This document shows positions 1-64,000 of a stretch of 64,000 bases of DNA, piece by piece. A model generated the notes under the pieces. It was not told the origin of the DNA, searched no databases, and saw only the letters and a list, made by a program, of their open reading frames with translations. The position numbers were made by a program, and so were the translations under genes. Each line of letters starts with the position of its first letter. The first letter of the stretch is position 1. Where the stretch lies: NCBI RefSeq assembly GCF_017464355.1, contig NZ_JAFUAG010000041.1, positions 186,001 to 250,000 of the forward strand, read 5' to 3'. This stretch comes from Ruminococcus sp. (GTDB taxonomy: Bacteria > Bacillota > Clostridia > Oscillospirales > Ruminococcaceae).

Positions 1-1245
1 GCCGTTGGATACCATGGTGATGGGGAAGCCTATCTTCTCCTCGATGAACTCTATGTACTTGCGGCAGTTCTCAGGCAGATCCTCATACTTGCGTATACCC
101 TTGATGTCGCAGTTCCAGCCGTCCAGTACCTCCAGAACAGGCTTGCACTTCTCCAGCTTCTGGGTGGTGGGGAAGTCTGTGATGACCTCGCCGTCCAGCT
201 CGTAGCCCACACATACAGGTATCTTCTCCAGATAGCCCAGCGCGTCAACTACAGTGAAAGCTACATCAGTAGTGCCCTGAATGCGGCAGCCGTATCTAGA
301 AGCTACACAGTCGAACCAGCCCATTCTTCTGGGTCTGCCTGTGGTAGCGCCGTACTCGCCCTTGTCACCGCCGTGGTTTCTCATCTGCTCAGCCTCATCG
401 CCGAATATCTCGGAAACGAAAGCGCCTGCGCCCACTGCGGAAGAATATGCCTTGCATACAGTAACGACCTTCTTGATCTCATAGGGAGGTATACCTGCGC
501 CGATAGCACCGTAAGCTGCCAGCGTGGAGGAAGATGTTACCATGGGGTAGATACCGTGGTCGGGATCCTTAAGTGAGCCCAGCTGACCCTCCAGCAGAAT
601 GTTCTTGCCTTCCTTGATAGCGTTCCACAGGTAAGCAGAAACATCGCAAACGTAAGGCTCTACCATGCTCTTGTATTCCATAAGGGTGTTGAACAGTTCA
701 GCTTCATCAATGGCAGGCTTGTTGTACAGGTACTTCAGCAGAATGTTCTTCTGCTCGCAAACTCTGTGTATCTTTACCTTAAGTGACTCTTCATCGAAAA
801 GCTCCTGTACCTGGAAGCCTATCTTAGCATACTTGTCAGAGTAGAAAGGCGCGATACCTGACTTTGTTGAACCAAAGCTTGCTTTGCCCAGCCTCTCTTC
901 CTCGAACTTATCAAAATCAACATGGTAAGGCATTATCATCTGTACTCTGTCAGATATGAGCAGCTTAGGCATGGGTACGCCCTGAGAAGTTACCTCATTC
1001 AGCTCCTTGAAAAACTTTGGGATATCAAAAGCTACACCATTGCCGATGATGTTTGTGGTGTGATCGTAAAAAATGCCGGATGGGAGAGTGTGAAGTGCAA
1101 ACCTGCCATAGTGGTTGTGTATAGTATGGCCTGCATTTGCGCCGCCCTGAAATCTGATAACTATGTCAGACTCCTGCGCCATCATGTCCGTGAGCTTGCC
1201 CTTGCCTTCGTCGCCCCAGTTTGCGCCTACAATTGCTCTTACCAT
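1..1245 (-). CDS. purA: Adenylosuccinate synthetase, 3' end cut by window edge
   Basis: PurA joins IMP and aspartate using GTP, the first committed step of AMP synthesis in the cytosol. The minus-strand frame is open from ATG at 1245 to the window start (415 codons; the family is usually about 425-430, so only the last few residues are missing). The N-terminus reads MVRAIVGANWGDEGKGK, the PurA GDEGKGK GTP/IMP loop, followed by a GGANAGHT motif; later GRPRRMGWFD and the TTDVAFT stretch are also typical. A GGAGGA ribosome binding site lies 9 nt before the ATG and a consensus promoter lies further upstream. It is a single transcription unit divergent from the lipoprotein gene at 1536. Confidence 0.97.
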   Translation of the reverse strand, partial: MVRAIVGANWGDEGKGKLTDMMAQESDIVIRFQGGANAGHTIHNHYGRFALHTLPSGIFYDHTTNIIGNGVAFDIPKFFKELNEVTSQGVPMPKLLISDRVQMIMPYHVDFDKFEEERLGKASFGSTKSGIAPFYSDKYAKIGFQVQELFDEESLKVKIHRVCEQKNILLKYLYNKPAIDEAELFNTLMEYKSMVEPYVCDVSAYLWNAIKEGKNILLEGQLGSLKDPDHGIYPMVTSSSTLAAYGAIGAGIPPYEIKKVVTVCKAYSSAVGAGAFVSEIFGDEAEQMRNHGGDKGEYGATTGRPRRMGWFDCVASRYGCRIQGTTDVAFTVVDALGYLEKIPVCVGYELDGEVITDFPTTQKLEKCKPVLEVLDGWNCDIKGIRKYEDLPENCRKYIEFIEEKIGFPITMVSNG

Positions 1246-1337
1246 TTGTGAATGTCCTCCTTGCTGTCAAGCAGAATTACGTTGTTGTGATGATTTAGCG
1301 TGGTGCTATGTGAAAATCCCAACACCAACACCAATAT

Positions 1338-1366
1338 ATTATATCATACATTTTTTGCTTTGTAAA
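1338..1366 (-). promoter_or_regulatory. Sigma-A promoter of purA
   Basis: On the minus strand, TTTACA (1361-1366) and TATAAT (1338-1343) are separated by 17 nt, about 90 nt before the purA start. No purine riboswitch was recognised in the leader. Confidence 0.75.
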
Positions 1367-1446
1367 CACCCTTGACGATTTTTAACATTTTCATAATATT
1401 TTTCACAAGACTTGTCCGACCCGGCAGGAAAAATTTCTTAAACCCC

Positions 1447-1475
1447 TTGAAAAATCCTGCGTATTATATTATAAT
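1447..1475 (+). promoter_or_regulatory. Sigma-A promoter of the lipoprotein gene
   Basis: TTGAAA (1447-1452) and TATAAT (1470-1475) with a 17-nt spacer, 60 nt before the start codon at 1536. Confidence 0.7.
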
Positions 1476-1535
1476 GTAAGTTGACAACATAGCGGCAGAA
1501 AAAAATATGAGCCGCATACACTAAGGAGAGGTCTA

Positions 1536-2672
1536 ATGAGATTTGTAAAAACGGCAGCGTTCTTTCTGGCGGTGCTGACGGCGCTGTCCTTTGGCAGCTG
1601 TTCTTCGGACACAGGTGGGGATAGCGGTGTGAACACCACAGTTTCCACAAAAGAACCCAAGGCCGTGCCCGATAAGGTCGAACTTAAAAACTATAAATTT
1701 CCCGAATTTCTCGACGGCAAAAAGCAGCCCGATGTGCTTAGCAGCCCTGTATATGTCAGCTTTGCAGCCTCTGACTATGTAACTGAGGTCACAGAACAGC
1801 CCTTTGAAGACTATACCTGCACTGAAATGATAGGCAGTTCGCTGTATGTTTTTGAAGAGGGTAAGTTCAAGGGTCTGCTTGATACAGCAGGAAAGGTCCT
1901 GCTGGAGGCGGATACCTATACTTCTATTTCACCCTGCAGCATGGGCACGCTTTCCCTGTCCCGCGATAAGGAACTGAATGCACCCGATGATTATGTTACA
2001 TTCAACGGCCTTGGTGTTATAACATCAGTGGAACCTCCTGAGTTCCGCAGCGACAATATCACGATTTCGGAAGATATGCGTTATAAACAGGCAGAGGGCG
2101 ATGAGGCTGAGGAATACTACAAGGTGCAGAATATGGTGCTTTCTGACGGCAGGATAGTCGGTGAGGACACCTTCTACTGCGAGTGGGACAAGGTCGAGGC
2201 GGTGACGGCCCAGTCCATAAATACCGCCCGCCCCTACAATGCATTCTACCGTGCCGAAAAAGACGGCGAATACTATTATATATGCTTTGACAGGTTCTAT
2301 AATTATACTATTTACAATGCGGCCTACGGATATATAAGGCTTAAGGTCGGTGACGGCTACGGTGAGTGCTATATCCTTGACCACGATGATTATTCCGAAC
2401 TTATGAAGCTGCTGGACAGCTTCGGCGAAACAGGTTCGGTCAGATCTCCCAGCAAGGATGAATCCCTGGATTATATCCAGATAGAAACAGGCTACGGCAC
2501 CGACGATGTGGTGACGATGACCCTTTCCGCTGATGGTTATTGCCTTACTGACCATACCTCTATGGGAGAGACTCAGACCAACAACAAGTACTTTACAGTC
2601 CTTGACAAGGAAAGCTTCATCAGCCTGGTCATGTGGGTGGATCAGGTGCTGTCTGCCGAATATGTCAGATAA
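1536..2672 (+). CDS. Putative lipoprotein of unknown function
   Basis: A 378-residue protein with an N-terminal signal sequence (residues 1-22: basic start, hydrophobic core, ending SFGSC) that looks like a lipoprotein signal with Cys22 as the lipidated residue, although Phe at -3 is not ideal. The mature part is acidic and rich in Tyr and Asp, as in secreted Clostridia proteins; no catalytic motif or named domain was recognised. The start has a good SD (AAGGAGAGG, 9 nt upstream). It has its own promoter and a strong terminator, so it is monocistronic. Function unknown; surface location is inferred from the signal only. Confidence 0.75.
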   Translation: MRFVKTAAFFLAVLTALSFGSCSSDTGGDSGVNTTVSTKEPKAVPDKVELKNYKFPEFLDGKKQPDVLSSPVYVSFAASDYVTEVTEQPFEDYTCTEMIGSSLYVFEEGKFKGLLDTAGKVLLEADTYTSISPCSMGTLSLSRDKELNAPDDYVTFNGLGVITSVEPPEFRSDNITISEDMRYKQAEGDEAEEYYKVQNMVLSDGRIVGEDTFYCEWDKVEAVTAQSINTARPYNAFYRAEKDGEYYYICFDRFYNYTIYNAAYGYIRLKVGDGYGECYILDHDDYSELMKLLDSFGETGSVRSPSKDESLDYIQIETGYGTDDVVTMTLSADGYCLTDHTSMGETQTNNKYFTVLDKESFISLVMWVDQVLSAEYVR

Positions 2673-2678
2673 ATATGA

Positions 2679-2720
2679 TTTTGCAGGAAATTGCAGCATT
2701 TCCTGCAAAATTTTCTTTTT
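2679..2720 (+). terminator. Rho-independent terminator after lipoprotein gene
   Basis: Perfect 12-bp stem (2679-2690 with 2699-2710), 8-nt loop, then a T-rich tail (2711-2720). Confidence 0.92.
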
Positions 2721-2746
2721 GGACAGTTTTTTGGTCATAAAAGTGA

Positions 2747-2775
2747 TTGACAAGTACGTTTTTCTGTGCTATTAT
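2747..2775 (+). promoter_or_regulatory. Sigma-A promoter of the tepA-uppP cluster
   Basis: TTGACA (2747-2752) and TATTAT (2770-2775) with a 17-nt spacer, 79 nt before the tepA start. Confidence 0.75.
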
Positions 2776-2853
2776 ATAAGAGTGACCGCATAAAGTATAT
2801 TTTCCCTGCAAACTGCGTAAACTATCCCGAAGAACAGCTTTCGGGAGGTTTTT

Positions 2854-3546
2854 ATGATGTGTGATATATCATCATCTGCAGGCTGCGGCGATACGGGCAG
2901 CATGACCCTTTCGGGGGACGGACACCTTATCAACTGCCTTAACATAATCGGGCAGATAGAGGGGCATTATATCCTGCCGCCTGAGAATAAGTCTACCAAG
3001 TATGAACATATCATACCCGCCCTTGTGGCAGTGGAGCAGGACAGTGATATCGAGGGTATGCTTGTGGTGCTGAATACAGCAGGGGGCGATGTGGAGGCAG
3101 GTCTGGCCATAGCCGAACTTATCGCAGGCATGAAGACCCCGACGGTATCGCTTGTTGTGGGCGGGGGACATTCCATAGGGGTTCCCCTGGCGGTAAGTGC
3201 GGATATGTCCTTCATCGTGCCTACAGCTACCATGACCATACACCCTGTAAGAATGAGCGGTACACTGCCGGGCGTTCCCCAGACTATGTCTTACTTTTAC
3301 AAAATGCAGGAACGCATAGTGCGTTTTGTGTGCAGCAATTCTTCCATGAAGCCTGAACGCTTCCGTCAGCTGATGATGTCAACCGGTGAGCTGATGACGG
3401 ATATCGGCACGGTGCTGGAGGGCGAAGAGGCTGTCAGGGAAGGTCTTATAGATAATATGGGCGGGCTGGCAGATGCGATTGCCTGTCTTTATGATATGAT
3501 AGAAAACAGCCGTGAGAACGGTGAGGATATTCGGAGGAAGAAATGA
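2854..3546 (+). CDS. tepA: ClpP-like translocation-enhancing protease TepA
   Basis: A 230-residue ClpP/crotonase-fold serine protease of the TepA (YmfB) type, which in Bacillus is reported to act on exported preproteins or signal peptides. The nucleophile is probably Ser107 in [10 protein letters not shown] and the base His130 in MTIHPVRM; both patterns match TepA rather than housekeeping ClpP (no GQAASMG). An [11 protein letters not shown] stretch (73-83) matches the conserved strand and oxyanion loop. SD GGGAGG precedes two adjacent ATGs, and the first was used. It overlaps uppP by 4 nt (ATGA) and lies just upstream of ftsK/spoIIIE, an order close to the Bacillus tepA-spoIIIE neighbourhood. 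Confidence 0.88.
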
Positions 3547-4403
3547 CATTATTTGATGCGATATTTCAGGCCATATTACAGGGATTGACAGAGTTTCTGC
3601 CCGTGTCCAGTTCGGGACATCTTTCCCTTTACCAGCATTTTACAGGCAATAACGGAGAGGGTGCGCTGATGTTCTCGGCGGTGCTTCATCTGGGTACGCT
3701 GGTGGCCGTGTTCATAGCTTTCAGGAGAGATATCTGGGCACTGATAAAAGAACTTGGCAACATGATAAAGGATATCTTCGGACGCAGGTTCACTCTCAAG
3801 GACATGAACCCCGAGCGCCGCATGATAGTCATGATAATACTGTCATGTTTCTGTCTGGCACCTTTTGCGCTGTTCAAGGACTGGTTCGAGTCTGTGGGCG
3901 AGGACGGCTCTATCTTTGCGGAGGGACTTTGCTTCCTTTATACATCAGCTATACTTTTCATGTCGGACAAATGCTCCAAAGGCAGCAAGACCGCAGGCGA
4001 TATCACCGCGAAGGACTCTGTTACGGTAGGACTTTTCCAGGGCGTTGCACTGCTGCCCGGTGTTTCCAGGTCGGGTTCGACAATATCTGCGGGTCTGTTC
4101 TCGGGCTTTTCCCGGGAAACCAGTGTAAAGTACTCTTTCATTCTGGGTATCCCCGTTATATTCCTCAGCTGTATACTTGAAGTTGCAAAGGCTGTAAAAT
4201 CAAATATCCATGTGGGCGCTGCCAACTGCATCGTCGGATTTATCGTGGCTGCCGCTGTGGGTGTGCTGGCCATAAAGCTTGTAAACTGGCTCGTTAAAAC
4301 AGACCGTTTCAAGGTGTTTGCCATATATGCCTTTGTGCTGGGCTGTGCTGTACTGGTAGTCAGCTTTATCGAGTTCTGCATGGGTCACGCCATAACATTC
4401 TGA
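3543..4403 (+). CDS. uppP: Undecaprenyl-diphosphate phosphatase (BacA/UppP family)
   Basis: A 286-residue polytopic membrane enzyme that dephosphorylates undecaprenyl pyrophosphate so the lipid carrier can be reused for cell wall synthesis; the family also confers bacitracin tolerance. The two signature motifs are present: [14 protein letters not shown] (residues 13-26), including the catalytic Glu, and [12 protein letters not shown] near residue 175. Several hydrophobic segments fit the usual eight-helix topology. The start overlaps the tepA stop (ATGA), implying translational coupling. The length is close to the family norm (about 270-290). Expression probably comes from the promoter at 2747. 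Confidence 0.96.
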
Positions 4404-4486
4404 TATAATTACATATACGCAACAGAGCTTGGATAGTACGTTCAGGCTTTTTGCGATTTTTAGACATATGAAAGGAAAGTGTTCAA

Positions 4487-7117
4487 ATGGCAGCAGGTGC
4501 CACTAAGAGCAAGAATACCAACAAGCCGAAAACGGCTGCAAAAACTAAGACGGGCGCAAGCTCCCCCAAGGTAAGCAAGGCTGCGCAGGACGCACTGAAT
4601 GCTGCCAAGGAGAGGGAAGTCAGGCGCTTCTGGTCTTACATACTGTTCTTTGTGGGCGTGCTGGAGCTTCTGCTGACCTTTATCAAGGGTGACGGCCTGT
4701 GGCGTTCGCTGCACAACTTCAACCGTGGTATGTTCGGCCTGGCTGTCTTCCTTTTTGCGCCCATGATGATCTATGTGGCTCTGATGATAGCCTCAAACAC
4801 CAAGAAGAATACCGTTGTCGCAAAGTGCATTGAGGGCGGTGTGCTTATGCTGCTTTCAAGCGGTATCGTGCAGATACTTCAGGTAGGCTCGGTGGACGGC
4901 GGCAGCTTTTTCAAAAAGCTCCGCGGCCTTTATGAAGACGGTGTTGCTCTCCGCGGCGGCGGACTTGCCAGCGCTGTACTGGGCTGGCCGCTGCTGGCTG
5001 CATTTAAAAGGCTGGGGGCTTCCATAATCATTCTACTGATAGCTTTTACTTTCATTCTTCTGCTTACCGACCTCACTCTGCCCCAGCTGTTCAGGCTGCT
5101 GTCCAAGCCCTTTGTGGCTTCGGTGGAAGCAGTCCATTCTGATAGGGTCGAGCGCATAGCTGCACGGCAGGAAAGGGAAGAGCAGCTTGCCGCTGAACAG
5201 CCTGCTGCAAGACCTCAGCGCCGCAGAGCAGAACCGCAGGCGGAAGAACAGGAAGAACGTCCCCGCGGAAGACAGCGGGTAGATTTTGCAAGATTTCTGC
5301 CCAAGGAGGAACAGGCAGCCGAGCAGGAGCAGGAGAGAGAGCCGCAAACAACTGCTTTGGCGGAAGAATTTTCCGAGCCGGAGCCTGTTAAGCAGCCGGA
5401 GCCTGTTATAGCAGAGGTGCCCTCTGAGGAGGAAACGGCGGCTCAGGAAAAGGCCGATGAAGACCTGAAAAAAATAATCGAGCAGGCTGTGAACAGAAAG
5501 CTCCCTGTTCCGCGGACAGAAGAGGAGAAACCTGAGCTTCCTAAAACTGTCAATATCGACAGCAAGGGTCAGACGACCATGTTTGAGGAAGATGAGCAGA
5601 TACCCGTGTATGTCACACCTCCCGTGGACGTGCTGAAATATCCCAGGAAGAAGATCGACAGTGCCATAATCGAAGCCGAGATACACGAGAAATCCCAGAA
5701 GCTGGTGGAAACACTGGAGGTCTACGGGGTCAAGACCCGTATCACAGGTATTTTCAGAGGCCCATCTGTTACCAGATATGAGCTGCAGCCCGCTGCAGGT
5801 GTAAAGGTGTCCAAGATAATCGGCCTTGCTGATGATATTGCCCTTAATCTGGCGGCGCTCAGCATTCGTATCGAAGCTCCTGTTCCCGGTAAGCCCTGCG
5901 TGGGCATAGAGGTGCCTAATGATACCAGAGACCCTGTTTCTCTCCGTGAACTTATCGACAGTGATGAGTACCGCAAGGCTCAGGGCAAGCTGACCTTTGC
6001 TGTGGGCAAGGACATCGAGGGCAAGATAGTTGTGGGGAATATTGCAAAAATGCCCCACCTGCTCGTGGCAGGTACTACAGGTTCAGGTAAGTCAGTGTTC
6101 ACCAACTCTATCATACTCAGCGTGCTTTACCACGCTTCTCCCGAGGAAGTCAAGCTCATACTCATCGACCCCAAAATGGTCGAGTTCAAGCTGTATGACA
6201 GGATACCTCATCTGCTCATACCCGTTGTCACCGACCCCCTCAAGGCCGCAGGCGCACTGGGCTGGGCGGTAAATGAGATGAACAAGCGCTATAAACAGTT
6301 CGAGGCCAACGATGTTAAAAATCTGGCTGAATTCAATGATATGCTTGCAAATGAACACGCTAAGCCCGTGGATATGCAGGACCCCATCTATGCCAAGATG
6401 AAGCCTCTGCCCCAGATACTTATCGTTATCGATGAGTTTGCCGACCTTATGATGGCGGCAGGGAGTGAGGTCGAGGATTCTGTTATCCGCCTGGGACAGC
6501 TGGCCCGTGCCGCTGGTATACATATGGTCATAGCTACCCAGTCCCCCCGAAAGGACGTTATCACAGGTCTTATCAAATCGAATATACCTTCACGTGTATC
6601 GCTGAGCGTTTCCAGTAACATCGACTCACGAGTTATCATGGACCAGGGCGGCGCTGAAAAGCTTCTTGGCAACGGCGACCTGCTGTACAAGCCTGTGGGT
6701 GTCAAGAATCCCATAAGAATACAGTCGGGCTTTGCTGATACTCCCGAAATAAAGGCTGTTGTCGAGTTCCTGAAAAGCGAGCATTCTGCTGAATACAGCG
6801 AGTCTATCATGGCTGAGGTGGAAGAAAATACACCCAAGCCCAAGGAAGACAAGAAAAACAGCGATAAGTCTGATGTGGACGAGGTAGTTATCAATCCCGA
6901 TGATGACCTGATAGACCAGGCCATAACCATTATAGTCCAGACGGGCAATGCGTCTACCTCTTATCTCCAGCGTAAGCTGAAACTGGGATTTTCCCGTGCT
7001 TCCCGTATCATGGACGAAATAGAGGATATGGGCATCATAGGCCCCCAGGAGGGCGCTAAGCCCAGAAAGATAAATCTTACCGAAGCCGAATGGCTTGAAA
7101 TGCGGGCAAGAAGATAA
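4487..7117 (+). CDS. ftsK: DNA translocase FtsK/SpoIIIE
   Basis: An 876-residue septal DNA pump that moves chromosome DNA through the closing septum or into the forespore. Layout: basic Ala/Lys-rich N-terminus (1-45); several membrane helices (about 48-200); Glu/Pro/Gln-rich linker (210-370); ATPase motor with Walker A GTTGSGKS near residue 528 and Walker B ILIVIDEFADL; and a C-terminal gamma winged helix (about 810-870) that reads orienting DNA sites. The SD GAAAGGAAAG precedes the ATG. The stop overlaps the next start by 1 nt (TAATG), so the MBL protein is probably co-translated. FtsK and SpoIIIE cannot be told apart by sequence here; the tepA neighbour hints at SpoIIIE. Confidence 0.96.
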   Translation: MAAGATKSKNTNKPKTAAKTKTGASSPKVSKAAQDALNAAKEREVRRFWSYILFFVGVLELLLTFIKGDGLWRSLHNFNRGMFGLAVFLFAPMMIYVALMIASNTKKNTVVAKCIEGGVLMLLSSGIVQILQVGSVDGGSFFKKLRGLYEDGVALRGGGLASAVLGWPLLAAFKRLGASIIILLIAFTFILLLTDLTLPQLFRLLSKPFVASVEAVHSDRVERIAARQEREEQLAAEQPAARPQRRRAEPQAEEQEERPRGRQRVDFARFLPKEEQAAEQEQEREPQTTALAEEFSEPEPVKQPEPVIAEVPSEEETAAQEKADEDLKKIIEQAVNRKLPVPRTEEEKPELPKTVNIDSKGQTTMFEEDEQIPVYVTPPVDVLKYPRKKIDSAIIEAEIHEKSQKLVETLEVYGVKTRITGIFRGPSVTRYELQPAAGVKVSKIIGLADDIALNLAALSIRIEAPVPGKPCVGIEVPNDTRDPVSLRELIDSDEYRKAQGKLTFAVGKDIEGKIVVGNIAKMPHLLVAGTTGSGKSVFTNSIILSVLYHASPEEVKLILIDPKMVEFKLYDRIPHLLIPVVTDPLKAAGALGWAVNEMNKRYKQFEANDVKNLAEFNDMLANEHAKPVDMQDPIYAKMKPLPQILIVIDEFADLMMAAGSEVEDSVIRLGQLARAAGIHMVIATQSPRKDVITGLIKSNIPSRVSLSVSSNIDSRVIMDQGGAEKLLGNGDLLYKPVGVKNPIRIQSGFADTPEIKAVVEFLKSEHSAEYSESIMAEVEENTPKPKEDKKNSDKSDVDEVVINPDDDLIDQAITIIVQTGNASTSYLQRKLKLGFSRASRIMDEIEDMGIIGPQEGAKPRKINLTEAEWLEMRARR

Positions 7118-8115
7118 TGGCTGCTAAAAAAACTACCAAAAAGCCCGCACCCCGCAAAACTCCCGCTAAAAAGAAAAAGCCTGCCCCTAAGCTCCCCTTG
7201 AAAAAACGGCTTAAACTTATGCTTACGGTGCTTGTGCTGTTCTGCGTGGGGGCGGCGGCACTGCTGCATTTTACAGGCATAATGCCTGTCAGCGAGATAT
7301 TTTTCCGCCTGGGGATATATGACAGGCCTGCCACCCGTGCCGACCTGGAAGTCCACTTTATCGACGTAGGCCAAGGGGATTGCACCCTCGTCATGTCAAA
7401 GGGCGAGATCATGGTCATTGACAGCGGCGACCGTGATGACAGCAACAGGGTAGAGAAATATCTGCTGGAACACGGCGTTACCAGGATAAACTATCTTATC
7501 GCCACCCACCCTCATGCCGACCACATAGGCGAAATGGCCGAGATTATGGGCACTTTCACGGTGGATAACTTCATCATGCCCTATGTGCCCGAAGATTATA
7601 TACCCGACACAAAATGCTATGAGGATATGCTTAAAATGGCTTCGGCCATGGGTGTTGAGTCCTCGTATGCCGAGGACAAAAGCTTCAGGCTGGGCGAGTG
7701 CGATGTTAAGATGTACGCTTCGGGTATCGAAAGTTCTGAAAATCTTAACGATTATTCCGTTATCGTGAAGCTTGTCCATGGCAGCAACAGCTTCCTGTTT
7801 ACGGGGGATTGCGAGAACACAGAGGAAGCAGATCTGCTATCCCGCAAGCTTGACCTTAAGGCGAAGGTCCTGAAAGCGGGGCACCACGGCAGCTATACTT
7901 CGTCTTCTGCTGAATTTCTCGATGAGGTTTTGCCGGATTACGCAGTTATCTCCTGCGGGCGGAACAATGACTACGGCCACCCCCATGACGCTACACTGCG
8001 CAGGCTTTCAAAGTATGCTGACAATATCTACATAACCTCCCGTGACGGCGATGTTGTGTTTATCTCGGACGGTAAGGGGCTGAGTGTGGAATGTGCGAAA
8101 AAGGCAAAGAAATAA
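7117..8115 (+). CDS. ComEC C-terminal-like metallo-beta-lactamase-fold protein
   Basis: A 332-residue protein with a Lys/Pro-rich basic start, one membrane segment (about residues 28-50) and an extracytoplasmic MBL domain. It shows HFIDVGQGDC, the metal motif ATHPHADHIG, and KAGHHGS further on. These match the stand-alone ComEC/Rec2-like hydrolases; in ComEC the equivalent domain is thought to degrade the non-transported DNA strand. It lacks the ComEC channel domain, so competence is not implied by this gene alone. It overlaps ftsK by 1 nt and the DUF3006 gene by 25 nt, a pairing common in Firmicutes. Substrate unknown. Confidence 0.88.
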   Translation: MAAKKTTKKPAPRKTPAKKKKPAPKLPLKKRLKLMLTVLVLFCVGAAALLHFTGIMPVSEIFFRLGIYDRPATRADLEVHFIDVGQGDCTLVMSKGEIMVIDSGDRDDSNRVEKYLLEHGVTRINYLIATHPHADHIGEMAEIMGTFTVDNFIMPYVPEDYIPDTKCYEDMLKMASAMGVESSYAEDKSFRLGECDVKMYASGIESSENLNDYSVIVKLVHGSNSFLFTGDCENTEEADLLSRKLDLKAKVLKAGHHGSYTSSSAEFLDEVLPDYAVISCGRNNDYGHPHDATLRRLSKYADNIYITSRDGDVVFISDGKGLSVECAKKAKK

Positions 8116-8357
8116 TTATCGACAGGATCGAGAGCAGCATTGCGGTCTGTGAGGACAGCAGCGGTGCTTTCACAGATATAAAACTTGATGATCTTCCCTG
8201 CGGTGTAAAAACAGGGGATATACTGGTCTTTGACGGTGAAGCCTATGTCATCGACCGTGAAAGGACCCTTTCCCGCAAAAAGAAGATAATGTCCATGCAG
8301 CAAAAGCTGTTTGGCAGGGGTGCCCCGAAAAAGTGCGGTACCCATGAAATGGAGTGA
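8091..8357 (+). CDS. DUF3006 family small protein
   Basis: An 88-residue soluble protein with the DUF3006 pattern: IIIDRIESSIAVCED at the start, then DLPCGVKTGDILVFDG and a basic C-terminus. The first 25 nt overlap the 3' end of the MBL gene. DUF3006 genes commonly follow ComEC-like MBL genes, so a shared role is likely, but none is established. The small beta-rich architecture suggests a ligand-binding or accessory fold (inference). Confidence 0.8.
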   Translation: MCEKGKEIIIDRIESSIAVCEDSSGAFTDIKLDDLPCGVKTGDILVFDGEAYVIDRERTLSRKKKIMSMQQKLFGRGAPKKCGTHEME

Positions 8358-8362
8358 TAGGA

Positions 8363-9259
8363 TTGAACAGAGATCTTTTCTCAGTTATCAAGGCAAAACT
8401 GCCCACCTTGTCAAAGGGACATAAGCTTATTGCCAACTACATACTTTCTCAGTATGACAAGGCTGCGTTCATGACAGCGCAAAAGCTGGGCAAGACAGTG
8501 GGTGTCAGCGAATCGACAGTGGTGCGTTTCGCCTCCGAGCTTGGCTATGACGGCTATCCCGAGCTGCAAAGACAGCTGCAGGACCTCATGCGCAACAAGC
8601 TGACAGCTGTGCAGCGTATCGAGGTCAGCTCTGAGCAGATGAACAGCGAAGACGTGCTGCAGCGTGTGCTCAATCAGGATATAGACCGTATCAGGGCGAC
8701 CCTGAATGCCACCGACAAGGCAGATTTCAATCGTGCCGTTGACCTGATTACTTCGGCCAACACCATTTATATCATCGGCACAAGAAGCTCTGCGGCGTTG
8801 GCTTACTTTCTCAATTACTACTTAAATCTTCTGTTCCCCCATGTAAAGCTGGTGCCCAGCACCACGACCTCCGAGCTGTTTGAGCGTATAATGCGCATTG
8901 ACAGCAACGATGTCATGATAGGTATATCTTTCCCGAGATATTCCAACCAGACAGTCAAGGCGCTGAAATATTCCAAGACAAATGGGGCTAAGGTCATAGC
9001 TATCACCGATTCTACCAGTTCGCCTCTGGCCGATTATGCCGATGCGCTGCTGCTGGCTAAAAGCGATATGGCTTCCTTTGCGGACTCCCTCGTGGCGCCC
9101 CTGAGCCTTGTAAATGCGCTGATAGCCTCCATTTCCATAAGAAATGTTGACCTTGTCACCCAGACCTTCGGCAAGCTGGAAAAAGTCTGGGAGGACTTTG
9201 ATGTGTACGCTAAAAACAGCGAGAATACGGAGCATACAGGCGATGACGAAGAAGTATGA
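8363..9259 (+). CDS. MurR/RpiR family transcriptional regulator
   Basis: A helix-turn-helix (about residues 1-75, with VGVSESTVVRFASELGYDGY) is fused to a SIS sugar-phosphate-binding domain (about 120-260, with TIYIIGTRSSAALA and IGISFPRYSNQTV). Family members sense phosphosugars and control sugar or cell-wall recycling genes. The frame also contains a GTG at 8354, but that has no SD; a GGAG at 8351-8354 lies 8 nt before TTG 8363, so TTG is the preferred start (298 codons). No sugar-catabolism gene is adjacent, so the target is unknown. It overlaps the flavoprotein gene by 17 nt. Confidence 0.9.
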   Translation: MNRDLFSVIKAKLPTLSKGHKLIANYILSQYDKAAFMTAQKLGKTVGVSESTVVRFASELGYDGYPELQRQLQDLMRNKLTAVQRIEVSSEQMNSEDVLQRVLNQDIDRIRATLNATDKADFNRAVDLITSANTIYIIGTRSSAALAYFLNYYLNLLFPHVKLVPSTTTSELFERIMRIDSNDVMIGISFPRYSNQTVKALKYSKTNGAKVIAITDSTSSPLADYADALLLAKSDMASFADSLVAPLSLVNALIASISIRNVDLVTQTFGKLEKVWEDFDVYAKNSENTEHTGDDEEV

Positions 9260-10487
9260 TGCTGTCATAGTCGGCGGCGGCGCTGCAGGACTTTTCTGCG
9301 GCGCACAGCTGGGTCTGCTGGGCAAGTCCGCTGTGGTCATCGAGAAAAATGAGCGCTTCGGAAGAAAGCTGCGCATTACGGGCAAGGGCAGGTGCAATGT
9401 CACAAATAACTGCGATGTTGAAACTGTCATGAAAAATATCCCCCGCAACAGCCGCTTCATGTATTCCTCCCTCAGCAGATTTGCCCCTGAGGATGCCATG
9501 GCTTTCTTTGAAGGCCTGGGTGTTCCCCTTAAGACAGAAAGGGGCAACAGGGTCTTTCCCGTCAGTGACAGCGCCCATGATATAGCTGATGCACTGGTAA
9601 AGTGCTGCCTTGACTGCGGCACGGAACTTGTCAGCGGGGAAGTTACCTCCCTTATCATCGAAGACGGTGAGGCTGCGGGTGTAAGGTGCGGTGACAGAGA
9701 GTTCCTTGGCGGAAGTGTCATCATCGCCGCAGGCGGTCGTTCCTACCCTAAAACAGGCTCGGACGGTTTCGGTTATAAGCTTGCAAAGTCTGCTGGCCAT
9801 AGGGTGACGCCCATACTGCCTTCCCTCTGCCCTATAGTTACGGCAGAACATGAAGAATCCGCCGAAATGATGGGATTGAGTCTGAAAAATTGTACACTTG
9901 CCCTCCGTGAGGACGACAAGACAAAGCCTGTCTATGAAGAGCTGGGCGAGATGTTGTTTACCCACTTCGGGCTGTCGGGGCCGCTGGTGCTTTCGGCCAG
10001 TGCCCATCTTCGGGATATGGAAAAGCATACCTATCACCTTGATATCGACCTAAAGCCCGCCCTCAGCCATGAACAGCTCGATGCCCGTCTGCTGCGGGAC
10101 TTCGGAGATTTCCCCAACCGTGAGTTTTGCAATTCTCTGGGTAAGCTTCTGCCTGCCAAGATGATACCCGTCATCGTCAGAAGAAGCGGCATACCTTCGG
10201 ATAAACGGGTCAACCAGATAACCCGTGAGGAACGCAGAAAGCTGGCTGAAACACTGAAAAAACTCACCTATACAGTTGACCGACTGAGGCCTATCGACGA
10301 GGCTATAATCACCCGCGGCGGTGTGGAGCTTTCCGAGATAGCCCCGAAGACTATGGAGTCTAAACTATGTAAAAAATTGTACTTTATTGGCGAGATACTC
10401 GACCTCGATGCCTACACGGGCGGCTTTAATCTTCAAATAGCATGGTCTACTGCCTATGCCTGCGCCCAGGCCGTTGAGTATACCTGA
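9243..10487 (+). CDS. NAD(P)/FAD-dependent oxidoreductase, HI0933/BaiN-like
   Basis: A 414-residue flavoprotein starting MTKKYDAVIVGGGAAG, whose GGGAAG dinucleotide-binding loop binds FAD. The family signature GRKLRITGKGRCNVTN follows, and the C-terminal ITRGGVELSEI / GGFNLQIAWSTAY motifs are characteristic. HI0933-like proteins include BaiN of bile acid metabolism and others of unknown substrate, so no reaction is assigned. The frame extends upstream to 9144, but ATG 9243 gives the correct family N-terminus. It overlaps the RpiR gene by 17 nt in another frame. Confidence 0.9.
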   Translation: MTKKYDAVIVGGGAAGLFCGAQLGLLGKSAVVIEKNERFGRKLRITGKGRCNVTNNCDVETVMKNIPRNSRFMYSSLSRFAPEDAMAFFEGLGVPLKTERGNRVFPVSDSAHDIADALVKCCLDCGTELVSGEVTSLIIEDGEAAGVRCGDREFLGGSVIIAAGGRSYPKTGSDGFGYKLAKSAGHRVTPILPSLCPIVTAEHEESAEMMGLSLKNCTLALREDDKTKPVYEELGEMLFTHFGLSGPLVLSASAHLRDMEKHTYHLDIDLKPALSHEQLDARLLRDFGDFPNREFCNSLGKLLPAKMIPVIVRRSGIPSDKRVNQITREERRKLAETLKKLTYTVDRLRPIDEAIITRGGVELSEIAPKTMESKLCKKLYFIGEILDLDAYTGGFNLQIAWSTAYACAQAVEYT

Positions 10488-10534
10488 GTATGAATGATGT
10501 ATGATATTATCTTTATATAAGGAGTTGTTAAAAT

Positions 10535-11899
10535 ATGGGAATTAATATAGCCCTTGACGGACCCTCGGGAGCAGGAAAGTCCACCATCGCCAAGGCAGTG
10601 GCTGCAAAAATGCAGTATGTCTATGTGGACACAGGCGCCATGTACCGCGCAGTTGCCTGCTATATGGTAACAAGCGGCACCGACCTAGACAATACTGAGG
10701 ATATCATCGGCAAGCTGTCCGATATCGCAATAAAGCTTGAATACAAGGAGGGTGCTCAGCACGTTATCCTTAACGGCGAGGACGTTTCCGACAAGATAAG
10801 GACCCCCGAGATATCCATGGCAGCTTCAAAGACCTCTGCTATCCCTGAGGTCAGAACATTCCTGTTCGACCTCCAGCAGACTATGGCCAAGGAAAATGAT
10901 ATCATAATGGACGGCCGTGATATCGGCACGGTAGTTCTGCCCAACGCCGATGTGAAGATATTCCTGACAGCTTCCGCAGAAGAAAGGGCTGATCGCCGCT
11001 TCAAGGAGCTTCAGGAGAAAGGCGACCCCTCTACCTATGAGGAAGTCCTGAGAGATATCGAACAGCGTGACTACAACGATACCCACCGTGAAACTGCTCC
11101 CCTCAAAAAGGCAGATGACGCTGTTGAGGTGGATACTACTTCTCTTGATCTGCAGCAGTCTATCGACGAGATCTGCCGTGTGATCACCGAGAAGCTGGAG
11201 CAAAAAAAAAAATCTGAGCCATTGACCGAAAAGAAAGAGCGCACCCCCCGTGTTATCATGGAGGTCAGACCTATCAGCAAGACTAAAAGGATAAGCCCTG
11301 TTAAGCAGTTTTTCTATGATCTGCTGAGGGTCATCGTCATAGCGCTCTATCATCTTTTCTATAATATCAGGTGGGAGGGCACTGAGAATGTCCCTAAGGA
11401 CGGCGGAAATATCTTCGCCTCAAACCACCGCAGCTATCAGGACCCCGTGTTCATCGCACTGCATACCAAGGTCCCTCTTTCCTATATGGCTAAGGATGAG
11501 CTTTTCCAGGGTAACAAGGCTTTCAAGGTGCTGATAACCGCTTTCGGCGCTTTCCCTGTTACCCGAGGCAAGGGCGATACTGCTGTTATAGATACATCTA
11601 TCGAAAAGCTTGAAATGGGCAGAAATCTGGCTATCTTTCCCGAGGGCACACGTTCCAAGGACGGTAAGGTCGGCAAGGGCAAAACGGGTGTGGCGCTCAT
11701 CGCCGCAGTTGCCCAGACGAAGATCATCCCTGTGGGCATCACCTTTGAGGGCAAGCTGAAATTCCGTAAAAAGGTGGTCGTTCGTTACGGCAAGCCTATC
11801 ATTCCTTCTGAAATAGGTGCTGCCGGCACCGACAGCAAGTCGCTCAAGGTGTTGAAGAACAAAGTAATGGAAGAAATTACAAGTCTGGTGCATGAGTAA
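10535..11899 (+). CDS. cmk-plsC: Cytidylate kinase fused to 1-acylglycerol-3-phosphate acyltransferase
   Basis: A 454-residue two-domain protein. Residues 1-220 are CMP kinase (P-loop GPSGAGKST, residues 9-17; DTGAMYRA; MDGRDIGT), which phosphorylates CMP/dCMP. A Lys/Glu-rich linker (about 222-245) follows. Residues 250-454 are a PlsC-type acyltransferase with the HX4D motif NHRSYQD and FPEGTRSKDG, which makes phosphatidic acid at the membrane. The linker begins with an 11-A tract at 11202-11212 (codons 223-226, Gln-Lys-Lys-Lys) where slippage would release CMK alone. SD AAGGAG precedes ATG 10535. The stop overlaps ispH-rpsA by 1 nt; cmk next to ispH-rpsA is a common Clostridia arrangement. 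Confidence 0.94.
   Translation: MGINIALDGPSGAGKSTIAKAVAAKMQYVYVDTGAMYRAVACYMVTSGTDLDNTEDIIGKLSDIAIKLEYKEGAQHVILNGEDVSDKIRTPEISMAASKTSAIPEVRTFLFDLQQTMAKENDIIMDGRDIGTVVLPNADVKIFLTASAEERADRRFKELQEKGDPSTYEEVLRDIEQRDYNDTHRETAPLKKADDAVEVDTTSLDLQQSIDEICRVITEKLEQKKKSEPLTEKKERTPRVIMEVRPISKTKRISPVKQFFYDLLRVIVIALYHLFYNIRWEGTENVPKDGGNIFASNHRSYQDPVFIALHTKVPLSYMAKDELFQGNKAFKVLITAFGAFPVTRGKGDTAVIDTSIEKLEMGRNLAIFPEGTRSKDGKVGKGKTGVALIAAVAQTKIIPVGITFEGKLKFRKKVVVRYGKPIIPSEIGAAGTDSKSLKVLKNKVMEEITSLVHE
11202..11212 (+). repeat. 11-A homopolymer at the CMK/PlsC domain junction
   Basis: Eleven consecutive A residues inside cmk-plsC at codons 223-226. Adding one A (or a -1 shift) gives TGA at 11215-11217; losing one A (or a +1 shift) gives TGA at 11223-11225. 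Either slip therefore terminates immediately after the kinase domain. Confidence 0.85.
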
Positions 11900-13869
11900 T
11901 GTTAAGTAAATGTAAAATTTTTGTTGCTAAAAGCGCAGGTTTCTGTTTTGGTGTAGACAGAGCGATAAAAATGGTGTATAATGAATTGGATAACCGAAAT
12001 AATATTGTGACGTTGGGTCCAATCATTCACAATCAGAACGTCGTTGATGACCTGAAAGCCAGAGGGGTCTATCCCGCTGAGCTGGAAGACATCAAAAAAG
12101 GACAGACTGTCATCATACGTTCCCACGGTGTCAGCAGGGAAGTCATGGAAAAGCTTGACGAACTTGGCGCTGAGGTCGTTGATGCGACTTGTCCCTTTGT
12201 GAGGAAGATACATAATATCGCAGCAAGCAAGTCTGCTGAGGGATATGTGGTACTGATAGCAGGCGATGCCGCTCACCCTGAGGTAAAAGGGATAATGGGA
12301 CACAGTGACGGCGAGTGTTATGTGTTTGAAAATTGTGACGACTTTGAAAATTTGGTGAAAAGCCAGAATTTTTCACAAAAAAAGGTTGCAATTTTGGCGC
12401 AGACGACGTATAATAAGAATATGTGGAAAAACTGTGTCACGCTTTTTGAAAAATATCTTCCCCATGCGGAGATATGCGAGACTATCTGCAACGCGACCAA
12501 TATCCGTCAGGACGAAGCTGAGGATATGGCGAAGAAAGCTGACCTCATGGTCATCGTTGGCGGAAAGCACAGTTCAAATACCCACAAACTCAAGGCTATC
12601 TGCGAACAGCACTGTAAGACAGTGCTTGTTGAGAATGCCTGTGATCTTAGAAGTTGCGGTCTTGACCTGACCGGAGCAAAATTTATCGGGATCTCTGCCG
12701 GTGCTTCGACACCCGGCTATATTATAAAGGAGGTACAGGACACTATGAGTGAACTGCTGAACAATGTTGACAATAATGTTGTTGACGAAGAATTTAATCT
12801 GGAGGCGATCGATAAGACCCTCAAAAAAATATATCCGGGAGCGAAGGTAGAAGGCACTGTCGAATCTGTGAACGATACCGAGGTCATTGTTGACATCGGC
12901 ACCAAGCATACAGGCTATGTATCTCTGAGCGAGCTTACTGATGATCCTACCAAGAAGCCCTCAGATATAGTTAGCGTAGGCGACACTATCGAGCTTATCG
13001 TTATCAAGACAAGCGATACCGACGGTACTGTAATGCTCTCCAAGAAGAGAGTTGACGCTGTAAAGAGCTTCCAGAAGATCAAGGATGCTGCTGAAAGCGG
13101 CGAGATACTCGAGGGTATCGTTACAAACGTTGTAAAGGGCGGCGTGCTCGTTTCTTCTGACGGCGTAAAGGTATTCGTACCTGCTTCTCAGGCTGCTCCC
13201 AGGAGAGATTTCGATCTCAACGAGCTGCTGAAGCAGAGCGTTAAGTTCAAGATCCTTGAAGTTAATGACGCTAAGCAGAGAGCAGTTGGTTCTGTAAGAG
13301 CAGTTGCAAGAGATGAAAAGGCTGCTGCGCAGGCTAAGTTCTTTGAGACTGCTGAGGCAGGCGCTGAAATGGAAGGCGTTGTTAAGTCTATAACTGATTA
13401 CGGCGTATTCGTTGACCTGGGCGGTGTTGACGGCCTGGTAAGAAGAGCAGACCTTAGCTGGAACAGGATCAAGCACCCTTCCGATGTTGTTGCTATCGGT
13501 GACAAGGTAACTGTTAAGATCAAGGATATCGATCCTGAGACCAAGAAGGTTTCCCTTACATACAAGAAGGATTCTGAAAATCCCTGGGAGATATTTGTAA
13601 ACAACTATGAGGTAGGTCAGGACGTTAAGGCTACTATCGTATCTATCACTTCCTTCGGTGCATTCGCACAGATCATTGATGGTATCGACGGCCTTATCCA
13701 CATCTCTCAGATAGCTAATCAGAGAGTAAACAATGTGGCTGATATACTGGCTGTTGGCGACGTTGTTGACTGCCGCATCACTGAGATCGACGCTGATAAG
13801 AAGAGGATCAGCCTTTCCAGAAGAGCTCTGCTCGACGATGAGGAAGAGATCGAGAACGACGCTGAATAA
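11899..13869 (+). CDS. ispH-rpsA: IspH (HMBPP reductase) fused to ribosomal protein S1
   Basis: A 656-residue fusion known across Clostridia. Residues 1-282 are IspH, the 4Fe-4S enzyme that makes IPP and DMAPP in the MEP pathway; its three cluster cysteines sit in AGFCFGV (Cys16), DATCPFV and ETICNATN. Residues 283-656 carry four S1 RNA-binding repeats (GTVESVNDTEVIVDIG, GIVTNVVKGGVLV, GVVKSITDYGVFVDLG, ATIVSITSFGAFA). Codon choice shifts to that of a highly expressed gene in the S1 part. An AAAGGAGG and in-frame ATG (12745, Met283) lie at the junction. The start overlaps the cmk-plsC stop (TAATG). ispD lies elsewhere in this window at 19715. Confidence 0.96.
   Translation: MLSKCKIFVAKSAGFCFGVDRAIKMVYNELDNRNNIVTLGPIIHNQNVVDDLKARGVYPAELEDIKKGQTVIIRSHGVSREVMEKLDELGAEVVDATCPFVRKIHNIAASKSAEGYVVLIAGDAAHPEVKGIMGHSDGECYVFENCDDFENLVKSQNFSQKKVAILAQTTYNKNMWKNCVTLFEKYLPHAEICETICNATNIRQDEAEDMAKKADLMVIVGGKHSSNTHKLKAICEQHCKTVLVENACDLRSCGLDLTGAKFIGISAGASTPGYIIKEVQDTMSELLNNVDNNVVDEEFNLEAIDKTLKKIYPGAKVEGTVESVNDTEVIVDIGTKHTGYVSLSELTDDPTKKPSDIVSVGDTIELIVIKTSDTDGTVMLSKKRVDAVKSFQKIKDAAESGEILEGIVTNVVKGGVLVSSDGVKVFVPASQAAPRRDFDLNELLKQSVKFKILEVNDAKQRAVGSVRAVARDEKAAAQAKFFETAEAGAEMEGVVKSITDYGVFVDLGGVDGLVRRADLSWNRIKHPSDVVAIGDKVTVKIKDIDPETKKVSLTYKKDSENPWEIFVNNYEVGQDVKATIVSITSFGAFAQIIDGIDGLIHISQIANQRVNNVADILAVGDVVDCRITEIDADKKRISLSRRALLDDEEEIENDAE
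12726..12747 (+). promoter_or_regulatory. Internal ribosome binding site and ATG at IspH/S1 boundary
   Basis: AAAGGAGG (12726-12733) is followed after 11 nt by ATG 12745-12747, in frame with the fusion (codon 283) and directly before the S1 repeats. It could start a separate 374-residue S1 protein. Confidence 0.55.
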
Positions 13870-13882
13870 TCGGCATTTGATC

Positions 13883-13912
13883 ATGGGGACGATTATTCGT
13901 CCCCATTTTTCA
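13883..13912 (+). terminator. Rho-independent terminator after ispH-rpsA
   Basis: Perfect 10-bp stem (13883-13892 with 13897-13906), TTAT loop, then a T tract. It ends the long plus-strand run that began upstream of tepA. Confidence 0.93.
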
Positions 13913-13992
13913 TTTTAAAGAGATATACTGACCAATAGTATAAATGTACTGATTTAAACGCTTATCTGCTGCATAATTTGTTTGCCAGAGAC

Positions 13993-14021
13993 TTGCATTA
14001 TCTTAGAAAATATGGTATAAT
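13993..14021 (+). promoter_or_regulatory. Sigma-A promoter of the PBP1A gene
   Basis: TTGCAT (13993-13998), 17-nt spacer, TATAAT (14016-14021), 60 nt before ATG 14082. Confidence 0.75.
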
Positions 14022-14081
14022 AATACTAAGTAATGATAATATACGCGTTTGATCGCTTTTAGTAACGGAAGGTCTATTTAT

Positions 14082-16304
14082 ATGGAACAAAAAAGAAGAA
14101 AAACAACAATCAAAAAAAGAAAAAGACGAGGCACAAACCCTGTCGTGCATATCCTTAAGGCACTGGGTACGCTGTTGCTGTCTGTATTTCTCATAATTAT
14201 AATCACGCTGTCTATCTTCGGCACGGTGCTTACTATCTACGTTCTGAATTTTGCAGATACTACCACCACCGTTACCCTGGAAAAGACCGAGGGCGGTACT
14301 ATCACCAGGTTCCTCTACGATAATCCCGATTATGATGAGGAAGTTGATGACCCTATCGACCAGTATGTGCTTTATTACAGCATGAGAAATGAGTATAAGC
14401 ATTTCATATGGGCTGACCTTGAAGAGATACCTCAGGTAGTTCAGGACGCTTATGTGTATACTGAGGACGAGCGTTTCTATAACCATGACGGTGTTGACTT
14501 CAAGAGTACCTTTGCAGCCTTCGTAAATATTTTTCTTCCAACGGGCAGAAGCCGAGGCGGTTCGACTATCACTCAGCAGACCATAAAAAATCTGACAGGT
14601 GATAATGCCACCGACGGTGTACAGGGTATCGAACGTAAGATACGAGAGGTCTTCCGTGCTATCAACGTTGAAAAGACCTATACTAAGGACGATATCCTCC
14701 AGAGCTACCTGAATGTTATCCCCTGCGGTACTCAGCAGTATGATATCATCGGTATCCAGGCAGCCGCAAACTTCTATTTCGGTAAGGACGTTTCTGAGCT
14801 TGACCTCGCAGAGGCTGCTTGTCTTGCAGGTATGAACAATGCTCCTGCCTATAACAACCCTATCGACAATATCAAAAATAACGACGCAAGACGTAAGTAC
14901 TGCCTTGATCATATGCTTGAAAACGGTGCTATCTCCGAGCAGGAATATACTGAGGCTCTGAATGAACCACTTGAGCTTGCTGGCAACTTTGATTATTCCA
15001 GCGAAACTGTTTACGACGGTGAGCTGGAGGATCAGGGCATTACCGACTGGTACCTCGATGCCGCTATAAGTGAGGCCGAGGAAAGGATAGCCGATGAGGC
15101 GGGCATAACCATCGAGGAAGCCCGTGAAAGACTGTATAATCAGGGCTATACCGTTTATACAAATGTTGATATCGATATGCAGCGCAAGGTCGAAAAGGCT
15201 ATGCAGACCGCAAGTAACTTTACCACCTGGGATATGGATCCCGAGGACGATACCCTCTGGTCTGACTTTGTTTGTATGGACTATAAGGGCAATGTTAAGG
15301 CAGTTGTCGGCAGCCGCTGGGAGAAGACCGAGTCCCGTAACCTGTACATGGTAACACAGGGTACCCGTTCTCCCGGTTCGTGTATCAAGCCAATAGCTTC
15401 CTATGCGCCTGCGTTGGATCAGGATATGATAACCTGGTCGTCACTCTATAACGACTCGCCTATCGAGATCGAAGTTGAGGGCGGCGAGAAATCCAAGTGG
15501 CCTGTCAACTACTCAGAGGACGGCTCCAGTTCAAACTGGTCCTATAAGGATCTCTTCACTTATCAGATGCTGCTCAAGTCCCTTAATACCATGCCTGCAC
15601 AGCTGATAAAGAAGATGACCCCCGCTTACTCTTATAATTTCCTTAAGAACAAGCTGGATATCACCACCCTTACAGAATCCGATGCTGACTATTCACCTGT
15701 TACTGTCGGCGGTCTCAGTCAGGGTCTTACGCTGGAAGAACTTGTCGGCGCTTATATGATCTTCGGCAACGGCGGTAGAAAGTATGATGTAAGCTATATC
15801 TACAAGATCGAAGATTCCACAGGCAAGCCCGTTTACGAAAAGAACGAGGGATATAAGCAGGCTATCTCCGACAGTACCTCATATATCATGAACCGTATGA
15901 TGCAGTACGTCATCAACGATAAGGAAGGAACAGGTAGATACGCTAAGCTTAAGAAGACAGACCTTGTCGGCAAGACAGGTACTTCCGAAAGCTGGTACGA
16001 CCTTAACTTCGTTGGCTGTACACCTGATTATGTATCGGGTATCTGGATAGGTTACGAAAATCAGGAAACTATCCCCACTAACGATTATGAGAATATAGGT
16101 GCTATCTGGAAGAACATTTTCGGCGACATAGCCGATGCTGAGGAGCATAAGAGCTTCAATGATACCTTCCCCATGCCTGATACAGTTGTAAAGCTTGATT
16201 ACTGTACAAGGACAGGCCTTATAGCTACAAACGGCTGCTCCAGCCGTGCAACAGGCTATTTCAAGGCATCTAATACACCAGATTACTGCTACGGCGGACA
16301 TTAA
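14082..16304 (+). CDS. Class A penicillin-binding protein (PBP1A-like)
   Basis: A bifunctional peptidoglycan glycosyltransferase and transpeptidase of 740 residues. A very basic cytoplasmic tail (KRRKTTIKKRKRRG) precedes one transmembrane helix. The GT51 domain shows EDERFYNHDGVD and GGSTITQQTIKNLTG. The transpeptidase domain shows SxxK (SCIK within SPGSCIKPI), SLN and KTGTSES. The frame extends 11 codons upstream with a TTG, but ATG 14082 with SD GGAAGG gives the normal N-terminus. It is flanked by its own promoter and terminator, so it is monocistronic. Confidence 0.95.
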   Translation: MEQKRRKTTIKKRKRRGTNPVVHILKALGTLLLSVFLIIIITLSIFGTVLTIYVLNFADTTTTVTLEKTEGGTITRFLYDNPDYDEEVDDPIDQYVLYYSMRNEYKHFIWADLEEIPQVVQDAYVYTEDERFYNHDGVDFKSTFAAFVNIFLPTGRSRGGSTITQQTIKNLTGDNATDGVQGIERKIREVFRAINVEKTYTKDDILQSYLNVIPCGTQQYDIIGIQAAANFYFGKDVSELDLAEAACLAGMNNAPAYNNPIDNIKNNDARRKYCLDHMLENGAISEQEYTEALNEPLELAGNFDYSSETVYDGELEDQGITDWYLDAAISEAEERIADEAGITIEEARERLYNQGYTVYTNVDIDMQRKVEKAMQTASNFTTWDMDPEDDTLWSDFVCMDYKGNVKAVVGSRWEKTESRNLYMVTQGTRSPGSCIKPIASYAPALDQDMITWSSLYNDSPIEIEVEGGEKSKWPVNYSEDGSSSNWSYKDLFTYQMLLKSLNTMPAQLIKKMTPAYSYNFLKNKLDITTLTESDADYSPVTVGGLSQGLTLEELVGAYMIFGNGGRKYDVSYIYKIEDSTGKPVYEKNEGYKQAISDSTSYIMNRMMQYVINDKEGTGRYAKLKKTDLVGKTGTSESWYDLNFVGCTPDYVSGIWIGYENQETIPTNDYENIGAIWKNIFGDIADAEEHKSFNDTFPMPDTVVKLDYCTRTGLIATNGCSSRATGYFKASNTPDYCYGGH

Positions 16305-16314
16305 AAGTATCCGT

Positions 16315-16347
16315 GACCTCCGTACTTTTGTGCGGAGGTCATTTTTT
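16315..16347 (+). terminator. Rho-independent terminator after PBP gene
   Basis: 11-bp stem (16315-16325 with 16330-16340, one G-T pair), TTTT loop, six Ts. It ends only 13 nt before the next ATG, so the following gene may be expressed by readthrough. Confidence 0.9.
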
Positions 16348-16359
16348 AGAAGGTTAAAT

Positions 16360-17475
16360 ATGAATAAATTAAAACTGTGCGTCCCATGCCATTTCGGCCT
16401 GGAAAAAACTTTGAAATTTGAGGTCGAAAAGGTCGGGGGCGAAAATATTACGGTTACAGACGGCAAGGTCTGCTTTGAGGGCGACTACGAAACTGTGGCA
16501 AAGGCAAACCTGTGGATATCCACAGGGGAAAGGGTACTTATCGAGCTGACAAGCTTCACAGCCCGCACCTTTGAGGAGCTTTTTCAGGGAGTAACAAGTC
16601 TACCGCTGGAAGATCACATCGGTAAGTACGATGCTTTCCCCGTAAAGGGCTACTCACTGAATTCTCAGCTGCACTCAGTTCCCGATTGCCAGAAGATAAT
16701 CAAAAAAGCCTGCGTTAAGCGCCTTGAAAAGGTCTACGGAATTTCTTATTTTGAGGAAACAGGCGCAAAGCACCAGCTTCAGTTCTCGCTGATGAAAGAT
16801 GTCTTCACTCTTTATCTTGATACATCGGGTGTGGGTCTTCACAAGCGTGGCTACCGCAGAAATTCCAATGCTGCGCCTATTAAGGAAACTCTTGCCGCGG
16901 GAATAATCGACCTTGGCAGGGTGAGAGCAAATTCCATCGTCTGCGACCCCATGTGCGGCTCGGGCACTTTTCTTATCGAGTCCGCCTATAAGGCGCTGAA
17001 AGTTGCCCCGGGTATAAGGAGGAATTTTGCGGCCCAGCAGTGGGAGCAGATACCTGAAAAGGTCTGGCAGAATGCCCGCACTGAGGCCATGGATATGCTT
17101 GACAGGGAAGGCACTTTCAAGGCCTTCGGCTTCGATATCGACGATTTTGCTGTGGAGCTTTCCCGCGATAATGCCAAGAAAGCGGGAGTCGGCTCTAAGA
17201 TAACTGTCAAGGAGCAGGACATCTCAAAGTTTGTCCAGCCTGAGGAGTGCATCACTTTCTGCAATCCCCCCTACGGCGAAAGACTGCTGGAGATACGGGA
17301 CGCTGAGGAGCTATACAAGCGTTTGGGCGACAGGCTGCAGCCCTCCGGGGAAAGACCCTGCTATATAATCTCGCCCCATGAGGAGTTCGAGAAGTTCTTC
17401 GGCAAAAAGGCGGATAAAAAGCGTAAACTGTACAACGGCATGATCAAGTGCGATCTGTATATGTACTTCAAGTAG
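16360..17475 (+). CDS. THUMP-domain class I RNA methyltransferase (RlmL N-terminal type)
   Basis: A 371-residue protein with an N-terminal THUMP RNA-binding domain (about 1-155) and a Rossmann methyltransferase domain (about 160-371). It shows the SAM motif VCDPMCGSGTFLIESA and the catalytic NPPYGER tetrad, which indicates base N-methylation. It matches the stand-alone Firmicutes homologues of RlmL that modify 23S rRNA guanosine, but the exact site is inferred. ATG 16360 with AGAAGG upstream was chosen over an upstream TTG/ATG inside the PBP gene. It lies 9 nt before the HAD gene. Confidence 0.9.
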   Translation: MNKLKLCVPCHFGLEKTLKFEVEKVGGENITVTDGKVCFEGDYETVAKANLWISTGERVLIELTSFTARTFEELFQGVTSLPLEDHIGKYDAFPVKGYSLNSQLHSVPDCQKIIKKACVKRLEKVYGISYFEETGAKHQLQFSLMKDVFTLYLDTSGVGLHKRGYRRNSNAAPIKETLAAGIIDLGRVRANSIVCDPMCGSGTFLIESAYKALKVAPGIRRNFAAQQWEQIPEKVWQNARTEAMDMLDREGTFKAFGFDIDDFAVELSRDNAKKAGVGSKITVKEQDISKFVQPEECITFCNPPYGERLLEIRDAEELYKRLGDRLQPSGERPCYIISPHEEFEKFFGKKADKKRKLYNGMIKCDLYMYFK

Positions 17476-17484
17476 GGAGAAAAA

Positions 17485-18156
17485 ATGTACACTTTGGAAA
17501 ATTTGGACGGTATAGTCTTTGATATGGACGGTGTTATCTTCGACACTGAAAGGCTCAGTATGCGCTGCTGGAAGAAAGTCGGTGAGCGCCACGGCCTTGA
17601 AAATGTGGAGGAAAATATCCGCCTTTGCATAGGCAGAAGCACTAAGGATACCAAGCGTATCATAGCTGAGGCCTATGGTGATAAAGTTGACCTGGACGAG
17701 CTTTATGCTGAGTCCCGTGTGGTGATAAGAGAAGCTTTCGAGCAGGAGGGTATACCCGTTAAAATAGGCGCCCCCGAGGTGCTGAGGTGGCTGCATGACA
17801 GCGGCATAAAGGTCGGGCTGGCATCTTCTACCAGTTATGATACCGTTGTCCGTGAAATGCAGGAGGTCGGCCTTATTGATTGCTTTGATGTCATCATTGG
17901 CGGTGATATGGTAGAAAATTCCAAACCCGATCCCGATATCTACCTTAAAGCCTGCCAAAGGCTGGGAGTTGACCCCGCAAATACTCTGGCTGTGGAGGAT
18001 TCGCGCAACGGCATGATCTCTGCCCACGCAGCGGGAATGATACCCGTGCTTATCCCTGACCTTGTAGAGCCTGACGAAGAAATGCTCGAAAAAGCACATA
18101 TCAAGCTAAACAGCTTGACGGAATTTAAAGATACATTGTTAAGTACAGGCATATAG
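17485..18156 (+). CDS. HAD-superfamily sugar-phosphatase/phosphoglucomutase-like protein
   Basis: A 223-residue HAD subfamily IA hydrolase. Motif I is DMDGVIFDTE (nucleophile and acid Asp), motif II SS in GLASSTSYD, motif III Lys in ENSKPDPDIY, and motif IV is VEDSRNG. The helical cap follows motif I (about 15-85). This pattern fits beta-phosphoglucomutase-like proteins and small-molecule phosphatases; the substrate cannot be fixed. It follows the rRNA methyltransferase by 9 nt and probably shares its transcript. Confidence 0.9.
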   Translation: MYTLENLDGIVFDMDGVIFDTERLSMRCWKKVGERHGLENVEENIRLCIGRSTKDTKRIIAEAYGDKVDLDELYAESRVVIREAFEQEGIPVKIGAPEVLRWLHDSGIKVGLASSTSYDTVVREMQEVGLIDCFDVIIGGDMVENSKPDPDIYLKACQRLGVDPANTLAVEDSRNGMISAHAAGMIPVLIPDLVEPDEEMLEKAHIKLNSLTEFKDTLLSTGI

Positions 18157-18182
18157 CCTGACAAATAAAGGAGGTAAAAATT

Positions 18183-18860
18183 ATGCGTTATGAGATCCAA
18201 GGAGAGCCGCTGCCCGTTGTAATCTGCTATCTGAACAACGGCGAGGCTGTAAAGTGCCAGCAGGGAGCAATGAGCTGGATGAGCCCCAACATGAAAATGG
18301 AAACAAATGCCGGTGGCGGTGTTGGAAAGGCCCTGTCGAGAATGTTCTCGGGCGAGTCCATGTTCCAGAATGTCTACACTGCTATGAACGGTGACGGTAT
18401 GATCGCTATGGCATCAAACTTCCCAGGAGCTATCAAGCCCATGGACGTTTCACAGATGCCCATAGTTGCCCAGAAGTCAGCATTCCTGGCTTCTGAAATG
18501 GGTGTTAATATGGAGATATTCTTCCAGAGAAAGCTGGGTGCAGGTTTCTTCGGCGGTGAGGGCTTCATTATGCAGAAGTTCTCCGGTCAGGGTACTGTGT
18601 TCCTTGAACTTGACGGTTCTATCATTGAGTATCAGCTGGCTGCCGGTCAGTCCATGCTGGTAGATACAGGCTGTCTTGCTGCTATGGAAGCTACCTGCTC
18701 TATCGATATCGAACAGGTTTCGGGTATCAAGAATATGCTCTTCGGCGGCGAAGGTCTGTTCAATACCAGAGTAACAGGTCCCGGCCATGTTTGGCTCCAG
18801 ACAATGCCTGTCAGCAACCTTGCTGGTGCTATCAGACCCTTCATTCCTACAGGCAACTAA
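18183..18860 (+). CDS. AIM24 family protein (TIGR00266)
   Basis: A 225-residue beta-rich protein of the AIM24/TIGR00266 family, named after a mitochondrial protein; the bacterial function is unknown. The N-terminal stretch MRYEIQGEPLPVVICYL and the glycine-rich GAGFFGGEGFIMQKFSG are typical. No signal peptide or membrane helix is obvious. A strong SD (AAAGGAGG) lies 9 nt before ATG, and a terminator follows. Confidence 0.9.
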   Translation: MRYEIQGEPLPVVICYLNNGEAVKCQQGAMSWMSPNMKMETNAGGGVGKALSRMFSGESMFQNVYTAMNGDGMIAMASNFPGAIKPMDVSQMPIVAQKSAFLASEMGVNMEIFFQRKLGAGFFGGEGFIMQKFSGQGTVFLELDGSIIEYQLAAGQSMLVDTGCLAAMEATCSIDIEQVSGIKNMLFGGEGLFNTRVTGPGHVWLQTMPVSNLAGAIRPFIPTGN

Positions 18861-18892
18861 TGTCAAATATTTTAAACTGATGTATACTGCTG

Positions 18893-18925
18893 TCCCCGGC
18901 ATTTTTTGTCGGGGATAAGCTTTTT
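18893..18925 (+). terminator. Terminator after AIM24 gene
   Basis: Stem TCCCCGGCA / TGTCGGGGA (18893-18901 with 18907-18915, one G-T pair) around a T loop, followed by TTTTT at 18921-18925. Confidence 0.75.
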
Positions 18926-18952
18926 ATCTTGGAATAACTCTCCCAACCTTAA

Positions 18953-19048
18953 GTTGAGTTCGGGCTGAAACCCGGTAAATACGCAGTTTTAGCAAACTCA
19001 ACCGGCAGTTCGTGTACAAAAATAAAATTCTGTGCTATGATAAGCACA
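18953..19048 (+). promoter_or_regulatory. Structured leader and inverted repeat upstream of the XRE gene
   Basis: GTTGAGTT (18953-18960) pairs with AACTCAAC (18995-19002), enclosing a CGGG/CCCG hairpin (18961-18974). A second inverted repeat, TGTGCT-N6-AGCACA, lies at 19031-19048, directly before the SD of the XRE gene, and could be its own operator. No known riboswitch class was recognised. Confidence 0.45.
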
Positions 19049-19066
19049 GAAAGGAGGATAAGGCAT

Positions 19067-19675
19067 ATGGATCAGATAATGATAGGTAAATTCATAGCTG
19101 CCTGCAGAAAGGAAAAGAAAATGACACAGGCACATCTTGCCGAGAAACTTGGTATATCTGACCGCGCCGTGTCTAAATGGGAAACGGGCAAATGTATGCC
19201 CGATGCTTCTCTGATGCCTGAGCTTTGCGAACTGCTTGACATCAGTGTAAATGATCTGTTCAACGGAAGGAGAGTCACTATGGAGAACTATAAGGAAGCT
19301 GCTGAGGCAGCAATGCTGCAATTAAAGGAAAATGAAGAGAAGAAGAACCGTATGATGCTTGACTTTGAAATTTGGATGGGAATACCGTCTGTGATCACGT
19401 TAGTGGCGCTTGTGGTTGTCGCGGCATATGCGAGCATACCAAATGTACTGAAAGCTATTCTGATAATCGTCGGCGTGGTACAGTTTTTCTTCTACATTTA
19501 TCACGCGCTCAAGATCGAAACGGAAGCGGGTTATTACAAGTGCAATAACTGTGGAAATACATATGTTCCCCAGTTCAGGGACGTTGTTATGGCTATGCAC
19601 AGCGGACGTTCAAGAAAAATGAAATGCCCCGCCTGCGGTCAGAAATGCTGGCACAAGAAAGTTATCTACAAGTAA
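19067..19675 (+). CDS. XRE-family regulator with membrane segments and zinc ribbon
   Basis: A 202-residue protein. Residues 1-65 form a Cro/CI helix-turn-helix (KMTQAHLAEKLGISDRAVSKWE). A linker helix rich in Glu/Lys is followed by two hydrophobic segments (about 105-150), and a C-terminal treble-clef-like region has two Cys pairs (CNNCGN and CPACGQKC). This architecture is common in Firmicutes membrane-tethered repressors of unknown ligand. ATG 19067 with AAGGAGG 9 nt upstream was chosen over an upstream in-frame ATG at 19037. An inverted repeat overlaps the leader, suggesting autoregulation. Confidence 0.88.
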   Translation: MDQIMIGKFIAACRKEKKMTQAHLAEKLGISDRAVSKWETGKCMPDASLMPELCELLDISVNDLFNGRRVTMENYKEAAEAAMLQLKENEEKKNRMMLDFEIWMGIPSVITLVALVVVAAYASIPNVLKAILIIVGVVQFFFYIYHALKIETEAGYYKCNNCGNTYVPQFRDVVMAMHSGRSRKMKCPACGQKCWHKKVIYK

Positions 19676-19680
19676 AAATA

Positions 19681-19712
19681 AACGCTCACCGCATTTTACG
19701 GTGAGCGTTTTT
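19681..19712. terminator. Bidirectional terminator between XRE gene and ispD
   Basis: Perfect 11-bp stem (19681-19691 with 19699-19709), 7-nt loop, with T tracts on both strands. It serves the convergent genes on both sides. Confidence 0.92.
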
Positions 19713-19714
19713 CC

Positions 19715-20416
19715 TTATTCCGTTGCTATCATTCCCGCTATCATCAGGTCGTGGTCGGTTGTTATCTTGAAGTTCATGGGCTCCCCCTGAACGATGTGTA
19801 TGGGGTAGCCGCATTCTGTCATTATGCCGCAGGTGTCTGTCAGCTGTGAAAGCCTTTCCTGACCCAGCTTGTCTATGCATTCACACAGGGCTGATATCTC
19901 AAAGGTCTGGGGGGTCTGGGCACGCATCAGTTCGCTGCGGACAAGATTTTCGCTGACCGTAAGCCCGTCTGTGGTGCGTATCACCGTGTCGTCTGAGGGT
20001 ATGTAAGTTCCGCAGGCTGAATTTTCCAGTGCAGCACTGATATTGTCCCTTATTATCCTCTCGCTGATAAATGGCCGTACAGCATCGTGGGTCAGCAGTA
20101 CATCTCCCTTGTTCACCCCGAAGATGCCCGTTATCTCCCGCAGTATATTTAGCACCGTGCCGTTGCGGTCTTTTCCTCCTGTAACAAGCCTTACCCGCTT
20201 GGTGCTTACACCATATTCTTCCAGCAGTCGGTCAGCATAATCGTACCAGTCAGGGTTTATACCGATGTATATTCGCTCTATCTCAGCAATGTCCTCAAAG
20301 GCCTTGACCGTCCTTATCAGCACAGGCACACCGCCTATCTCGATGAACTGCTTGGGCTTGTCAGCGTGCTTTATCCTGGTGCCGCTGCCTCCTGCAACTA
20401 TTCCTGCAAATATCAT
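19715..20416 (-). CDS. ispD: IspD/TarI-type cytidylyltransferase
   Basis: A 233-residue nucleotidyltransferase with the IspD signature AGGSGTRIKHADKPKQF (CTP-binding loop and Lys), HDAVRPF, and the C-terminal TDxxD-like TTDHDL. IspD makes CDP-methylerythritol in the MEP pathway, consistent with ispH elsewhere in the window. TarI enzymes that make CDP-ribitol for teichoic acid share these motifs, so the alternative remains. The start is 1 nt after the stop of the methyltransferase gene, with GGAGGG overlapping that stop; it is the last gene of a minus-strand operon. Confidence 0.82.
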   Translation of the reverse strand: MIFAGIVAGGSGTRIKHADKPKQFIEIGGVPVLIRTVKAFEDIAEIERIYIGINPDWYDYADRLLEEYGVSTKRVRLVTGGKDRNGTVLNILREITGIFGVNKGDVLLTHDAVRPFISERIIRDNISAALENSACGTYIPSDDTVIRTTDGLTVSENLVRSELMRAQTPQTFEISALCECIDKLGQERLSQLTDTCGIMTECGYPIHIVQGEPMNFKITTDHDLMIAGMIATE

Positions 20417-20417
20417 G

Positions 20418-21101
20418 CTATCCCTCCTTGTGACCTTTTATCCCGTAAAAACCGCTTTGCATATATGAATGCCAGAACAGCTCACCGCGTTCAAAACCTG
20501 CCTTCTCCAGCAGTTCAAGGTGTTCCTTTATATTCAGCGGAAAGAATTCTTTCCCATACCTAAGCCTGTGTGCCGTTACCTCAGCCTCCGTCCGCCTCGC
20601 TTTCAGCCCGAAGCTTGCAACTCTGTCAAGCATTATCTCCCTACCGATATCGGTGAAAGGTGCGGTGTTCTCAAAATAAATGAATATCCCGCCGTCCTTA
20701 AGGGCATTAAAGCAGTTTCTCACTGCCGTTTCACGGGTGGGCCTGTCAAAATAGTGGTGGCACTGTATTGCCGTGACCACATCGAACTTCCCGTTAAAAG
20801 CTAGTTTCTCAGAACCCTTGCAGATAAGCTCCACATCATGTCCCTTTGTCTTTTGCCTTGCTATATCCAGCATTTCAGCAGAGGGGTCGCAAAGCACAAG
20901 TTCACCGATATCCAGTTCAGCCAGGGCTTTTTCCGCAAAAGTTCCTGTGCCGCAGCCTGTGTCCAGCAAAGCTATTTTCCTGTCCCCGCAGAATACTTTT
21001 ATCAGGTCGGTTATCTCGTCATATATAACATCATACAGCGGTATGACTTTTCTGATATTTTCATCAAAGGCATTTGAACTAAAAGCAGAGGTGTTGTCCA
21101 T
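20418..21101 (-). CDS. Class I SAM-dependent methyltransferase
   Basis: A 227-residue methyltransferase with motif I LLDTGCGTGTFAEKA, an acidic end to strand 2 (LVLCDPS), and VVTAIQCHHYF as motif IV. The pattern is that of ubiE/small-molecule methyltransferases. The substrate is unknown; the neighbours (GNAT, SMI1-like, ispD) do not reveal it. SD AAGGGGG lies 8 nt before ATG, and it follows the GNAT gene by 13 nt. Confidence 0.88.
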   Translation of the reverse strand: MDNTSAFSSNAFDENIRKVIPLYDVIYDEITDLIKVFCGDRKIALLDTGCGTGTFAEKALAELDIGELVLCDPSAEMLDIARQKTKGHDVELICKGSEKLAFNGKFDVVTAIQCHHYFDRPTRETAVRNCFNALKDGGIFIYFENTAPFTDIGREIMLDRVASFGLKARRTEAEVTAHRLRYGKEFFPLNIKEHLELLEKAGFERGELFWHSYMQSGFYGIKGHKEG

Positions 21102-21114
21102 AGCGTTTGCCCCC

Positions 21115-21630
21115 TTATCTTTTGTATTCAGAACTCAGCATAGCATATAGGTAAAAATCGTTGAATTTAGTATTATCGAACTTATCGGGATAGATCTCCC
21201 TGTGTTCTGCCTCTTTGCGCATACCAAGCCGTTTTGCCAGGTTCTCGGACTTTGTGTTTCTTGTATCTATCTCAGCGATGATACGTCTTGCCCCCAGCTT
21301 GTCAAAGCCGTACCCCATAAAAGCTTTCAGGCATTCGGCGGCATAGCCCTTTCCCTGATAGCTTTTGTTGAAGGTGTAGCCTATCTCCCATGTACCGAAG
21401 TTTCTTTTGGAAAAATATATCTTCCCGATGACCTTATCACCCAGCACCACCGCAAAGAACTCATCGCTCTTTTCAAAATTCTCAGCCTCTTTCACGCAGG
21501 CTTCTTTTGTGAAAGCTGGGTAGGGCTCAAAGAAAGTCACTTCATCATCTGTCAGTATCTCCGCCATATCCTCATGGTCCTCCGCCCTGAACTTTCGCAC
21601 GGTAAGTCTTTCGGTCTTCAATATCTCCAT
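21115..21630 (-). CDS. GNAT-family N-acetyltransferase (RimJ/RimL type)
   Basis: A 171-residue acetyltransferase beginning MEILKTERLTVRKF, typical of the RimJ/RimL subgroup. The acetyl-CoA loop is in SYQGKGYAAECLKAFMGYGF, and the ARRIIAEIDTRNTKSENLAKRLGM stretch is the conserved C-terminal half. Such proteins acetylate ribosomal N-termini, small molecules or antibiotics; the target is unknown. SD AGGAGGTGA precedes ATG. It is the second gene of the SMI1-like/GNAT/MT/ispD unit. Confidence 0.9.
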   Translation of the reverse strand: MEILKTERLTVRKFRAEDHEDMAEILTDDEVTFFEPYPAFTKEACVKEAENFEKSDEFFAVVLGDKVIGKIYFSKRNFGTWEIGYTFNKSYQGKGYAAECLKAFMGYGFDKLGARRIIAEIDTRNTKSENLAKRLGMRKEAEHREIYPDKFDNTKFNDFYLYAMLSSEYKR

Positions 21631-21646
21631 GAAATCACCTCCTGTC

Positions 21647-22111
21647 CTACAGGACTATCTCACCTGCAATTATCTTTTCAATGAACTCCTCAAAGCTTTC
21701 AGCGACTCCCCGCGCCTCTTCAAACTCAGGCTCACAGCCAGTGACGATCCTGCCGTTTTCGGTATCTATTGCATAGTAAGAATACCCGCCTGCAACTGAC
21801 ATGACAATAGGCATATGTCTGTCCCAGAATTTTCTGACACTGCTGTCGTTGTCCGTCCATTCCAGGCTCATCAGCTCGAATTCGTTCCAGCGGAAGCTTT
21901 CATCGTTTCCGCCGTCAGCAAAGTCCAAGGGGGTCAAAAACCATTTATCCTGAGAACTGTTTTCGCATATTCTTAGCCTGCATATAAAGCTGTACCACTT
22001 GTCGGGTACAGCGTATCTCTTTCTTATCTCTTCGGGAAGCTCGATCTTCTCGCTGTCCGTCACGATGTTCCAGCCGTTAGCCTCAGCCCATTTGATAAAT
22101 CTGTCAAGCAT
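21647..22111 (-). CDS. SMI1/KNR4-like protein (orphan immunity-type)
   Basis: A 154-residue protein with the SMI1/KNR4 pattern: helix FIKWAEANGW, LPEEIRKRYAVPDKWYSF, an EFELMSLEW strand, and GGYSYYAIDTENGRIV followed by the terminal ESFEEFIEKII. In bacteria the family often neutralises polymorphic toxins, but no toxin is adjacent here, so it may be an orphan immunity gene or have a different role. The frame extends to 22141; ATG 22111 was preferred because GGACAGG lies upstream, whereas the first ATG has no SD. It is followed by GNAT after 16 nt. Confidence 0.75.
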   Translation of the reverse strand: MLDRFIKWAEANGWNIVTDSEKIELPEEIRKRYAVPDKWYSFICRLRICENSSQDKWFLTPLDFADGGNDESFRWNEFELMSLEWTDNDSSVRKFWDRHMPIVMSVAGGYSYYAIDTENGRIVTGCEPEFEEARGVAESFEEFIEKIIAGEIVL

Positions 22112-22150
22112 ATTTTTTACCTGTCCGAATAAAAAACTCATTATATAACA

Positions 22151-22173
22151 AACGGGCGAATATATCGCCCGTT
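22151..22173 (-). terminator. Hairpin terminator after prs
   Basis: Perfect 9-bp stem (22151-22159 with 22165-22173) with ATATA loop. The T tail on the minus strand is short, so strength is uncertain. Confidence 0.65.
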
Positions 22174-22185
22174 GAGTTGATGGAA

Positions 22186-23340
22186 TTAATTGCTCTTCTT
22201 GATATCGTACTTTGCAAGCAGTGCAGATATCTTCTTGTGAGGGTCGATGACCTCCGAAATGGAAGCATCGTGGTTGAGGGCGGCGATGTAGTAAGCGATG
22301 TACTTAGCCACATCGACCTCATGGAACCACACTCTCTGGAGCAGTTCAGGTGTGCGGTAGGTCAGGTTAGTACCGAATACGCCGTCTATCACGCCGTCTG
22401 CAAAGGCCTTGTCAAAGGTATCCAGACCGTTTGTGAAGATAGCATAGGTAGCATAGCAGTAGATCTTGTTGGCATTGCGCTTTTTCAGTTCAACTGCAAC
22501 TTCCAGCATGGATTCGCCCGAAGAAATGATATCGTCAGCAATGAATACGTCCTTGCCCTTGACATCATTGCCCATGTACTCGTGGGCTACAATGGGGTTT
22601 CTGCCGTTTACAACGGTAGAGTAGTCGCGCCTCTTGTAGAACATACCCATATCAACGCCCAGTACAGATGCATAGTACATATTTCTGTTGATAGCGCCCT
22701 CATCGGGAGATACGATCATGAAATGTGCCTTGTCGGGCTTGAAGTCATCAAGGCTCCTGAACATGGACTTAAGTACCTGATAAGAGGGGATTATGTTGTC
22801 AAAGCCCATGAGAGGCACAGCGTTCTGTACTCTGGGGTCATGTGCGTCAAATGCCAGAACATTCGCTACACCCATAGCCTGCAGCTCCTGCAGAGCCACT
22901 GCACAGTCCAGAGATTCACGGTAGTTTCTCCTGTGCTGTCTGCCGCCGTAAAGCGAAGGCATGATAACATTTATCCTGTGGCACTTGCCGCTTGCAGCCT
23001 GAATGATACGCTTCAGGTCCTGGAAGTGGTCATCAGGGGACATATAGTTCTCGTGGCCGAAGTAGTCATACTTTACACTGTAGTTGCCCATGTCACACAG
23101 AATGAAAAGATCGTTACCCCTGACGGTCTGCTTGATAAGACCCTTGCCGTCACCCGAAGAAAATCTGGGGCACTCAGCTTCAACCAGGAAAGTGTCCTTG
23201 AAGAAATTGTCCTCATTAGCCCACTTTACCAGATAAGCATTAACCTTTTCGCCCAGTTCTCTGGCGCCTGCCATGGGGATAAGTCCCAGAGGTGCAACAC
23301 GCGAGTCATTGTCAAATAAAATCTTGTCAGCGCTACCCAT
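22186..23340 (-). CDS. prs: Ribose-phosphate pyrophosphokinase (PRPP synthase)
   Basis: A 384-residue PRPP synthase, making PRPP from ribose 5-phosphate and ATP for nucleotide, His and Trp synthesis. Motifs: YGGRQHRRNYRES near the ATP flap, DAHDPR, and the PRPP loop ADDIISSGES, a variant of the usual VDDxxxTGxT. It is longer and more divergent than the 310-320 residue Bacillus enzyme and fits the long Clostridia form. ATG 23340 was used; GGAGG lies 11 nt upstream and overlaps an earlier ATG (23358). A consensus promoter and hairpin terminator make it monocistronic. Confidence 0.9.
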   Translation of the reverse strand: MGSADKILFDNDSRVAPLGLIPMAGARELGEKVNAYLVKWANEDNFFKDTFLVEAECPRFSSGDGKGLIKQTVRGNDLFILCDMGNYSVKYDYFGHENYMSPDDHFQDLKRIIQAASGKCHRINVIMPSLYGGRQHRRNYRESLDCAVALQELQAMGVANVLAFDAHDPRVQNAVPLMGFDNIIPSYQVLKSMFRSLDDFKPDKAHFMIVSPDEGAINRNMYYASVLGVDMGMFYKRRDYSTVVNGRNPIVAHEYMGNDVKGKDVFIADDIISSGESMLEVAVELKKRNANKIYCYATYAIFTNGLDTFDKAFADGVIDGVFGTNLTYRTPELLQRVWFHEVDVAKYIAYYIAALNHDASISEVIDPHKKISALLAKYDIKKSN

Positions 23341-23400
23341 TACAATAAATACCTCCATACTATATATACGGCTAGTTTAATCTAACCGACCTACATCTAC

Positions 23401-23429
23401 ATTATAGCGTATATTTCCCCGCTTGACAA
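23401..23429 (-). promoter_or_regulatory. Sigma-A promoter of prs
   Basis: Minus strand TTGTCA (23424-23429), 17-nt spacer, TATAAT (23401-23406). The rest of the 334-nt gap to thrH is AT-rich with no other recognised element. Confidence 0.75.
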
Positions 23430-23604
23430 GGGGGTTTTCAGAAATTTTACGATTTTTCACCTTTTTTACAAAATTACACTTTATAATAAAAATAATTTTT
23501 ACAGTCGCAGTGCCGCTGGTAAATTCTGCTTGTGCAAACTATATAAAAACGGCAATGGAGTATATATTTTGCAGGATTGGAATTTAAAAATTGCAAAAAA
23601 GCCC

Positions 23605-23633
23605 TTTACAAATCCGACGGTATGGTGTATAAT
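23605..23633 (+). promoter_or_regulatory. Sigma-A promoter of thrH
   Basis: TTTACA (23605-23610), 17-nt spacer, TATAAT (23628-23633), 41 nt before the start codon. Confidence 0.78.
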
Positions 23634-23674
23634 TATTAAGGTAAAAAACCAGAACTTATATGGAGGAATGAAAA

Positions 23675-24283
23675 ATGATAGTTACTTGTCTTGACCTTGA
23701 AGGCGTGCTCGTCCCTGAGATCTGGATAGCATTTGCAGAAGCAAGCGGTATCCCCGAGCTGAAGAAGACCACACGAGATGAGCCCGATTATGATAAGCTC
23801 ATGCAGTACCGCCTTGCTATACTGAAGGAGCATGGCCTGGGTCTTAAGGAGATACAGGACACCATCGCAAAGATCGACCCCATGCCCGGCGCTAAGGAGT
23901 TCCTTGATGAACTGAGAGAGTGCTGCCAGGTACTTATCCTCAGCGATACCTTCACACAGTTTGCAAAGCCCCTGATGAAGAAGCTGGGTATGCCCACTAT
24001 CTTCTGCAACGAACTGATAGTAGGGGAGAACGGTGAGATCACTGGCTATAAGATGAGATGTGAGAAGTCCAAGCTGACTACCGTAAAGGCTCTGCAGTCC
24101 TGCGGTTTTGAAACTATCGCCAGCGGCGACAGCTTCAACGACCTGGGCATGATACTCAACAGCCGTGCAGGCTATCTCTTCAAGAGCACCGATAAGATAA
24201 AGGCCGATTATCCCCAGCTGCCCGCTTTTGAGACCTATGATGAGCTGCTTGCAGCTATCAAGGCTGAGATCGCAAAGGGATAA
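23675..24283 (+). CDS. thrH: ThrH: phosphoserine phosphatase/homoserine phosphotransferase
   Basis: A 202-residue HAD enzyme. Motif I is LDLEGVLVPE, which starts ThrH proteins (DxEG rather than the SerB DxDxT). Motif II is ILSDTF, Lys and the ASGDSFNDLGM motif IV follow. In Pseudomonas ThrH dephosphorylates phosphoserine and can transfer the phosphate to homoserine, linking serine and threonine synthesis. No other Ser/Thr gene is nearby. Own promoter, SD GGAGG and terminator indicate a single-gene unit. Confidence 0.92.
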   Translation: MIVTCLDLEGVLVPEIWIAFAEASGIPELKKTTRDEPDYDKLMQYRLAILKEHGLGLKEIQDTIAKIDPMPGAKEFLDELRECCQVLILSDTFTQFAKPLMKKLGMPTIFCNELIVGENGEITGYKMRCEKSKLTTVKALQSCGFETIASGDSFNDLGMILNSRAGYLFKSTDKIKADYPQLPAFETYDELLAAIKAEIAKG

Positions 24284-24306
24284 TTAATTGTGAATATTTG
24301 ACATTC

Positions 24307-24340
24307 AAGCCCCGACAGCATCGTTGTCAGGGGCTTTTTG
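24307..24340 (+). terminator. Terminator after thrH
   Basis: AAGCCCC/GGGGCTT outer stem with GACA/TGTC inner pairs (one bulged A), followed by TTTTT. Confidence 0.88.
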
Positions 24341-24394
24341 TCATTATCACTAATTAATATGGTCGGTGTAAACCCTTATTCTATTGACAAATAC

Positions 24395-24424
24395 TTGACT
24401 TTTTTCGCCCGTTTATGATATAAT
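24395..24424 (+). promoter_or_regulatory. Sigma-A promoter of the CapD-like gene
   Basis: TTGACT (24395-24400), 18-nt spacer, TATAAT (24419-24424). Confidence 0.72.
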
Positions 24425-24463
24425 ATATAAGATTGAGAATTTATCACAGGGGGTATTTATTTC

Positions 24464-26494
24464 ATGGAAAATGAGCCCAAGAATATGGAAAAAGCTAAAC
24501 TCAGGCCGCGAAAAAAGCTTGAACACTGGCAGATAATCTCGCTGTACCTCATGGTGTATGATATGTTGTTTGCCAACATAAGCTATTTTATCGCGCTGTG
24601 GCTCAGGTTCGATCTAAGTTATTCCAAACTCAAGGATACAGCATATATCGTAAGGTACATCAAGTTCGTTCCCATATATGCAGTTCTGGTCATATTCGTA
24701 CACTGGATAAACAGGCTGTACAAAAGTATATGGCGCTTTGCAAGCTATACTGAACTAAAATGCGTTATTACTGCTACGGTGCTGCTTGGTATGATAAACG
24801 GTGGGCTTATCACGCTGCTGTTCGGTGTAATGCCTCTGTCTTACTACCTTGTGGGACCCTTCCTTCAGTTCGGCTTTATAATCGCCATACGCTTTGCCTA
24901 CAGATTTGTCCTGCTTGAACGTGAACGAAGCCGCGAGAGCAAAAAGTCCGATACGAGCCATTACAAGAATGTTATGCTGGTCGGCGCGGGCAATGCAGGC
25001 CAGATGATACTGAGAGATATCGAACAGTCCCAGGAACTGAAAGAAAAGGTAGTCTGCATAATAGATGATAACCCAAACAAGTGGGACAGATTTATCGACG
25101 GTGTCAAGATAGTCGGCGGCCGTGACGATATCCTGCTTTCAGTTCAGAAATATAATGTTGACGCTATCTATGTGGCAATACCCAGTGCCTCTGCCGAGGA
25201 CAGACGTGACCTGCTGAATATCTGCAAGGAAACGGGCTGTGAGCTGAAAAATCTTCCCGGTATGTACCAGCTGGTTTCGGGCGATGTTTCCGTTGCCAAA
25301 ATGAAAGATGTCGCTATAGAAGATCTTCTGGGCAGAGAGCCTATCGAAATGGATATGTCCGAGGTCTATGATAACCTCCAAGGCAAGGTCGTGCTGGTAA
25401 CAGGCGGCGGCGGTTCCATTGGCAGTGAGCTTTGCCGTCAGGTGGCCAAGCATAATCCCAAGAAGCTTATAATCTTCGATGTTTACGAGAACAATGCATA
25501 CGAGATACAGATGGAGCTTCGCCGTAAAATGCCCGAGCTTGACCTTGAAGTGCTTATAGGCTCGGTCCGCGACAGCAAGCGTATAAATGACGTTTTTGAG
25601 AAGTTCCACGTTGATATAGTTTACCACGCAGCAGCCCACAAGCACGTTCCCCTTATGGAGGACAGCCCCTGTGAAGCTATCAAGAACAACGCTGTAGGTA
25701 CCTATAAAACAGCCTATGCCGCTATGCGCAACGGCTGCCAGAGGTTCGTGCTGATATCCACAGATAAGGCCGTTAACCCCACAAACATCATGGGCGCCAG
25801 CAAGCGTCTGTGTGAGATGATAATACAGACCTTTGACCACATGGTCAAGGAGGGCAGATGTGACGAACTGCCCAGGCTCCACGCACATATGTCCGATGAT
25901 GAGTGGAACGAGGATATGTCCCTTGACGGCTTCAAGCCTGTTACTCAGTTCTGCGCCGTTCGTTTCGGCAACGTTCTGGGAAGCAACGGCTCGGTTATCC
26001 CGCTGTTCAAAAAGCAGATAGCTGAGGGCGGGCCTGTTACCGTCGTTGACAAGAACATCAACCGTTTCTTCATGAGTATCCCCGAGGCTGTTTCGCTGGT
26101 GCTGCAGGCAAGCGTGCTGGGCAGCGGCTCCGAGATATATGTTCTTGACATGGGTGAGCCTATCAAGATAGATACCCTTGCCCGTAACCTTATAAAGCTT
26201 TCAGGCCATAAGCCCGATGTGGATATCAAGATAGTCTACACAGGCCTGCGCCCGGGTGAAAAGCTTTACGAGGAAAAGCTCATGGCTGAGGAAGGCCTTA
26301 AGCGCACCAAGAACCAGAAGATACATATCGGTCAGCCCATACCCTTTGAGTATGATAAGTTCCTGACTGATATCAGAGACCTTATGAACGTGGCTTACCG
26401 TGAGGACGAATACGGTGTTTATGAAAAGGTGCAGGAGGTCGTTACTACCTTCCACCCCACATCTGTTCCCGAGAAACCCACTGTTAAGGTTTAA
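24464..26494 (+). CDS. Membrane nucleoside-diphosphate-sugar 4,6-dehydratase (CapD/PglF-like)
   Basis: A 676-residue protein. Four N-terminal membrane helices (about 25-140) are followed by a CoA-binding-like Rossmann domain (MLVGAGNAGQMILRD, about 170-290) and an SDR-type dehydratase domain (VTGGGGSIGSELCRQ near 310; STDKAVNPTNIMGASKR). This is the layout of PglF/CapD UDP-GlcNAc 4,6-dehydratases that start bacillosamine-like sugar synthesis for capsule or glycoprotein glycans. As usual for long forms, the catalytic Tyr is replaced by Met in the xxxMGASK motif. No glycosyltransferase neighbours are present, so the glycan is unknown. Confidence 0.92.
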   Translation: MENEPKNMEKAKLRPRKKLEHWQIISLYLMVYDMLFANISYFIALWLRFDLSYSKLKDTAYIVRYIKFVPIYAVLVIFVHWINRLYKSIWRFASYTELKCVITATVLLGMINGGLITLLFGVMPLSYYLVGPFLQFGFIIAIRFAYRFVLLERERSRESKKSDTSHYKNVMLVGAGNAGQMILRDIEQSQELKEKVVCIIDDNPNKWDRFIDGVKIVGGRDDILLSVQKYNVDAIYVAIPSASAEDRRDLLNICKETGCELKNLPGMYQLVSGDVSVAKMKDVAIEDLLGREPIEMDMSEVYDNLQGKVVLVTGGGGSIGSELCRQVAKHNPKKLIIFDVYENNAYEIQMELRRKMPELDLEVLIGSVRDSKRINDVFEKFHVDIVYHAAAHKHVPLMEDSPCEAIKNNAVGTYKTAYAAMRNGCQRFVLISTDKAVNPTNIMGASKRLCEMIIQTFDHMVKEGRCDELPRLHAHMSDDEWNEDMSLDGFKPVTQFCAVRFGNVLGSNGSVIPLFKKQIAEGGPVTVVDKNINRFFMSIPEAVSLVLQASVLGSGSEIYVLDMGEPIKIDTLARNLIKLSGHKPDVDIKIVYTGLRPGEKLYEEKLMAEEGLKRTKNQKIHIGQPIPFEYDKFLTDIRDLMNVAYREDEYGVYEKVQEVVTTFHPTSVPEKPTVKV

Positions 26495-26604
26495 CTGAAA
26501 AGCTTTCAATAGTTAATAAATGGCACTTCCGATTTTTTCGGAGGTGTCATTGTTACCTTTACAGAAGCTTTATTATACTGATTAAATAATCACCATAATC
26601 TTTC

Positions 26605-26719
26605 GTTCATTTATATGAACTTTCGTTCTAATGACGATTAATTCTTAAATAACTGAAATATCCCTTGACAAAAGCCCATATATCTGATAAAATATGCTAG
26701 TGCCGTATATGGAACGGCA
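26605..26719 (+). promoter_or_regulatory. Promoter and inverted repeats upstream of the M15 peptidase gene
   Basis: TTGACA (26665-26670), 17-nt spacer, TAAAAT (26688-26693). Upstream is GTTCAT-N4-ATGAAC with flanking CTTTCGTTC copies; downstream is TGCCGT-N7-ACGGCA (26702-26720 region) in the leader. These may be operator sites; the regulator is unknown. Confidence 0.6.
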
Positions 26720-26751
26720 GTGTTAAGGGTCACTTTTCTGGAGGATAGTTT

Positions 26752-27396
26752 ATGAAAAATGAAGTGATTATGCTTCGTGAAGGCTTTTCTGCGTCACCTG
26801 TTCCCGCTGAGATCAGGGAGCGTATGAAGGGCAAGACATACAGGGTGAATGACGATATAGACCTTGATGACCTGTCTTATCTTAATGTCAGGTATCTTGA
26901 TTTCTCCCATAGCATAGCTGACGGCGAACTGATAGTTCATAAGTCACTGGCTAAGGAAGTTCTGGAGATTTTCGAGATGCTGTTCGAGGCTGAGTACGAG
27001 ATAGAGAAGATAAAGCTTTGCGATGAATATGACGGCGATGATGAAGCTTCCATGAGCGACAATAATTCGTCAGCCTTCAATTTCCGCAACGTGGCAGGCA
27101 CCCAGGAGCTTTCTCTGCACGCTTTGGGGAGAGCGATAGATATCAACCCCCTCTACAATCCTTACATAGTAGGGGAGAAGGTCAGCCCTGCCAACGGTAC
27201 ACCCTACGTTGACCGCACCCTGGATTTCCCCCATAAGATAAACCACCATGACCTGGCTTACAAGGTCTTCGCCAGCAAAGGCTGGCTGTGGGGCGGCGAC
27301 TGGACTAATTCCAAGGATTACCAGCATTTCTACAAGCCCAAGGGCAACCCTGTCAAATCAGCGGTGGACAAGCTGAAAAAGCTGGTCACTGATTGA
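26752..27396 (+). CDS. M15-family peptidoglycan peptidase (no signal peptide)
   Basis: A 214-residue protein with the M15 zinc-site pattern: His and Asp in LSLHALGRAIDINP and His in DYQHFYK, plus the conserved KGWLWGGDW. M15B/C enzymes cleave cell wall peptides (D,D-carboxypeptidase or L-Ala-D-Glu endopeptidase). No signal peptide or membrane helix is visible, so secretion is unproven; it may act as a lysis-type enzyme or on imported muropeptides (inference). SD GGAGGA precedes the ATG. Confidence 0.85.
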   Translation: MKNEVIMLREGFSASPVPAEIRERMKGKTYRVNDDIDLDDLSYLNVRYLDFSHSIADGELIVHKSLAKEVLEIFEMLFEAEYEIEKIKLCDEYDGDDEASMSDNNSSAFNFRNVAGTQELSLHALGRAIDINPLYNPYIVGEKVSPANGTPYVDRTLDFPHKINHHDLAYKVFASKGWLWGGDWTNSKDYQHFYKPKGNPVKSAVDKLKKLVTD

Positions 27397-27410
27397 TCGA
27401 TAAAAAAATT

Positions 27411-27444
27411 AACGTACCTCTGCATGGCGCAAAGGTACGTTTTT
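27411..27444. terminator. Bidirectional terminator, M15 gene / Spx-like gene
   Basis: 9-bp perfect stem (27411-27419 with 27433-27441), 13-nt loop, T tract on plus and A tract upstream giving Us on minus. Confidence 0.88.
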
Positions 27445-27445
27445 G

Positions 27446-27793
27446 TTATTTTATGGAGTTCCACTCAGCTTCCTTGAAGCCCACCAGCACCTTGTCATCA
27501 TCTACCAGTATGGGCCGCTTTACCAGCATACCGTCAGTGGCCAGCAGCCTGAGCTGTTCCTCCTCTGACATGGCAGGCAGCTTGTCCTTAAGCTCCATGG
27601 ACTTGTACAGCAGCCCGCTGGTGTTGAAGAATCTTTTCAGCGCAAGCCCGCTTTTTTCATACCAGTTTTTCAGTTCATCGTAGGTGGGGTTGTCCTCCTT
27701 GATGTCCCGTACCTCGAATTTCTTGCCCTGTTCTTCAAGCCACTTTTGTGCCTTTTTGCAGGTGGTGCATTTGGGGTAGCATACAAATTGCAT
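27446..27793 (-). CDS. Spx/ArsC/MgsR-family thioredoxin-fold protein
   Basis: A 115-residue ArsC/Spx superfamily protein with an N-terminal YPKCTTCKKAQKWLEE motif (CxxC) and VKRPILVDDDKVLVGFKE at the C-terminus. Spx members bind RNA polymerase during thiol stress, whereas arsenate reductases have a catalytic Cys plus Arg residues. The CxxC fits Spx/YffB-like proteins better, but the function is not settled. ATG 27793 with AAAGGA upstream was chosen over in-frame upstream starts. It follows the membrane protein gene by 19 nt. Confidence 0.85.
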   Translation of the reverse strand: MQFVCYPKCTTCKKAQKWLEEQGKKFEVRDIKEDNPTYDELKNWYEKSGLALKRFFNTSGLLYKSMELKDKLPAMSEEEQLRLLATDGMLVKRPILVDDDKVLVGFKEAEWNSIK

Positions 27794-27812
27794 ATCATCA
27801 TTCCTTTCGTTT

Positions 27813-28301
27813 TTATCTTCTGAATTCGCTGAATACATACCTGCCCCTGTATTTGTGTACAGTGCAGCTGCTGAAACGATATTTCTTTACGAGATCAACT
27901 TCATATTGATCGGTATAAACTTGCTTCCCGTCGTCAAGTCTTACACCGTATATATAATTATAGTGCGTAACGTGTTTTCCCCTTATGCTTCTTACAGGGA
28001 CTTCAGTAGTATCAACTATGGTTCCTCTGCTTATTTCCCCTCTAGATAGGATGAGTTTTTTATTGATACAGTATATGCAGTATTTTAAGCCGGAGAATAA
28101 TATGTCTAATATCATGACCGAAAAAATGAACAATGCAGGATCAAATCTTTTTAAATCAAACAGAACTGTAAATCTGGTATCGTGCTGTATGCAGAGAATG
28201 ATATAAATTATCAGAAATATCACAAGCAGTATAGCCGTGGAAATGATCCCAAAAGGGAATTTATCTTTTATCGGCCTTAGCTCTGCATTCTGTTTAGCCA
28301 T
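27813..28301 (-). CDS. Small membrane protein, DUF3592-like
   Basis: A 162-residue protein with two hydrophobic helices (about 17-38 and 53-75), then a soluble beta-rich part containing SRGTIVDTTEVPVRSIRGK and YIYGVRLDDGKQVYT. This resembles DUF3592-type domains, in which a membrane hairpin carries a small beta domain. No enzymatic motif is visible. SD AAAAGGAGA lies upstream. It is probably co-transcribed with the Spx-like gene. Confidence 0.65.
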   Translation of the reverse strand: MAKQNAELRPIKDKFPFGIISTAILLVIFLIIYIILCIQHDTRFTVLFDLKRFDPALFIFSVMILDILFSGLKYCIYCINKKLILSRGEISRGTIVDTTEVPVRSIRGKHVTHYNYIYGVRLDDGKQVYTDQYEVDLVKKYRFSSCTVHKYRGRYVFSEFRR

Positions 28302-28320
28302 GCTGTTCTCCTTTTATAAA

Positions 28321-28350
28321 ATAAAGCTCCGCAGCGGTGCGGAGCTTTAT
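28321..28350. terminator. Terminator after pckA
   Basis: Perfect 12-bp stem (28321-28332 with 28339-28350), 6-nt loop, 20 nt beyond the pckA stop. Confidence 0.88.
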
Positions 28351-28369
28351 CTGAATAGCTTAAACTATA

Positions 28370-29986
28370 TTAGTCAACCCTAGGACCTGCGGGAACCAGA
28401 GCCTTACCGGCCTCGTTGCCCTCGTACTTGGAGAAGTTCTTGATGAATCTGTTAGCCAGATCCTTAGCCTTCTCTTCCCACTCGGAAGCGTTAGCATATG
28501 TATCTCTGGGATCCAGGATAGCAGGATCAACACCGGGCAGCTCTGTAGGAACTTCAAAATCAAAGAAGGGGATCTTCTTGGTAGGTGCCTTCAGAACGTC
28601 GCCGTTCAGGATAGCATCGATGATACCACGGGTATCCTTGATGGAAATTCTCTTGCCTGTGCCGTTCCAGCCTGTGTTAACGAGATATGCCTTAGCACCG
28701 CTCTTCTCCATCTTCTTGACCAGCTCTTCTGCATACTTGGTAGGATGCAGCTCCAGGAATGCCTGGCCGAAGCAAGCAGAGAATGTAGGAGTAGGTTCAG
28801 TGATACCACGCTCAGTACCTGCCAGCTTTGCAGTGAAGCCCGACAGGAAGTAGTACTTGGTCTGCTCGGGTGTCAGTATGGAAACAGGAGGCAGAACGCC
28901 GAAAGCGTCAGCAGACAGGAAAATAACATTCTCAGCTGCAGGGCCTGCGGAAACACCGTTTACCTCAGAAGCGATGTTTTTGATGTGGTCGATAGGATAA
29001 GAAACACGAGTGTTCTCGGTCACGGACTTATCTTCAAAGTCGATCTTGCCGTTAGCATCAACAGTTACGTTCTCCAGCAGAGCATCTCTCTTGATAGCGT
29101 TGTAGATGTCAGGCTCAGACTCCTTGTCGAGGCCGATAACCTTTGCATAGCAGCCGCCCTCAAAGTTGAATACGCCGTTGTCGTCCCAACCGTGCTCGTC
29201 ATCACCGATAAGTCTTCTCTTAGGATCGGTGGACAGAGTGGTCTTACCTGTACCGGACAGACCGAAGAAGATAGCAGTGTGCTTGCCGTCCATATCGCAG
29301 TTAGCGGAGCAGTGCATGGAAGCAATGCCCTTCAGAGGCAGATAGTAGTTCATCATAGAGAACATACCCTTCTTCATCTCGCCGCCGTACCATGTGTTGA
29401 TGATGACTTGCTCACGGCTGGTGATGTTGAATACAACTGCTGTCTCGGAATTCAGACCCAGTTCCTTATAGTTCTCTACCTTAGCCTTGGAAGCGTTGTA
29501 TACAACGAAATCAGGCTCAAAGTTCTCCAGCTCCTCAGCAGTGGGCTTGATGAACATATTCAGGATAAAGTGTGCCTGCCAAGCCACCTCAACGATGAAA
29601 CGAACAGCCATTCTGGTGTCCTTGTTTGCACCGCAGAAAGCGTCTACTACGAACAGTCTCTTGTTGCACAGCTCTTCAACTGCCAGCTTCTTTACAGCGT
29701 CCCAAGCTTCCTTGGTAGCAACGTGGTTGTCGTTTTTGTACTCGTCAGAAGTCCACCAAACAGTGTCCTTGGAGTTCTCGTCCATAACGATGAACTTATC
29801 CTTAGGTGAACGACCGGTGTAGATACCTGTCATAACGTTTACTGCACCCAGCTCAGTATCCTGGCCAACTTCGTAGCCTTCCAGACCTGCCTTGGTCTCC
29901 TCTTCATAAAGGAACTCGTAGGAAGGGTTGCGAATGACCTCAACAGAACCTGTGATGCCATATTTTGTAAGATCAAGATTTGCCAT
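28370..29986 (-). CDS. pckA: Phosphoenolpyruvate carboxykinase (ATP)
   Basis: A 538-residue PEPCK converting oxaloacetate and ATP to PEP and CO2 and the reverse; in rumen fermenters the reverse reaction fixes CO2 on the way to succinate. Motifs: [14 protein letters not shown] (kinase-1a P-loop), GDDEHGWD (kinase-2, metal site), and [12 protein letters not shown] near residue 60. ATG 29986 with AGGAGG 7-12 nt upstream was chosen over an in-frame start 24 codons earlier. It has a consensus promoter and its own terminator. Codon use is that of a highly expressed gene. Confidence 0.97.
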
Positions 29987-30065
29987 TTTATTTTCCTCCT
30001 TAAATAGAAAATTCGTGTCTGTGACAATATATTTTATACAATATATTGTGGCGCTCACTATTTCT

Positions 30066-30093
30066 ATTATACCATATTTTTACCCTTTGTCAA
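30066..30093 (-). promoter_or_regulatory. Sigma-A promoter of pckA
   Basis: Minus strand TTGACA (30088-30093), 16-nt spacer, TATAAT (30066-30071). Confidence 0.75.
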
Positions 30094-30250
30094 GCGTTTT
30101 AACTATAATATGTTCAAATTTTATCATTATGACAATTAACCCTGTGAAAAGCAGACATGATTAGTAGCATTTTGCAGGAAGAAGGTATTCATTATTCATA
30201 TTAGTTTACAAACAGTAATCAAAATCATCACCGATATGGACATAAAAATA

Positions 30251-30296
30251 CAGCAGAAGTCCATAAAATAAAGTTTATGGAAGTAAACTTCTGCTG
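30251..30296 (-). terminator. Long hairpin downstream of the thioredoxin gene
   Basis: Outer 10-bp stem (30251-30260 with 30287-30296) continues into CCATAAA/TTTATGG (30261-30267 with 30274-30280). It lies 37 nt past the broken trx gene and is probably its terminator, although the U tract is poor. The rest of the gap to pckA is AT-rich without recognisable genes. Confidence 0.6.
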
Positions 30297-30332
30297 TTCT
30301 GGTTTATGAAATTTTATGCAGCATATCCTGCA

Positions 30333-30647
30333 TTATCTGCCCGATATGAATTTTTTCAGCCGTTCCTTGTCTACAAGTCCCACCGAAACATTCACAGCGT
30401 CCCCAGCTTTGAAAAGCATGAGGGTAGGTATGCTCATAATGCCGTATTCCATGGCGATTTCCCTGGCCTCGTCCACATTAAGTTTGCAGAATTTCACCTC
30501 ATCGGTCTCCTCTTAAAGCTCATCTACCACAGGGGAAAGCGCCATGCAGGGTCCGCACCAGCTTGCCCAGAAATCCACCAGCACAGGCTTTTCACACTCC
30601 AGTACCTCTGCCTTGAAATTATCGTTGTTTACCGTCAGTACACTCAT
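30333..30647 (-). pseudogene. trxA: Thioredoxin interrupted by an in-frame TAA
   Basis: Read through the stop, this is a 104-residue thioredoxin: [18 protein letters not shown] (WCGPC redox site near residues 28-32), then SIPTLMLFKAG with the conserved cis-Pro. Codon 45 is TAA (30513-30515) after VVDEL, where thioredoxins have an ordinary residue. Everything else, including the SD AGGAGA and the correct length, is intact. A single base change (for example from TCA, CAA, GAA or AAA) explains it. It may be a recent nonsense mutation or a sequence error; as written the product is a useless 44-residue peptide. It lies 24 nt after the 123-residue ORF, in the rnz operon. Confidence 0.88.
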
Positions 30648-30671
30648 CTTAACATCTCCTTTTCATTGTTA

Positions 30672-31043
30672 TTATAAGCAGACTTCTCTGCGAAAATACC
30701 CATAGCATTCTTCCGCTGAGGGAAACTTCGCCAGATATGCGAAAAAGCCGTCAAGCTTATCAGCTTGAATGCTTTCGATATCCTCGGGAAGATATTTCTG
30801 CCCTTCATCGATATAGGCCTTGCAGACAACACAGCTCAGCACCGCCAATACAGCATTGTCAAAAACGTCCGTTTCATTGAATAAGCCCTCGGCTCCTAAC
30901 AGCTCGTAAAGCTCGTCTGCTGTTTTTTCATGGTCTTCAAATTCATTGAACAGCCTGTCAAGCAATTCTGCCTGAACCTTGTCTGAAACACTTCGATGTT
31001 CCTCCGCGAGGCGGCTTAAATATGATAAAGCCTTGCTTGTCAT
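30672..31043 (-). CDS. Hypothetical helical protein downstream of rnz
   Basis: A 123-residue acidic, Leu/Glu-rich, mostly helical protein (LAEEHRSVSDKVQAELLDRLFNEF and similar stretches) with no recognised domain. Its start overlaps the rnz stop by 4 nt (ATGA), so it is translationally coupled. The coding look and operon position support a real gene. Function unknown. Confidence 0.7.
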   Translation of the reverse strand: MTSKALSYLSRLAEEHRSVSDKVQAELLDRLFNEFEDHEKTADELYELLGAEGLFNETDVFDNAVLAVLSCVVCKAYIDEGQKYLPEDIESIQADKLDGFFAYLAKFPSAEECYGYFRREVCL

Positions 31044-31954
31044 AGCGTTATCTTTTCCCCGTCCTTTGGGATAAGCACATTCGGAAACAGCTTCTTAAGT
31101 TCCTTCTCAAAGTTTTCGGGGTGCTTTTCTGCGGGACTATAGTGTGTCAGCCAAAGCCGCTTGACACCTGCCTCTGCCGCCAGTGTGCAGGCGTCCTGCA
31201 TGAGCATATGCCCTTTTTCGTTCATGCTCTGCTTTTTCTCCTTGTCGCCGTACATACCCTCGCATATGAAAAGATCAGCACCTTCGGCAAAATTCACTAT
31301 CTCCCTTATCGGCAAAGTATCTGTCACATAAGTCACTTTGACAGGCTCCCGCTTTTCTCCCGTAACATCCTCGGGCTGAATGACTCTGCCGTCCTCCAGG
31401 GCAACAGCTTCGCCGCCGTGCAGCACCCTCCAGAACTTTACAGGTATGTCAAGCTCCTTTGCTTTATCAGGCTGGAACACAGGCTTCTTTTCAAGTAAAA
31501 AGCTGTAGCCTATGCATTTTACGCTGTGTCTTACGGGCAGGGTAGATATAGTCAGCATAGGGTCTATCTTGTCAGCTGTAAAGCTTTCGGGCTCCCTGTC
31601 GGAAAGCAGGTGCAGCCTGACCTCAAAGGGCAGGTGTCCGCATACCGATATAAGATTTCTCACAACACGTTCAGCACTTTGCGGTATATAGATATCCAGC
31701 GGGTCCTCACGGGTGCAGTTCCCCATGGAAAGCAGCAGCCCGGGCAGCCCCGTAACGTGGTCAGCATGATAATGGGTTATAAGTATCATCTCAATGCGGC
31801 TTATCTTTATATCTGCGGCAGCCAGTGCCACCTGCATACCCTCGCCGCAGTCTATAAGTATGGCTTTTCCGCTGTATTCGAGAAAAAGCCCTGTCAGGTA
31901 TCTGTCCTTTAAAGGCAGCATACCGCCCGTACCTGCAAGACAAATATCGGGCAT
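31040..31954 (-). CDS. rnz: Ribonuclease Z (tRNA 3' processing)
   Basis: A 304-residue MBL-fold endonuclease that trims tRNA 3' ends. It begins MPDICLAGTGGMLPLKDRYLTG, the short RNase Z N-terminus, and has the zinc motif THYHADHVTGLPG, then LPVRHSVKCIGYS, FICEGMYGD and WLTHYSPAE with the later metal ligands. The length fits the bacterial short form. It heads an operon with the hypothetical gene and the broken thioredoxin. Confidence 0.92.
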   Translation of the reverse strand: MPDICLAGTGGMLPLKDRYLTGLFLEYSGKAILIDCGEGMQVALAAADIKISRIEMILITHYHADHVTGLPGLLLSMGNCTREDPLDIYIPQSAERVVRNLISVCGHLPFEVRLHLLSDREPESFTADKIDPMLTISTLPVRHSVKCIGYSFLLEKKPVFQPDKAKELDIPVKFWRVLHGGEAVALEDGRVIQPEDVTGEKREPVKVTYVTDTLPIREIVNFAEGADLFICEGMYGDKEKKQSMNEKGHMLMQDACTLAAEAGVKRLWLTHYSPAEKHPENFEKELKKLFPNVLIPKDGEKITL

Positions 31955-32005
31955 TATATCATCTCCTGTCTTATTTATATTTCATCTGTCAAGAAGTTTC
32001 GCTTG

Positions 32006-32457
32006 TCACAGCTTGTAAGCCATGAAGTTGCCATTCTTGACAAAACCAAAATCTGTATAAAGCAGCACGCCCATGTCCGATGCAGTTATCTGAACCGTGC
32101 CGCAGCTGCGTATGCGTGCTTCCTCCACTACCTTGGAAAGCAGCGTTTTCGCAATGCCTTTTCTGCGGTAGTCAGGGTCGGTGAACATACTTGAAAGCAG
32201 ACCTATCTTCCCGCTGGGGCAGCCGAAATAAGGTGGCTTTTCCACACGGACATTCCGCTTGTGCCCACAATTTTATCTCCGTCCACTGCCAGCCATGATA
32301 CAAATGTGTCATCAGCAAGATGACGTTCATAGTAGTCCCGCAGGGCGGGTACAAGGTCGATGTCTTCGGTGGCACCCTCTTCCCGCAGCTGAGTTATGCG
32401 CATATTTATAAAAATATCAAGGTCGTCAGCTGTAAGCTTTCTGTATTCGATCTCCAT
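32006..32457 (-). pseudogene. GNAT acetyltransferase split by a frameshift
   Basis: The N-terminal half (from ATG 32457, MEIEYRKLTADDLDIFINMR to GTSGMSVW) and the C-terminal half (EKPPYFGCPSGKIGLLSS, then YRRKGIAKTLL with the acetyl-CoA loop) are in different frames. The shift lies near 32240-32245, and adding one base or removing two there restores a continuous protein of about 150 residues. No canonical slippery heptamer is in register, so this is more likely a frameshift mutation or sequencing indel than programmed recoding. Confidence 0.82.
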
Positions 32458-32521
32458 AGTATACCTCCTTTATCCGTTATACATTTGATTATACCATACC
32501 CCGCCGCTTAAATCAATATGC

Positions 32522-32550
32522 TTGACAAACATTTTTTCTTGTGATATCAT
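32522..32550 (+). promoter_or_regulatory. Sigma-A promoter of the alpha/beta hydrolase gene
   Basis: TTGACA (32522-32527), 17-nt spacer, TATCAT (32545-32550). Confidence 0.75.
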
Positions 32551-32584
32551 AGAGTTAGTTATATATAACCAAAGGAGAATTCTC

Positions 32585-33490
32585 ATGAAAAAGAAAGATT
32601 ACAATATGGCCGAACATGGCTTTGTGGGACATTTAGCTATCCCCGATAATGGAGCCAAAAGGGCAGTCATCGTCATCATGGGCGGTGAACAGAGCCTGCT
32701 CCCGGGTACCATGATAGCCGCCCGCTTTGCTGACTACGGCTTCTGCGGACTTGCGGTATCTCTTTTCGGCGCCGAGGGTCTGCCTGAGGGCGTTGACCGT
32801 GTTCCCCTGGAAATGTTCCGTCCTGCCGTAAAGCTGCTGAAAGATCTTGGCATGGAAAAAATTAGCATTTACGGTATGTCCATGGGCTCCATATTTGCGG
32901 CTCTGGTGGCACAGCATATTGGCGGTATCGACAACATTATCATGTGTTCACCCTCCCACGTCCCCTTTGAGGGCACGGTGGACAAAAAGCAAATGAGCGG
33001 TCATTCCATAGCCACCCTCGGCGGGGAAGATATACCCTTTGTAAAGCCCGATTTTTCCTGCGGTAATATTGCAGGATATGTCTATGACAAAAGATCGGGC
33101 CGAAAGGTAACAAGAATGTGGTGCGCTTTCCGCGATGCCTACGATGACAAGGAAAGGGAAGCTGCTGCCAAGCTCCACCTTGAAAAGACAGGTGCCCGTA
33201 TCCTGCTGATAGCAGGCGGTTCAGATGAGGACTGGGACTCTGAATACTCTGTAAACTTCATCAAAAACAGCCTTGACGAAGCAGGCTACGACAAGGACTA
33301 CAAAATGCTGGTCTACCCCCATGCAAGCCACCTCATCGGTATGATGCCCAACAGAAAGCGCCACCCCTGGCTATACAGGGCGCTGCCCGTCATCAGCATT
33401 TTCTACCGCGCCTTTCTGCACAACAGAAAAGCCTGCCTTAAAGCCTTTGAAGACTCCGAGAAAGAGATAATCAACTGGTTAAAAGCATAA
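32585..33490 (+). CDS. Alpha/beta hydrolase, acyl-CoA thioesterase/BAAT C-terminal type
   Basis: A 301-residue cytoplasmic hydrolase. The nucleophile elbow is YGMSMGS (GxSxG), a catalytic Asp is likely in GGSDEDWDSEYS, and the His in YPHASHLIGMM. The pattern and C-terminal region match the BAAT/acyl-CoA thioester hydrolase C-terminal domain family; the substrate is unknown. ATG 32585 with AAAGGAGA was chosen over an upstream ATG inside the promoter. A GC-rich hairpin follows. Confidence 0.85.
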   Translation: MKKKDYNMAEHGFVGHLAIPDNGAKRAVIVIMGGEQSLLPGTMIAARFADYGFCGLAVSLFGAEGLPEGVDRVPLEMFRPAVKLLKDLGMEKISIYGMSMGSIFAALVAQHIGGIDNIIMCSPSHVPFEGTVDKKQMSGHSIATLGGEDIPFVKPDFSCGNIAGYVYDKRSGRKVTRMWCAFRDAYDDKEREAAAKLHLEKTGARILLIAGGSDEDWDSEYSVNFIKNSLDEAGYDKDYKMLVYPHASHLIGMMPNRKRHPWLYRALPVISIFYRAFLHNRKACLKAFEDSEKEIINWLKA

Positions 33491-33494
33491 AGGG

Positions 33495-33528
33495 ATGCCC
33501 CGCAAAGTCCGTCAGCTTTGCGGGGCAT
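33495..33528. terminator. GC-rich hairpin between hydrolase and GH5 genes
   Basis: Perfect 13-bp stem (33495-33507 with 33516-33528), 8-nt loop. No strong T tract follows on either strand, so it may be a transcript-end stabiliser rather than a full terminator. Confidence 0.7.
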
Positions 33529-33554
33529 ATCATTGGGAGAAATATATATGATAA

Positions 33555-34580
33555 TTACAGATATTTTACCAGTTCTTCGATAACAGGCTTCATTCTTTCA
33601 TCGGAAAGCCCGAAGTCCTTTTCCTTGTAGTTCCATGCAGCTCTGCCGATACCGAACTTTACAAAGGCAGAATTGATATCCTTGTACCAGGCCAGTATCT
33701 GTTCGGGTGCAGCACGGTCGATAGCGCCGTACTCGCCGCAGTAAAGGGCAGTGCCTCTCTCCTCGGCCAGCTTTACAGCACCAACGAACCTCTTCTCAAA
33801 ATAAGAAGCGTCAAATCCGCTGTCGGGCACATCGAGATAATCCTGTATGCGGGTAAGTCCCGTTTCCTTAGCTGTCCTGCGGTAGTCGTTTATATCCCCG
33901 GGATAATCCAGCCTGAGTTCCACAGGCATCTCATCTACCCAAGTGGCGCCCTGATGAGTGAACATAAAGGGGTCATAGCAGTGGAAGTTGTATACTATAT
34001 TCTCATCGTAGGGCATTTCCAGATCATGCAGTGCATCTACCGAATTGTTCCAGTAGCTGCCAAGAACTATCTTTGTCTTGGGTGCATACTTGCGTACCAC
34101 CTCGATAGCGTGGTGAGATATCCTGTTCCACGCCTCGCAGAATTCTTTGTCGTTGACTTCGTTGAGCAGTTCAAAAGCCACTCTCTCGGGATACTTGCCG
34201 TATCTCTCGGCCAGCCTTTCCCAGAGCTTGTAAAAACGCTCCTGTAAAGTCTCACTGTCGAAGAAACCGTTCTCACCGTCCCCTGAATAGAAGGAGTAGC
34301 CGTAAACCTTGTGTACATCCAGCAGAACATTCAGCTTGTACTTTTCGCCCCATGCCAGCGCCTTGTCCACCAGCTCAAAGCCTGTGCCTATGGGCTCGCC
34401 CTCTTCTGTTTCAAATATGTTGTAATCTATGGGAAGTCTTACATGGTCGCAGCCCCAGCCTGCTATGGTCTCAAAGTCCTTCTCGGTTATGAAGCTGTCA
34501 AGATGCTCTCTGTCATAGCTCCCCTGAGAAAGCCAGCCGCCCAGGTCAACGCCCTTCTGAAATCCTTCAAATATTTTCAT
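33555..34580 (-). CDS. Glycoside hydrolase family 5 (cellulase-like), intracellular
   Basis: A 341-residue GH5 (beta/alpha)8 barrel. Acid/base Glu is in AFELLNEVND and the nucleophile Glu in LYCGEYGAID; DHVRLPIDYN and NIVYNFHCYDPF are also typical. There is no signal peptide or carbohydrate-binding module, so it probably acts on imported oligosaccharides (inference) as an endoglucanase or beta-glucosidase-like enzyme. ATG 34580 was chosen; GGAGGG lies upstream and overlaps an earlier ATG. A promoter and a cre-like operator lie upstream, consistent with sugar control. Confidence 0.92.
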   Translation of the reverse strand: MKIFEGFQKGVDLGGWLSQGSYDREHLDSFITEKDFETIAGWGCDHVRLPIDYNIFETEEGEPIGTGFELVDKALAWGEKYKLNVLLDVHKVYGYSFYSGDGENGFFDSETLQERFYKLWERLAERYGKYPERVAFELLNEVNDKEFCEAWNRISHHAIEVVRKYAPKTKIVLGSYWNNSVDALHDLEMPYDENIVYNFHCYDPFMFTHQGATWVDEMPVELRLDYPGDINDYRRTAKETGLTRIQDYLDVPDSGFDASYFEKRFVGAVKLAEERGTALYCGEYGAIDRAAPEQILAWYKDINSAFVKFGIGRAAWNYKEKDFGLSDERMKPVIEELVKYL

Positions 34581-34644
34581 ATGTCTGCCCTCCATTTTTA
34601 TATGTTGTTTTCCGTGATATTAGAATATCATATTTCTCACTTAT

Positions 34645-34687
34645 ATCATACCACATTTTTAACATAGATGTCAATTCCTTAACGTTA
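34645..34687 (-). promoter_or_regulatory. Promoter and palindrome upstream of GH5
   Basis: Minus strand TTGACA (34669-34674), 18-nt spacer, TATGAT (34645-34650). A perfect palindrome TTAACGTTAA lies just upstream (about 34678-34687) and could be an operator for a sugar regulator. Confidence 0.65.
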
Positions 34688-34764
34688 ACAATTGATTTTC
34701 GTAAAGACAGAAATTTTCTGTTTTGTCCATATTATTTGCCGTTAATGATATTTAACAATTTACC

Positions 34765-34793
34765 TTGACAAGCGGGCTGATATTTAGTATAAT
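34765..34793 (+). promoter_or_regulatory. Sigma-A promoter of the orf98-fbp unit
   Basis: TTGACA (34765-34770), 17-nt spacer, TATAAT (34788-34793). Confidence 0.75.
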
Positions 34794-34847
34794 ATCTCTA
34801 ATAGATAATATGTTTTCATAAGCGAAAATCTGTTATATCCTGCTTAC

Positions 34848-34866
34848 CGAAAGCGTTTTCGCTTTT
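34848..34866 (+). promoter_or_regulatory. cre/LacI-type operator-like palindrome
   Basis: AAAGCG-TTTT-CGCTTT (34850-34865) resembles a catabolite-responsive element (TGnAAnCGnTnnCA, two mismatches). It lies downstream of the promoter at 34765, where binding would block fbp expression as expected for a gluconeogenic gene under catabolite control (inference). Confidence 0.5.
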
Positions 34867-34940
34867 ACGAAAATTAGTTAGTTTAACGATTGAATAAATT
34901 CATATCATATGATATAGTTATATCAGGAAAGGCAGGCAGC

Positions 34941-35237
34941 ATGAAAGGTCTTGTTAAAAGCTATACCGACATCGTAAGCCTTGACAATGAGGGCATAACC
35001 TTTTCTTCGGGTGAGAAGATACTGTTTGCAGAATGCTGTGCCGAGGACGAAAAATGCGTCGCCGAACGGGATATCTGCGCTGAGCCCCCGTATTTTGATT
35101 TTTATACAGGGGACAGGCACACTAAGATACTTTTCAACAGAAAAGGTCTGCTCAGCGATACCGTGAACAAGCGTGAGTTTGCAAAGCTTCAGCGATTCAT
35201 CGATGAGGCGGGCTATAAGACCTTTGACCTGAGCTGA
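34941..35237 (+). CDS. Hypothetical small protein upstream of fbp
   Basis: A 98-residue protein starting MKGLVKSYTDIVSLD, acidic with several Cys, no recognised domain. ATG 34941 has SD AGGAAAGG; an in-frame TTG at 34890 lacks one. It ends 35 nt before fbp and probably shares its transcript. Function unknown. Confidence 0.65.
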   Translation: MKGLVKSYTDIVSLDNEGITFSSGEKILFAECCAEDEKCVAERDICAEPPYFDFYTGDRHTKILFNRKGLLSDTVNKREFAKLQRFIDEAGYKTFDLS

Positions 35238-35272
35238 TCCACATCATAAACCATAAGAAAGTGTAACAAAAA

Positions 35273-37222
35273 ATGGACAAAAAATATTTACAGCTGCTGG
35301 CTAAGGAGTTCCCGAACATCGACAGTGCAGCCAGCGAGATAGTCAATCTTTCTGCGATACGCAGCCTGCCCAAGGGCACAGAATACTTTTTCAGCGATAT
35401 GCACGGCGAGTACGAAGCTTTCCTGCATATGCTCAAAAGCGCCTCTGGCATGATAAAGATAAAGATAGACCTTACCCTTGGCAAGACAGTTTCTTCCGCC
35501 GAAAGGGAAGCCCTTGCTGCCCTGATATACTATCCCGACAAAGAGCAGAAGCGTCTTAAAAACGAGGGCCAGCTCACCGATGAATGGCGCAGCCTGACCA
35601 TCTACAGGCTCATACTTGTGCTTGAAGCTGTGTCAGCCAAATACACCCGTTCAAGGGTGCGTAAAAGCATACCCCGTGATATGGTCTATATCCTTGATGA
35701 ACTGCTCAATGTCACCGATGACGTTATCAAAGAGTATTACTATGATGAGATAATCACCACTATTCTCGATACAGGCATAGCCGACCATTTCATCGGCGAA
35801 CTCTGCAAACTCATACGCTCCCTTGCTATCGACAGCCTGCATATTATCGGTGATATCTACGACAGAGGCCCCCGTGCCGACATCATCATGAATGAGCTTA
35901 TAAAAATGCACGATGTCGATGTCCAGTGGGGCAACCACGATATCTCCTGGATGGGCGCAGCTTCGGGCAACAGGGCGCTTATCGCCAATGTTATACGCAT
36001 TTCCATGCGCTATAACAATTTTGATATCCTTGAAGACGGCTACGGCCTTAACCTGCGTGCCCTGGCGGTGTTTGCGGGGGAAGTCTACAAGAACGATGAC
36101 TGCGAGCTTTTCATGCCACAGACCCTTGATGATAATATCTATGACCCTGTGGATACCCGCCTTGTGGCTAAAATGCATAAAGCCATAACTATCATACAGC
36201 TGAAGCTGGAAAGTCTGCTGATACAGCGCCACCCTGAATGGGGCATGGACGACAGGGAGATCTTCGGTCATATAGACCCTGAAAACGGCATCGTTGAACT
36301 TAACGGCAAAGTGTACGAACTTCTGGACAAAAATTTCCCCACCGTCAACAAGGAAGACCCTCTTGCACTGACAGATGAGGAAAACGAGCTTATGACAGTA
36401 CTGGCGAATTCATTCATGCACAGTGAAAAGCTGGCAGAGCATATGCGCTTTCTGTACGCCAACGGCTCCATGTACAAGGCAATAAACGGAAATCTGCTTT
36501 TCCACGGCTGCATACCCCTTGATGAAAACGGCGCTCCCCAGTCAGTTACTATCGAAGGTGAGGAGTATTCGGGCAAAGCCCTGCTGGATAAGCTTGACGA
36601 AGTGGCAAATAAGGCCTACTTCCTGCACCCATGCGAAGAAAAGGAAAACTCCGCTGATATGCTTTGGTACCTCTGGTGCGGCCCCAGGTCGCCCCTTTAC
36701 GGCAAGGACAAAATGGCTTTCTTTGAGAGATATTTCATAGATGACAAGTCCCTGCACACCGAGAACTACAATGCATATTACCATTATTCCGAGCAGGCAG
36801 ATGTCTGCCGCTACATACTGGAGATGTTCGGCCTTGACCCCGATAAGGGTCATATCATAAACGGCCATGTCCCTGTAAAGATAAAGAACGGCGAAAGCCC
36901 TGTCAAAGCAGGCGGCAAGCTGTTCGTCATCGACGGCGGCATATCCAAGGCCTACCAGAAAGCTACAGGCATAGCAGGCTATACTCTCATCTACGACAGC
37001 CACAGCCTTAATCTTGCAGAACACAAGCCCTTCATAGCAGGTGAAAGCGAGCATACCCCAACTATCAGCATGGTGGAACGGCTGGAACGTCGTGCCAATA
37101 TTTCAGATACTGACAAGGGCGAGGAATTGCTTGGTCAGATAAACGACCTGCGTGAACTGCTGAAGGCTTACCGTTCAGGCGCTATCAAGCAAAAGCGCAG
37201 CAAAAGACCTTTGGTGCTGTAG
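35273..37222 (+). CDS. fbp: Fructose-1,6-bisphosphatase, class III
   Basis: A 649-residue class III FBPase of Firmicutes, the irreversible gluconeogenic step. It has metallophosphatase motifs FSDMHGEYEAF, GDIYDRGPRAD and QWGNHDISWMG, plus the later INGHVPVK and DGGISKAYQ. The length fits the family (about 640-670). It works with PEPCK in the same window toward sugar phosphates. The SD is weak (AAAGTG), so coupling to the upstream small gene is possible. A cre-like site precedes the unit. Confidence 0.95.
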   Translation: MDKKYLQLLAKEFPNIDSAASEIVNLSAIRSLPKGTEYFFSDMHGEYEAFLHMLKSASGMIKIKIDLTLGKTVSSAEREALAALIYYPDKEQKRLKNEGQLTDEWRSLTIYRLILVLEAVSAKYTRSRVRKSIPRDMVYILDELLNVTDDVIKEYYYDEIITTILDTGIADHFIGELCKLIRSLAIDSLHIIGDIYDRGPRADIIMNELIKMHDVDVQWGNHDISWMGAASGNRALIANVIRISMRYNNFDILEDGYGLNLRALAVFAGEVYKNDDCELFMPQTLDDNIYDPVDTRLVAKMHKAITIIQLKLESLLIQRHPEWGMDDREIFGHIDPENGIVELNGKVYELLDKNFPTVNKEDPLALTDEENELMTVLANSFMHSEKLAEHMRFLYANGSMYKAINGNLLFHGCIPLDENGAPQSVTIEGEEYSGKALLDKLDEVANKAYFLHPCEEKENSADMLWYLWCGPRSPLYGKDKMAFFERYFIDDKSLHTENYNAYYHYSEQADVCRYILEMFGLDPDKGHIINGHVPVKIKNGESPVKAGGKLFVIDGGISKAYQKATGIAGYTLIYDSHSLNLAEHKPFIAGESEHTPTISMVERLERRANISDTDKGEELLGQINDLRELLKAYRSGAIKQKRSKRPLVL

Positions 37223-37248
37223 ATCTCCTGCTTGCGAACATGAATTCA

Positions 37249-37284
37249 GCCCTGGGCGATCCGAGTGCCCGGGGCGTTTTCTTT
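37249..37284 (+). terminator. Terminator after fbp
   Basis: 9-bp stem (37249-37257 with 37267-37275, one G-T pair) followed by TTTTCTTT. Confidence 0.8.
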
Positions 37285-37321
37285 ATAAGTGTCAGAAGCT
37301 GCCCGCGTTACCGCAGGTTAT

Positions 37322-37353
37322 GAGCATTCAATTTAAAGCCATGCTCTTTTTTT
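37322..37353 (+). terminator. Second terminator-like hairpin after fbp
   Basis: GAGCAT/ATGCTC (37322-37327 with 37341-37346) around a 13-nt loop, followed by seven to eight Ts. Confidence 0.6.
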
Positions 37354-37428
37354 AGTGATAAAGCACTATTTCCGTAAGCGGCAATTTCTGCTTTGTCACT
37401 TGAATAATTGCAGGGAACCTGCTATAAT
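37354..37428 (+). promoter_or_regulatory. Promoter and long inverted repeat of the macrodomain-SirTM operon
   Basis: TTGAAT (37400-37405), 17-nt spacer, TATAAT (37423-37428). An 11-bp inverted repeat with one mismatch (37354-37364 and 37390-37400) ends at the -35 box, a likely control site. The leader from 37429 to the start holds no recognised element. Confidence 0.65.
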
Positions 37429-37515
37429 TATACATAAGCAGTAAAGCAGATGTCCAGTGCGAAAGCAGCCAAAATGTGCCGTGAGTAAAAACTATACCGA
37501 AATGAGGTGCCCGGG

Positions 37516-38274
37516 ATGAACAAAGTCGATCTACTGATAAACTACCTTATTGCTGAGAGAAATGATGTCAGCAGTATAGAGATACCTGAAAATGAAGCGG
37601 ACAAATTCCGCCTTTACAGAAGCCTTGTGAATATCCGTCCTGCTGTGAAAGCTGATGATGAATTTCTGCAGGCCGAAGACGAATATCTTAAAGCCCTTAC
37701 CGCAGAAAAGGGCATTACCGATATTGCCGACCTTTCGCCCATAGAGGACAGTATCTATCTCTGGCAGGGCGACATCACTACGCTGAGGTGCGGTGCTATA
37801 GTAAATGCGGCAAACTCGGGTATGACAGGCTGCTGGCAGCCCTGCCACAGCTGTATCGACAACTGCATACACACCTTTGCGGGAGTTCGCCTGCGATACA
37901 AGTGCGGACAGATAATGCAGGCACAGGGACACGAAGAACCCACAGGCAGAGCGAAAATAACGCCTGCATACGACCTGCCCTGCGACTATGTGATACACAC
38001 TGTCGGACCCATAGTGCAGGGGCGGCTGACTGAAGAACACTGCTGCCTGCTTGAAAGCTCCTATCGGAGCTGTCTTGAGATAGCTGTACAAAATAATGTA
38101 CATTCGATAGCCTTCTGCTGTGTCTCGACAGGGGTATTCGGTTTCCCGCAGGATAAGGCCGCAGAGATTGCAGTCCGCAGCGTCAGGGAGTTTTGCAAAA
38201 GCCATGATATACAAGTGATATTCAACGTATTCAAGGAGGACGACTATGAGATATACAGAAAATTACTCGGCTGA
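37516..38274 (+). CDS. Zinc-binding macrodomain ADP-ribosylhydrolase
   Basis: A 252-residue protein. An N-terminal helical region (1-75) is followed by a macrodomain with IVNAANSGMTGCWQPCHSC (ADP-ribose loop plus Cys/His zinc site), CIDNCIH and SIAFCCVSTGVFGFP (phosphate loop). This matches the zinc-dependent macrodomains found next to class M sirtuins, which remove the modification the sirtuin adds. ATG 37516 with GAGG 8 nt upstream is preferred to GTG 37507. It overlaps the sirtuin gene by 29 nt. The lipoyl carrier (GcvH-L) and LplA2 genes usually linked to this system are not adjacent here. Confidence 0.9.
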   Translation: MNKVDLLINYLIAERNDVSSIEIPENEADKFRLYRSLVNIRPAVKADDEFLQAEDEYLKALTAEKGITDIADLSPIEDSIYLWQGDITTLRCGAIVNAANSGMTGCWQPCHSCIDNCIHTFAGVRLRYKCGQIMQAQGHEEPTGRAKITPAYDLPCDYVIHTVGPIVQGRLTEEHCCLLESSYRSCLEIAVQNNVHSIAFCCVSTGVFGFPQDKAAEIAVRSVREFCKSHDIQVIFNVFKEDDYEIYRKLLG

Positions 38275-39094
38275 GATCGAACGTCTTAAGAAAGAGTTGG
38301 AAACCGCTGACGCTGTAGTAATAGGCGCAGGCGCAGGGCTTTCCACCGCTGCGGGTTTTACCTATTCGGGAGAGCGCCTGAAGAAATACTTCGGGGACTT
38401 TGTGGAAAAATACGGCTTTCGGGATATGTATTCAGGGGGCTTCTATCCGTTCCCGACTCCCGAAGAGCAGTGGGCATACTGGTCAAGATACATCTTCATC
38501 AACCGTTATATGGACGTTGACAACGGTACCTACAAGCGCCTGTTTGAGCTTGTGCATGACAAGGACTATTTCGTTATCACCACCAACGTTGACCACCAGT
38601 TCCAGAAAGCAGGCTTTGACAAGCAGCGCCTTTTCTACACTCAGGGCGATTACGGCCTGTGGCAGTGCAGCGAGCCCTGTCATCAGAAGACCTACGACAA
38701 CGAGGAAACGGTCAGGGCAATGTTTGCACAGCAGAAAGATATGCGTGTACCCACCGAGCTTGTGCCCCGCTGTCCCGTCTGCGGCAAGCCTATGAGCATG
38801 AACCTGCGGGCAGATGAAACATTCGTGGAGGACGAGGGCTGGCATAAAGCGGCAAGGCGCTATGAAGAATTCATTCATCAGCACAGTGGCAGTCATATAC
38901 TTTTTCTGGAGCTTGGTGTTGGCATGAATACGCCGGGCATAATCAAGTATCCGTTCTGGAAAATGACCTATGCAGACCCCCATGCTGTCTATGCCTGCCT
39001 GAATTTCGGTGAAGCCTGTGCTCCCGAGGAAATAGAAGCCCGCAGTATCTGTATTGACGCAGATATCAGCGAGATACTGAAAATACTTGCATAG
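38246..39094 (+). CDS. Class M sirtuin (SirTM), protein ADP-ribosyltransferase-type
   Basis: A 282-residue Sir2-fold protein: VVIGAGAGLSTAAGFTYSGER (NAD site), ITTNVDHQF, and a zinc region CSEPCH ... CPVCGKP. The catalytic His of deacetylase sirtuins is displaced by a QGDYGLWQCS context, as in SirTM enzymes that ADP-ribosylate a lipoylated GcvH-like protein under oxidative stress. SD AAGGAGG lies inside the macrodomain gene, so the two are translationally coupled. The partner lipoyl proteins must be elsewhere in the genome if the system is complete. Confidence 0.9.
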   Translation: MRYTENYSAEIERLKKELETADAVVIGAGAGLSTAAGFTYSGERLKKYFGDFVEKYGFRDMYSGGFYPFPTPEEQWAYWSRYIFINRYMDVDNGTYKRLFELVHDKDYFVITTNVDHQFQKAGFDKQRLFYTQGDYGLWQCSEPCHQKTYDNEETVRAMFAQQKDMRVPTELVPRCPVCGKPMSMNLRADETFVEDEGWHKAARRYEEFIHQHSGSHILFLELGVGMNTPGIIKYPFWKMTYADPHAVYACLNFGEACAPEEIEARSICIDADISEILKILA

Positions 39095-39100
39095 TTGATG

Positions 39101-39235
39101 AATGCCGTATATCATAAAGGACGGTGCGCATAAAATTTCTGTGAGTTCTATCATGGGACAGCCTTTTCTGAAAAGGTCATCCCCCGATAGATATGCAGAC
39201 TTTTTATAAGCACCGCACCTGTGATATGCGGCATT
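39101..39235. ncRNA. Rod-like structured element after SirTM (candidate ncRNA or MITE)
   Basis: Ends AATGCCGTATATCA (39101-39114) and TGATATGCGGCATT (39222-39235) pair along 14 bp with one G-T. AGG/CCT (39118-39120 with 39218-39220) and CGGTGC/GCACCG (39122-39127 with 39210-39215) extend the helix. A central bubble follows, then CTATC/GATAG, GGGA/TCCC and CCTTTT/AAAAGG. TTATTTTAT follows the 3' end. No ORF covers it and no Rfam family was recognised; the bubble in a rod is reminiscent of 6S RNA, but the size is short. Confidence 0.45.
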
Positions 39236-39241
39236 TATTTT

Positions 39242-39500
39242 ATCCCGACAGGGCCGCGTATCGAATGATCGGAAATACGCATACCGATCGGGATCATTTA
39301 TGGTAGAAACGTTTGTAGCTTTCGTTGTGTTCCGGCCGATCGGCAGCTGTCCCGAAAGTGAAACCGATGTGCGAAGGGGCGTACCCGAAAAAAACTCGCC
39401 CGCAGGGTAGTCATCGTAGAATTAAAAAAATACGCTGACGTCCGCTAATTCAACATATTCTTCGTCATCGTATCAGAAAAATGCAATGGCCTTTTTGTTT
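39242..39500. other. Second structured, non-coding stretch
   Basis: ATCCCGA/TCGGGAT (39242-39248 with 39288-39294) enclosing GCGTAT/ATACGC (39256-39261 with 39275-39280), then CTTTCG/CGAAAG (39319-39324 with 39353-39358) enclosing the palindrome GCCGATCGGC (39335-39344). No credible coding frame. From 39421 the sequence is AT-rich with nothing recognised. Confidence 0.4.
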
Positions 39501-39710
39501 TCAAAACGGCCTTAGCCACCGCAATGAATCAGAGTCATCGACGCAGACCGATTCCTTTTTCTTTAGAAAGTCAGAAAGCGTTCTGCCGAATTTCTTTGAA
39601 CTATCACGGAACTTTTCATCTATGCGCCTGAGTTATTCTCTTTCAGCTGCTGATATTATCCTATAAACTGCATTGTTCTGCAAGCAGTATTCTATCAGGT
39701 CTTCAGTCAT
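39501..39710 (-). pseudogene. Small ORF after dprA interrupted by TAA
   Basis: Starting at ATG 39710 the frame reads MTEDLIEYCLQNNAVYRIIS and so on for 25 residues to TAA (39633-39635), then continues in the same frame for 43 more residues of charged helical sequence (RRIDEKFRDSSKKFGRTLSD) to TGA 39501-39503. The continuity across the stop suggests a 69-codon gene with one nonsense codon. It begins 1 nt after the dprA stop, so it would be coupled to dprA. No family recognised. Confidence 0.5.
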
Positions 39711-39711
39711 A

Positions 39712-40578
39712 TCATAACTCCATAAGAATATCGTGGGGCTCAAACACCGGTATGGCGCCGTCACGGATAAGTATGCTCTGCCCCTTGTGATCCTCTGAGA
39801 AAATATCAGCGGGCGGTATAACAAAAACATCTTTGCCCTGGGATATAGCATGGCTTGCCGAATTCAGAGAGCCGCTTTTCACCCCGGCCTGTACCACCAG
39901 CACACCCTTTGCCAGCCCCGCTATAAGTCGGTTGCGTATGGTGAAATACTCCCTGTCAGGGCTTTGCAGCGGCGGATATTCAGATATCACTGCACCGTTG
40001 TTGATGATAGCCTGCTTCAGCTCGCCGTTGCCTCTGGGGTAATCGTAATGTATCCCGCACCCAAGGACAGCCACCGTTTTGCCACCTGCATTTATGGCGC
40101 CCCAGTGAGCGGCACTGTCGATGCCTCTGGCAAAGCCGCTTATTATGGTGTGACCCTCAGCTGCTACAGCGCCTGCAAAAGTCCCTGCAACTTTTACTGA
40201 ATATTCAGTGGAATTTCTTGCTCCAACAATGGTCAGCGCAGCCTTGTCCTGCAGAACACTGCTGTCACCCGCACAGTAAAAGGCCAGGGGAGGACAGTCA
40301 ACTTCAAAGAACATCTCGGGATATCCCTCATCAACTCTGGTGAAAATCTGTATGCCGTTGTTCTCGCAGTATTCCCTTACCTGTGAAGCAAAGTTCATAT
40401 CAAAGGCTCTTGCCGCGGCTGTTATATTGTGTGGAATGTATTTGTCTTCCCCCTCCAGCAGAACTTCCAGCAGCTCCGCAGGACTCTCGTACTTTTCAAG
40501 CAGTGTGTCCATTCCCGGCTTGCCGGGTGAATAGATGAGAGAAAGCGCAAACAGCGCTTCTTTGTCGTTCAGCTTCAT
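39712..40578 (-). CDS. dprA: DNA-processing protein DprA
   Basis: A 288-residue DprA/Smf protein that loads RecA onto incoming single-stranded DNA during transformation. It has the Rossmann-like core with IVGARNSTEYSVKVAG, SGFARGIDSAAH, AVLGCGIHYDYPRGN, SEYPP and NRLIAGLAKGVLVVQAG, and an N-terminal helical domain. The length is slightly short because the C-terminal winged helix found in some members is absent. SD AAGGGGTGA precedes ATG. With the ComEC-like gene at 7117 it hints at DNA uptake capability, but no ComEC channel gene is in the window. Confidence 0.94.
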   Translation of the reverse strand: MKLNDKEALFALSLIYSPGKPGMDTLLEKYESPAELLEVLLEGEDKYIPHNITAAARAFDMNFASQVREYCENNGIQIFTRVDEGYPEMFFEVDCPPLAFYCAGDSSVLQDKAALTIVGARNSTEYSVKVAGTFAGAVAAEGHTIISGFARGIDSAAHWGAINAGGKTVAVLGCGIHYDYPRGNGELKQAIINNGAVISEYPPLQSPDREYFTIRNRLIAGLAKGVLVVQAGVKSGSLNSASHAISQGKDVFVIPPADIFSEDHKGQSILIRDGAIPVFEPHDILMEL

Positions 40579-40627
40579 AGTGTCACCCCTTTGTAGTTTT
40601 GTTTTATCTTATTGTATCATATCTTTT

Positions 40628-40707
40628 TGTTGAATTCAACATATTTTCACTGATTTTTTAAGAAGTTCAGAAATTTAATTGAAATAACAAAAATATTGTG
40701 GTATAAT
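40628..40707 (+). promoter_or_regulatory. Operator-like palindrome and promoter of GH2
   Basis: A perfect 14-bp palindrome TGTTGAATTCAACA (40628-40641) lies 37 nt before TTGAAA (40679-40684), 17-nt spacer, TATAAT (40702-40707). The palindrome sits between dprA and GH2 and may bind a sugar regulator. Confidence 0.65.
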
Positions 40708-40741
40708 ATATTCGCATTCTAATATCGAAAGGAGTGGCACC

Positions 40742-43453
40742 ATGATAAGTAAAACCGACCTTAGCGGTATCTGGCAGCTTGCACTTGATGAACAAATGAC
40801 AGGCGAAAATATTATGTTTAATGAAAATATTAAACTGCCGAACACAACTTCAAACGCAGGCAAAGGTGATCCGAACGAGGCTCGTGAAACAGGTTTTCTC
40901 ACTGATACATATAAATTTGAAGGCTGGGCGTGGTTCAGGCGTAGTGTCAATACCGATATACCCGATTGCTCCGCCCTTGAACTATTCCTTGAACGCACCA
41001 GGATCACCGAGGTCTATGTAGACGGAAATTCTCTCGGTGTGCAGGAAAGTCTTGTGGCGCCCCATGTCTACGACCTCAGCCAATATATATGTACAGGTGA
41101 GCATGAACTCACTGTAAGAGTCTCGAACGTTGGCTATAAAACAGGCGGCGGACACCTGACCTCCCCCGATACCCAGACCAACTGGAACGGCATAGTCGGC
41201 AGGATAGAGCTGATAGCCTACGGCAAAGCCCATGCAGATACCCTGTTTGTAAAAACCGATATCCACAATAAAACAGCTTCGGTCCATGCCGATATCATCG
41301 GTGCTGAAGAGGGTACAGCCCTTGTCACGGTAAGGTCTTATCCCGAGGGTAATGCAGCGGGTGAGCCTGTTACTGTTGCCTTTAACGGCGGCAGACTTCA
41401 TGCCGTTTACCCCATGGGTGAAGACGTTAGGCTGTGGAGCGAGCATTCACCTTACCTCTATGAGATGACAGTTGAGATCTGCGGCGACAAGACGACCCAG
41501 CTTTTCGGTATGCGTGAGTTCACCGCTGTCAGGGACAAATTCTGCATAAACGGCAGAAAGACTTTCCTGCGGGGCAAGCACGACGGCCTTATCTTCCCGA
41601 AGACAGCCTATGCTCCCTGTGATGTGGAGGAATGGCTGCGGGTCATGAGGATATCCCGTTCCTTCGGGATAAACCACTACCGTTTCCATACCTGCTGTCC
41701 TCCCGAAGCTGCCTTTATCGCAGCGGATATGCTGGGCATATACATGGAACCTCAGCTGCCGTTCTGGGGAACTGTCCATGCTCCCGATGAAGAAGAATAT
41801 AAGGCCGAGGAACAGGCATTTCTCATCTCCGAGGGCTTTGCCATGATGAAAGCTTTCGGCAGCCACCCCTCGTTTTGTATGATGTCCATGGGCAACGAAC
41901 TGTGGGGCAGCCCCGAACGTATCAACGAGATAATGGGTCTTTTCAAAAAGGCCGATGACCGTCATCTCTACAGTCAGGGTTCCAACAATTTCCAGTGGTT
42001 TCCAAATATTGTGGAAAACGATGACTTCTTCGTGGGTGTAAGGCTTGCCAAGGACAGGCTCATAAGGGGCTCCTATGCCATGTGCGATGCACCTCTCGGC
42101 CATATCCAGACGGAAAAGCCCGCAGCAAACCACAGCTATGACAGCATTGTCCACCCCGACCATGCAGGCGCTTCGGCAGAAGCTTCTGCTGAGGGCACCG
42201 TGCAGATACAGTACGGTACCACCATGAAAACTGTAAAAGCCGCTGAAGCCGATACAGGCCTTGTCCCCGATATCCCCATAGTCACTCACGAGATAGGCCA
42301 GTTTGAAACTTACCCGAACTTCGATGAGATCGAAAAGTACACAGGTTCGCTGAAAGCCCGCAATTTTGAGATATTCAGAGAGCGCCTTGAAACTAAGGGT
42401 CTTGGTCATCTTGCAAAGGATTATTTCTACTGCTCAGGTCAGCTGGCAAAGGCCTGCTATAAAGAGGAGCTTGAGGCGGTCTTCCGTTCAAGGCTGCTGG
42501 GCGGTTTCCAGATACTTGATATCCAGGATTTCTCAGGCCAGGGCACAGCCCTTGTGGGTATGCTCGATGCTTTCATGGATAATAAAGGCATAATCACCTC
42601 CGAAGAATGGCGGGAATTCTGCAATGACACTGTTGTGCAGGCCATTTTTGACAGCTATACACCTCTTGCAGGAAGTGACTTTACCTTCGATATAAGAATT
42701 GCAAACTTCCGCCCCGAAAGCCTTAAGGGCAGAAAAGTCACCTGGTCACTGAGGGCAGGAAACACCGAGGAAAAGGGAAGTGCAGTTATCACCACCGAGG
42801 AAAACTACACCGATGTTACTACTGTAAACGTTAAACTGCCAATAGTGGAAAATATCACCTCTGCCACCCTCACCCTTGCAGTTGATGGCACCGATATACG
42901 CAACCATTACGAGTTGGAGATAGTTCCCGCTGTCAGCAAGGCTGATCTCAGCAATTCGCCTGTTTTCCGTGAGGTAAATGCCGAGGCAGAAAAGCTTCTT
43001 CGTCAGGGTCACAAGGTACTCATCTTCCCCGAACTATCAAAGCTTGAAAACTCTATCGAGGGTTTTTATTGTCAGGATTTCTGGTGCTTCCCCATGTTTG
43101 CAAGCATTTCCCGCATGATGAAAAAGCCCGAGCCTGTAGGCACCATGGGGCTGGTCGTTGATACCTCTCACCCTGCACTTTCTGGGTTTGCCTGCAAAAA
43201 GTATTCCACCCCCGTCTGGTGGGATATAGTGCAGAACTCCCGCTGTGAGATACTTGATGACAAGTCAGTGGGAAAGAATGTCATCGTTCGCATGATAGAC
43301 AACTTCGAGCGCAACCATGACCTTGCTCTGCTTTATGAATATGAACATCTTGGCGGAAAGGTAGTGGTCTGCACCGCTGACCCTGAAAAGCTAGCCGCTT
43401 CTGCGGAGGGCAGGGTGTTTATGCATTCGCTGGCTGAGTATGTTCACAGCTGA
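40742..43453 (+). CDS. Glycoside hydrolase family 2 protein
   Basis: A 903-residue GH2 enzyme: N-terminal jelly-roll sugar-binding domain (about 1-160), immunoglobulin-like domain (about 165-265), and a TIM barrel starting near residue 270 with FLRGKHDGLIFPKTAY, HYRFHTCCPPEAAF and the acid/base MSMGNELWG. The nucleophile is probably the Glu in VTHEIGQFETYP. No signal peptide, so cytoplasmic. The family includes beta-galactosidases, glucuronidases and exo-glycosidases; the substrate is not predictable, but beta-galactoside or hemicellulose fragments fit the neighbourhood (GH5, esterase). SD AAAGGAG lies 8 nt before ATG. Confidence 0.88.
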   Translation: MISKTDLSGIWQLALDEQMTGENIMFNENIKLPNTTSNAGKGDPNEARETGFLTDTYKFEGWAWFRRSVNTDIPDCSALELFLERTRITEVYVDGNSLGVQESLVAPHVYDLSQYICTGEHELTVRVSNVGYKTGGGHLTSPDTQTNWNGIVGRIELIAYGKAHADTLFVKTDIHNKTASVHADIIGAEEGTALVTVRSYPEGNAAGEPVTVAFNGGRLHAVYPMGEDVRLWSEHSPYLYEMTVEICGDKTTQLFGMREFTAVRDKFCINGRKTFLRGKHDGLIFPKTAYAPCDVEEWLRVMRISRSFGINHYRFHTCCPPEAAFIAADMLGIYMEPQLPFWGTVHAPDEEEYKAEEQAFLISEGFAMMKAFGSHPSFCMMSMGNELWGSPERINEIMGLFKKADDRHLYSQGSNNFQWFPNIVENDDFFVGVRLAKDRLIRGSYAMCDAPLGHIQTEKPAANHSYDSIVHPDHAGASAEASAEGTVQIQYGTTMKTVKAAEADTGLVPDIPIVTHEIGQFETYPNFDEIEKYTGSLKARNFEIFRERLETKGLGHLAKDYFYCSGQLAKACYKEELEAVFRSRLLGGFQILDIQDFSGQGTALVGMLDAFMDNKGIITSEEWREFCNDTVVQAIFDSYTPLAGSDFTFDIRIANFRPESLKGRKVTWSLRAGNTEEKGSAVITTEENYTDVTTVNVKLPIVENITSATLTLAVDGTDIRNHYELEIVPAVSKADLSNSPVFREVNAEAEKLLRQGHKVLIFPELSKLENSIEGFYCQDFWCFPMFASISRMMKKPEPVGTMGLVVDTSHPALSGFACKKYSTPVWWDIVQNSRCEILDDKSVGKNVIVRMIDNFERNHDLALLYEYEHLGGKVVVCTADPEKLAASAEGRVFMHSLAEYVHS

Positions 43454-43533
43454 TAAGTCTTGGCTAATTGAACAAAATACATCATCTAAATTTGTGGTTA
43501 GTGATGAAAGTGACCCCTACCTGCTTTAAAATG

Positions 43534-43563
43534 TTGAAATCTGACAAAAACATATGCTATAAT
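43534..43563 (+). promoter_or_regulatory. Promoter of the lipoprotein-esterase pair
   Basis: TTGAAA (43534-43539), 18-nt spacer, TATAAT (43558-43563). Confidence 0.68.
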
Positions 43564-43595
43564 TGAATTATCAGTTACTAAGGTGGTGCAGCTTT

Positions 43596-44609
43596 ATGTC
43601 AGATACATCAAGAGTAAAGGTTTATAAATACAAGAATATCGCAGCTGCTCTGGCGGTGCTTCTGCTTATCATGGTGGGCATTTCCACCTCCTGTAGCTCG
43701 CGTAACTCAAATAAGAAGAAAACCGAGGACAAGCCTGATAAGACAACTTCTTCCGCAGTGGAAAAAACTGCCGATGATAACGAGAAGCGTCTTACCAAAA
43801 ACTATGAATACAAGGAAATGCAGAACGGCACCATGCTCAACAACGGGCTGCTGCTGCAGGTCAGCGAGGCTCACCCTTTTACAGGGCAGATAAACGGCGC
43901 TGAGTCACTGTACTCTTTCATGTTTGATGAGAACGGTGAGCAGGTGCTGGCAGCAAGCTATCCCAGTGATGAAGCTCTGCCTGAAATGCTTTCTGCTCTC
44001 AATAAGCTGGCTGTCGATTTCGAGAAAGACTCAGGTCTCAGCACCCTCATGGTAAGCTCCATGGTTCCCGATGAAGGAGCTTCACCGAAGACCGACGAAG
44101 CTTACATAGGCTCCTGTGCTGACCTCATGCTGTATGACTACTATAATGGTACTTTTGAAGAATTCACAGGTACCGAGGATTATGTATGGATACCCAACAA
44201 CTGCTATAAATACGGCTTTGTTATGCGCGGCACCAACAGGCTGCGCTATATCGGAAAAGAAGCAGCAGAGCTTATCCGTTTTATGAGCAGCAGCGACGGT
44301 TCAGCTGACTTTGAGAAAATGCAGACAGCTATCAAGGAATATACCTTTGAAAAGCCCATGTATTATTCCTCAGATGACGGTACCGAGTACGTTGCTTATT
44401 TCGTGCCCGCAGACAGCGGCTCAACTACCACCAGCGTGCCTGTGCCCACCCGTGAGGACGAGAGCGAGTACAAGTACGTCATTTCGGGAAACAATGATGA
44501 CGGCTACATAGTTCTGGTAAATATGTCCGATAATAATGAAACTGAACTCTCTGTGGCAGCTGCCCCCGAAGACAGCTCTGCCGAAGAGACTGAACAAGGA
44601 GAATACTGA
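43596..44609 (+). CDS. Putative lipoprotein of unknown function
   Basis: A 337-residue protein whose N-terminus is basic, then hydrophobic (AAALAVLLLIMVG), then ISTSC with lipidated Cys likely. A Ser/Lys/Thr/Asp-rich linker precedes a globular part with many acidic and Tyr residues; the C-terminus is Glu/Ser-rich. No domain recognised. ATG 43596 follows AGGTGG; an upstream in-frame TTG/ATG is unlikely. It precedes the esterase by 2 nt, implying a shared transcript. Confidence 0.75.
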   Translation: MSDTSRVKVYKYKNIAAALAVLLLIMVGISTSCSSRNSNKKKTEDKPDKTTSSAVEKTADDNEKRLTKNYEYKEMQNGTMLNNGLLLQVSEAHPFTGQINGAESLYSFMFDENGEQVLAASYPSDEALPEMLSALNKLAVDFEKDSGLSTLMVSSMVPDEGASPKTDEAYIGSCADLMLYDYYNGTFEEFTGTEDYVWIPNNCYKYGFVMRGTNRLRYIGKEAAELIRFMSSSDGSADFEKMQTAIKEYTFEKPMYYSSDDGTEYVAYFVPADSGSTTTSVPVPTREDESEYKYVISGNNDDGYIVLVNMSDNNETELSVAAAPEDSSAEETEQGEY

Positions 44610-44611
44610 TA

Positions 44612-45445
44612 ATGTTGAAGGAAACAGTTGATATAAAAGTAGATTACGAAAAGGCAGGCATCAAGGATATAGGCGATAAGCCCGTTCTTGATTGCTACTA
44701 CAGCACCCTCACCGAGGAGATAGGCAGAAAGCACCACCGTGCGCTCATCATCTGTCCCGGCGGCGGATATGACTACTGCTCCGAAAGAGAGGCTGAGCCT
44801 GTGGCACTGAGATTTCTCGCCTACGGCATACACTGCTTTGTGGTGAGATATACCTGCCAGCGTGCATTCCCCCAGGACGCTCTTGAGTGTGCTGCTGCTA
44901 TAAAGTATGTCAGAGAGAATGCCGAGCATTTTGATATCGACCCCGATAAGATAGCTGTTATGGGCTTTTCCGCAGGCGGACACCTTGCAGCAACCGTGGC
45001 AAACCTCTGGGATAACGAGATACTCACCAAGCCCCTGGGCTGCAAACCTGAGGATATCAAGGTCAATGCATCTGTGCTTTGCTACGCTGTGCTGACCAGT
45101 GACCCCGAGTTCACCCACGAGGGCTCTATACAGAACCTCCTCCGCGGCAGGGAAGATGACAAGGTGCTCCGTGAGTTCCTGGCTATGGAGAACAGGGTAG
45201 GCGAACAGACACCGCCCACATTCCTGTGGCACTGCGCTGATGACGGCTGTGTAAGGGTGCAGAACTCCCTCTTCTACATGACAGCCCTTGCCAAGCACTG
45301 GAAGCTTTTCGAGTCTCACATCTACGAGAACGGCGGACACGGCTTAGGCCTCTGTGATGAAACTACAGCTACCTGGGAAGGCCATATCCAGCCCATAGCT
45401 GCTGCCTGGGTTGAAGCTGCTGTCAAGTGGCTGCTCAGGCTCTGA
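44612..45445 (+). CDS. Alpha/beta hydrolase, esterase (BD-FAE/acetyl-xylan esterase-like)
   Basis: A 277-residue esterase: oxyanion loop CPGGGYDYCSERE, nucleophile GFSAGGHLAA, acid in WHCADDGCV, His in ENGGHGLGL. The pattern matches alpha/beta hydrolase fold-3 and BD-FAE-type enzymes that deacetylate or deferuloylate hemicellulose fragments. No signal peptide. It starts 2 nt after the lipoprotein gene and ends at a strong terminator. Confidence 0.88.
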   Translation: MLKETVDIKVDYEKAGIKDIGDKPVLDCYYSTLTEEIGRKHHRALIICPGGGYDYCSEREAEPVALRFLAYGIHCFVVRYTCQRAFPQDALECAAAIKYVRENAEHFDIDPDKIAVMGFSAGGHLAATVANLWDNEILTKPLGCKPEDIKVNASVLCYAVLTSDPEFTHEGSIQNLLRGREDDKVLREFLAMENRVGEQTPPTFLWHCADDGCVRVQNSLFYMTALAKHWKLFESHIYENGGHGLGLCDETTATWEGHIQPIAAAWVEAAVKWLLRL

Positions 45446-45463
45446 TTTGAAATAATGTACTAT

Positions 45464-45500
45464 AGTCCCGAAACGTTTATATCCGCTTCGGGACTTTTTG
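45464..45500 (+). terminator. Terminator after esterase gene
   Basis: Perfect 9-bp stem (45464-45472 with 45487-45495), 14-nt loop, five Ts. Confidence 0.9.
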
Positions 45501-45588
45501 CAGCCGCCGATCTGAGCGTGCAATGCTTATTAACATAAAAGTCAGTTTCGGCATAATATGTACCATGATATTAACGGGAGGTACACTT

Positions 45589-46656
45589 ATGTCAGAAAAA
45601 TACTTTTTGGGCTGTATGACCCAGCAGGGCTTTTCCACCGAATTCGGAAGACTTATCAGCGAAGACGGCAGATTTACTTATATCCTCAAGGGCGGCGCAG
45701 GAACAGGGAAGTCTTCCCTCATGAAAAAGATAGCCGCAGAATTTGAGCAGCAGGAGCATATCGTCCGTTTCTATTGTTCCTCAGACCCCGCTTCTCTTGA
45801 CGCTGTATGGCTGGAAAGCTCCGATGTCCTCATCGTTGACGGCACCTCGCCCCACGTATTTGACCCAACCTACCCCGCAGTAAAGCAGAAGATAGTTGAC
45901 CTGGGCGCCAACTGGGACGAAGCAAAGCTTCGTGAGCATAAAGATGAGATCATCGCTGTCACCGATAAAAACAAGTCCCTGCTGGCAAGAGCAAAGCGTT
46001 TTTCGGCGGCTTTGTCAAATGTCTGCAATGACAGCTTTACCTGCGCAGCAGGCTGTATCGACGAGGAAAAGCTTGCAGGCTTCCTTGCAAGGTTCTATAA
46101 AAAAATTCTTATGCGCAAAGGCACAGGCGCAGGCAGAAAGGATATAAGACAGCTTTCAGCATTAACAGAATATGGCTGGCTCACCATGACCGAGACCCTT
46201 GAAAGCTATCCCGAAGTCTATCTTATGCGGGACGAATATTTTGCCTGCGCAGGCTTCATCTGCGAAAAAGCCGCCGCCGAAGCCCGCCGCCGTAATTATG
46301 ACGTCATCATCTGCCCCAGCCATGGTCTTGACAATAATGCCGGCGAACATCTGCTTATCCCTGAACTTGGCGTGGCACTGGTGTCGGCAACACCACTTAA
46401 CGATATCCATATCGAAGGTGCAAAGCAGCTAAATCTAGCAAGGTTCTACGATAAAATGGCCATAACACGCTACAGGAGCAGACTTAAAATGAACAAGATA
46501 GCCGCAGGCGGCCTGGCCGAGGAGGTCTACAGCACCATAAGGGCGGCAAAGGCGGTCCACGATATGATCGAAGCTTATTATATCGAAGCTATGGACTTTT
46601 CAGCCGTTGACAAACTTACCGAAAAGATGATAGATGAGATTAGAAACAGGCGCTGA
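45589..46656 (+). CDS. P-loop ATPase, PRK06851-like
   Basis: A 355-residue cytoplasmic protein with Walker A GGAGTGKSSLMKK (residues 35-47), VLIVDGTSPHVFDPTYPA, and a second half with YDVIICPSHGL resembling a second degenerate NTPase half. The pattern matches PRK06851 proteins of spore-forming Firmicutes; no function is established. ATG 45589 with GGGAGG was preferred to an upstream in-frame ATG. Monocistronic with a strong terminator after it. Confidence 0.8.
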   Translation: MSEKYFLGCMTQQGFSTEFGRLISEDGRFTYILKGGAGTGKSSLMKKIAAEFEQQEHIVRFYCSSDPASLDAVWLESSDVLIVDGTSPHVFDPTYPAVKQKIVDLGANWDEAKLREHKDEIIAVTDKNKSLLARAKRFSAALSNVCNDSFTCAAGCIDEEKLAGFLARFYKKILMRKGTGAGRKDIRQLSALTEYGWLTMTETLESYPEVYLMRDEYFACAGFICEKAAAEARRRNYDVIICPSHGLDNNAGEHLLIPELGVALVSATPLNDIHIEGAKQLNLARFYDKMAITRYRSRLKMNKIAAGGLAEEVYSTIRAAKAVHDMIEAYYIEAMDFSAVDKLTEKMIDEIRNRR

Positions 46657-46700
46657 ACACAGGCCCTCTCACATAAGACAGATACCAAAATAGAAGTTTT

Positions 46701-46735
46701 GCCCCGAAGCATTTCAAAGTGCTTCGGGGCGTTGT
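46701..46735. terminator. Terminator after the PRK06851-like gene
   Basis: Perfect 11-bp stem (46701-46711 with 46720-46730), 8-nt loop. The U tract on plus is weak, but TTTT precedes it for minus transcripts ending nearby. Confidence 0.8.
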
Positions 46736-46763
46736 CAGCCTGCTAATATTAACTTGATCTATA

Positions 46764-47828
46764 TCATTTTCTGTTTCTTTCATCTTTTACAAGTGCAGTA
46801 GATATTGACGAGCATAATTGCTTATTTTTCATTTCGTATCCTTCTGGACACTCCTGTTGTAACATACGCACTACACCAATGATCGAATCCTGAGCATCGT
46901 GTAAAAACTCTCTGGCTCCTTCTTTTAATGTATCTACTCTGAAACGAGTAAATTTGCGTTCTTCGGCTTCTTTCCTGGTGTGGTCAATATATGTTTTATC
47001 ATTAATTTTAATTTTTTTCAACCGTTTTCCTGAAGAAACGGCTTCTCCAATATAAATTCTGCATTTTCCCTGTTCATCAGGTTCTGATGCTAATGTATAT
47101 ATGCAATTTGTTTTAGCAGTAATTCCTTTTGTAAATTGACTTGCATCTTGCCAGTCTGTACTCTCACTAAAAGCATTCAAATGATTTTGTTCGGATCCTG
47201 ATTTTGAAGAAGTATTTAAAAACTTATCTTTTGCATAATCTTTAAGCACTGAGATGATAAGTCTGTTTTCAACAGACATATTCTCATCAGATACTTGTTT
47301 TATAGGATAAATGTCCCATCCACCGTAGCTGTCATCACAAAAAGACGTAATACCTATACTTTCATAAAGTAAAGAACCGGCTTCGATAGTTGTATCTTTA
47401 GCATTACATATTGCTAGAGCAGTGCTGACAGGAAAAAGACTTTGGAGTACGATTTTAATTTCTTTGTCCCACGAAATAGTATACGCATTGTCGGCTCTAC
47501 ACACTGCACAAAACTTATCAATTAACGAAGCTCCCTGCACGGAAGAATTTTTCCAAATACGGATCCGGATCTGTAGTTTATTTTGGGTCCCACTAAGCAG
47601 TTCTTTTGACCTATCATTTAGAGATCGCAAAAGCCTATATTTATTTTCTTGATTTTCTCTGGTCTTGCCATTAGAATAGTCATACAAATTCCTTTTATTA
47701 AAATACAAACAATTTCCCAATATTGTTCGATTTACTTGTATTTCAACGGCTTCTTCGCTTGTGATACACAAAAATTCACTCATGTTTTTCATCATCTCCA
47801 ATAAGTTTTGATTTGTATTAGGTTTCAC
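46764..47828 (-). CDS. Unknown protein with a possible GIY-YIG-type C-terminal domain
   Basis: Up to 354 residues, distinctly AT-rich compared with its neighbours. The C-terminal third reads CIYTLASEPDEQGKCRIYIG, then DHTRKEAEERKFTRFRVD and a late PEGYEMKNKQ, which resembles the order of GIY-YIG nuclease motifs (inference, not a firm match). The N-terminal 200 residues match nothing I recognise. The start is unclear: GTG 47828 overlaps an upstream small ORF by 4 nt but has no SD; ATG 47783 has TTGGAG upstream. The location at the edge of mobile debris and the composition suggest horizontal transfer. A defence or element-maintenance role is possible but unproven. Confidence 0.6.
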   Translation of the reverse strand: MKPNTNQNLLEMMKNMSEFLCITSEEAVEIQVNRTILGNCLYFNKRNLYDYSNGKTRENQENKYRLLRSLNDRSKELLSGTQNKLQIRIRIWKNSSVQGASLIDKFCAVCRADNAYTISWDKEIKIVLQSLFPVSTALAICNAKDTTIEAGSLLYESIGITSFCDDSYGGWDIYPIKQVSDENMSVENRLIISVLKDYAKDKFLNTSSKSGSEQNHLNAFSESTDWQDASQFTKGITAKTNCIYTLASEPDEQGKCRIYIGEAVSSGKRLKKIKINDKTYIDHTRKEAEERKFTRFRVDTLKEGAREFLHDAQDSIIGVVRMLQQECPEGYEMKNKQLCSSISTALVKDERNRK

Positions 47829-48058
47829 TGATCAAATCTGCTGTGCAAGATGACGAAAAAAGTAAGCAAATCGTGTGCCGATCGACCAGTCAGAATCCGA
47901 CCAGTTGTTTTGTCTGATATTATATCATAAAAGCGTGAATTTGTCAACTGTATTGCTGGTTTGTCAATGATGTGATACAAGGATTTCAAAAAAAGTTCAT
48001 CGTTGGAGAGGAATTCGCTGATATAATCAGCAGGAGAATTCCAGTTCAATGGACGCAT
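47825..48058 (-). CDS. Doubtful small ORF upstream of the GIY-YIG-like gene
   Basis: A 77-residue frame from ATG 48058 overlapping the next start by 4 nt (GTGA). No SD and no family recognised, so it may be chance. The 330 nt between 48059 and the toxin fragment hold no supportable gene, only a small hairpin near 48150 and a terminator at 48218. Confidence 0.25.
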   Translation of the reverse strand: MRPLNWNSPADYISEFLSNDELFLKSLYHIIDKPAIQLTNSRFYDIISDKTTGRILTGRSAHDLLTFFVILHSRFDQ

Positions 48059-48217
48059 GGGGAATTTGTTGTATTTTCTGCTGTGTACAGCAAGCTGCTT
48101 TTTAAAGTCTTCAAACGAATAAAACTTATGCGTTGCATACTTTCTTTATGCACACCTCGGTGCACATACTTCTATTATGACCTATCACGCCCGAAAAAGC
48201 AAGATATAGCGCCGTTT

Positions 48218-48253
48218 CAGGGTGTCTCATTTTTGAAACGCCCTGTTTTTTTT
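48218..48253 (+). terminator. Terminator upstream of the toxin fragment
   Basis: CAGGGTGT/ACGCCCTG (48218-48225 with 48238-48245, one G-T), 12-nt loop, eight Ts. It ends no intact gene here and may be left over from a deleted one. Confidence 0.8.
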
Positions 48254-48391
48254 AGAAAAACGTCTATGTTTCATATCTTTCGGGAGCAGTACTGCTTCAT
48301 CAGCTGCAAAGTCACGCTTACGGGCACCGCTGCTGTAATAGGCAGACAGCTCACCGAGGAGCTTTACACGTTCTGGAGGATACTCTTCCTT

Positions 48392-49330
48392 TTGTCTGAC
48401 CCAACGGACGCTGACAGCGATGATGACTTTGCTGATGATCTGGTAGAAAAAGAAGCAGGTTCAGATCCGTTTTCAAAAGATACTGACAAAGACGGTCTTG
48501 ATGACGGCAAGGAGATAGTTATCGGTTTTGACTCGACTTCTGCCAATGCTGACGGAGATGTCCATGATGATCTCAGCGATTTTTTGCTGGGCTTTGAACC
48601 TAATAGTTATGATGATGACCTGGGAGACTGGGAATTCCAGTTCATGGAGGGCTTTGTCAAGGGTGATTTTATAAAGGACAAAACTGTAGCCAATATCGTA
48701 GGTCAGGTAACTGCCTCAATGTGCCCATATACTGATAAGATAAGTGATGCAAGAGATATTATTGCTGCTATGCTGAGTGGTTCAAAAATGGATACCTTCA
48801 CTAATGTCATCGGGGCTATTCCCGGGCAGGGAGATCTTATCAAGGGTGGAAAAGAACTAAGTATATTTATATCCAAGCACGCTGATGATTTTCCTAAAGT
48901 CGCTAAAGCAGTTGAAAAAATAACCGTTAAATTTCCTCGGATAGCAAAATATATTGATGTTGATGCTGCTGAAGCAGCTGCCAACGGGCTGAAAAACACC
49001 GTAAAACTCTCCAAACGGTCTATCGTTCAGCTTGAAAAGACTTGCAAAAATGCGGGAAAAGTGGTAGAATTAAATAAGAACCTTGACAAAACATTAGAGC
49101 TGTCACAAAAGGTGCTGGATTTCAGCCAGAAAAGTGAGGAATTCTTCGATGCCCGTGACAAGGACAGCAGCGGCAGTGACGGTGACGATGGTGATAACGA
49201 CAGGAACGAAGAAGATGATGACCCGATAGCAAAGGCTATTGAAAGAAATAAGTATAAAAATATTTATCAGTCTCCTGAGTTTGAAGAAGTATTAACTAAT
49301 AATGTAGACGGTGCTTTCTATATAAAGTAG
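48392..49330 (+). pseudogene. 5'-truncated polymorphic toxin fragment (Ca-binding repeats and pretoxin region)
   Basis: Coding similarity starts abruptly near 48392. It has two calcium-binding thrombospondin-3-like repeats (LSDPTDADSDDD; DPFSKDTDKDGLDDG), then a pretoxin-like stretch with IPGQGDLIKGGKE, a helical region, an Asp/Ser/Gly linker (RDKDSSGSDGDDGDNDR) and a short 45-residue tail. Upstream sequence in the same frame is not protein-like, so the large N-terminal part expected for secreted polymorphic toxins is missing. An SMI1/KNR4 immunity gene follows after 12 nt. A short internal start (for example ATG near 48641) could still give a small protein. Toxic activity of the tail is unknown. 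Confidence 0.7.
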
Positions 49331-49342
49331 GAGGAGAAATGA

Positions 49343-49852
49343 ATGAAAACTATTCTTTGGAATAAAGATAAGATCATTCTACAATTAAAAGAAAGAGGCA
49401 TAAAACTCAATAAACCTGTAGATATAAATACCATAAGGGAATTTGAAAAAACGCACAACATTGAATTGCCACTGGAATTAGTGGAGTTTTATACTTCAAT
49501 AACAAACGGGTGCGTGATGATCGACGGTTTCAAATTGTATTCATTTGAAGAATGGAGATTTAATGCAGACAGAATCAAAAAACGTTTTCCCTTTAAGAAA
49601 TACTGGATATGGGAGAATGGGCAAAATGATTTATATGATCATTCAGACATTGAAAATGGTATCATAGAATTGATAGATATCGGAGATGCACAGACATGGA
49701 ACATTGTAGTAAAAGGTGAAGATCACGGCGGTATGTGGATGATCTGCGATGTTGGAATACAGCCGTGTGCTCCAAAAATGACTTTTAAAGAATGGTTTGT
49801 ATATTGGCTGGAAGGAAATGATGATTTCTTTTATGGATATCAATGCCGATGA
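49343..49852 (+). CDS. SMI1/KNR4-family immunity protein
   Basis: A 169-residue SMI1/KNR4 protein: INTIREFEKTHNIELPLELV (the conserved helix and LP motif), FYTSITNGCVMIDGFKLYSFEEW, IIELIDIGDAQTWNIVV, and the terminal FKEWFVYWLEG. In bacteria these bind and neutralise toxin tails encoded upstream, matching the adjacent toxin fragment. SD TAGGAGGA lies before ATG. AT-rich like the rest of this locus. Confidence 0.88.
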   Translation: MKTILWNKDKIILQLKERGIKLNKPVDINTIREFEKTHNIELPLELVEFYTSITNGCVMIDGFKLYSFEEWRFNADRIKKRFPFKKYWIWENGQNDLYDHSDIENGIIELIDIGDAQTWNIVVKGEDHGGMWMICDVGIQPCAPKMTFKEWFVYWLEGNDDFFYGYQCR

Positions 49853-50169
49853 ATTTATTGATCTGTTTGAATCAAATGGACTTATAGGATCACGAAAAGA
49901 AAAAGTTTATTCTTTCTGATTTTGAATCCCCTGCTATGAAATTGGAGTTGCTTCAAATATTAGCAATACCCGAATTGGCTATGCCGAGATCACGCAAGGT
50001 CACGACAGTCTGCAACGGCTGGCGTGAGGTATGGAAGGACTATTAGGAAGCGAGGGCATATTTCTTTGAAATGATGATGTCAACAGACGGCGAAGAGCAT
50101 GAATGTGCAGAGTGCGTATACATTCAGCTACTTCGCGGACTTGACGAGTGCAGCGATGAGGACTTATAA
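49833..50169 (+). pseudogene. Degenerate small ORFs, mobile-element debris
   Basis: A 28-codon frame (ATG 49833 to TGA 49919) overlaps the end of the immunity gene. A second frame (49936-50169) reads through a TAG at 50044-50046; its tail VCNGWREVWKDY...EARAYFFEMMMSTDGEE...YIQLLRGLDECSDED resembles short conserved proteins from Clostridia integrative elements (from memory, moderate certainty). Both look like remnants left by element loss. From 50170 to the MATE gene nothing else is seen. Confidence 0.5.
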
Positions 50170-50267
50170 GCGAACAGGAGCGTTGCTAAAAACAGCAGCG
50201 CTCCTGTTGATTTATGTTCGCTTTCATTCTTAACGGTTTACCGAAATTGTTCAATGCCAATATTAGG

Positions 50268-51656
50268 CTACATCTCTGCCGCCAGATCTGTTTTTACGAT
50301 ATTTGACGGTATGCGGGATATTGTCTTTTTGTTCACTGCTTTCATCAATATTACCGCAAGCATTGTCACCAACACCTCAGTGATAACAAATGCGAACCAT
50401 ACCGTATTGACCGTGCCGATCTTTGAAAGAATGATAGCCGAAGTCAGCATTATAACGAGCTGTACAACAGAAGTCAGCAGCGTTTTTCTGCTGTTGCCGA
50501 GGGCTTGAAAGAATGCGCCGAGTATCAGCGTCAGTCCCGAAAACGGGAATACAAAGCTCACTATCCGCAGAGCCACTCTGCCGATTTTCAGCACCTCGCC
50601 CTGTGCATTGAACAGTGCAAGGAGAGTATCGGGGATAAGCTGGAAAATGCCAAGTCCGCAGAGGGTGATCGCTACCGTTGCGATCAGGCAGATGCGGATC
50701 GTTTTAAGTATTCGCTCACGCTTGCCTGCACCGTAATTGTACGAAATTATGGACACGACGGTATTCTTCAAGCCCCATATCGGTATCAGAACAATGCTCT
50801 GTAAGCGGACATAGATGACATAGACCGCAGGTGCAGCTTCGGTAAAGCCTAAAAGTATCTGGTTCATACCGAATATCATAGTCGGACTGATGGAATGCTG
50901 GATCGCCGCAGGAAAGCCTACGTTCCATATCTGCTTCATGGTGTCGGATTTCGGGATCAGCATACCGAGTTGGAAATGTATCTCCTTGTTGACTTTGAGA
51001 TTGAAGCCGAACGCCACCGCTGCGGCCGAGAACTGTGCAACGACCGTTGCGATAGCGGCACCTTTCATTCCCATTTCAGGTGCGCCGAGATAGCCGAATA
51101 TCAGAATCGGATCAAGTATCAGATTGACGATAGTTCCTGTTAGAAGCGAGAACATCGAGCCGATGGAGCGCCCTGTTGCTACGAGCATACGCTCAAACAT
51201 AACCTGATTTGCAACACCGAAAGAAAAGATACAGATGATTGAGGTGTAGTCCGTGCCGATACGCTGAATGGTCGCATTGTCGGTTTGCAGGCGGTAGAAC
51301 ATCGGCACAAAGAACAGCCCGAAGATCAGGAATATGCCTGCCACGATCCAGTTGACGAGAATACCGTTGCCCGCTGCTTTGTTTGCACCGTCAAGGTCGC
51401 CCTCACCGAGCTTCTTGGAAAGCTCCGCATTCATACCCACGCTGAACCCCACCGTGATGCAGGCGATCAGGCTTGAAATGGGTGTTGCGAGCGACATTGC
51501 AGTCAGCGCATTATCTCCGAGCCGTGAAACGAAAATGCTGTCGATCACGCCGTAGAGCGTTGAAACGAGCATTGAAAGTATCACGGGTACGGACATTTTC
51601 ATCATGAGTTTGCCGATAGGCAGTGTTCCCATTATGTTTTCTTCTGTGTTGGTCAT
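50268..51656 (-). CDS. MATE-family multidrug/sodium antiporter
   Basis: A 462-residue, 12-helix MATE exporter. The N-terminal half has PVILSMLVSTLYGVIDSIFVSRLGD, the second repeat starts near residue 235, and GATGRSIGSMF-type and SYNYGAGKRERILK motifs follow. It exports cationic drugs or metabolites using Na+ or H+. ATG 51656 was used; GAGG lies 10 nt upstream. It is transcribed away from lysR from a promoter carrying the same 34-nt element as the reductase promoter, so it is probably under LysR control. Confidence 0.92.
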   Translation of the reverse strand: MTNTEENIMGTLPIGKLMMKMSVPVILSMLVSTLYGVIDSIFVSRLGDNALTAMSLATPISSLIACITVGFSVGMNAELSKKLGEGDLDGANKAAGNGILVNWIVAGIFLIFGLFFVPMFYRLQTDNATIQRIGTDYTSIICIFSFGVANQVMFERMLVATGRSIGSMFSLLTGTIVNLILDPILIFGYLGAPEMGMKGAAIATVVAQFSAAAVAFGFNLKVNKEIHFQLGMLIPKSDTMKQIWNVGFPAAIQHSISPTMIFGMNQILLGFTEAAPAVYVIYVRLQSIVLIPIWGLKNTVVSIISYNYGAGKRERILKTIRICLIATVAITLCGLGIFQLIPDTLLALFNAQGEVLKIGRVALRIVSFVFPFSGLTLILGAFFQALGNSRKTLLTSVVQLVIMLTSAIILSKIGTVNTVWFAFVITEVLVTMLAVILMKAVNKKTISRIPSNIVKTDLAAEM

Positions 51657-51697
51657 TTTTATCACCTCAAAAAAATCCGCCTTGTGTTTCTACAATA

Positions 51698-51754
51698 ATT
51701 GTAGCACACAAAACGGAACAAGTCTAATTGAAATATTAAATAACCGATAGAAAA
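51698..51754 (-). promoter_or_regulatory. MATE promoter with LysR-type element (copy 1)
   Basis: Minus strand element TTTTCTATCGGTTAT-N11-ATTAGACT (51754 to 51721). Its TTAGAC forms the -35 box (51722-51727), followed by an 18-nt spacer and TACAAT (51698-51703). The -10 lies in a CTACAAT-T-ATTGTAG inverted repeat. Confidence 0.75.
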
Positions 51755-51763
51755 TTTTGATCG

Positions 51764-52648
51764 CTAAACTTTAAGTCCGCTGCCCTCGTAGGTCTGCTGA
51801 ACGAGCTTTACAAAGTCCAGCACGAACTTTCGGCTCTCGGATCTGTGGGTATATATGGCGCAGGGCATTTTTTCTTTGCAGTCATATGGTATCCACACAA
51901 ACTCGCCCGTGTGGTCGTTAAGGAAACCCGGCGACAGGCAGATGCCGCGCTCGGACGCTACATTCGTCAGCGTGGTGTTGTGGTCGGGGCTGTTGAAATA
52001 GCTGATGTTGCCCCCTGAGATAAGTCGCTGCTGCACGGATTTCAGCTCTGGCGGAGAGGTGTTGCCGATCATCAGTGTTCGCCCCGAGAGGTCGCTTTCA
52101 CGGATAATGCGCTTGCGTGAGAGCATATCGTTTTTCTTGCAGATGAGATAAATGCCGCTGTCGAAAAGGTGATGCTTTTTCACATCGTGAATGCGTTTCA
52201 TATTGTGTTCGAGGGAAAATGTCACGTCCATCTCGCCTGCGAAAAAGCGCTCCAAGTAGCCCGAATAAATAAAGTACGGCGTGACGGAAATATCGGGATA
52301 GAGCTTTGCAAACTCCATAATTATCTGCGGCAGAAAATAAAGCGCCGACCGCACTGGCATACAGATATTGATGTTGCCCTTATACTTCGAGCTGAAATTC
52401 TGCCCGTTTTCTATCGCTTTGTTAAGCTCGGTCAGGACACTTCTTATCGTCACGATGAACTGCTCGCCTGCGGGAGTGAGGGTCGCACCCTTGCCCGAAC
52501 GAGCGAATATCTCAAAGCCTATTTCGTCTTCCAACAGCTTGATCTGATAGGTCAGTGTGGGCTGTGAGATAAAGAGATTTTCAGCTGCTCGGTTGAAATT
52601 CTGAGTTCGTGCAAGCTCTGCGGCATAGGTCAATTGCTTTGTGGTCAT
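51764..52648 (-). CDS. LysR-family transcriptional regulator
   Basis: A 294-residue LysR protein: HTH (residues 1-60, QNFNRAAENLFISQPTLTYQI) and a periplasmic-binding-protein-like sensor domain (about 90-290). Members usually activate a divergently transcribed gene in response to a small ligand. Here a reductase operon lies divergent and a MATE gene lies downstream; both promoters carry the same element. SD GAGG precedes ATG 52648. Its own promoter must overlap copy 2, giving autoregulation (inference). Confidence 0.93.
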   Translation of the reverse strand: MTTKQLTYAAELARTQNFNRAAENLFISQPTLTYQIKLLEDEIGFEIFARSGKGATLTPAGEQFIVTIRSVLTELNKAIENGQNFSSKYKGNINICMPVRSALYFLPQIIMEFAKLYPDISVTPYFIYSGYLERFFAGEMDVTFSLEHNMKRIHDVKKHHLFDSGIYLICKKNDMLSRKRIIRESDLSGRTLMIGNTSPPELKSVQQRLISGGNISYFNSPDHNTTLTNVASERGICLSPGFLNDHTGEFVWIPYDCKEKMPCAIYTHRSESRKFVLDFVKLVQQTYEGSGLKV

Positions 52649-52667
52649 GGTATCACCTCAATTTAAT

Positions 52668-52724
52668 TTTTCTATCGGTTATAGGATTTTTCTATTAGAC
52701 TATTACATTATACCATGATATAAT
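52668..52724 (+). promoter_or_regulatory. Reductase operon promoter with LysR-type element (copy 2)
   Basis: TTTTCTATCGGTTAT-N11-ATTAGACT (52668-52701). Its TTAGAC is the -35 box (52695-52700), followed by an 18-nt spacer and TATAAT (52719-52724). TTTTTCTAT recurs with a 20-nt period (52667 and 52687), as expected for binding on one helix face. Confidence 0.78.
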
Positions 52725-52760
52725 GAAATTGTAAAGAAAAACTTTTATGAGGTGATCTGT

Positions 52761-53606
52761 ATGACAAACTTCAACCTGAACGATAATACAACGATTCCCG
52801 CAACAGGCTTCGGCGTATTCATGGTGCCGAACAACGGCCCGACTGAGGAAGCCGTCACGACGGCGCTGAAAGAGGGCTACCGTCTGATCGACACGGCGGC
52901 TGAATATCAGAACGAAAGCGACGTGGGGAAGGCGATGAAATAGTCGGGCATTCCCCGTGAGGAGATCTATGTGACCTCGAAGCTGTGGCTTCAGGACTAC
53001 GGCTATGAGGCGGCGAAAAAGGCAATCGACACCTCGCTTTCCAAACTGGGGCTTAACTACATGGACTTGTATCTGCTCCACCAGCCCTACGGTGACACCG
53101 CGGGTGCTTGGAAAGCCCTCGAAGAAGCGGTCAGGGCAGGCAAGATACGTTCCATCGGAGTGAGCAATCACACTGTAAAATTCCTTGAAAAGCTGCTGCC
53201 GAAAATGGAGATACTTCCCGTTGTGAACCAAATGGAGTGCAACCCATATTTTCAGCAGAAGGAGCTGCGTGAGTATCTTGCAAAGTACAATATCCGCATG
53301 GAGGCGTGGTATCCTCTCGGTCACGCAAACCGCAAGCTGCTGACCGACAAGGTGCTTGTTGGAATTGCCGAAAAATACGGTAAAAGCGTGGCGCAGATCA
53401 TTCTCCGCTGGCATTATCAGGAGGGTATCATTGCACTTCCGAAGGCGACGTCGCTTGAACATATCCGTGACAACGTCAGCATTTTTGATTTTGAACTGAC
53501 CAACGAGGATATTACTGCGATACGTTCCCTCGACAAGGGCAAGGGTACGCATGATCCCGACAATATGTCGAATGATGTGACGCTGGGTATGTATAAGATA
53601 CATTGA
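52761..53606 (+). pseudogene. Aldo/keto reductase interrupted by TAG
   Basis: Read through, this is a 281-codon AKR5-type reductase: DTAAEYQNE (catalytic Tyr), VTSKLW (Lys), LYLLHQP (His), and the C-terminal LPKATSLEHIRDN. Codon 61 is TAG (52941-52943) in GKAMK-stop-SGIPREEIY, where homologues have Glu; GAG to TAG is a single change. SD GAGGTGAT precedes ATG 52761. First gene of the LysR-linked operon. As written, only 60 residues would be made, unless translation restarts. Confidence 0.88.
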
Positions 53607-53618
53607 GGAGGAATCATA

Positions 53619-54476
53619 ATGGCTATGGTATTTGACAGAAACGAAAATAAAAAGGTCGCTGTACTGCTTGGTGCAGGCAGCATGGGAACGGCTATCCTGC
53701 GCCGTGTTTGTGCAGGAATGACGCTGCTTTTCGGTGACATCAGCGAGAAGCGTCTTGATGAAGTAAAGCATGAGTATCAGGGCTACGGCTATGCGGTGGA
53801 AACAATGGTGGTCGATGCCAACAGTAAAGAGAGCATCGAAGCCTTTGCCGCAAAAGCTGCTGAACTTGGCGAGGTGAAATACTACATTCACACCGCAGGA
53901 CATTCGCCCAATCAGGCAAGCCCCGAAAAGATCATCGACCTTGATCTGATCGGCTCGAAGTACGCACTTGATGCCTTCGGAAAGGTCATCGCAAAGGGCG
54001 GCGCAGGGCTGCTGATCTCCAGTCAGACGGGCTATATGTTCCCGCCTCTCACCGCCGAGGAGGAATATCAGATCATGACCACCCCTGCGGATAAGCTCAA
54101 AGACCTGCCCTGCCTGTCGCCCGAACGAATCACAAATTCGGGAACGGCATACATCGTTTCAAAAAAGGCGAACCACTTGCAGGTGCAGTATGCCGCAGCC
54201 CACGAATGGGGCGAGCGTGGTGCGAGAATAAACACCATAAGCCCCGGAGTGATCGTAACGCCCCTTGCTTATGATGAATTCAATGCAAACGGTGCAGGCT
54301 ATCAGCGAATGATCGACGCAACACCTATGCGCCGTGTGGGTTCTCCCGATGAGATCGGTGCGGCAGGAGCGTTCCTATTAAGCGATGCCGCAAGCTATGT
54401 GACGGGCACAGACCTGCTCGTTGACGGCGGAACGATAGCGGCTCTCAAAAACAAGAAATTTCAGCTGGGCAGGTAA
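53619..54476 (+). CDS. Short-chain dehydrogenase/reductase
   Basis: A 285-residue SDR with an altered cofactor loop GAGSMGTAI instead of TGxxxGIG, catalytic Ser in ISSQTGYM, Tyr/Lys in AYIVSKK, and the C-terminal VTGTDLLVDGG. It is clearly related to the SDR at 58587, sharing the ISSQ-(T/S)-G, LT(A/V)EE and GARxNxIxPGxIVTPLAxDEFN stretches. The substrate is unknown. It lies 12 nt after the broken reductase, in the LysR-linked operon; SD GAGGAGG. Confidence 0.88.
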   Translation: MAMVFDRNENKKVAVLLGAGSMGTAILRRVCAGMTLLFGDISEKRLDEVKHEYQGYGYAVETMVVDANSKESIEAFAAKAAELGEVKYYIHTAGHSPNQASPEKIIDLDLIGSKYALDAFGKVIAKGGAGLLISSQTGYMFPPLTAEEEYQIMTTPADKLKDLPCLSPERITNSGTAYIVSKKANHLQVQYAAAHEWGERGARINTISPGVIVTPLAYDEFNANGAGYQRMIDATPMRRVGSPDEIGAAGAFLLSDAASYVTGTDLLVDGGTIAALKNKKFQLGR

Positions 54477-54477
54477 A

Positions 54478-55005
54478 ATGAAAGCGCTGTTACTTGTACT
54501 GCTGCTTCTGCTGAAAGGCTGTACGGCAGAGGGAGGAAACACCTCATTAAAATTGGCGACAACGCTCGAAAGCGGTGATGATATGAATTATTACGACTTT
54601 TCCGCACTTACAAATGTGGAGCTTATAAATGCAGAACTCGGCTCTATGACCGATGAAGAGCTTGCTGTTCTGTATGCACAGGCGAGATACTGTCAGGCTA
54701 TGACCAACGGGGATATTGACACTATGCGTGATCTGGTCTCAGAGGATATGACTTACACCCACATGAGCGGAATGACACAGACCCGTGAGGAATATTTTGC
54801 AGACATTGCTGGCGGCAGCCTGCGGTACTTCACTATCGGTATGGACAGCCCGACTGTCGAGGTCAGCGGTGATACCGCAAGTGTGACTTATACATCAGTG
54901 CTGAATGCCAATGCTTACGGCGCGAGAGGAACTTTCCGCATGAAAGGCACACATTACTGCGAAAAACGTAACGGCGAATGGATAGCTGTTAATTCACCTG
55001 AATGA
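54478..55005 (+). CDS. Lipoprotein with NTF2/SnoaL-like domain
   Basis: A 175-residue protein. A short Leu-rich signal ends LLKGC (likely lipidated Cys15). The mature part has an NTF2-like cone fold pattern: AQARYCQAMTNGDIDTMRDL, MTYTHMSGMTQTREEYFADI, VSGDTASVTYTS and a terminal TYC-like HYCEKRNGEWIAVNSP. Such domains bind or isomerise small hydrophobic molecules. The ATG is 1 nt after the SDR stop, with GGCAGG before it; an internal ATG 54583 could give a cytoplasmic form. Confidence 0.8.
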   Translation: MKALLLVLLLLLKGCTAEGGNTSLKLATTLESGDDMNYYDFSALTNVELINAELGSMTDEELAVLYAQARYCQAMTNGDIDTMRDLVSEDMTYTHMSGMTQTREEYFADIAGGSLRYFTIGMDSPTVEVSGDTASVTYTSVLNANAYGARGTFRMKGTHYCEKRNGEWIAVNSPE

Positions 55006-55020
55006 CAAGGAGGGATAATA

Positions 55021-55986
55021 ATGAAAACCAGAAAACTGAAAGATATAGAGGTTTCCGCAGTCGGCATGGGCTGCATGGCGTTTTCTCACGGCTACGGGAA
55101 GATACCGTCCGAGCAATACAGCATTGAAGCGATACAGAATGCCTATCATCACGGCTGCAATTTCTTTGACACAGCGGAGGTCTACAGCCCGAATCTGTCG
55201 GGGATAGGTCACAACGAGCTGATCGTCGGCAAGGCACTGGAAGATGTGCGTGCTGAAGTGGTCATCGCAACTAAGCTTATGCTCCGTTCCGTGGGTTTCC
55301 GCAAAAGTGTTTATGACGAAGTCCGTCGTCATCTGGAAGGCTCCCTTGACCGCCTTAGAACCGATTATGTGGACATCTATTATCTACACCGAATGGGCGG
55401 TGTGCCTGTGGAAAAGGTCGCAGAAGCTATGGGCAGACTCATTGATGAGGGGCTTATCCGTGGTTGGGGGCTTTCTCAGGTCGATGTTGATGTAATTGAT
55501 CGTGCGCAGAGCGTTGTTTCGCTGACGGCTATACAGAATATTTACTCAATGGTAGAACGTGACTGCGAGCGCAGAATTATCCCATACTGCATGGAACATA
55601 ACATCGGCTTTGTGCCGTTTTCGCCCATTGCAAGCGGTTTGCTTTCGGGAAAGATAACTGCTGAAACGCAGTTTGAAAGAAACGACGATGTGCGCAACTG
55701 GGTGCCGCAGTTATCCCGTCGGAACATCGAGGGCAATATGCCGATAGTGGAAATGCTCAAAGAATTTGCGGACAGGAAAACCGCCACCCCTGCGCAGATC
55801 TCCCTTGCGTGGATGCTCCACAAATACCCTAATGTTGTGCCGATACCCGGCTCAAAAAACAAGGAGCGTATCATTGAAAACCTGAACGCTGCCGAAGTGG
55901 ATCTGACGGACGAGGAGTTCAAATCACTTGACAGCGAGCTGAACAAGCACAAGGTCTACGGACACCGTGGATTGGGCGGATTTTGA
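55021..55986 (+). CDS. Aldo/keto reductase
   Basis: A 321-residue AKR: FFDTAEVYSP (Tyr), IATKLML (Lys), IYYLHRMG (His) and the C-terminal PIPGSKNKERIIENL. It matches the general-stress AKR13/YakC-like group that reduces aldehydes with NADPH. SD AAGGAGGGA. Last gene of the plus-strand operon, ending at a bidirectional terminator. It is intact, unlike the operon's first reductase, and could compensate for it. Confidence 0.92.
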   Translation: MKTRKLKDIEVSAVGMGCMAFSHGYGKIPSEQYSIEAIQNAYHHGCNFFDTAEVYSPNLSGIGHNELIVGKALEDVRAEVVIATKLMLRSVGFRKSVYDEVRRHLEGSLDRLRTDYVDIYYLHRMGGVPVEKVAEAMGRLIDEGLIRGWGLSQVDVDVIDRAQSVVSLTAIQNIYSMVERDCERRIIPYCMEHNIGFVPFSPIASGLLSGKITAETQFERNDDVRNWVPQLSRRNIEGNMPIVEMLKEFADRKTATPAQISLAWMLHKYPNVVPIPGSKNKERIIENLNAAEVDLTDEEFKSLDSELNKHKVYGHRGLGGF

Positions 55987-56006
55987 TATTATACAAGCAA
56001 TGAAAC

Positions 56007-56040
56007 AAAACGGCGATTCATCACTGAACCGCCGTTTTTT
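56007..56040. terminator. Bidirectional terminator between the two redox operons
   Basis: 9-bp outer stem (56007-56015 with 56030-56038), inner TTCA/TGAA pairs, A and T tracts on the two sides. The DUF4405 stop codon lies inside the hairpin. Confidence 0.88.
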
Positions 56041-56680
56041 TATTTCGTTTCAAAAGCATTTGCAGGATATATCCGACATAGGCAAACAGCACCATGACAG
56101 ACAGGTATTGTAATGTTGTCAGCACCGCCGAAGCAGACGTGTCGAAGAATGCAAACTGCACTTTTCCGAACAGATAGTCCGGGAATTTCAGAGAGATAAA
56201 CTCATATACACCAACTGCTCCGATCACACCGAAGATAATACGCAAAGCCCATACCACAGCCTTCTTTTTCAGCTTCATTCTTGCCGCCATCTGCGAAATA
56301 TGCATACCGAGATGAACGCTCATCAGCACAAGTCCCCAGTAGGCGCAGAGCATATGCACTGTTCTGGCGAACATCGCACCGCCGATATTCACAAAGGTAA
56401 AAACGTGCTTTGAGATCATGATACCGCTGTACATCAGCCCGATCATACACAGGAACACGAGCGCATTGACAGCAGTGTTCACGCTCCTGCGAAGGTCATA
56501 CTTGCCCTTGAACAGCGACTTTATCCAGCCGAAGTTCAGGATATGATGTAAGACGAACAGACCGAACATCGCAATGCCGATCACTTCATGTGCCGTTTCT
56601 CCCACGATAGAATAGCACATCAGAACGGGCAGAGCCGCTGTCATCAGAATGTCAGCGGCTGTTTTTATCTTCATTTTCAT
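56021..56680 (-). CDS. DUF4405 membrane protein (cytochrome b-like)
   Basis: A 219-residue protein with about five membrane helices and His residues placed as in heme-binding or flavin-linked DUF4405 proteins: FVLHHILNF, ARTVHMLCAYWGLVLMSVHLGMH. DUF4405 proteins are often coded beside flavodoxins and FMN-binding proteins and are thought to pass electrons across the membrane. ATG 56680 comes directly after the flavodoxin stop (TGATATG); a longer upstream frame is a shadow. Last gene of a five-gene minus operon. Confidence 0.85.
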   Translation of the reverse strand: MKMKIKTAADILMTAALPVLMCYSIVGETAHEVIGIAMFGLFVLHHILNFGWIKSLFKGKYDLRRSVNTAVNALVFLCMIGLMYSGIMISKHVFTFVNIGGAMFARTVHMLCAYWGLVLMSVHLGMHISQMAARMKLKKKAVVWALRIIFGVIGAVGVYEFISLKFPDYLFGKVQFAFFDTSASAVLTTLQYLSVMVLFAYVGYILQMLLKRNKKTAVQ

Positions 56681-56681
56681 A

Positions 56682-57437
56682 TCAAAATCCCAAACCGTCA
56701 AGCCAGTCACGGACAGCCTGCTGTGTGTCATTGCTGAATTCCTGCGCAGTCTTGCCTTGAATTGCCATACCGTCAAGCACCTGTGCATTCGGCAGATAGC
56801 TTCCGATCGCAGAATAAGTTCCCGATTCACCGCTGCCTTCGTGGGTGTTGAACGGTATCACTACCTTGTCGGAGAAATCGTAGCTGTCCATAAAGGTATA
56901 GACCGCCATCGGCATATCGCCCCACCAGATCGGATAGCCAAGGAACACGATGTCATACTGCTCCATATTCTCCACACCGCTCAGAATTTCGGGACGTGCT
57001 TTGTCTGCAAGCTCCTGCTTTGCCACGTCGCAGCAATCATCATAATCGGCAGGATAGGGCGTGACCGTTTCGATATGAAAGCTGTCTGCACCGACCTCAT
57101 CAGCGATATACTCAGCGATGATCTGCGTGTTGCCCTTATCTATCGTGCCAACATTGTAATTCTCATCGGCTCTGGAAAAGTACGCAACAAGGATATTCTT
57201 GCCTTCACCGTCTGTCGGAGCTTCTGTTTCAGCCTGAGTTGCAGCGGTGCTTTCATCAGACTGTTTATCATCGGCTTTTGTTTCATCGGTTTGGCTGTCC
57301 TGCTTGTTCAGCTTTTCCTGCACTGCTGCCTTGTCGCTGTCAGCAACGCTTGGGGCAGAGGCAGGCTCTCCGCTGCCGCAGGCGGTCAGTGCTGCTGAGA
57401 GTAAAACAGCACAAAACAAAGTTCTGATCCTTTTCAT
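56682..57437 (-). CDS. Lipoprotein flavodoxin
   Basis: A 251-residue protein: lipoprotein signal ending LTAC (Cys20), an acidic Asp/Glu/Ala/Thr linker (about 22-78), then a long-chain flavodoxin domain with ILVAYFSRADENY (FMN phosphate loop region), FLGYPIWWGDMPMAVYTF and FNTHEGSGESGT. An extracellular lipid-anchored flavodoxin next to DUF4405 suggests an outward electron-transfer path (inference). It starts 1 nt into the TMEM175 stop (TGATG). Confidence 0.9.
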   Translation of the reverse strand: MKRIRTLFCAVLLSAALTACGSGEPASAPSVADSDKAAVQEKLNKQDSQTDETKADDKQSDESTAATQAETEAPTDGEGKNILVAYFSRADENYNVGTIDKGNTQIIAEYIADEVGADSFHIETVTPYPADYDDCCDVAKQELADKARPEILSGVENMEQYDIVFLGYPIWWGDMPMAVYTFMDSYDFSDKVVIPFNTHEGSGESGTYSAIGSYLPNAQVLDGMAIQGKTAQEFSNDTQQAVRDWLDGLGF

Positions 57438-58015
57438 CAGTTATCACTCCAATCAAGTTTCATTTTGTGAATGCTTATCATCAGAAATGCCGCTGCAATG
57501 ATAACACTGTACATCATTGCAGGCGGATAAACGGACAGAGAAACTATAAGCCCCACGACCTTTATTGCAATATCTATCCACAAGAGCCGTCTGCGTTTTG
57601 CCATGATTTCCTTCGGCATATCGCTGTCTGCCTTGTCAAGCGTTTTGCTGAGCCATATATTTGAAAATGTGACAAGCATGACAAAAATGCCGTAGAATCC
57701 CTGTGTCACACGGTTGTTGAAATCTCCGCTGACAAGGTCTGTTGCATAGGGTATCACCGAGCAGAAAAACAGCAGAACAAGCGTTACCCAAAGCGTTTTG
57801 GCACCTATTTTTTCTATCCGTTCCCACTCATTATGGATATTCACCCACATAGAACCCAGCCAGAAAAATGACAGCGTATAGGAGAAAAAGCTGTGCCGAA
57901 GCTCCCACAAAGCGGACAATGTGGGAGCTGACGGCTTTTCAAGCTCTAAAACGAGTATTGTCATGATGATTGCAAGCACTGCATCGGTAAATGCTGCTAC
58001 TCTGTCTTTTTTCAT
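57437..58015 (-). CDS. TMEM175/DUF1211 family potassium channel-like protein
   Basis: A 192-residue, roughly six-helix protein beginning RVAAFTDAVLAIIMTILVLEL, the TMEM175 signature (R, F-T/S-D, AI..T). Bacterial members form tetrameric K+ leak channels. It overlaps the acetyltransferase by 4 nt and the flavodoxin by 1 nt, so it is co-translated. Why a K+ channel sits in a redox operon is not clear. Confidence 0.9.
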   Translation of the reverse strand: MKKDRVAAFTDAVLAIIMTILVLELEKPSAPTLSALWELRHSFFSYTLSFFWLGSMWVNIHNEWERIEKIGAKTLWVTLVLLFFCSVIPYATDLVSGDFNNRVTQGFYGIFVMLVTFSNIWLSKTLDKADSDMPKEIMAKRRRLLWIDIAIKVVGLIVSLSVYPPAMMYSVIIAAAFLMISIHKMKLDWSDN

Positions 58016-58578
58016 TCGTTTATCCTCTTGATAACTCTCGCAGGATTTCCGATAGCCACGCAGTTGTCGGGAATATCCTTCGTTACCACCGAGCCTGTGC
58101 CGACGATCGCATTTTCACCGATCGTTACGCCTGCAAGGATATTCACCCTTGCACCGATCCACGCATTTTTCTTGATATGGATCTCTTTCGTCTTGATGAC
58201 ACGGATATTGTTCGGCTCGTGATTTACCGTGAACAGCCCGACCTCCGGTCCCATCATCACGCCGTCCTCTATTGTGATCGTACCGATTGACATAACCGTC
58301 AGACCGTGATTTGCAAAGACATTTTTGCCGAGAAACACACGGTTCGCACAGTCGATCTGGAAAGGCGGAGTGAAAAAATTGCCGCTTTCAGCCGTCATCT
58401 GACCGTTCAGCAACTCGTTTTCAAGTGCCATTACTGCTCCACGGTCAGAAGGATCGGTCGAGTTTATCTTCCAGCACAGATGTCTGCATCTGTCCATTTC
58501 GCCGTGAGCTTCACGCTGATATTTTTCATCACGGATATCGTAGCTTTTGCCCTCACGCAGTTCTTCAAATACTGTCAT
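58012..58578 (-). CDS. Sugar O-acetyltransferase (maltose/galactoside type)
   Basis: A 188-residue left-handed beta-helix acyltransferase with an N-terminal Mac domain (FEELREGKSYDIRDEKYQRE) and hexapeptide repeats; catalytic His is likely in VNHEPNN, and WIGARVNILAGVTIGENAIVG is typical. It transfers acetyl from acetyl-CoA to sugars, possibly for detoxification. ATG 58578 with GAGGTG is preferred to ATG 58590. It lies 8 nt after the SDR. Confidence 0.92.
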   Translation of the reverse strand: MTVFEELREGKSYDIRDEKYQREAHGEMDRCRHLCWKINSTDPSDRGAVMALENELLNGQMTAESGNFFTPPFQIDCANRVFLGKNVFANHGLTVMSIGTITIEDGVMMGPEVGLFTVNHEPNNIRVIKTKEIHIKKNAWIGARVNILAGVTIGENAIVGTGSVVTKDIPDNCVAIGNPARVIKRINE

Positions 58579-58586
58579 ATCGCACC

Positions 58587-59417
58587 TCACTCAGTTGGTC
58601 TTAAATCTCCATAAAAAAAGCTTGAAGTCGCACCGCCGTCACACAGGAAGGTTGAACCTGTGATGAATGCCGCCTTGTCGCTCATAAGAAGTTCCGCAAC
58701 ATTTGCGACTTCATCGGCAGTACCCGGTCTGCCTGCCGGACATTTTGCAAACATATTCTTGTAAAAATCGCCCCTCGGACCGTTGAATTCGTCTATTGCA
58801 AGGGGTGTCACGATGATACCCGGCGCAATGTCGTTGAGCCTTGCACCACGCTTGCCCCACTTGACGCACTCCGCCATAACACGCTTCTCGTTGCAGCGCT
58901 TTGCCATTTGATAAGCGTGGAGGGTATCACGGATATTTTCGGGTTTGAGTATTTCAAGGTCAAGCAGCTCCTCGGTGGGAGTCATTGCAAGCTGAAAGTC
59001 CTCCTCTACGGTAAGCTGTGGCATTCTCCACCCCGACTGACTGGAGATCGTCACACCACAGCCGCCTTTTGCAATGACCTTGCCGACTTCTTCGAGCAGC
59101 ACAGCCGTTCCGTAAAGATCGACTTTCAAAATCACTTCAATGGGAGCCTGCGAGGGAGAAACACCTGCACCGTTCACAAGGTATTTTATCTCTCCGTACT
59201 CCTGCGCCTTTGCGATCATGGCAAGAATGCTCTCACGGGAGGATAAGTCCATTTCAAAAGGCTCTACGTCAAAGCCTGCATCATTCATGATCTTTGTAAT
59301 CGTATTGCAGTTGCCCATATTCTTATCACCGAGGACGATCTTTTTTCCATAGCCTATGCGCCTTGCGATAGTCATACTGATCTGTCCTGCACCTGTGACT
59401 AACATTACTTCTTTCAT
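58587..59417 (-). CDS. Short-chain dehydrogenase/reductase, paralogue of the 53619 gene
   Basis: A 276-residue SDR with cofactor loop VTGAGQISMTIARR, Ser in ISSQSGWRM, Tyr/Lys in AYQMAKR, and FITGSTFLCDGG. Its core shares many positions with the other SDR in this island, so the two are probably paralogues placed in opposed operons. SD GAGGTGA precedes ATG 59417. It heads the minus operon SDR-acetyltransferase-TMEM175-flavodoxin-DUF4405. Substrate unknown. Confidence 0.88.
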   Translation of the reverse strand: MKEVMLVTGAGQISMTIARRIGYGKKIVLGDKNMGNCNTITKIMNDAGFDVEPFEMDLSSRESILAMIAKAQEYGEIKYLVNGAGVSPSQAPIEVILKVDLYGTAVLLEEVGKVIAKGGCGVTISSQSGWRMPQLTVEEDFQLAMTPTEELLDLEILKPENIRDTLHAYQMAKRCNEKRVMAECVKWGKRGARLNDIAPGIIVTPLAIDEFNGPRGDFYKNMFAKCPAGRPGTADEVANVAELLMSDKAAFITGSTFLCDGGATSSFFYGDLRPTE

Positions 59418-59426
59418 TTTTTCACC

Positions 59427-59585
59427 TCAGAACTGTTTTTTCAATATTTCTATAAATTCACTGCTGTGTTTTGGGGGATTGTCTGCTTTCATAAACGCAC
59501 AATACCGCCTGATGATAGGCTTTCCATTCCGCAGAAGGCGCACTGCCTTTGTAGTAGTCTGCACCGCATCACCGCTGCCCTCTAA
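59427..59585 (-). pseudogene. C-terminal remnant of an unidentified gene
   Basis: An open minus-strand frame without a credible start ends RRYCAFMKADNPPKHSSEFI plus EILKKQF at TGA 59427-59429. The ending resembles LysR-type C-termini, but the identification is weak. It abuts the recombinase remnant, consistent with a deletion junction near 59590. Confidence 0.4.
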
Positions 59586-59592
59586 ACCGCTT

Positions 59593-59709
59593 GCCAACTG
59601 GGATTCCTTAACAGTACAGGAAAAACATGATGTAGCCGCCGAGATGATAGATGTGATCTATATATCGCATAATGATGACAAGATGATAGAGGTAATTTAC
59701 GGCATTTGA
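59593..59709 (+). mobile_element. C-terminal remnant of a serine recombinase
   Basis: 39 codons reading ANWDSLTVQEKHDVAAEMID then VIYISHNDDKMIEVIYGI and a stop, matching the last residues of large serine recombinases (…W..L…EK..VA..LID.I……IE..). No catalytic domain remains. A 9-bp hairpin (59696-59704 with 59713-59721) overlaps its end. It marks a former integrative element at the right edge of the redox island. Confidence 0.65.
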
Positions 59710-59977
59710 AAGTGCCGTAAAACAGACGTTTCAGCGTGTTCGTAGGGTGCGCTGTTTGTACTGCCATATCGACAAAGAGCATACGCAAATATGCGCCATG
59801 AGCAGAGCCGAGGACAACAGCAAAAGCGTAATAGGAATGACCTTGAATAGACCTATCCGCTGAAAAGAAAAACGCTCTGAGGAAACATTTCGTCCCCAGA
59901 GCTGTTCTCTTATCCCGTTTTTTGAATAAAGTATCGGCGGACAGCCTTTGACTGTCCGCCGATGTTGTTATGCTTGA
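59710..59977. other. Gap between recombinase remnant and the small ORF
   Basis: No supportable gene. It contains a GCTCTG/CAGAGC hairpin (59875-59902 region) and a perfect 12-bp stem (59933-59944 with 59952-59963, 7-nt loop), which on the minus strand lies just past the small ORF and is probably the terminator of the LRR unit. Confidence 0.7.
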
Positions 59978-60103
59978 TCACTGTCTGGTTGCAGGGTTGG
60001 GAATAACAGGCAGTTCTTCGTCCTCGCCGCTTGCGGTGATGACGTCCTGCGTCTCAAACTCCACGATCTCCATTTCCAGTGAGATGTATTTTTCTTTATC
60101 CAT
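59978..60103 (-). CDS. 41-residue acidic peptide coupled to the LRR gene
   Basis: ATG 60103 to TGA 59978: begins MDKEKYISLEMEIVEFETQD, continues VITASGEDEELPVIPNPATR and ends in Gln. GGAGG (60116-60120) lies 12 nt upstream, inside the last codons of the LRR gene, so translation is coupled. The (Y.)-P/L-E-M-E-IVEFE-x-x-DVITAS pattern resembles short peptides I recall in many gut Clostridia, which have no assigned function and a RiPP-precursor-like shape. No modification enzyme is nearby. A perfect hairpin terminator follows. Confidence 0.65.
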   Translation of the reverse strand: MDKEKYISLEMEIVEFETQDVITASGEDEELPVIPNPATRQ

Positions 60104-60105
60104 GC

Positions 60106-63100
60106 TCAATTGTTACCTCCAAAATACTTGTTTGCTTCCTCCGCATACAGATACAGCGCCTTGCAGACATTCTGCAATTTCTCATCACCTGAGCCGCCGT
60201 TCAGGACGTTGTAGCAGTAGGTCATTGCGTTGTATGTCACGCTGCCGTCCTTAAATGTAACGGTGAAGTCGTTCTCCAGCTCGCTTGCCTTGATGCCTCT
60301 GATACGGGCAACCACATACTTACCGTTCTTCGCAGTCTCAACGGTCTTACCGTTGCAGGTAAACGTTGTACCCTCGGGCAGTCCCTTGAAGTAGAGGGAA
60401 AGTGTTGTTTCGGATTTCAGCGAAAGCGTCGCACCCTCGAAGGTCACGCCCTCGGGAAGCTTTGCGTTATCATCATACTCGAACTTAACAGGGACAGACA
60501 CATCGTCCACAGCGGCCTTATAGCTGTCTGCAAGAGGTGTGCCCTCACCGAAATACTCCTGCGAATACGCACCGTAATTCAGCATTGCCTTGACCAGCGG
60601 TGCTGCCTTTTCATACTGCTCGACCTCGGTGTGTTCAATCAGATAGTCCGCATAATCCTTGACAGAATAGGTATATTTCTCGCCAGAATTCTCGCCGTCA
60701 ACGAGCTGTGCGGTGATCTCGGAAGCCATATCCTTTGCGGTAACGCTGCACTTGAACTTGTAGTAGGTCTTGCTGCCGATAACGACCTTGTTGCTGCTCT
60801 TTGCGATAACGTCCTTGACGAGGAGGTTCTGCGTATCGGTCTTGCTGCCGTTGGGAACAGTGAATACCATTTCAGCAGTCTCGCTTGCAAGAAGCTCATC
60901 TGTCAGCTCAACATAGAAGTTCACGCCGATACTGCCGTCAAGGGTAATGGAGTAACCGTACAGGTGCTCGCCCAGCCCCATGTCCACGTCGCCAACGAAT
61001 CTGACGTTTACAGGGGTTTCACCACTAGCACCGAACTTAGCTTCATAATCCTCAAGATACTCCGCAGGAACGTGGCAAATGGTGGTATGGCGAACATCGG
61101 GAGCATTTTCGCTATCATAAATGAAATCATCACAGCTGCCTTCGTCCCATGTCAGATCCTCAGGGTTTGCATAGCAGTAAACATCAGTGATATTTGTGCA
61201 GTCATAGAACGCCTCTTTGCCTATGCTTTCAACGCTGTCAGGTATTGTTATTGATGTAAGGCTTGTGCAGTTAAAGAACGCATCATTACCTATGCTTTCA
61301 ACGCTGTCAGGTATCTTTATCGATGTAAGATCTGTGCAGCCAAAGAACGTCCCATCGCCTATGCTTGTAACGTTTTTGGATATCTCTACAGAAGTAAGGC
61401 TTGTGCAATGATTAAACACATAACCGCCTATGCTTGTAACGCTGTCAGGTATCTTTATTGATGTAAGACCTGTGCAGTCCTGGAACGCACTATTACCTAT
61501 GCTTTCAACGTTGTCAGGTATCTTTATTGATGTAAGACCTCTGCAGTCCTGGAACGCACTATTACCTATGCTTTCAACGTTGTCAGGTATCTTTATTGAG
61601 GTAAGATCTGTGCAGCCAGAGAACGTCCCCTCGCTTATGCTTGTCACGCTGTCAGGTATCTCTATTGAGGTAAGACCTTCGCAGCCATCGAACGCATTAT
61701 TGCCTATGCTTTTAACGCTGTCAGGTATCTTTATTGATGTAAGACCTGTGCAGCCATAGAACGTCCCCTCGCTTATGCTTGTAATGTTTTTGGATATCTC
61801 TACAGAAGTAAGGTTTTCACATTCAGCGAACGCATAATTGCCTATGCTTTCAACGCTGTCAGGTATCGTTATTGATGTAAGACCTGTGCAGCTACAGAAC
61901 GCATCAGCACCTATGCTTGTAACGCTGTCGGGTATCTTTATTGATGTAAGACCTTTGCATTTATAGAACGCACTATTACCTATGCTTTCAACGCTGTTAC
62001 CAATTACGGCTGACTCAAGTCTTGTGCATCCCTCGAACGCAAGATCGCCTATGTTTATAACGCTGTTTGATATCGTTATTGATGTAAGACCTGTGCAGAT
62101 AAAGAACGCATAATTGCCGATAGAAGTAATGCCGTTTTCGAACTCAACAGAGGTAATATTGTCCTTATAGGCAAACCACGGTGAATTTACAGTTTCGGTA
62201 GCATTATCATATTCATAAACATCCATATTCCCTGTGCCCGAGATCGTCAGCTTGCCTGAGTCAAGTAGCCAGTATGCGTTTTCACCGCACTGCCCATGCG
62301 GGGCATCCGTGTCGAATGTGACGTTTACAGGGGTTTCACTTTCAGCACCGAACTTCTTAACATATCCCAGATAATACTTCGCAGGTACATGGCAGACGGT
62401 CGAGCCGTCTTCCTTGAAATCATCACAGTAGTATTCGTCCCATGTTAGGTTTGCAGGGTCTGCATAGCAGTAAACATCTTTGATATTTGTGCAGTCAAAG
62501 AACGCATTAGCACCTATGTTTGTCACGCTGTCAGGTATCTCTATTGATGTAAGGCTTGTGCAGCTTGCGAACGCAAAATCGCCTATGCTTGTAACTTTTT
62601 CAGGTATTGTGATCGATGTAAGGCTTTCGCAGCCCATGAACGCACTATTGCCGATAGAAGTGATACCTTTTTCAATCTCAACAGAGATGATATTGTTTTG
62701 ATAGGTATACCACGGCTGAGTGCCATATTCATAATCATACATATCCCCCGTGCCTGAGATAGTCAGCTTGCCTGAGTCAAACAGCCAGTATGCGTTTTCT
62801 CCGCACTTGCCCATTTTCTCCGCCTGGAATGTAACATTCACGCGGCTGCCGAAATATGAATTATAATAACCAATATGCTCCTCAGGAACGTGGCAGATAG
62901 TTTCTTTGCCCGGCTTGAAATCATCACAGCCGCCATCGTCCCATGTCAAGTTTTTAGGGACTGCATAGCAGTAAACATCTGTGATACTTTCGCAGTTACG
63001 GAACGCATCCCTACCTATGCTTGTAACGCTGTCGGGTATCGTTATTGATTCAAGGCTTGTGTATCCCTCGAACGCATAATCGCCTATGCTTGTAACACCG

Positions 63101-64000
63101 TATTCGATTTCAACAGAGGTGATATTGTCCCTACACTTGTACCACGGCTGATCGTTACTACTGTAATGATACATCGCCCCTGTGCCGCTGATCGTCAGCT
63201 TGCCGGTGTCGGAGTCAAACAGCCAGTATGCGCTTTCACCGCACTGCCCATGAGGAGCCTCCGTGTAGAATGTGACGTTTACAGGGTTTTCACTTTCAGC
63301 ACCGAACTTCTTAACATATTCCAGATAATACTTCGCAGGAACATAGCAGACGGTGGTATAGTGAACATCGGAAGCATTTTCTTCGTCATAGATGAAATCG
63401 TTACAGCCGTACTCGTCCCATGTCAAGTTTTTAGGGTCTGCATCGCAGTAAACATAATTGATATTTGTGCAGTCATAGAACGCATCAGCACCTATGTTTG
63501 TCACGCTGTCAGGTATCTCTATTGATGTAAGACCTTCGCAGAATGCGAACGCACTATTGCCTATGCTTTCAACGCTGTTACCAATTACGGCTGACTCAAG
63601 TCTTGCGCATTCCTGGAACGCCTGAACGCCTATGCTTTTAACGCTGTCAGGTATTGTTATTGATGTAAGACCTGTGCAGCCATAGAACGCAAAAACGCCT
63701 ATGCTTTTAACACTGTCAGGTATCGAAACTGATGGCAGATTTGCACAACTATCAAACGCACTATCGCCGATAGAAGTGATACCGCTTTCTATCTCAACAG
63801 AGGTGATATTGTCCCTATAGGCAAACCACGGTGAATTTACAGTGTCGGTATCATCATCATATTCATAATCGTACATAGCCCCCTCGCCTGAGATAGTCAG
63901 CTTGCCTGAGTCAAGTTCAAGCTCCCATGTTGCATTCTCTCCGCACTGCCCATGAAGGGCCTCCGTGTCGAATGTGACGTTTACAGGGTTTCCACTTACA
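60106..64000 (-). CDS. Giant BspA-type leucine-rich-repeat surface protein, 5' end outside window
   Basis: At least 1298 codons, open to the window edge (ATG 63876 is internal). It has dozens of 23-residue LRR_5 repeats (consensus L.SI.IPDSVTSIG..AF..C) grouped in modules. Module headers CGENAYWLxDSGKLTISGTG occur near 63950, 63240, 62800 and 62280; linkers DVYCYADPxNLTWDE near 63420, 62940, 62440 and 61150. The C-terminal ~300 residues (GYSITLDGSIGVNFYVELTD onward) form a non-repeat domain often seen in Ruminococcus surface proteins. No LPxTG or membrane anchor at the C-terminus. BspA-like proteins bind host or plant surface ligands; the ligand here is unknown. Confidence 0.9.
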   Translation of the reverse strand, partial: VSGNPVNVTFDTEALHGQCGENATWELELDSGKLTISGEGAMYDYEYDDDTDTVNSPWFAYRDNITSVEIESGITSIGDSAFDSCANLPSVSIPDSVKSIGVFAFYGCTGLTSITIPDSVKSIGVQAFQECARLESAVIGNSVESIGNSAFAFCEGLTSIEIPDSVTNIGADAFYDCTNINYVYCDADPKNLTWDEYGCNDFIYDEENASDVHYTTVCYVPAKYYLEYVKKFGAESENPVNVTFYTEAPHGQCGESAYWLFDSDTGKLTISGTGAMYHYSSNDQPWYKCRDNITSVEIEYGVTSIGDYAFEGYTSLESITIPDSVTSIGRDAFRNCESITDVYCYAVPKNLTWDDGGCDDFKPGKETICHVPEEHIGYYNSYFGSRVNVTFQAEKMGKCGENAYWLFDSGKLTISGTGDMYDYEYGTQPWYTYQNNIISVEIEKGITSIGNSAFMGCESLTSITIPEKVTSIGDFAFASCTSLTSIEIPDSVTNIGANAFFDCTNIKDVYCYADPANLTWDEYYCDDFKEDGSTVCHVPAKYYLGYVKKFGAESETPVNVTFDTDAPHGQCGENAYWLLDSGKLTISGTGNMDVYEYDNATETVNSPWFAYKDNITSVEFENGITSIGNYAFFICTGLTSITISNSVINIGDLAFEGCTRLESAVIGNSVESIGNSAFYKCKGLTSIKIPDSVTSIGADAFCSCTGLTSITIPDSVESIGNYAFAECENLTSVEISKNITSISEGTFYGCTGLTSIKIPDSVKSIGNNAFDGCEGLTSIEIPDSVTSISEGTFSGCTDLTSIKIPDNVESIGNSAFQDCRGLTSIKIPDNVESIGNSAFQDCTGLTSIKIPDSVTSIGGYVFNHCTSLTSVEISKNVTSIGDGTFFGCTDLTSIKIPDSVESIGNDAFFNCTSLTSITIPDSVESIGKEAFYDCTNITDVYCYANPEDLTWDEGSCDDFIYDSENAPDVRHTTICHVPAEYLEDYEAKFGASGETPVNVRFVGDVDMGLGEHLYGYSITLDGSIGVNFYVELTDELLASETAEMVFTVPNGSKTDTQNLLVKDVIAKSSNKVVIGSKTYYKFKCSVTAKDMASEITAQLVDGENSGEKYTYSVKDYADYLIEHTEVEQYEKAAPLVKAMLNYGAYSQEYFGEGTPLADSYKAAVDDVSVPVKFEYDDNAKLPEGVTFEGATLSLKSETTLSLYFKGLPEGTTFTCNGKTVETAKNGKYVVARIRGIKASELENDFTVTFKDGSVTYNAMTYCYNVLNGGSGDEKLQNVCKALYLYAEEANKYFGGNN
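61190..63800 (-). repeat. 69-bp tandem repeat array coding LRR units
   Basis: Near-identical 69-bp units (core on the plus strand: AACGCTGTCAGGTAT, ATTGATGTAAG, GCCTATGCTT) repeat within the LRR gene, most regularly at 61190-62120 and in shorter groups at 62480-62680, 62990-63110 and 63470-63790. High DNA identity makes copy-number change by recombination likely and assembly here error-prone. Confidence 0.9.

Follow-up and report, generated by a model that had tools for sequence, protein, structure and literature searches.

A conserved two-box operator beside a lysR gene predicts a small exporter and reductase regulon in Ruminococcus

A 34-nt element that occurs twice around a lysR gene in 64 kb of a Ruminococcus genome (the whole stretch of DNA that was analyzed, hereafter the window) is very probably the operator of the LysR encoded between its two copies, which is expected to act as an activator at the promoters that these copies face. 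As judged from the DNA, the element captures only part of a 35-bp operator composed of two 15-bp boxes, and a single LysR is probably the activator of an exporter as well as of a group of reducing enzymes.

Results

The lysR locus and its two operator copies

The element, TTTTCTATCGGTTAT-N11-ATTAGACT, is present exactly twice in the window, on the minus strand at 51754-51721 and on the plus strand at 52668-52701, and the two copies are identical. A preliminary description of this DNA had reported it as a duplication facing a MATE gene and a reductase operon, and both copies proved exact in sequence and position. No further match was found in the 64-kb window at up to three mismatches, and there were none in 100 dinucleotide shuffles. 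The distance to the start codon, put earlier at about 60-65 nt, is indeed 60 nt from the end of TTAGAC to the ATG of AKR1 (52761), the first gene of the reductase operon, and 65 nt for MATE, the latter taking the ATG at 51656, where the mechanical list of open reading frames begins MATE at a GTG (51665). The −35 box had been read as TTAGAC with an 18-nt spacer; this register was replaced by the better TAGACT with a spacer of 17 bp, which is how the promoter scan calls it on both sides (Table 1). On both sides, TAGACT matches TTGACA at four of six positions.

Domain and family models agree with the identities originally given to the lysR, MATE and reductase genes. In the window LysR, both the N-terminal HTH_1 domain and the C-terminal LysR substrate-binding domain score above the Pfam cut-offs. 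No NCBIfam cut-off is reached among the matches listed (25 of 52), and among these the named LysR equivalogs (GltC, AlsR, CysB, CynR, CcpC and others) all fall short, the best being GltC with 95.7 bits against 350. The exporter passes the TIGR00797 cut-off for MATE membership and stays below those of the specific MepA, FepA and NorM models. As for the operon, which was described as encoding reductases, it does contain aldo/keto reductases, a short-chain dehydrogenase/reductase (SDR) and a SnoaL/DUF4440 protein, but its first gene is broken by an in-frame TAG (52941-52943) after 60 codons. The downstream part of AKR1 matches the DkgA and DkgB models of NCBIfam below their cut-offs, with 177.3 bits against 425 and 114.5 against 327. 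Since the frames of AKR1 or its paralogue are intact in relatives (281-286 aa in L045, L046, L047, L050 and L052), AKR1 in the window is either a recent pseudogene or a sequence error.

Two neighboring genes, whose families were assigned by eye, deserve mention. Adjoining MATE, at 47972-49852, are a gene for a protein with DSDxDxxxD calcium-binding-type repeats and then one for a small SUKH-immunity-like protein. A SUKH-family gene (PF09346) also adjoins lysR in R. flavefaciens SAb67 (L048 13247-13741).

Table 1. Features of the lysR locus, with positions in the window
Feature	Position	Strand	Description	Evidence or remark
MATE family exporter gene	50268..51665	−	TIGR00797 164.3 bits (cut-off 147.4); PF01554	likely start ATG 51656
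Hairpin and run of seven T downstream of lysR	51669..51717	−	MATE −10 inside	fold −27.5 kcal/mol for 107 nt, z −3.71
MATE promoter	51698..51726	−	TAGACT - 17 bp - TG-extended TACAAT	promoter scan
Operator B box 2	51727..51741	−	ATTTAATATTTCAAT	
Operator B box 1	51747..51761	−	ATCAAAATTTTCTAT	starts right after lysR stop codon
lysR	51764..52648	−	LysR-type regulator, 294 aa	PF00126 67.8 bits (cut-off 26.6); PF03466 48.3 bits (cut-off 28)
Operator A box 1	52661..52675	+	ATTTAATTTTTCTAT	center about −63 from inferred reductase transcript start
Operator A box 2	52681..52695	+	ATAGGATTTTTCTAT	center about −43, abuts −35
Reductase-operon promoter	52696..52724	+	TAGACT - 17 bp - TG-extended TATAAT	promoter scan
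lysR promoter candidate	52707..52735	−	TTTACA - 17 bp - TATAAT	overlaps reductase promoter
AKR1, DkgA/DkgB-like aldo/keto reductase gene	52761..53606	+	PF00248 on downstream part	interrupted by TAG
SDR1, short-chain dehydrogenase/reductase gene	53619..54476	+	NF005395 329.9 bits (cut-off 280)	
SnoaL/DUF4440-domain protein gene	54478..55005	+	PF14534	
AKR2, aldo/keto reductase gene	55021..55986	+	PF00248	

Architecture of the operator

After sites that share an identical 55-nt core had been collapsed into one (the L049 second site into that of L047), 23 distinct Ruminococcus-group sites could be aligned without gaps, in columns numbered so that the first base of the element as originally described is 1 and the preceding base is 0. 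Fourteen columns are invariant (A-6, T-5, T3, T4, C5, T6, A7, T8, G11, A14, T15, A27, T28 and A32), a count that overstates independence since the sites are related by descent. Eight of these columns are the AT pairs of the frame AT-N11-AT-N5-AT-N11-AT, that is, two AT-N11-AT boxes of 15 bp placed 20 bp apart, each of which is a T-N11-A LysR box. The 5′ edge of the element as first delimited was drawn too short, with A-6 and T-5, invariant in all 23 distinct sites, left outside. The boxes are AT-rich, and the AT frame turns up in 1405 of 20,000 random 260-nt pieces, with more expected in AT-rich intergenic DNA. On average, boxes 1 and 2 share 11.3 of 15 positions when offset by 20, and no other offset between 10 and 30 gives more than 6.8. 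Dyad symmetry reaches its maximum at the box centers, positions 1 and 21 (4.17 and 4.22 pairs of 7), and almost equal at one other center, position 28 (3.83).

The promoter beside these sites consists of TAGACT or a variant of it, a spacer of 17 bp (20 of the 23 sites) or 18 bp (the other 3) and, again in 20 of the 23, a TG-extended −10. When the transcript start is taken 7 nt after the −10, the box centers fall near −63 and −43; box 1, the T-N11-A box centered at about −63, is present in 23/23 sites, and in both operators of the window box 2 runs up to the base that precedes TAGACT, so that it forms a second site reaching the −35. In the available part of PMC4834489, the LysR layout is described as a primary T-N11-A site near −65 and a secondary site reaching past −35. 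The layout of a LysR activator next to −35 that was proposed for this element is therefore borne out, as far as that part of the source goes. The portion of PMC6018408 at hand puts the average LysR box at 15 bp and the gap at six or seven.

Candidate promoter and probable terminator of lysR

The TTTACA-17-TATAAT of the candidate lysR promoter (Table 1) recurs with unchanged spacing to the operator in 7 of the 27 sites inspected, or 8 when one with a single base changed is counted, and is missing from the other sites of the 27, including four flanked by lysR and a divergent AKR gene and four distant ones. The hairpin downstream of lysR is probably the lysR terminator. Similar hairpins occur in relatives, and eight folded leaders (seven downstream of lysR plus that of the site on contig C19 described below) form hairpins of −16.6 to −26.3 kcal/mol, built on two unrelated stem sequences. 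A simple terminator scan did not call the hairpin in the window because its loop limits and requirement for a gapless stem do not fit it. Since the MATE transcript would start inside this hairpin, its RNA should be without the 5′ arm.

A third site in the genome

In the source genome (G000; 3,475,933 bases in 49 contigs), the sole further match at up to three mismatches is a third copy, with one mismatch, on contig C19 (24346-24378), and the reversed-pattern control gives 0 matches. This copy, which the preliminary description did not include, precedes by about 66 nt the start codon of a gene for a calcineurin-like phosphoesterase of 369 aa (metallophosphoesterase, MPE). A profile built from 18 of the 23 sites (L046+7445, L048-11952, L052+9740, L008 and L001 being left out) finds these three sites in G000, with E values of 6.8e-17, 3.0e-15 and 3.5e-14, followed by a next match at 0.058. 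Weak profile matches in other genomes (G227:C4, G224:C19 and G228:C127; E about 1e-3) were not counted, their best PWM scores being −5.3, −1.4 and −4.0.

In the relative G113, the element is followed by MPE as the next gene downstream of lysR, the place that MATE occupies in G000. The G113 protein, which is split into several frames, is 89% identical over 212 aa to that encoded on C19. Since MPE stands behind the same element at both places, it kept its operator on relocation. The C19 operator overlaps the end of a 39-codon cysteine-rich frame (CQLCGKTC...CKEC; L019 1412-1531), which looks like a zinc-finger-type gene remnant at the start of the operator-MPE segment.

Co-occurrence of the element and lysR

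Among 29 genomes of the genus, LysR is found in one (G000; E 1e-40), which is also the only one with the element at up to three mismatches, and the reversed control pattern has one match (G206). At the family level, LysR is present in 2 of 197 genomes, G000 and G113, and the element in 8 of 396, with up to two mismatches in G000, G113 and G331 and as single 3-mismatch matches in G100, G078, G269, G051 and G017. None of these last five has a LysR match at E 1e-20, and the reversed control matches in three of the 396 (G133, G322 and G379). G331 retains a LysR remnant, 84% identical over residues 226-294, on another contig than the element.

Conversely, the element at up to three mismatches accompanies LysR in 10 of the 11 genomes that carry it (one of them only in pieces), a set that comprises 10 loci plus G113 and omits L011 and L012, in which only residues 1-76 match (53 and 51%). 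The remaining genome with lysR, G223, has a decayed copy only, with 5 mismatches and no recognizable −10. The preliminary description was to be refuted if relatives showed no conserved association of the element with lysR, and it was not refuted: the two either occur together or are both missing.

Target genes in relatives

The operator is retained before seven kinds of genes: AKR1, an AKR1 paralogue, MATE, flavodoxin-MATE, MPE, SnoaL and AKR2. A site lies upstream of AKR1 in the window and in L045, L046, L047, L048, L049, L050 and L052, of the AKR1 paralogue in L047, and of MATE in the window and L003. Upstream of flavodoxin or flavodoxin-SnoaL it is found in L046, L047 and L049, with MATE behind in two of the three. 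Further sites precede MPE (L045 and C19), SnoaL (L046) and AKR2 with flavodoxin (L050). The site of G331 (L053) precedes remnants of SnoaL and AKR2, and L048 has an additional site downstream of lysR. R. flavefaciens FD-1 possesses the same operators. In some relatives the MATE partner has been swapped for other genes, and split or truncated genes are found in many of the relatives' clusters.

Signs of horizontal transfer

RpoB of the window genome is 76.5-78.7% identical to that of the R. flavefaciens genomes G224 (SAb67) and G227 (FD-1) and of genome G226; G231 was left out of this comparison because the longest frame taken was not rpoB. Against the same three genomes, identities are 91.8-93.2% for LysR, 95.8-97.9% for SDR1, 85.0-87.2% for SnoaL and 90.9-93.8% for AKR2 (over 88 aa only in G226), with 96.1% for MATE (G226). 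Against G113, they are 85.7% for RpoB, 94.2% for LysR and only 83.4% for SnoaL. Together with the patchy occurrence, these identities make the lysR cluster look horizontally transferred among these bacteria. Just upstream of lysR in Ruminococcus sp. UBA4350 (L003 324-1976), a 550-aa protein that by eye resembles large serine recombinases is encoded, and it is a possible vehicle for such transfer.

Operators beside more distant LysRs

Across 394 genomes of the order, LysR is detected in 6 at E 1e-45 (G000 and five others). Four of the five others, whose LysRs are 52-57% identical and which carry three family labels, have the operator between lysR and a divergent flavodoxin or AKR operon, with PWM scores of 37.1, 30.4, 27.1 and 20.0. 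The fifth, G666 (LysR 44% identical), has no site beside lysR. For comparison, the PWM maximum in 3 Mb of random sequence is 1.7 when it is window-like and 10.6 when it is promoter-like. Chance similarity as the source of the copies is ruled out by these maxima together with the shuffles and the reversed-pattern control.

At the phylum level, LysR occurs in 7 of 398 genomes at E 1e-60 (G000 and six others), and five of the six loci could be scored by PWM: 21.0, 19.3, 10.1 (L118, at the edge of the chance range), 6.0 (L116) and 0.3 (L117), the last two inside that range. In all five the AT frame is exact and lies at a distance of 15-66 nt from the start of lysR, and a TATAAT-like hexamer stands 17 bp past the −35 position in four of them. 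The sole plasmid record with a relative, Selenomonas ruminantium pSRC1 (L115), encodes a 57% identical LysR divergent from NTF2-like, acyltransferase-like and SDR genes; its site, of the same AT frame, is weak, with a PWM score of 3.5 in the expected orientation, inside the chance range, and 11.8 on the opposite strand. Of the 14 loci tried in this survey of distant sites, L121 was left unscored, its LysR match starting at residue 96 and offering no LysR start; among the 13 regions upstream of lysR that received a score, which include that of the window and others already known, 12 have the exact AT frame, and L108 is off by one base. The operator layout thus recurs beside 51-58% identical LysRs in other families, in some copies weakly, and sites next to these more distant LysRs rule out a purely lineage-specific duplication. 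Phage records yielded no LysR relative at E 1e-30, and peptide patterns gave no match in viral contigs.

Two genes in the window, SDR2 and a LacA-like gene (58012-59417), are 77% and 67% identical, respectively, to genes beside the pSRC1 LysR relative (L115 4860-6272), and no operator was found upstream of them in the window. In 12 aligned LysRs, Cys237 and Cys263 are invariant. Residues 218-246 of these proteins are near-invariant around FNSPDH...GFLNDH, a stretch that includes Cys237 and marks the LysR subfamily.

Discussion

From the operators, their architecture, their conservation and their co-occurrence with lysR, we infer the following mechanism. A LysR tetramer could bind each operator as two dimers, on boxes whose 20-bp separation is about two turns of DNA, the distal dimer sitting near −63 on the recognition site and its proximal partner near −43 on the activation site, next to the weak −35. 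When bound to an inducer, LysR would be expected to aid RNA polymerase at the reductase, MATE and C19 metallophosphoesterase promoters. At operator A it would also cover the first tens of bases of lysR, and since this operator lies just downstream of the lysR −10, LysR is predicted to repress itself. Because aldo/keto reductases, an SDR and a flavodoxin would be placed together with MATE and a phosphoesterase under one LysR, the probable role of the system is defense against reactive carbonyls or other electrophiles through reduction and export. The detoxify-and-export role in the preliminary description is likewise a prediction; the first reductase gene is broken in this genome, and MATE gives way to other genes in some relatives.

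How far could the same sites be explained otherwise? A minority of LysR proteins repress their targets. Were this one to bind its operators mainly as a repressor, blocking polymerase at the −35 and being released or made an activator only under stress, the position of box 2 against the −35 would be accounted for, and the extended −10 could support good basal transcription. We consider this unlikely: the −35 is weak, box centers at about −63 and −43 agree with activation in the layout as published, as far as the available text describes it, and operator A, lying beyond the lysR −10 in the direction of lysR transcription, would direct repression at lysR itself. It is also conceivable that the element binds another regulator and that lysR merely sits between two of its targets, considering that the assignment to LysR is based on sequence, that the element stands away from lysR on C19 and that in G331 it is on a separate contig from the lysR remnant. 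This is very improbable given that the element and lysR co-occur in the 29-genome genus and in the family sample, and that the site, with its T-N11-A LysR boxes, adjoins LysR in unrelated lineages with different neighbors.

There is next to no likelihood, finally, that the two copies are a duplicated promoter fragment devoid of regulatory meaning. The MATE and metallophosphoesterase promoters do share their leader downstream of the −35, so that some of the similarity is copied promoter DNA; however, AKR1-type and MATE-type promoters are alike only in the operator and the promoter elements, and the operator is kept before seven gene kinds and where LysR is only 51-58% identical. An operator recognized by the LysR encoded between its copies, and used for activation, is the reading that we retain.

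Going further, we would tentatively entertain, with considerable doubt, that a LysR subfamily spread across the phylum, so far without a name, makes up together with its regulon a portable electrophile-defense module, in which Cys237 and Cys263 sense the trigger, the operator-promoter cassette moves with its cargo, and the MATE promoter is nested in the lysR terminator such that read-through is stopped while LysR-activated transcripts, starting within the hairpin, escape. The role of the two cysteines in sensing is conjecture. Examples of cargo are MPE, which adjoins lysR in one genome and in G000 lies on a separate contig, and MATE or flavodoxin-MATE elsewhere.

The system offers an operator code open to testing and a short list of targets that appears to be complete (three promoters in G000), under a LysR to which no named family corresponds among the matches listed. 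Its hosts are rumen fiber degraders that would meet plant aldehydes and phenolics. As an exporter, several reductases and a phosphoesterase would be tied to one signal, finding a single inducer would give all of them a function, and both the nesting of a promoter in a terminator and the transfer of operator-bearing genes hold small, general lessons on how regulons grow. The open-licence literature on R. flavefaciens, pSRC1 or LysR-linked reductase/MATE systems, in the parts available, contained no account of this LysR regulon.

Compared with classical divergent regulation by LysR as outlined in the accessible part of PMC4834489, the locus has the same divergent target operon, the same T-N11-A site near −65 overlapping the regulator's candidate promoter region and the same secondary site at −35. 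It differs in that conservation is equal in the proximal and the distal box, the former being nearly a direct repeat of the latter with a 20-bp period, in that a second full operator stands downstream of lysR, before a tandem gene, and in that the gap between the boxes is 5 bp, against the six or seven given in the available portion of PMC6018408. MexT of Pseudomonas aeruginosa, according to the same portion of PMC6018408, likewise belongs to the LysR family and activates an efflux pump; an oxidoreductase, mexS, is linked to it, and there is a connection to redox. The MexT pump is of the RND type, whereas here it is a MATE, and the two systems are likened by description, not by operator or sequence. 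YqhC, to which we turn for E. coli, belongs to the AraC family. YqhC/yqhD-dkgA and AaeR/aaeAB of that species, both induced by plant-derived inhibitors in the part of PMC4132294 consulted, share with the present system aldehyde reductase genes, a dkgA-type one among them, and efflux under LysR-type control; there, two separate regulators serve reduction and efflux, whereas here one LysR appears to control both. In the tetralin regulon, ThnR is also a single LysR that activates several promoters, including close divergent ones (PMC4834489, in the text available). ThnR also switches on its own gene and depends on the co-activator ThnY, and nothing comparable is indicated here. Set beside these systems, the LysR operator pair and its small regulon appear, from their sequences, to be real and conserved, and a further case of a known type of LysR switch.
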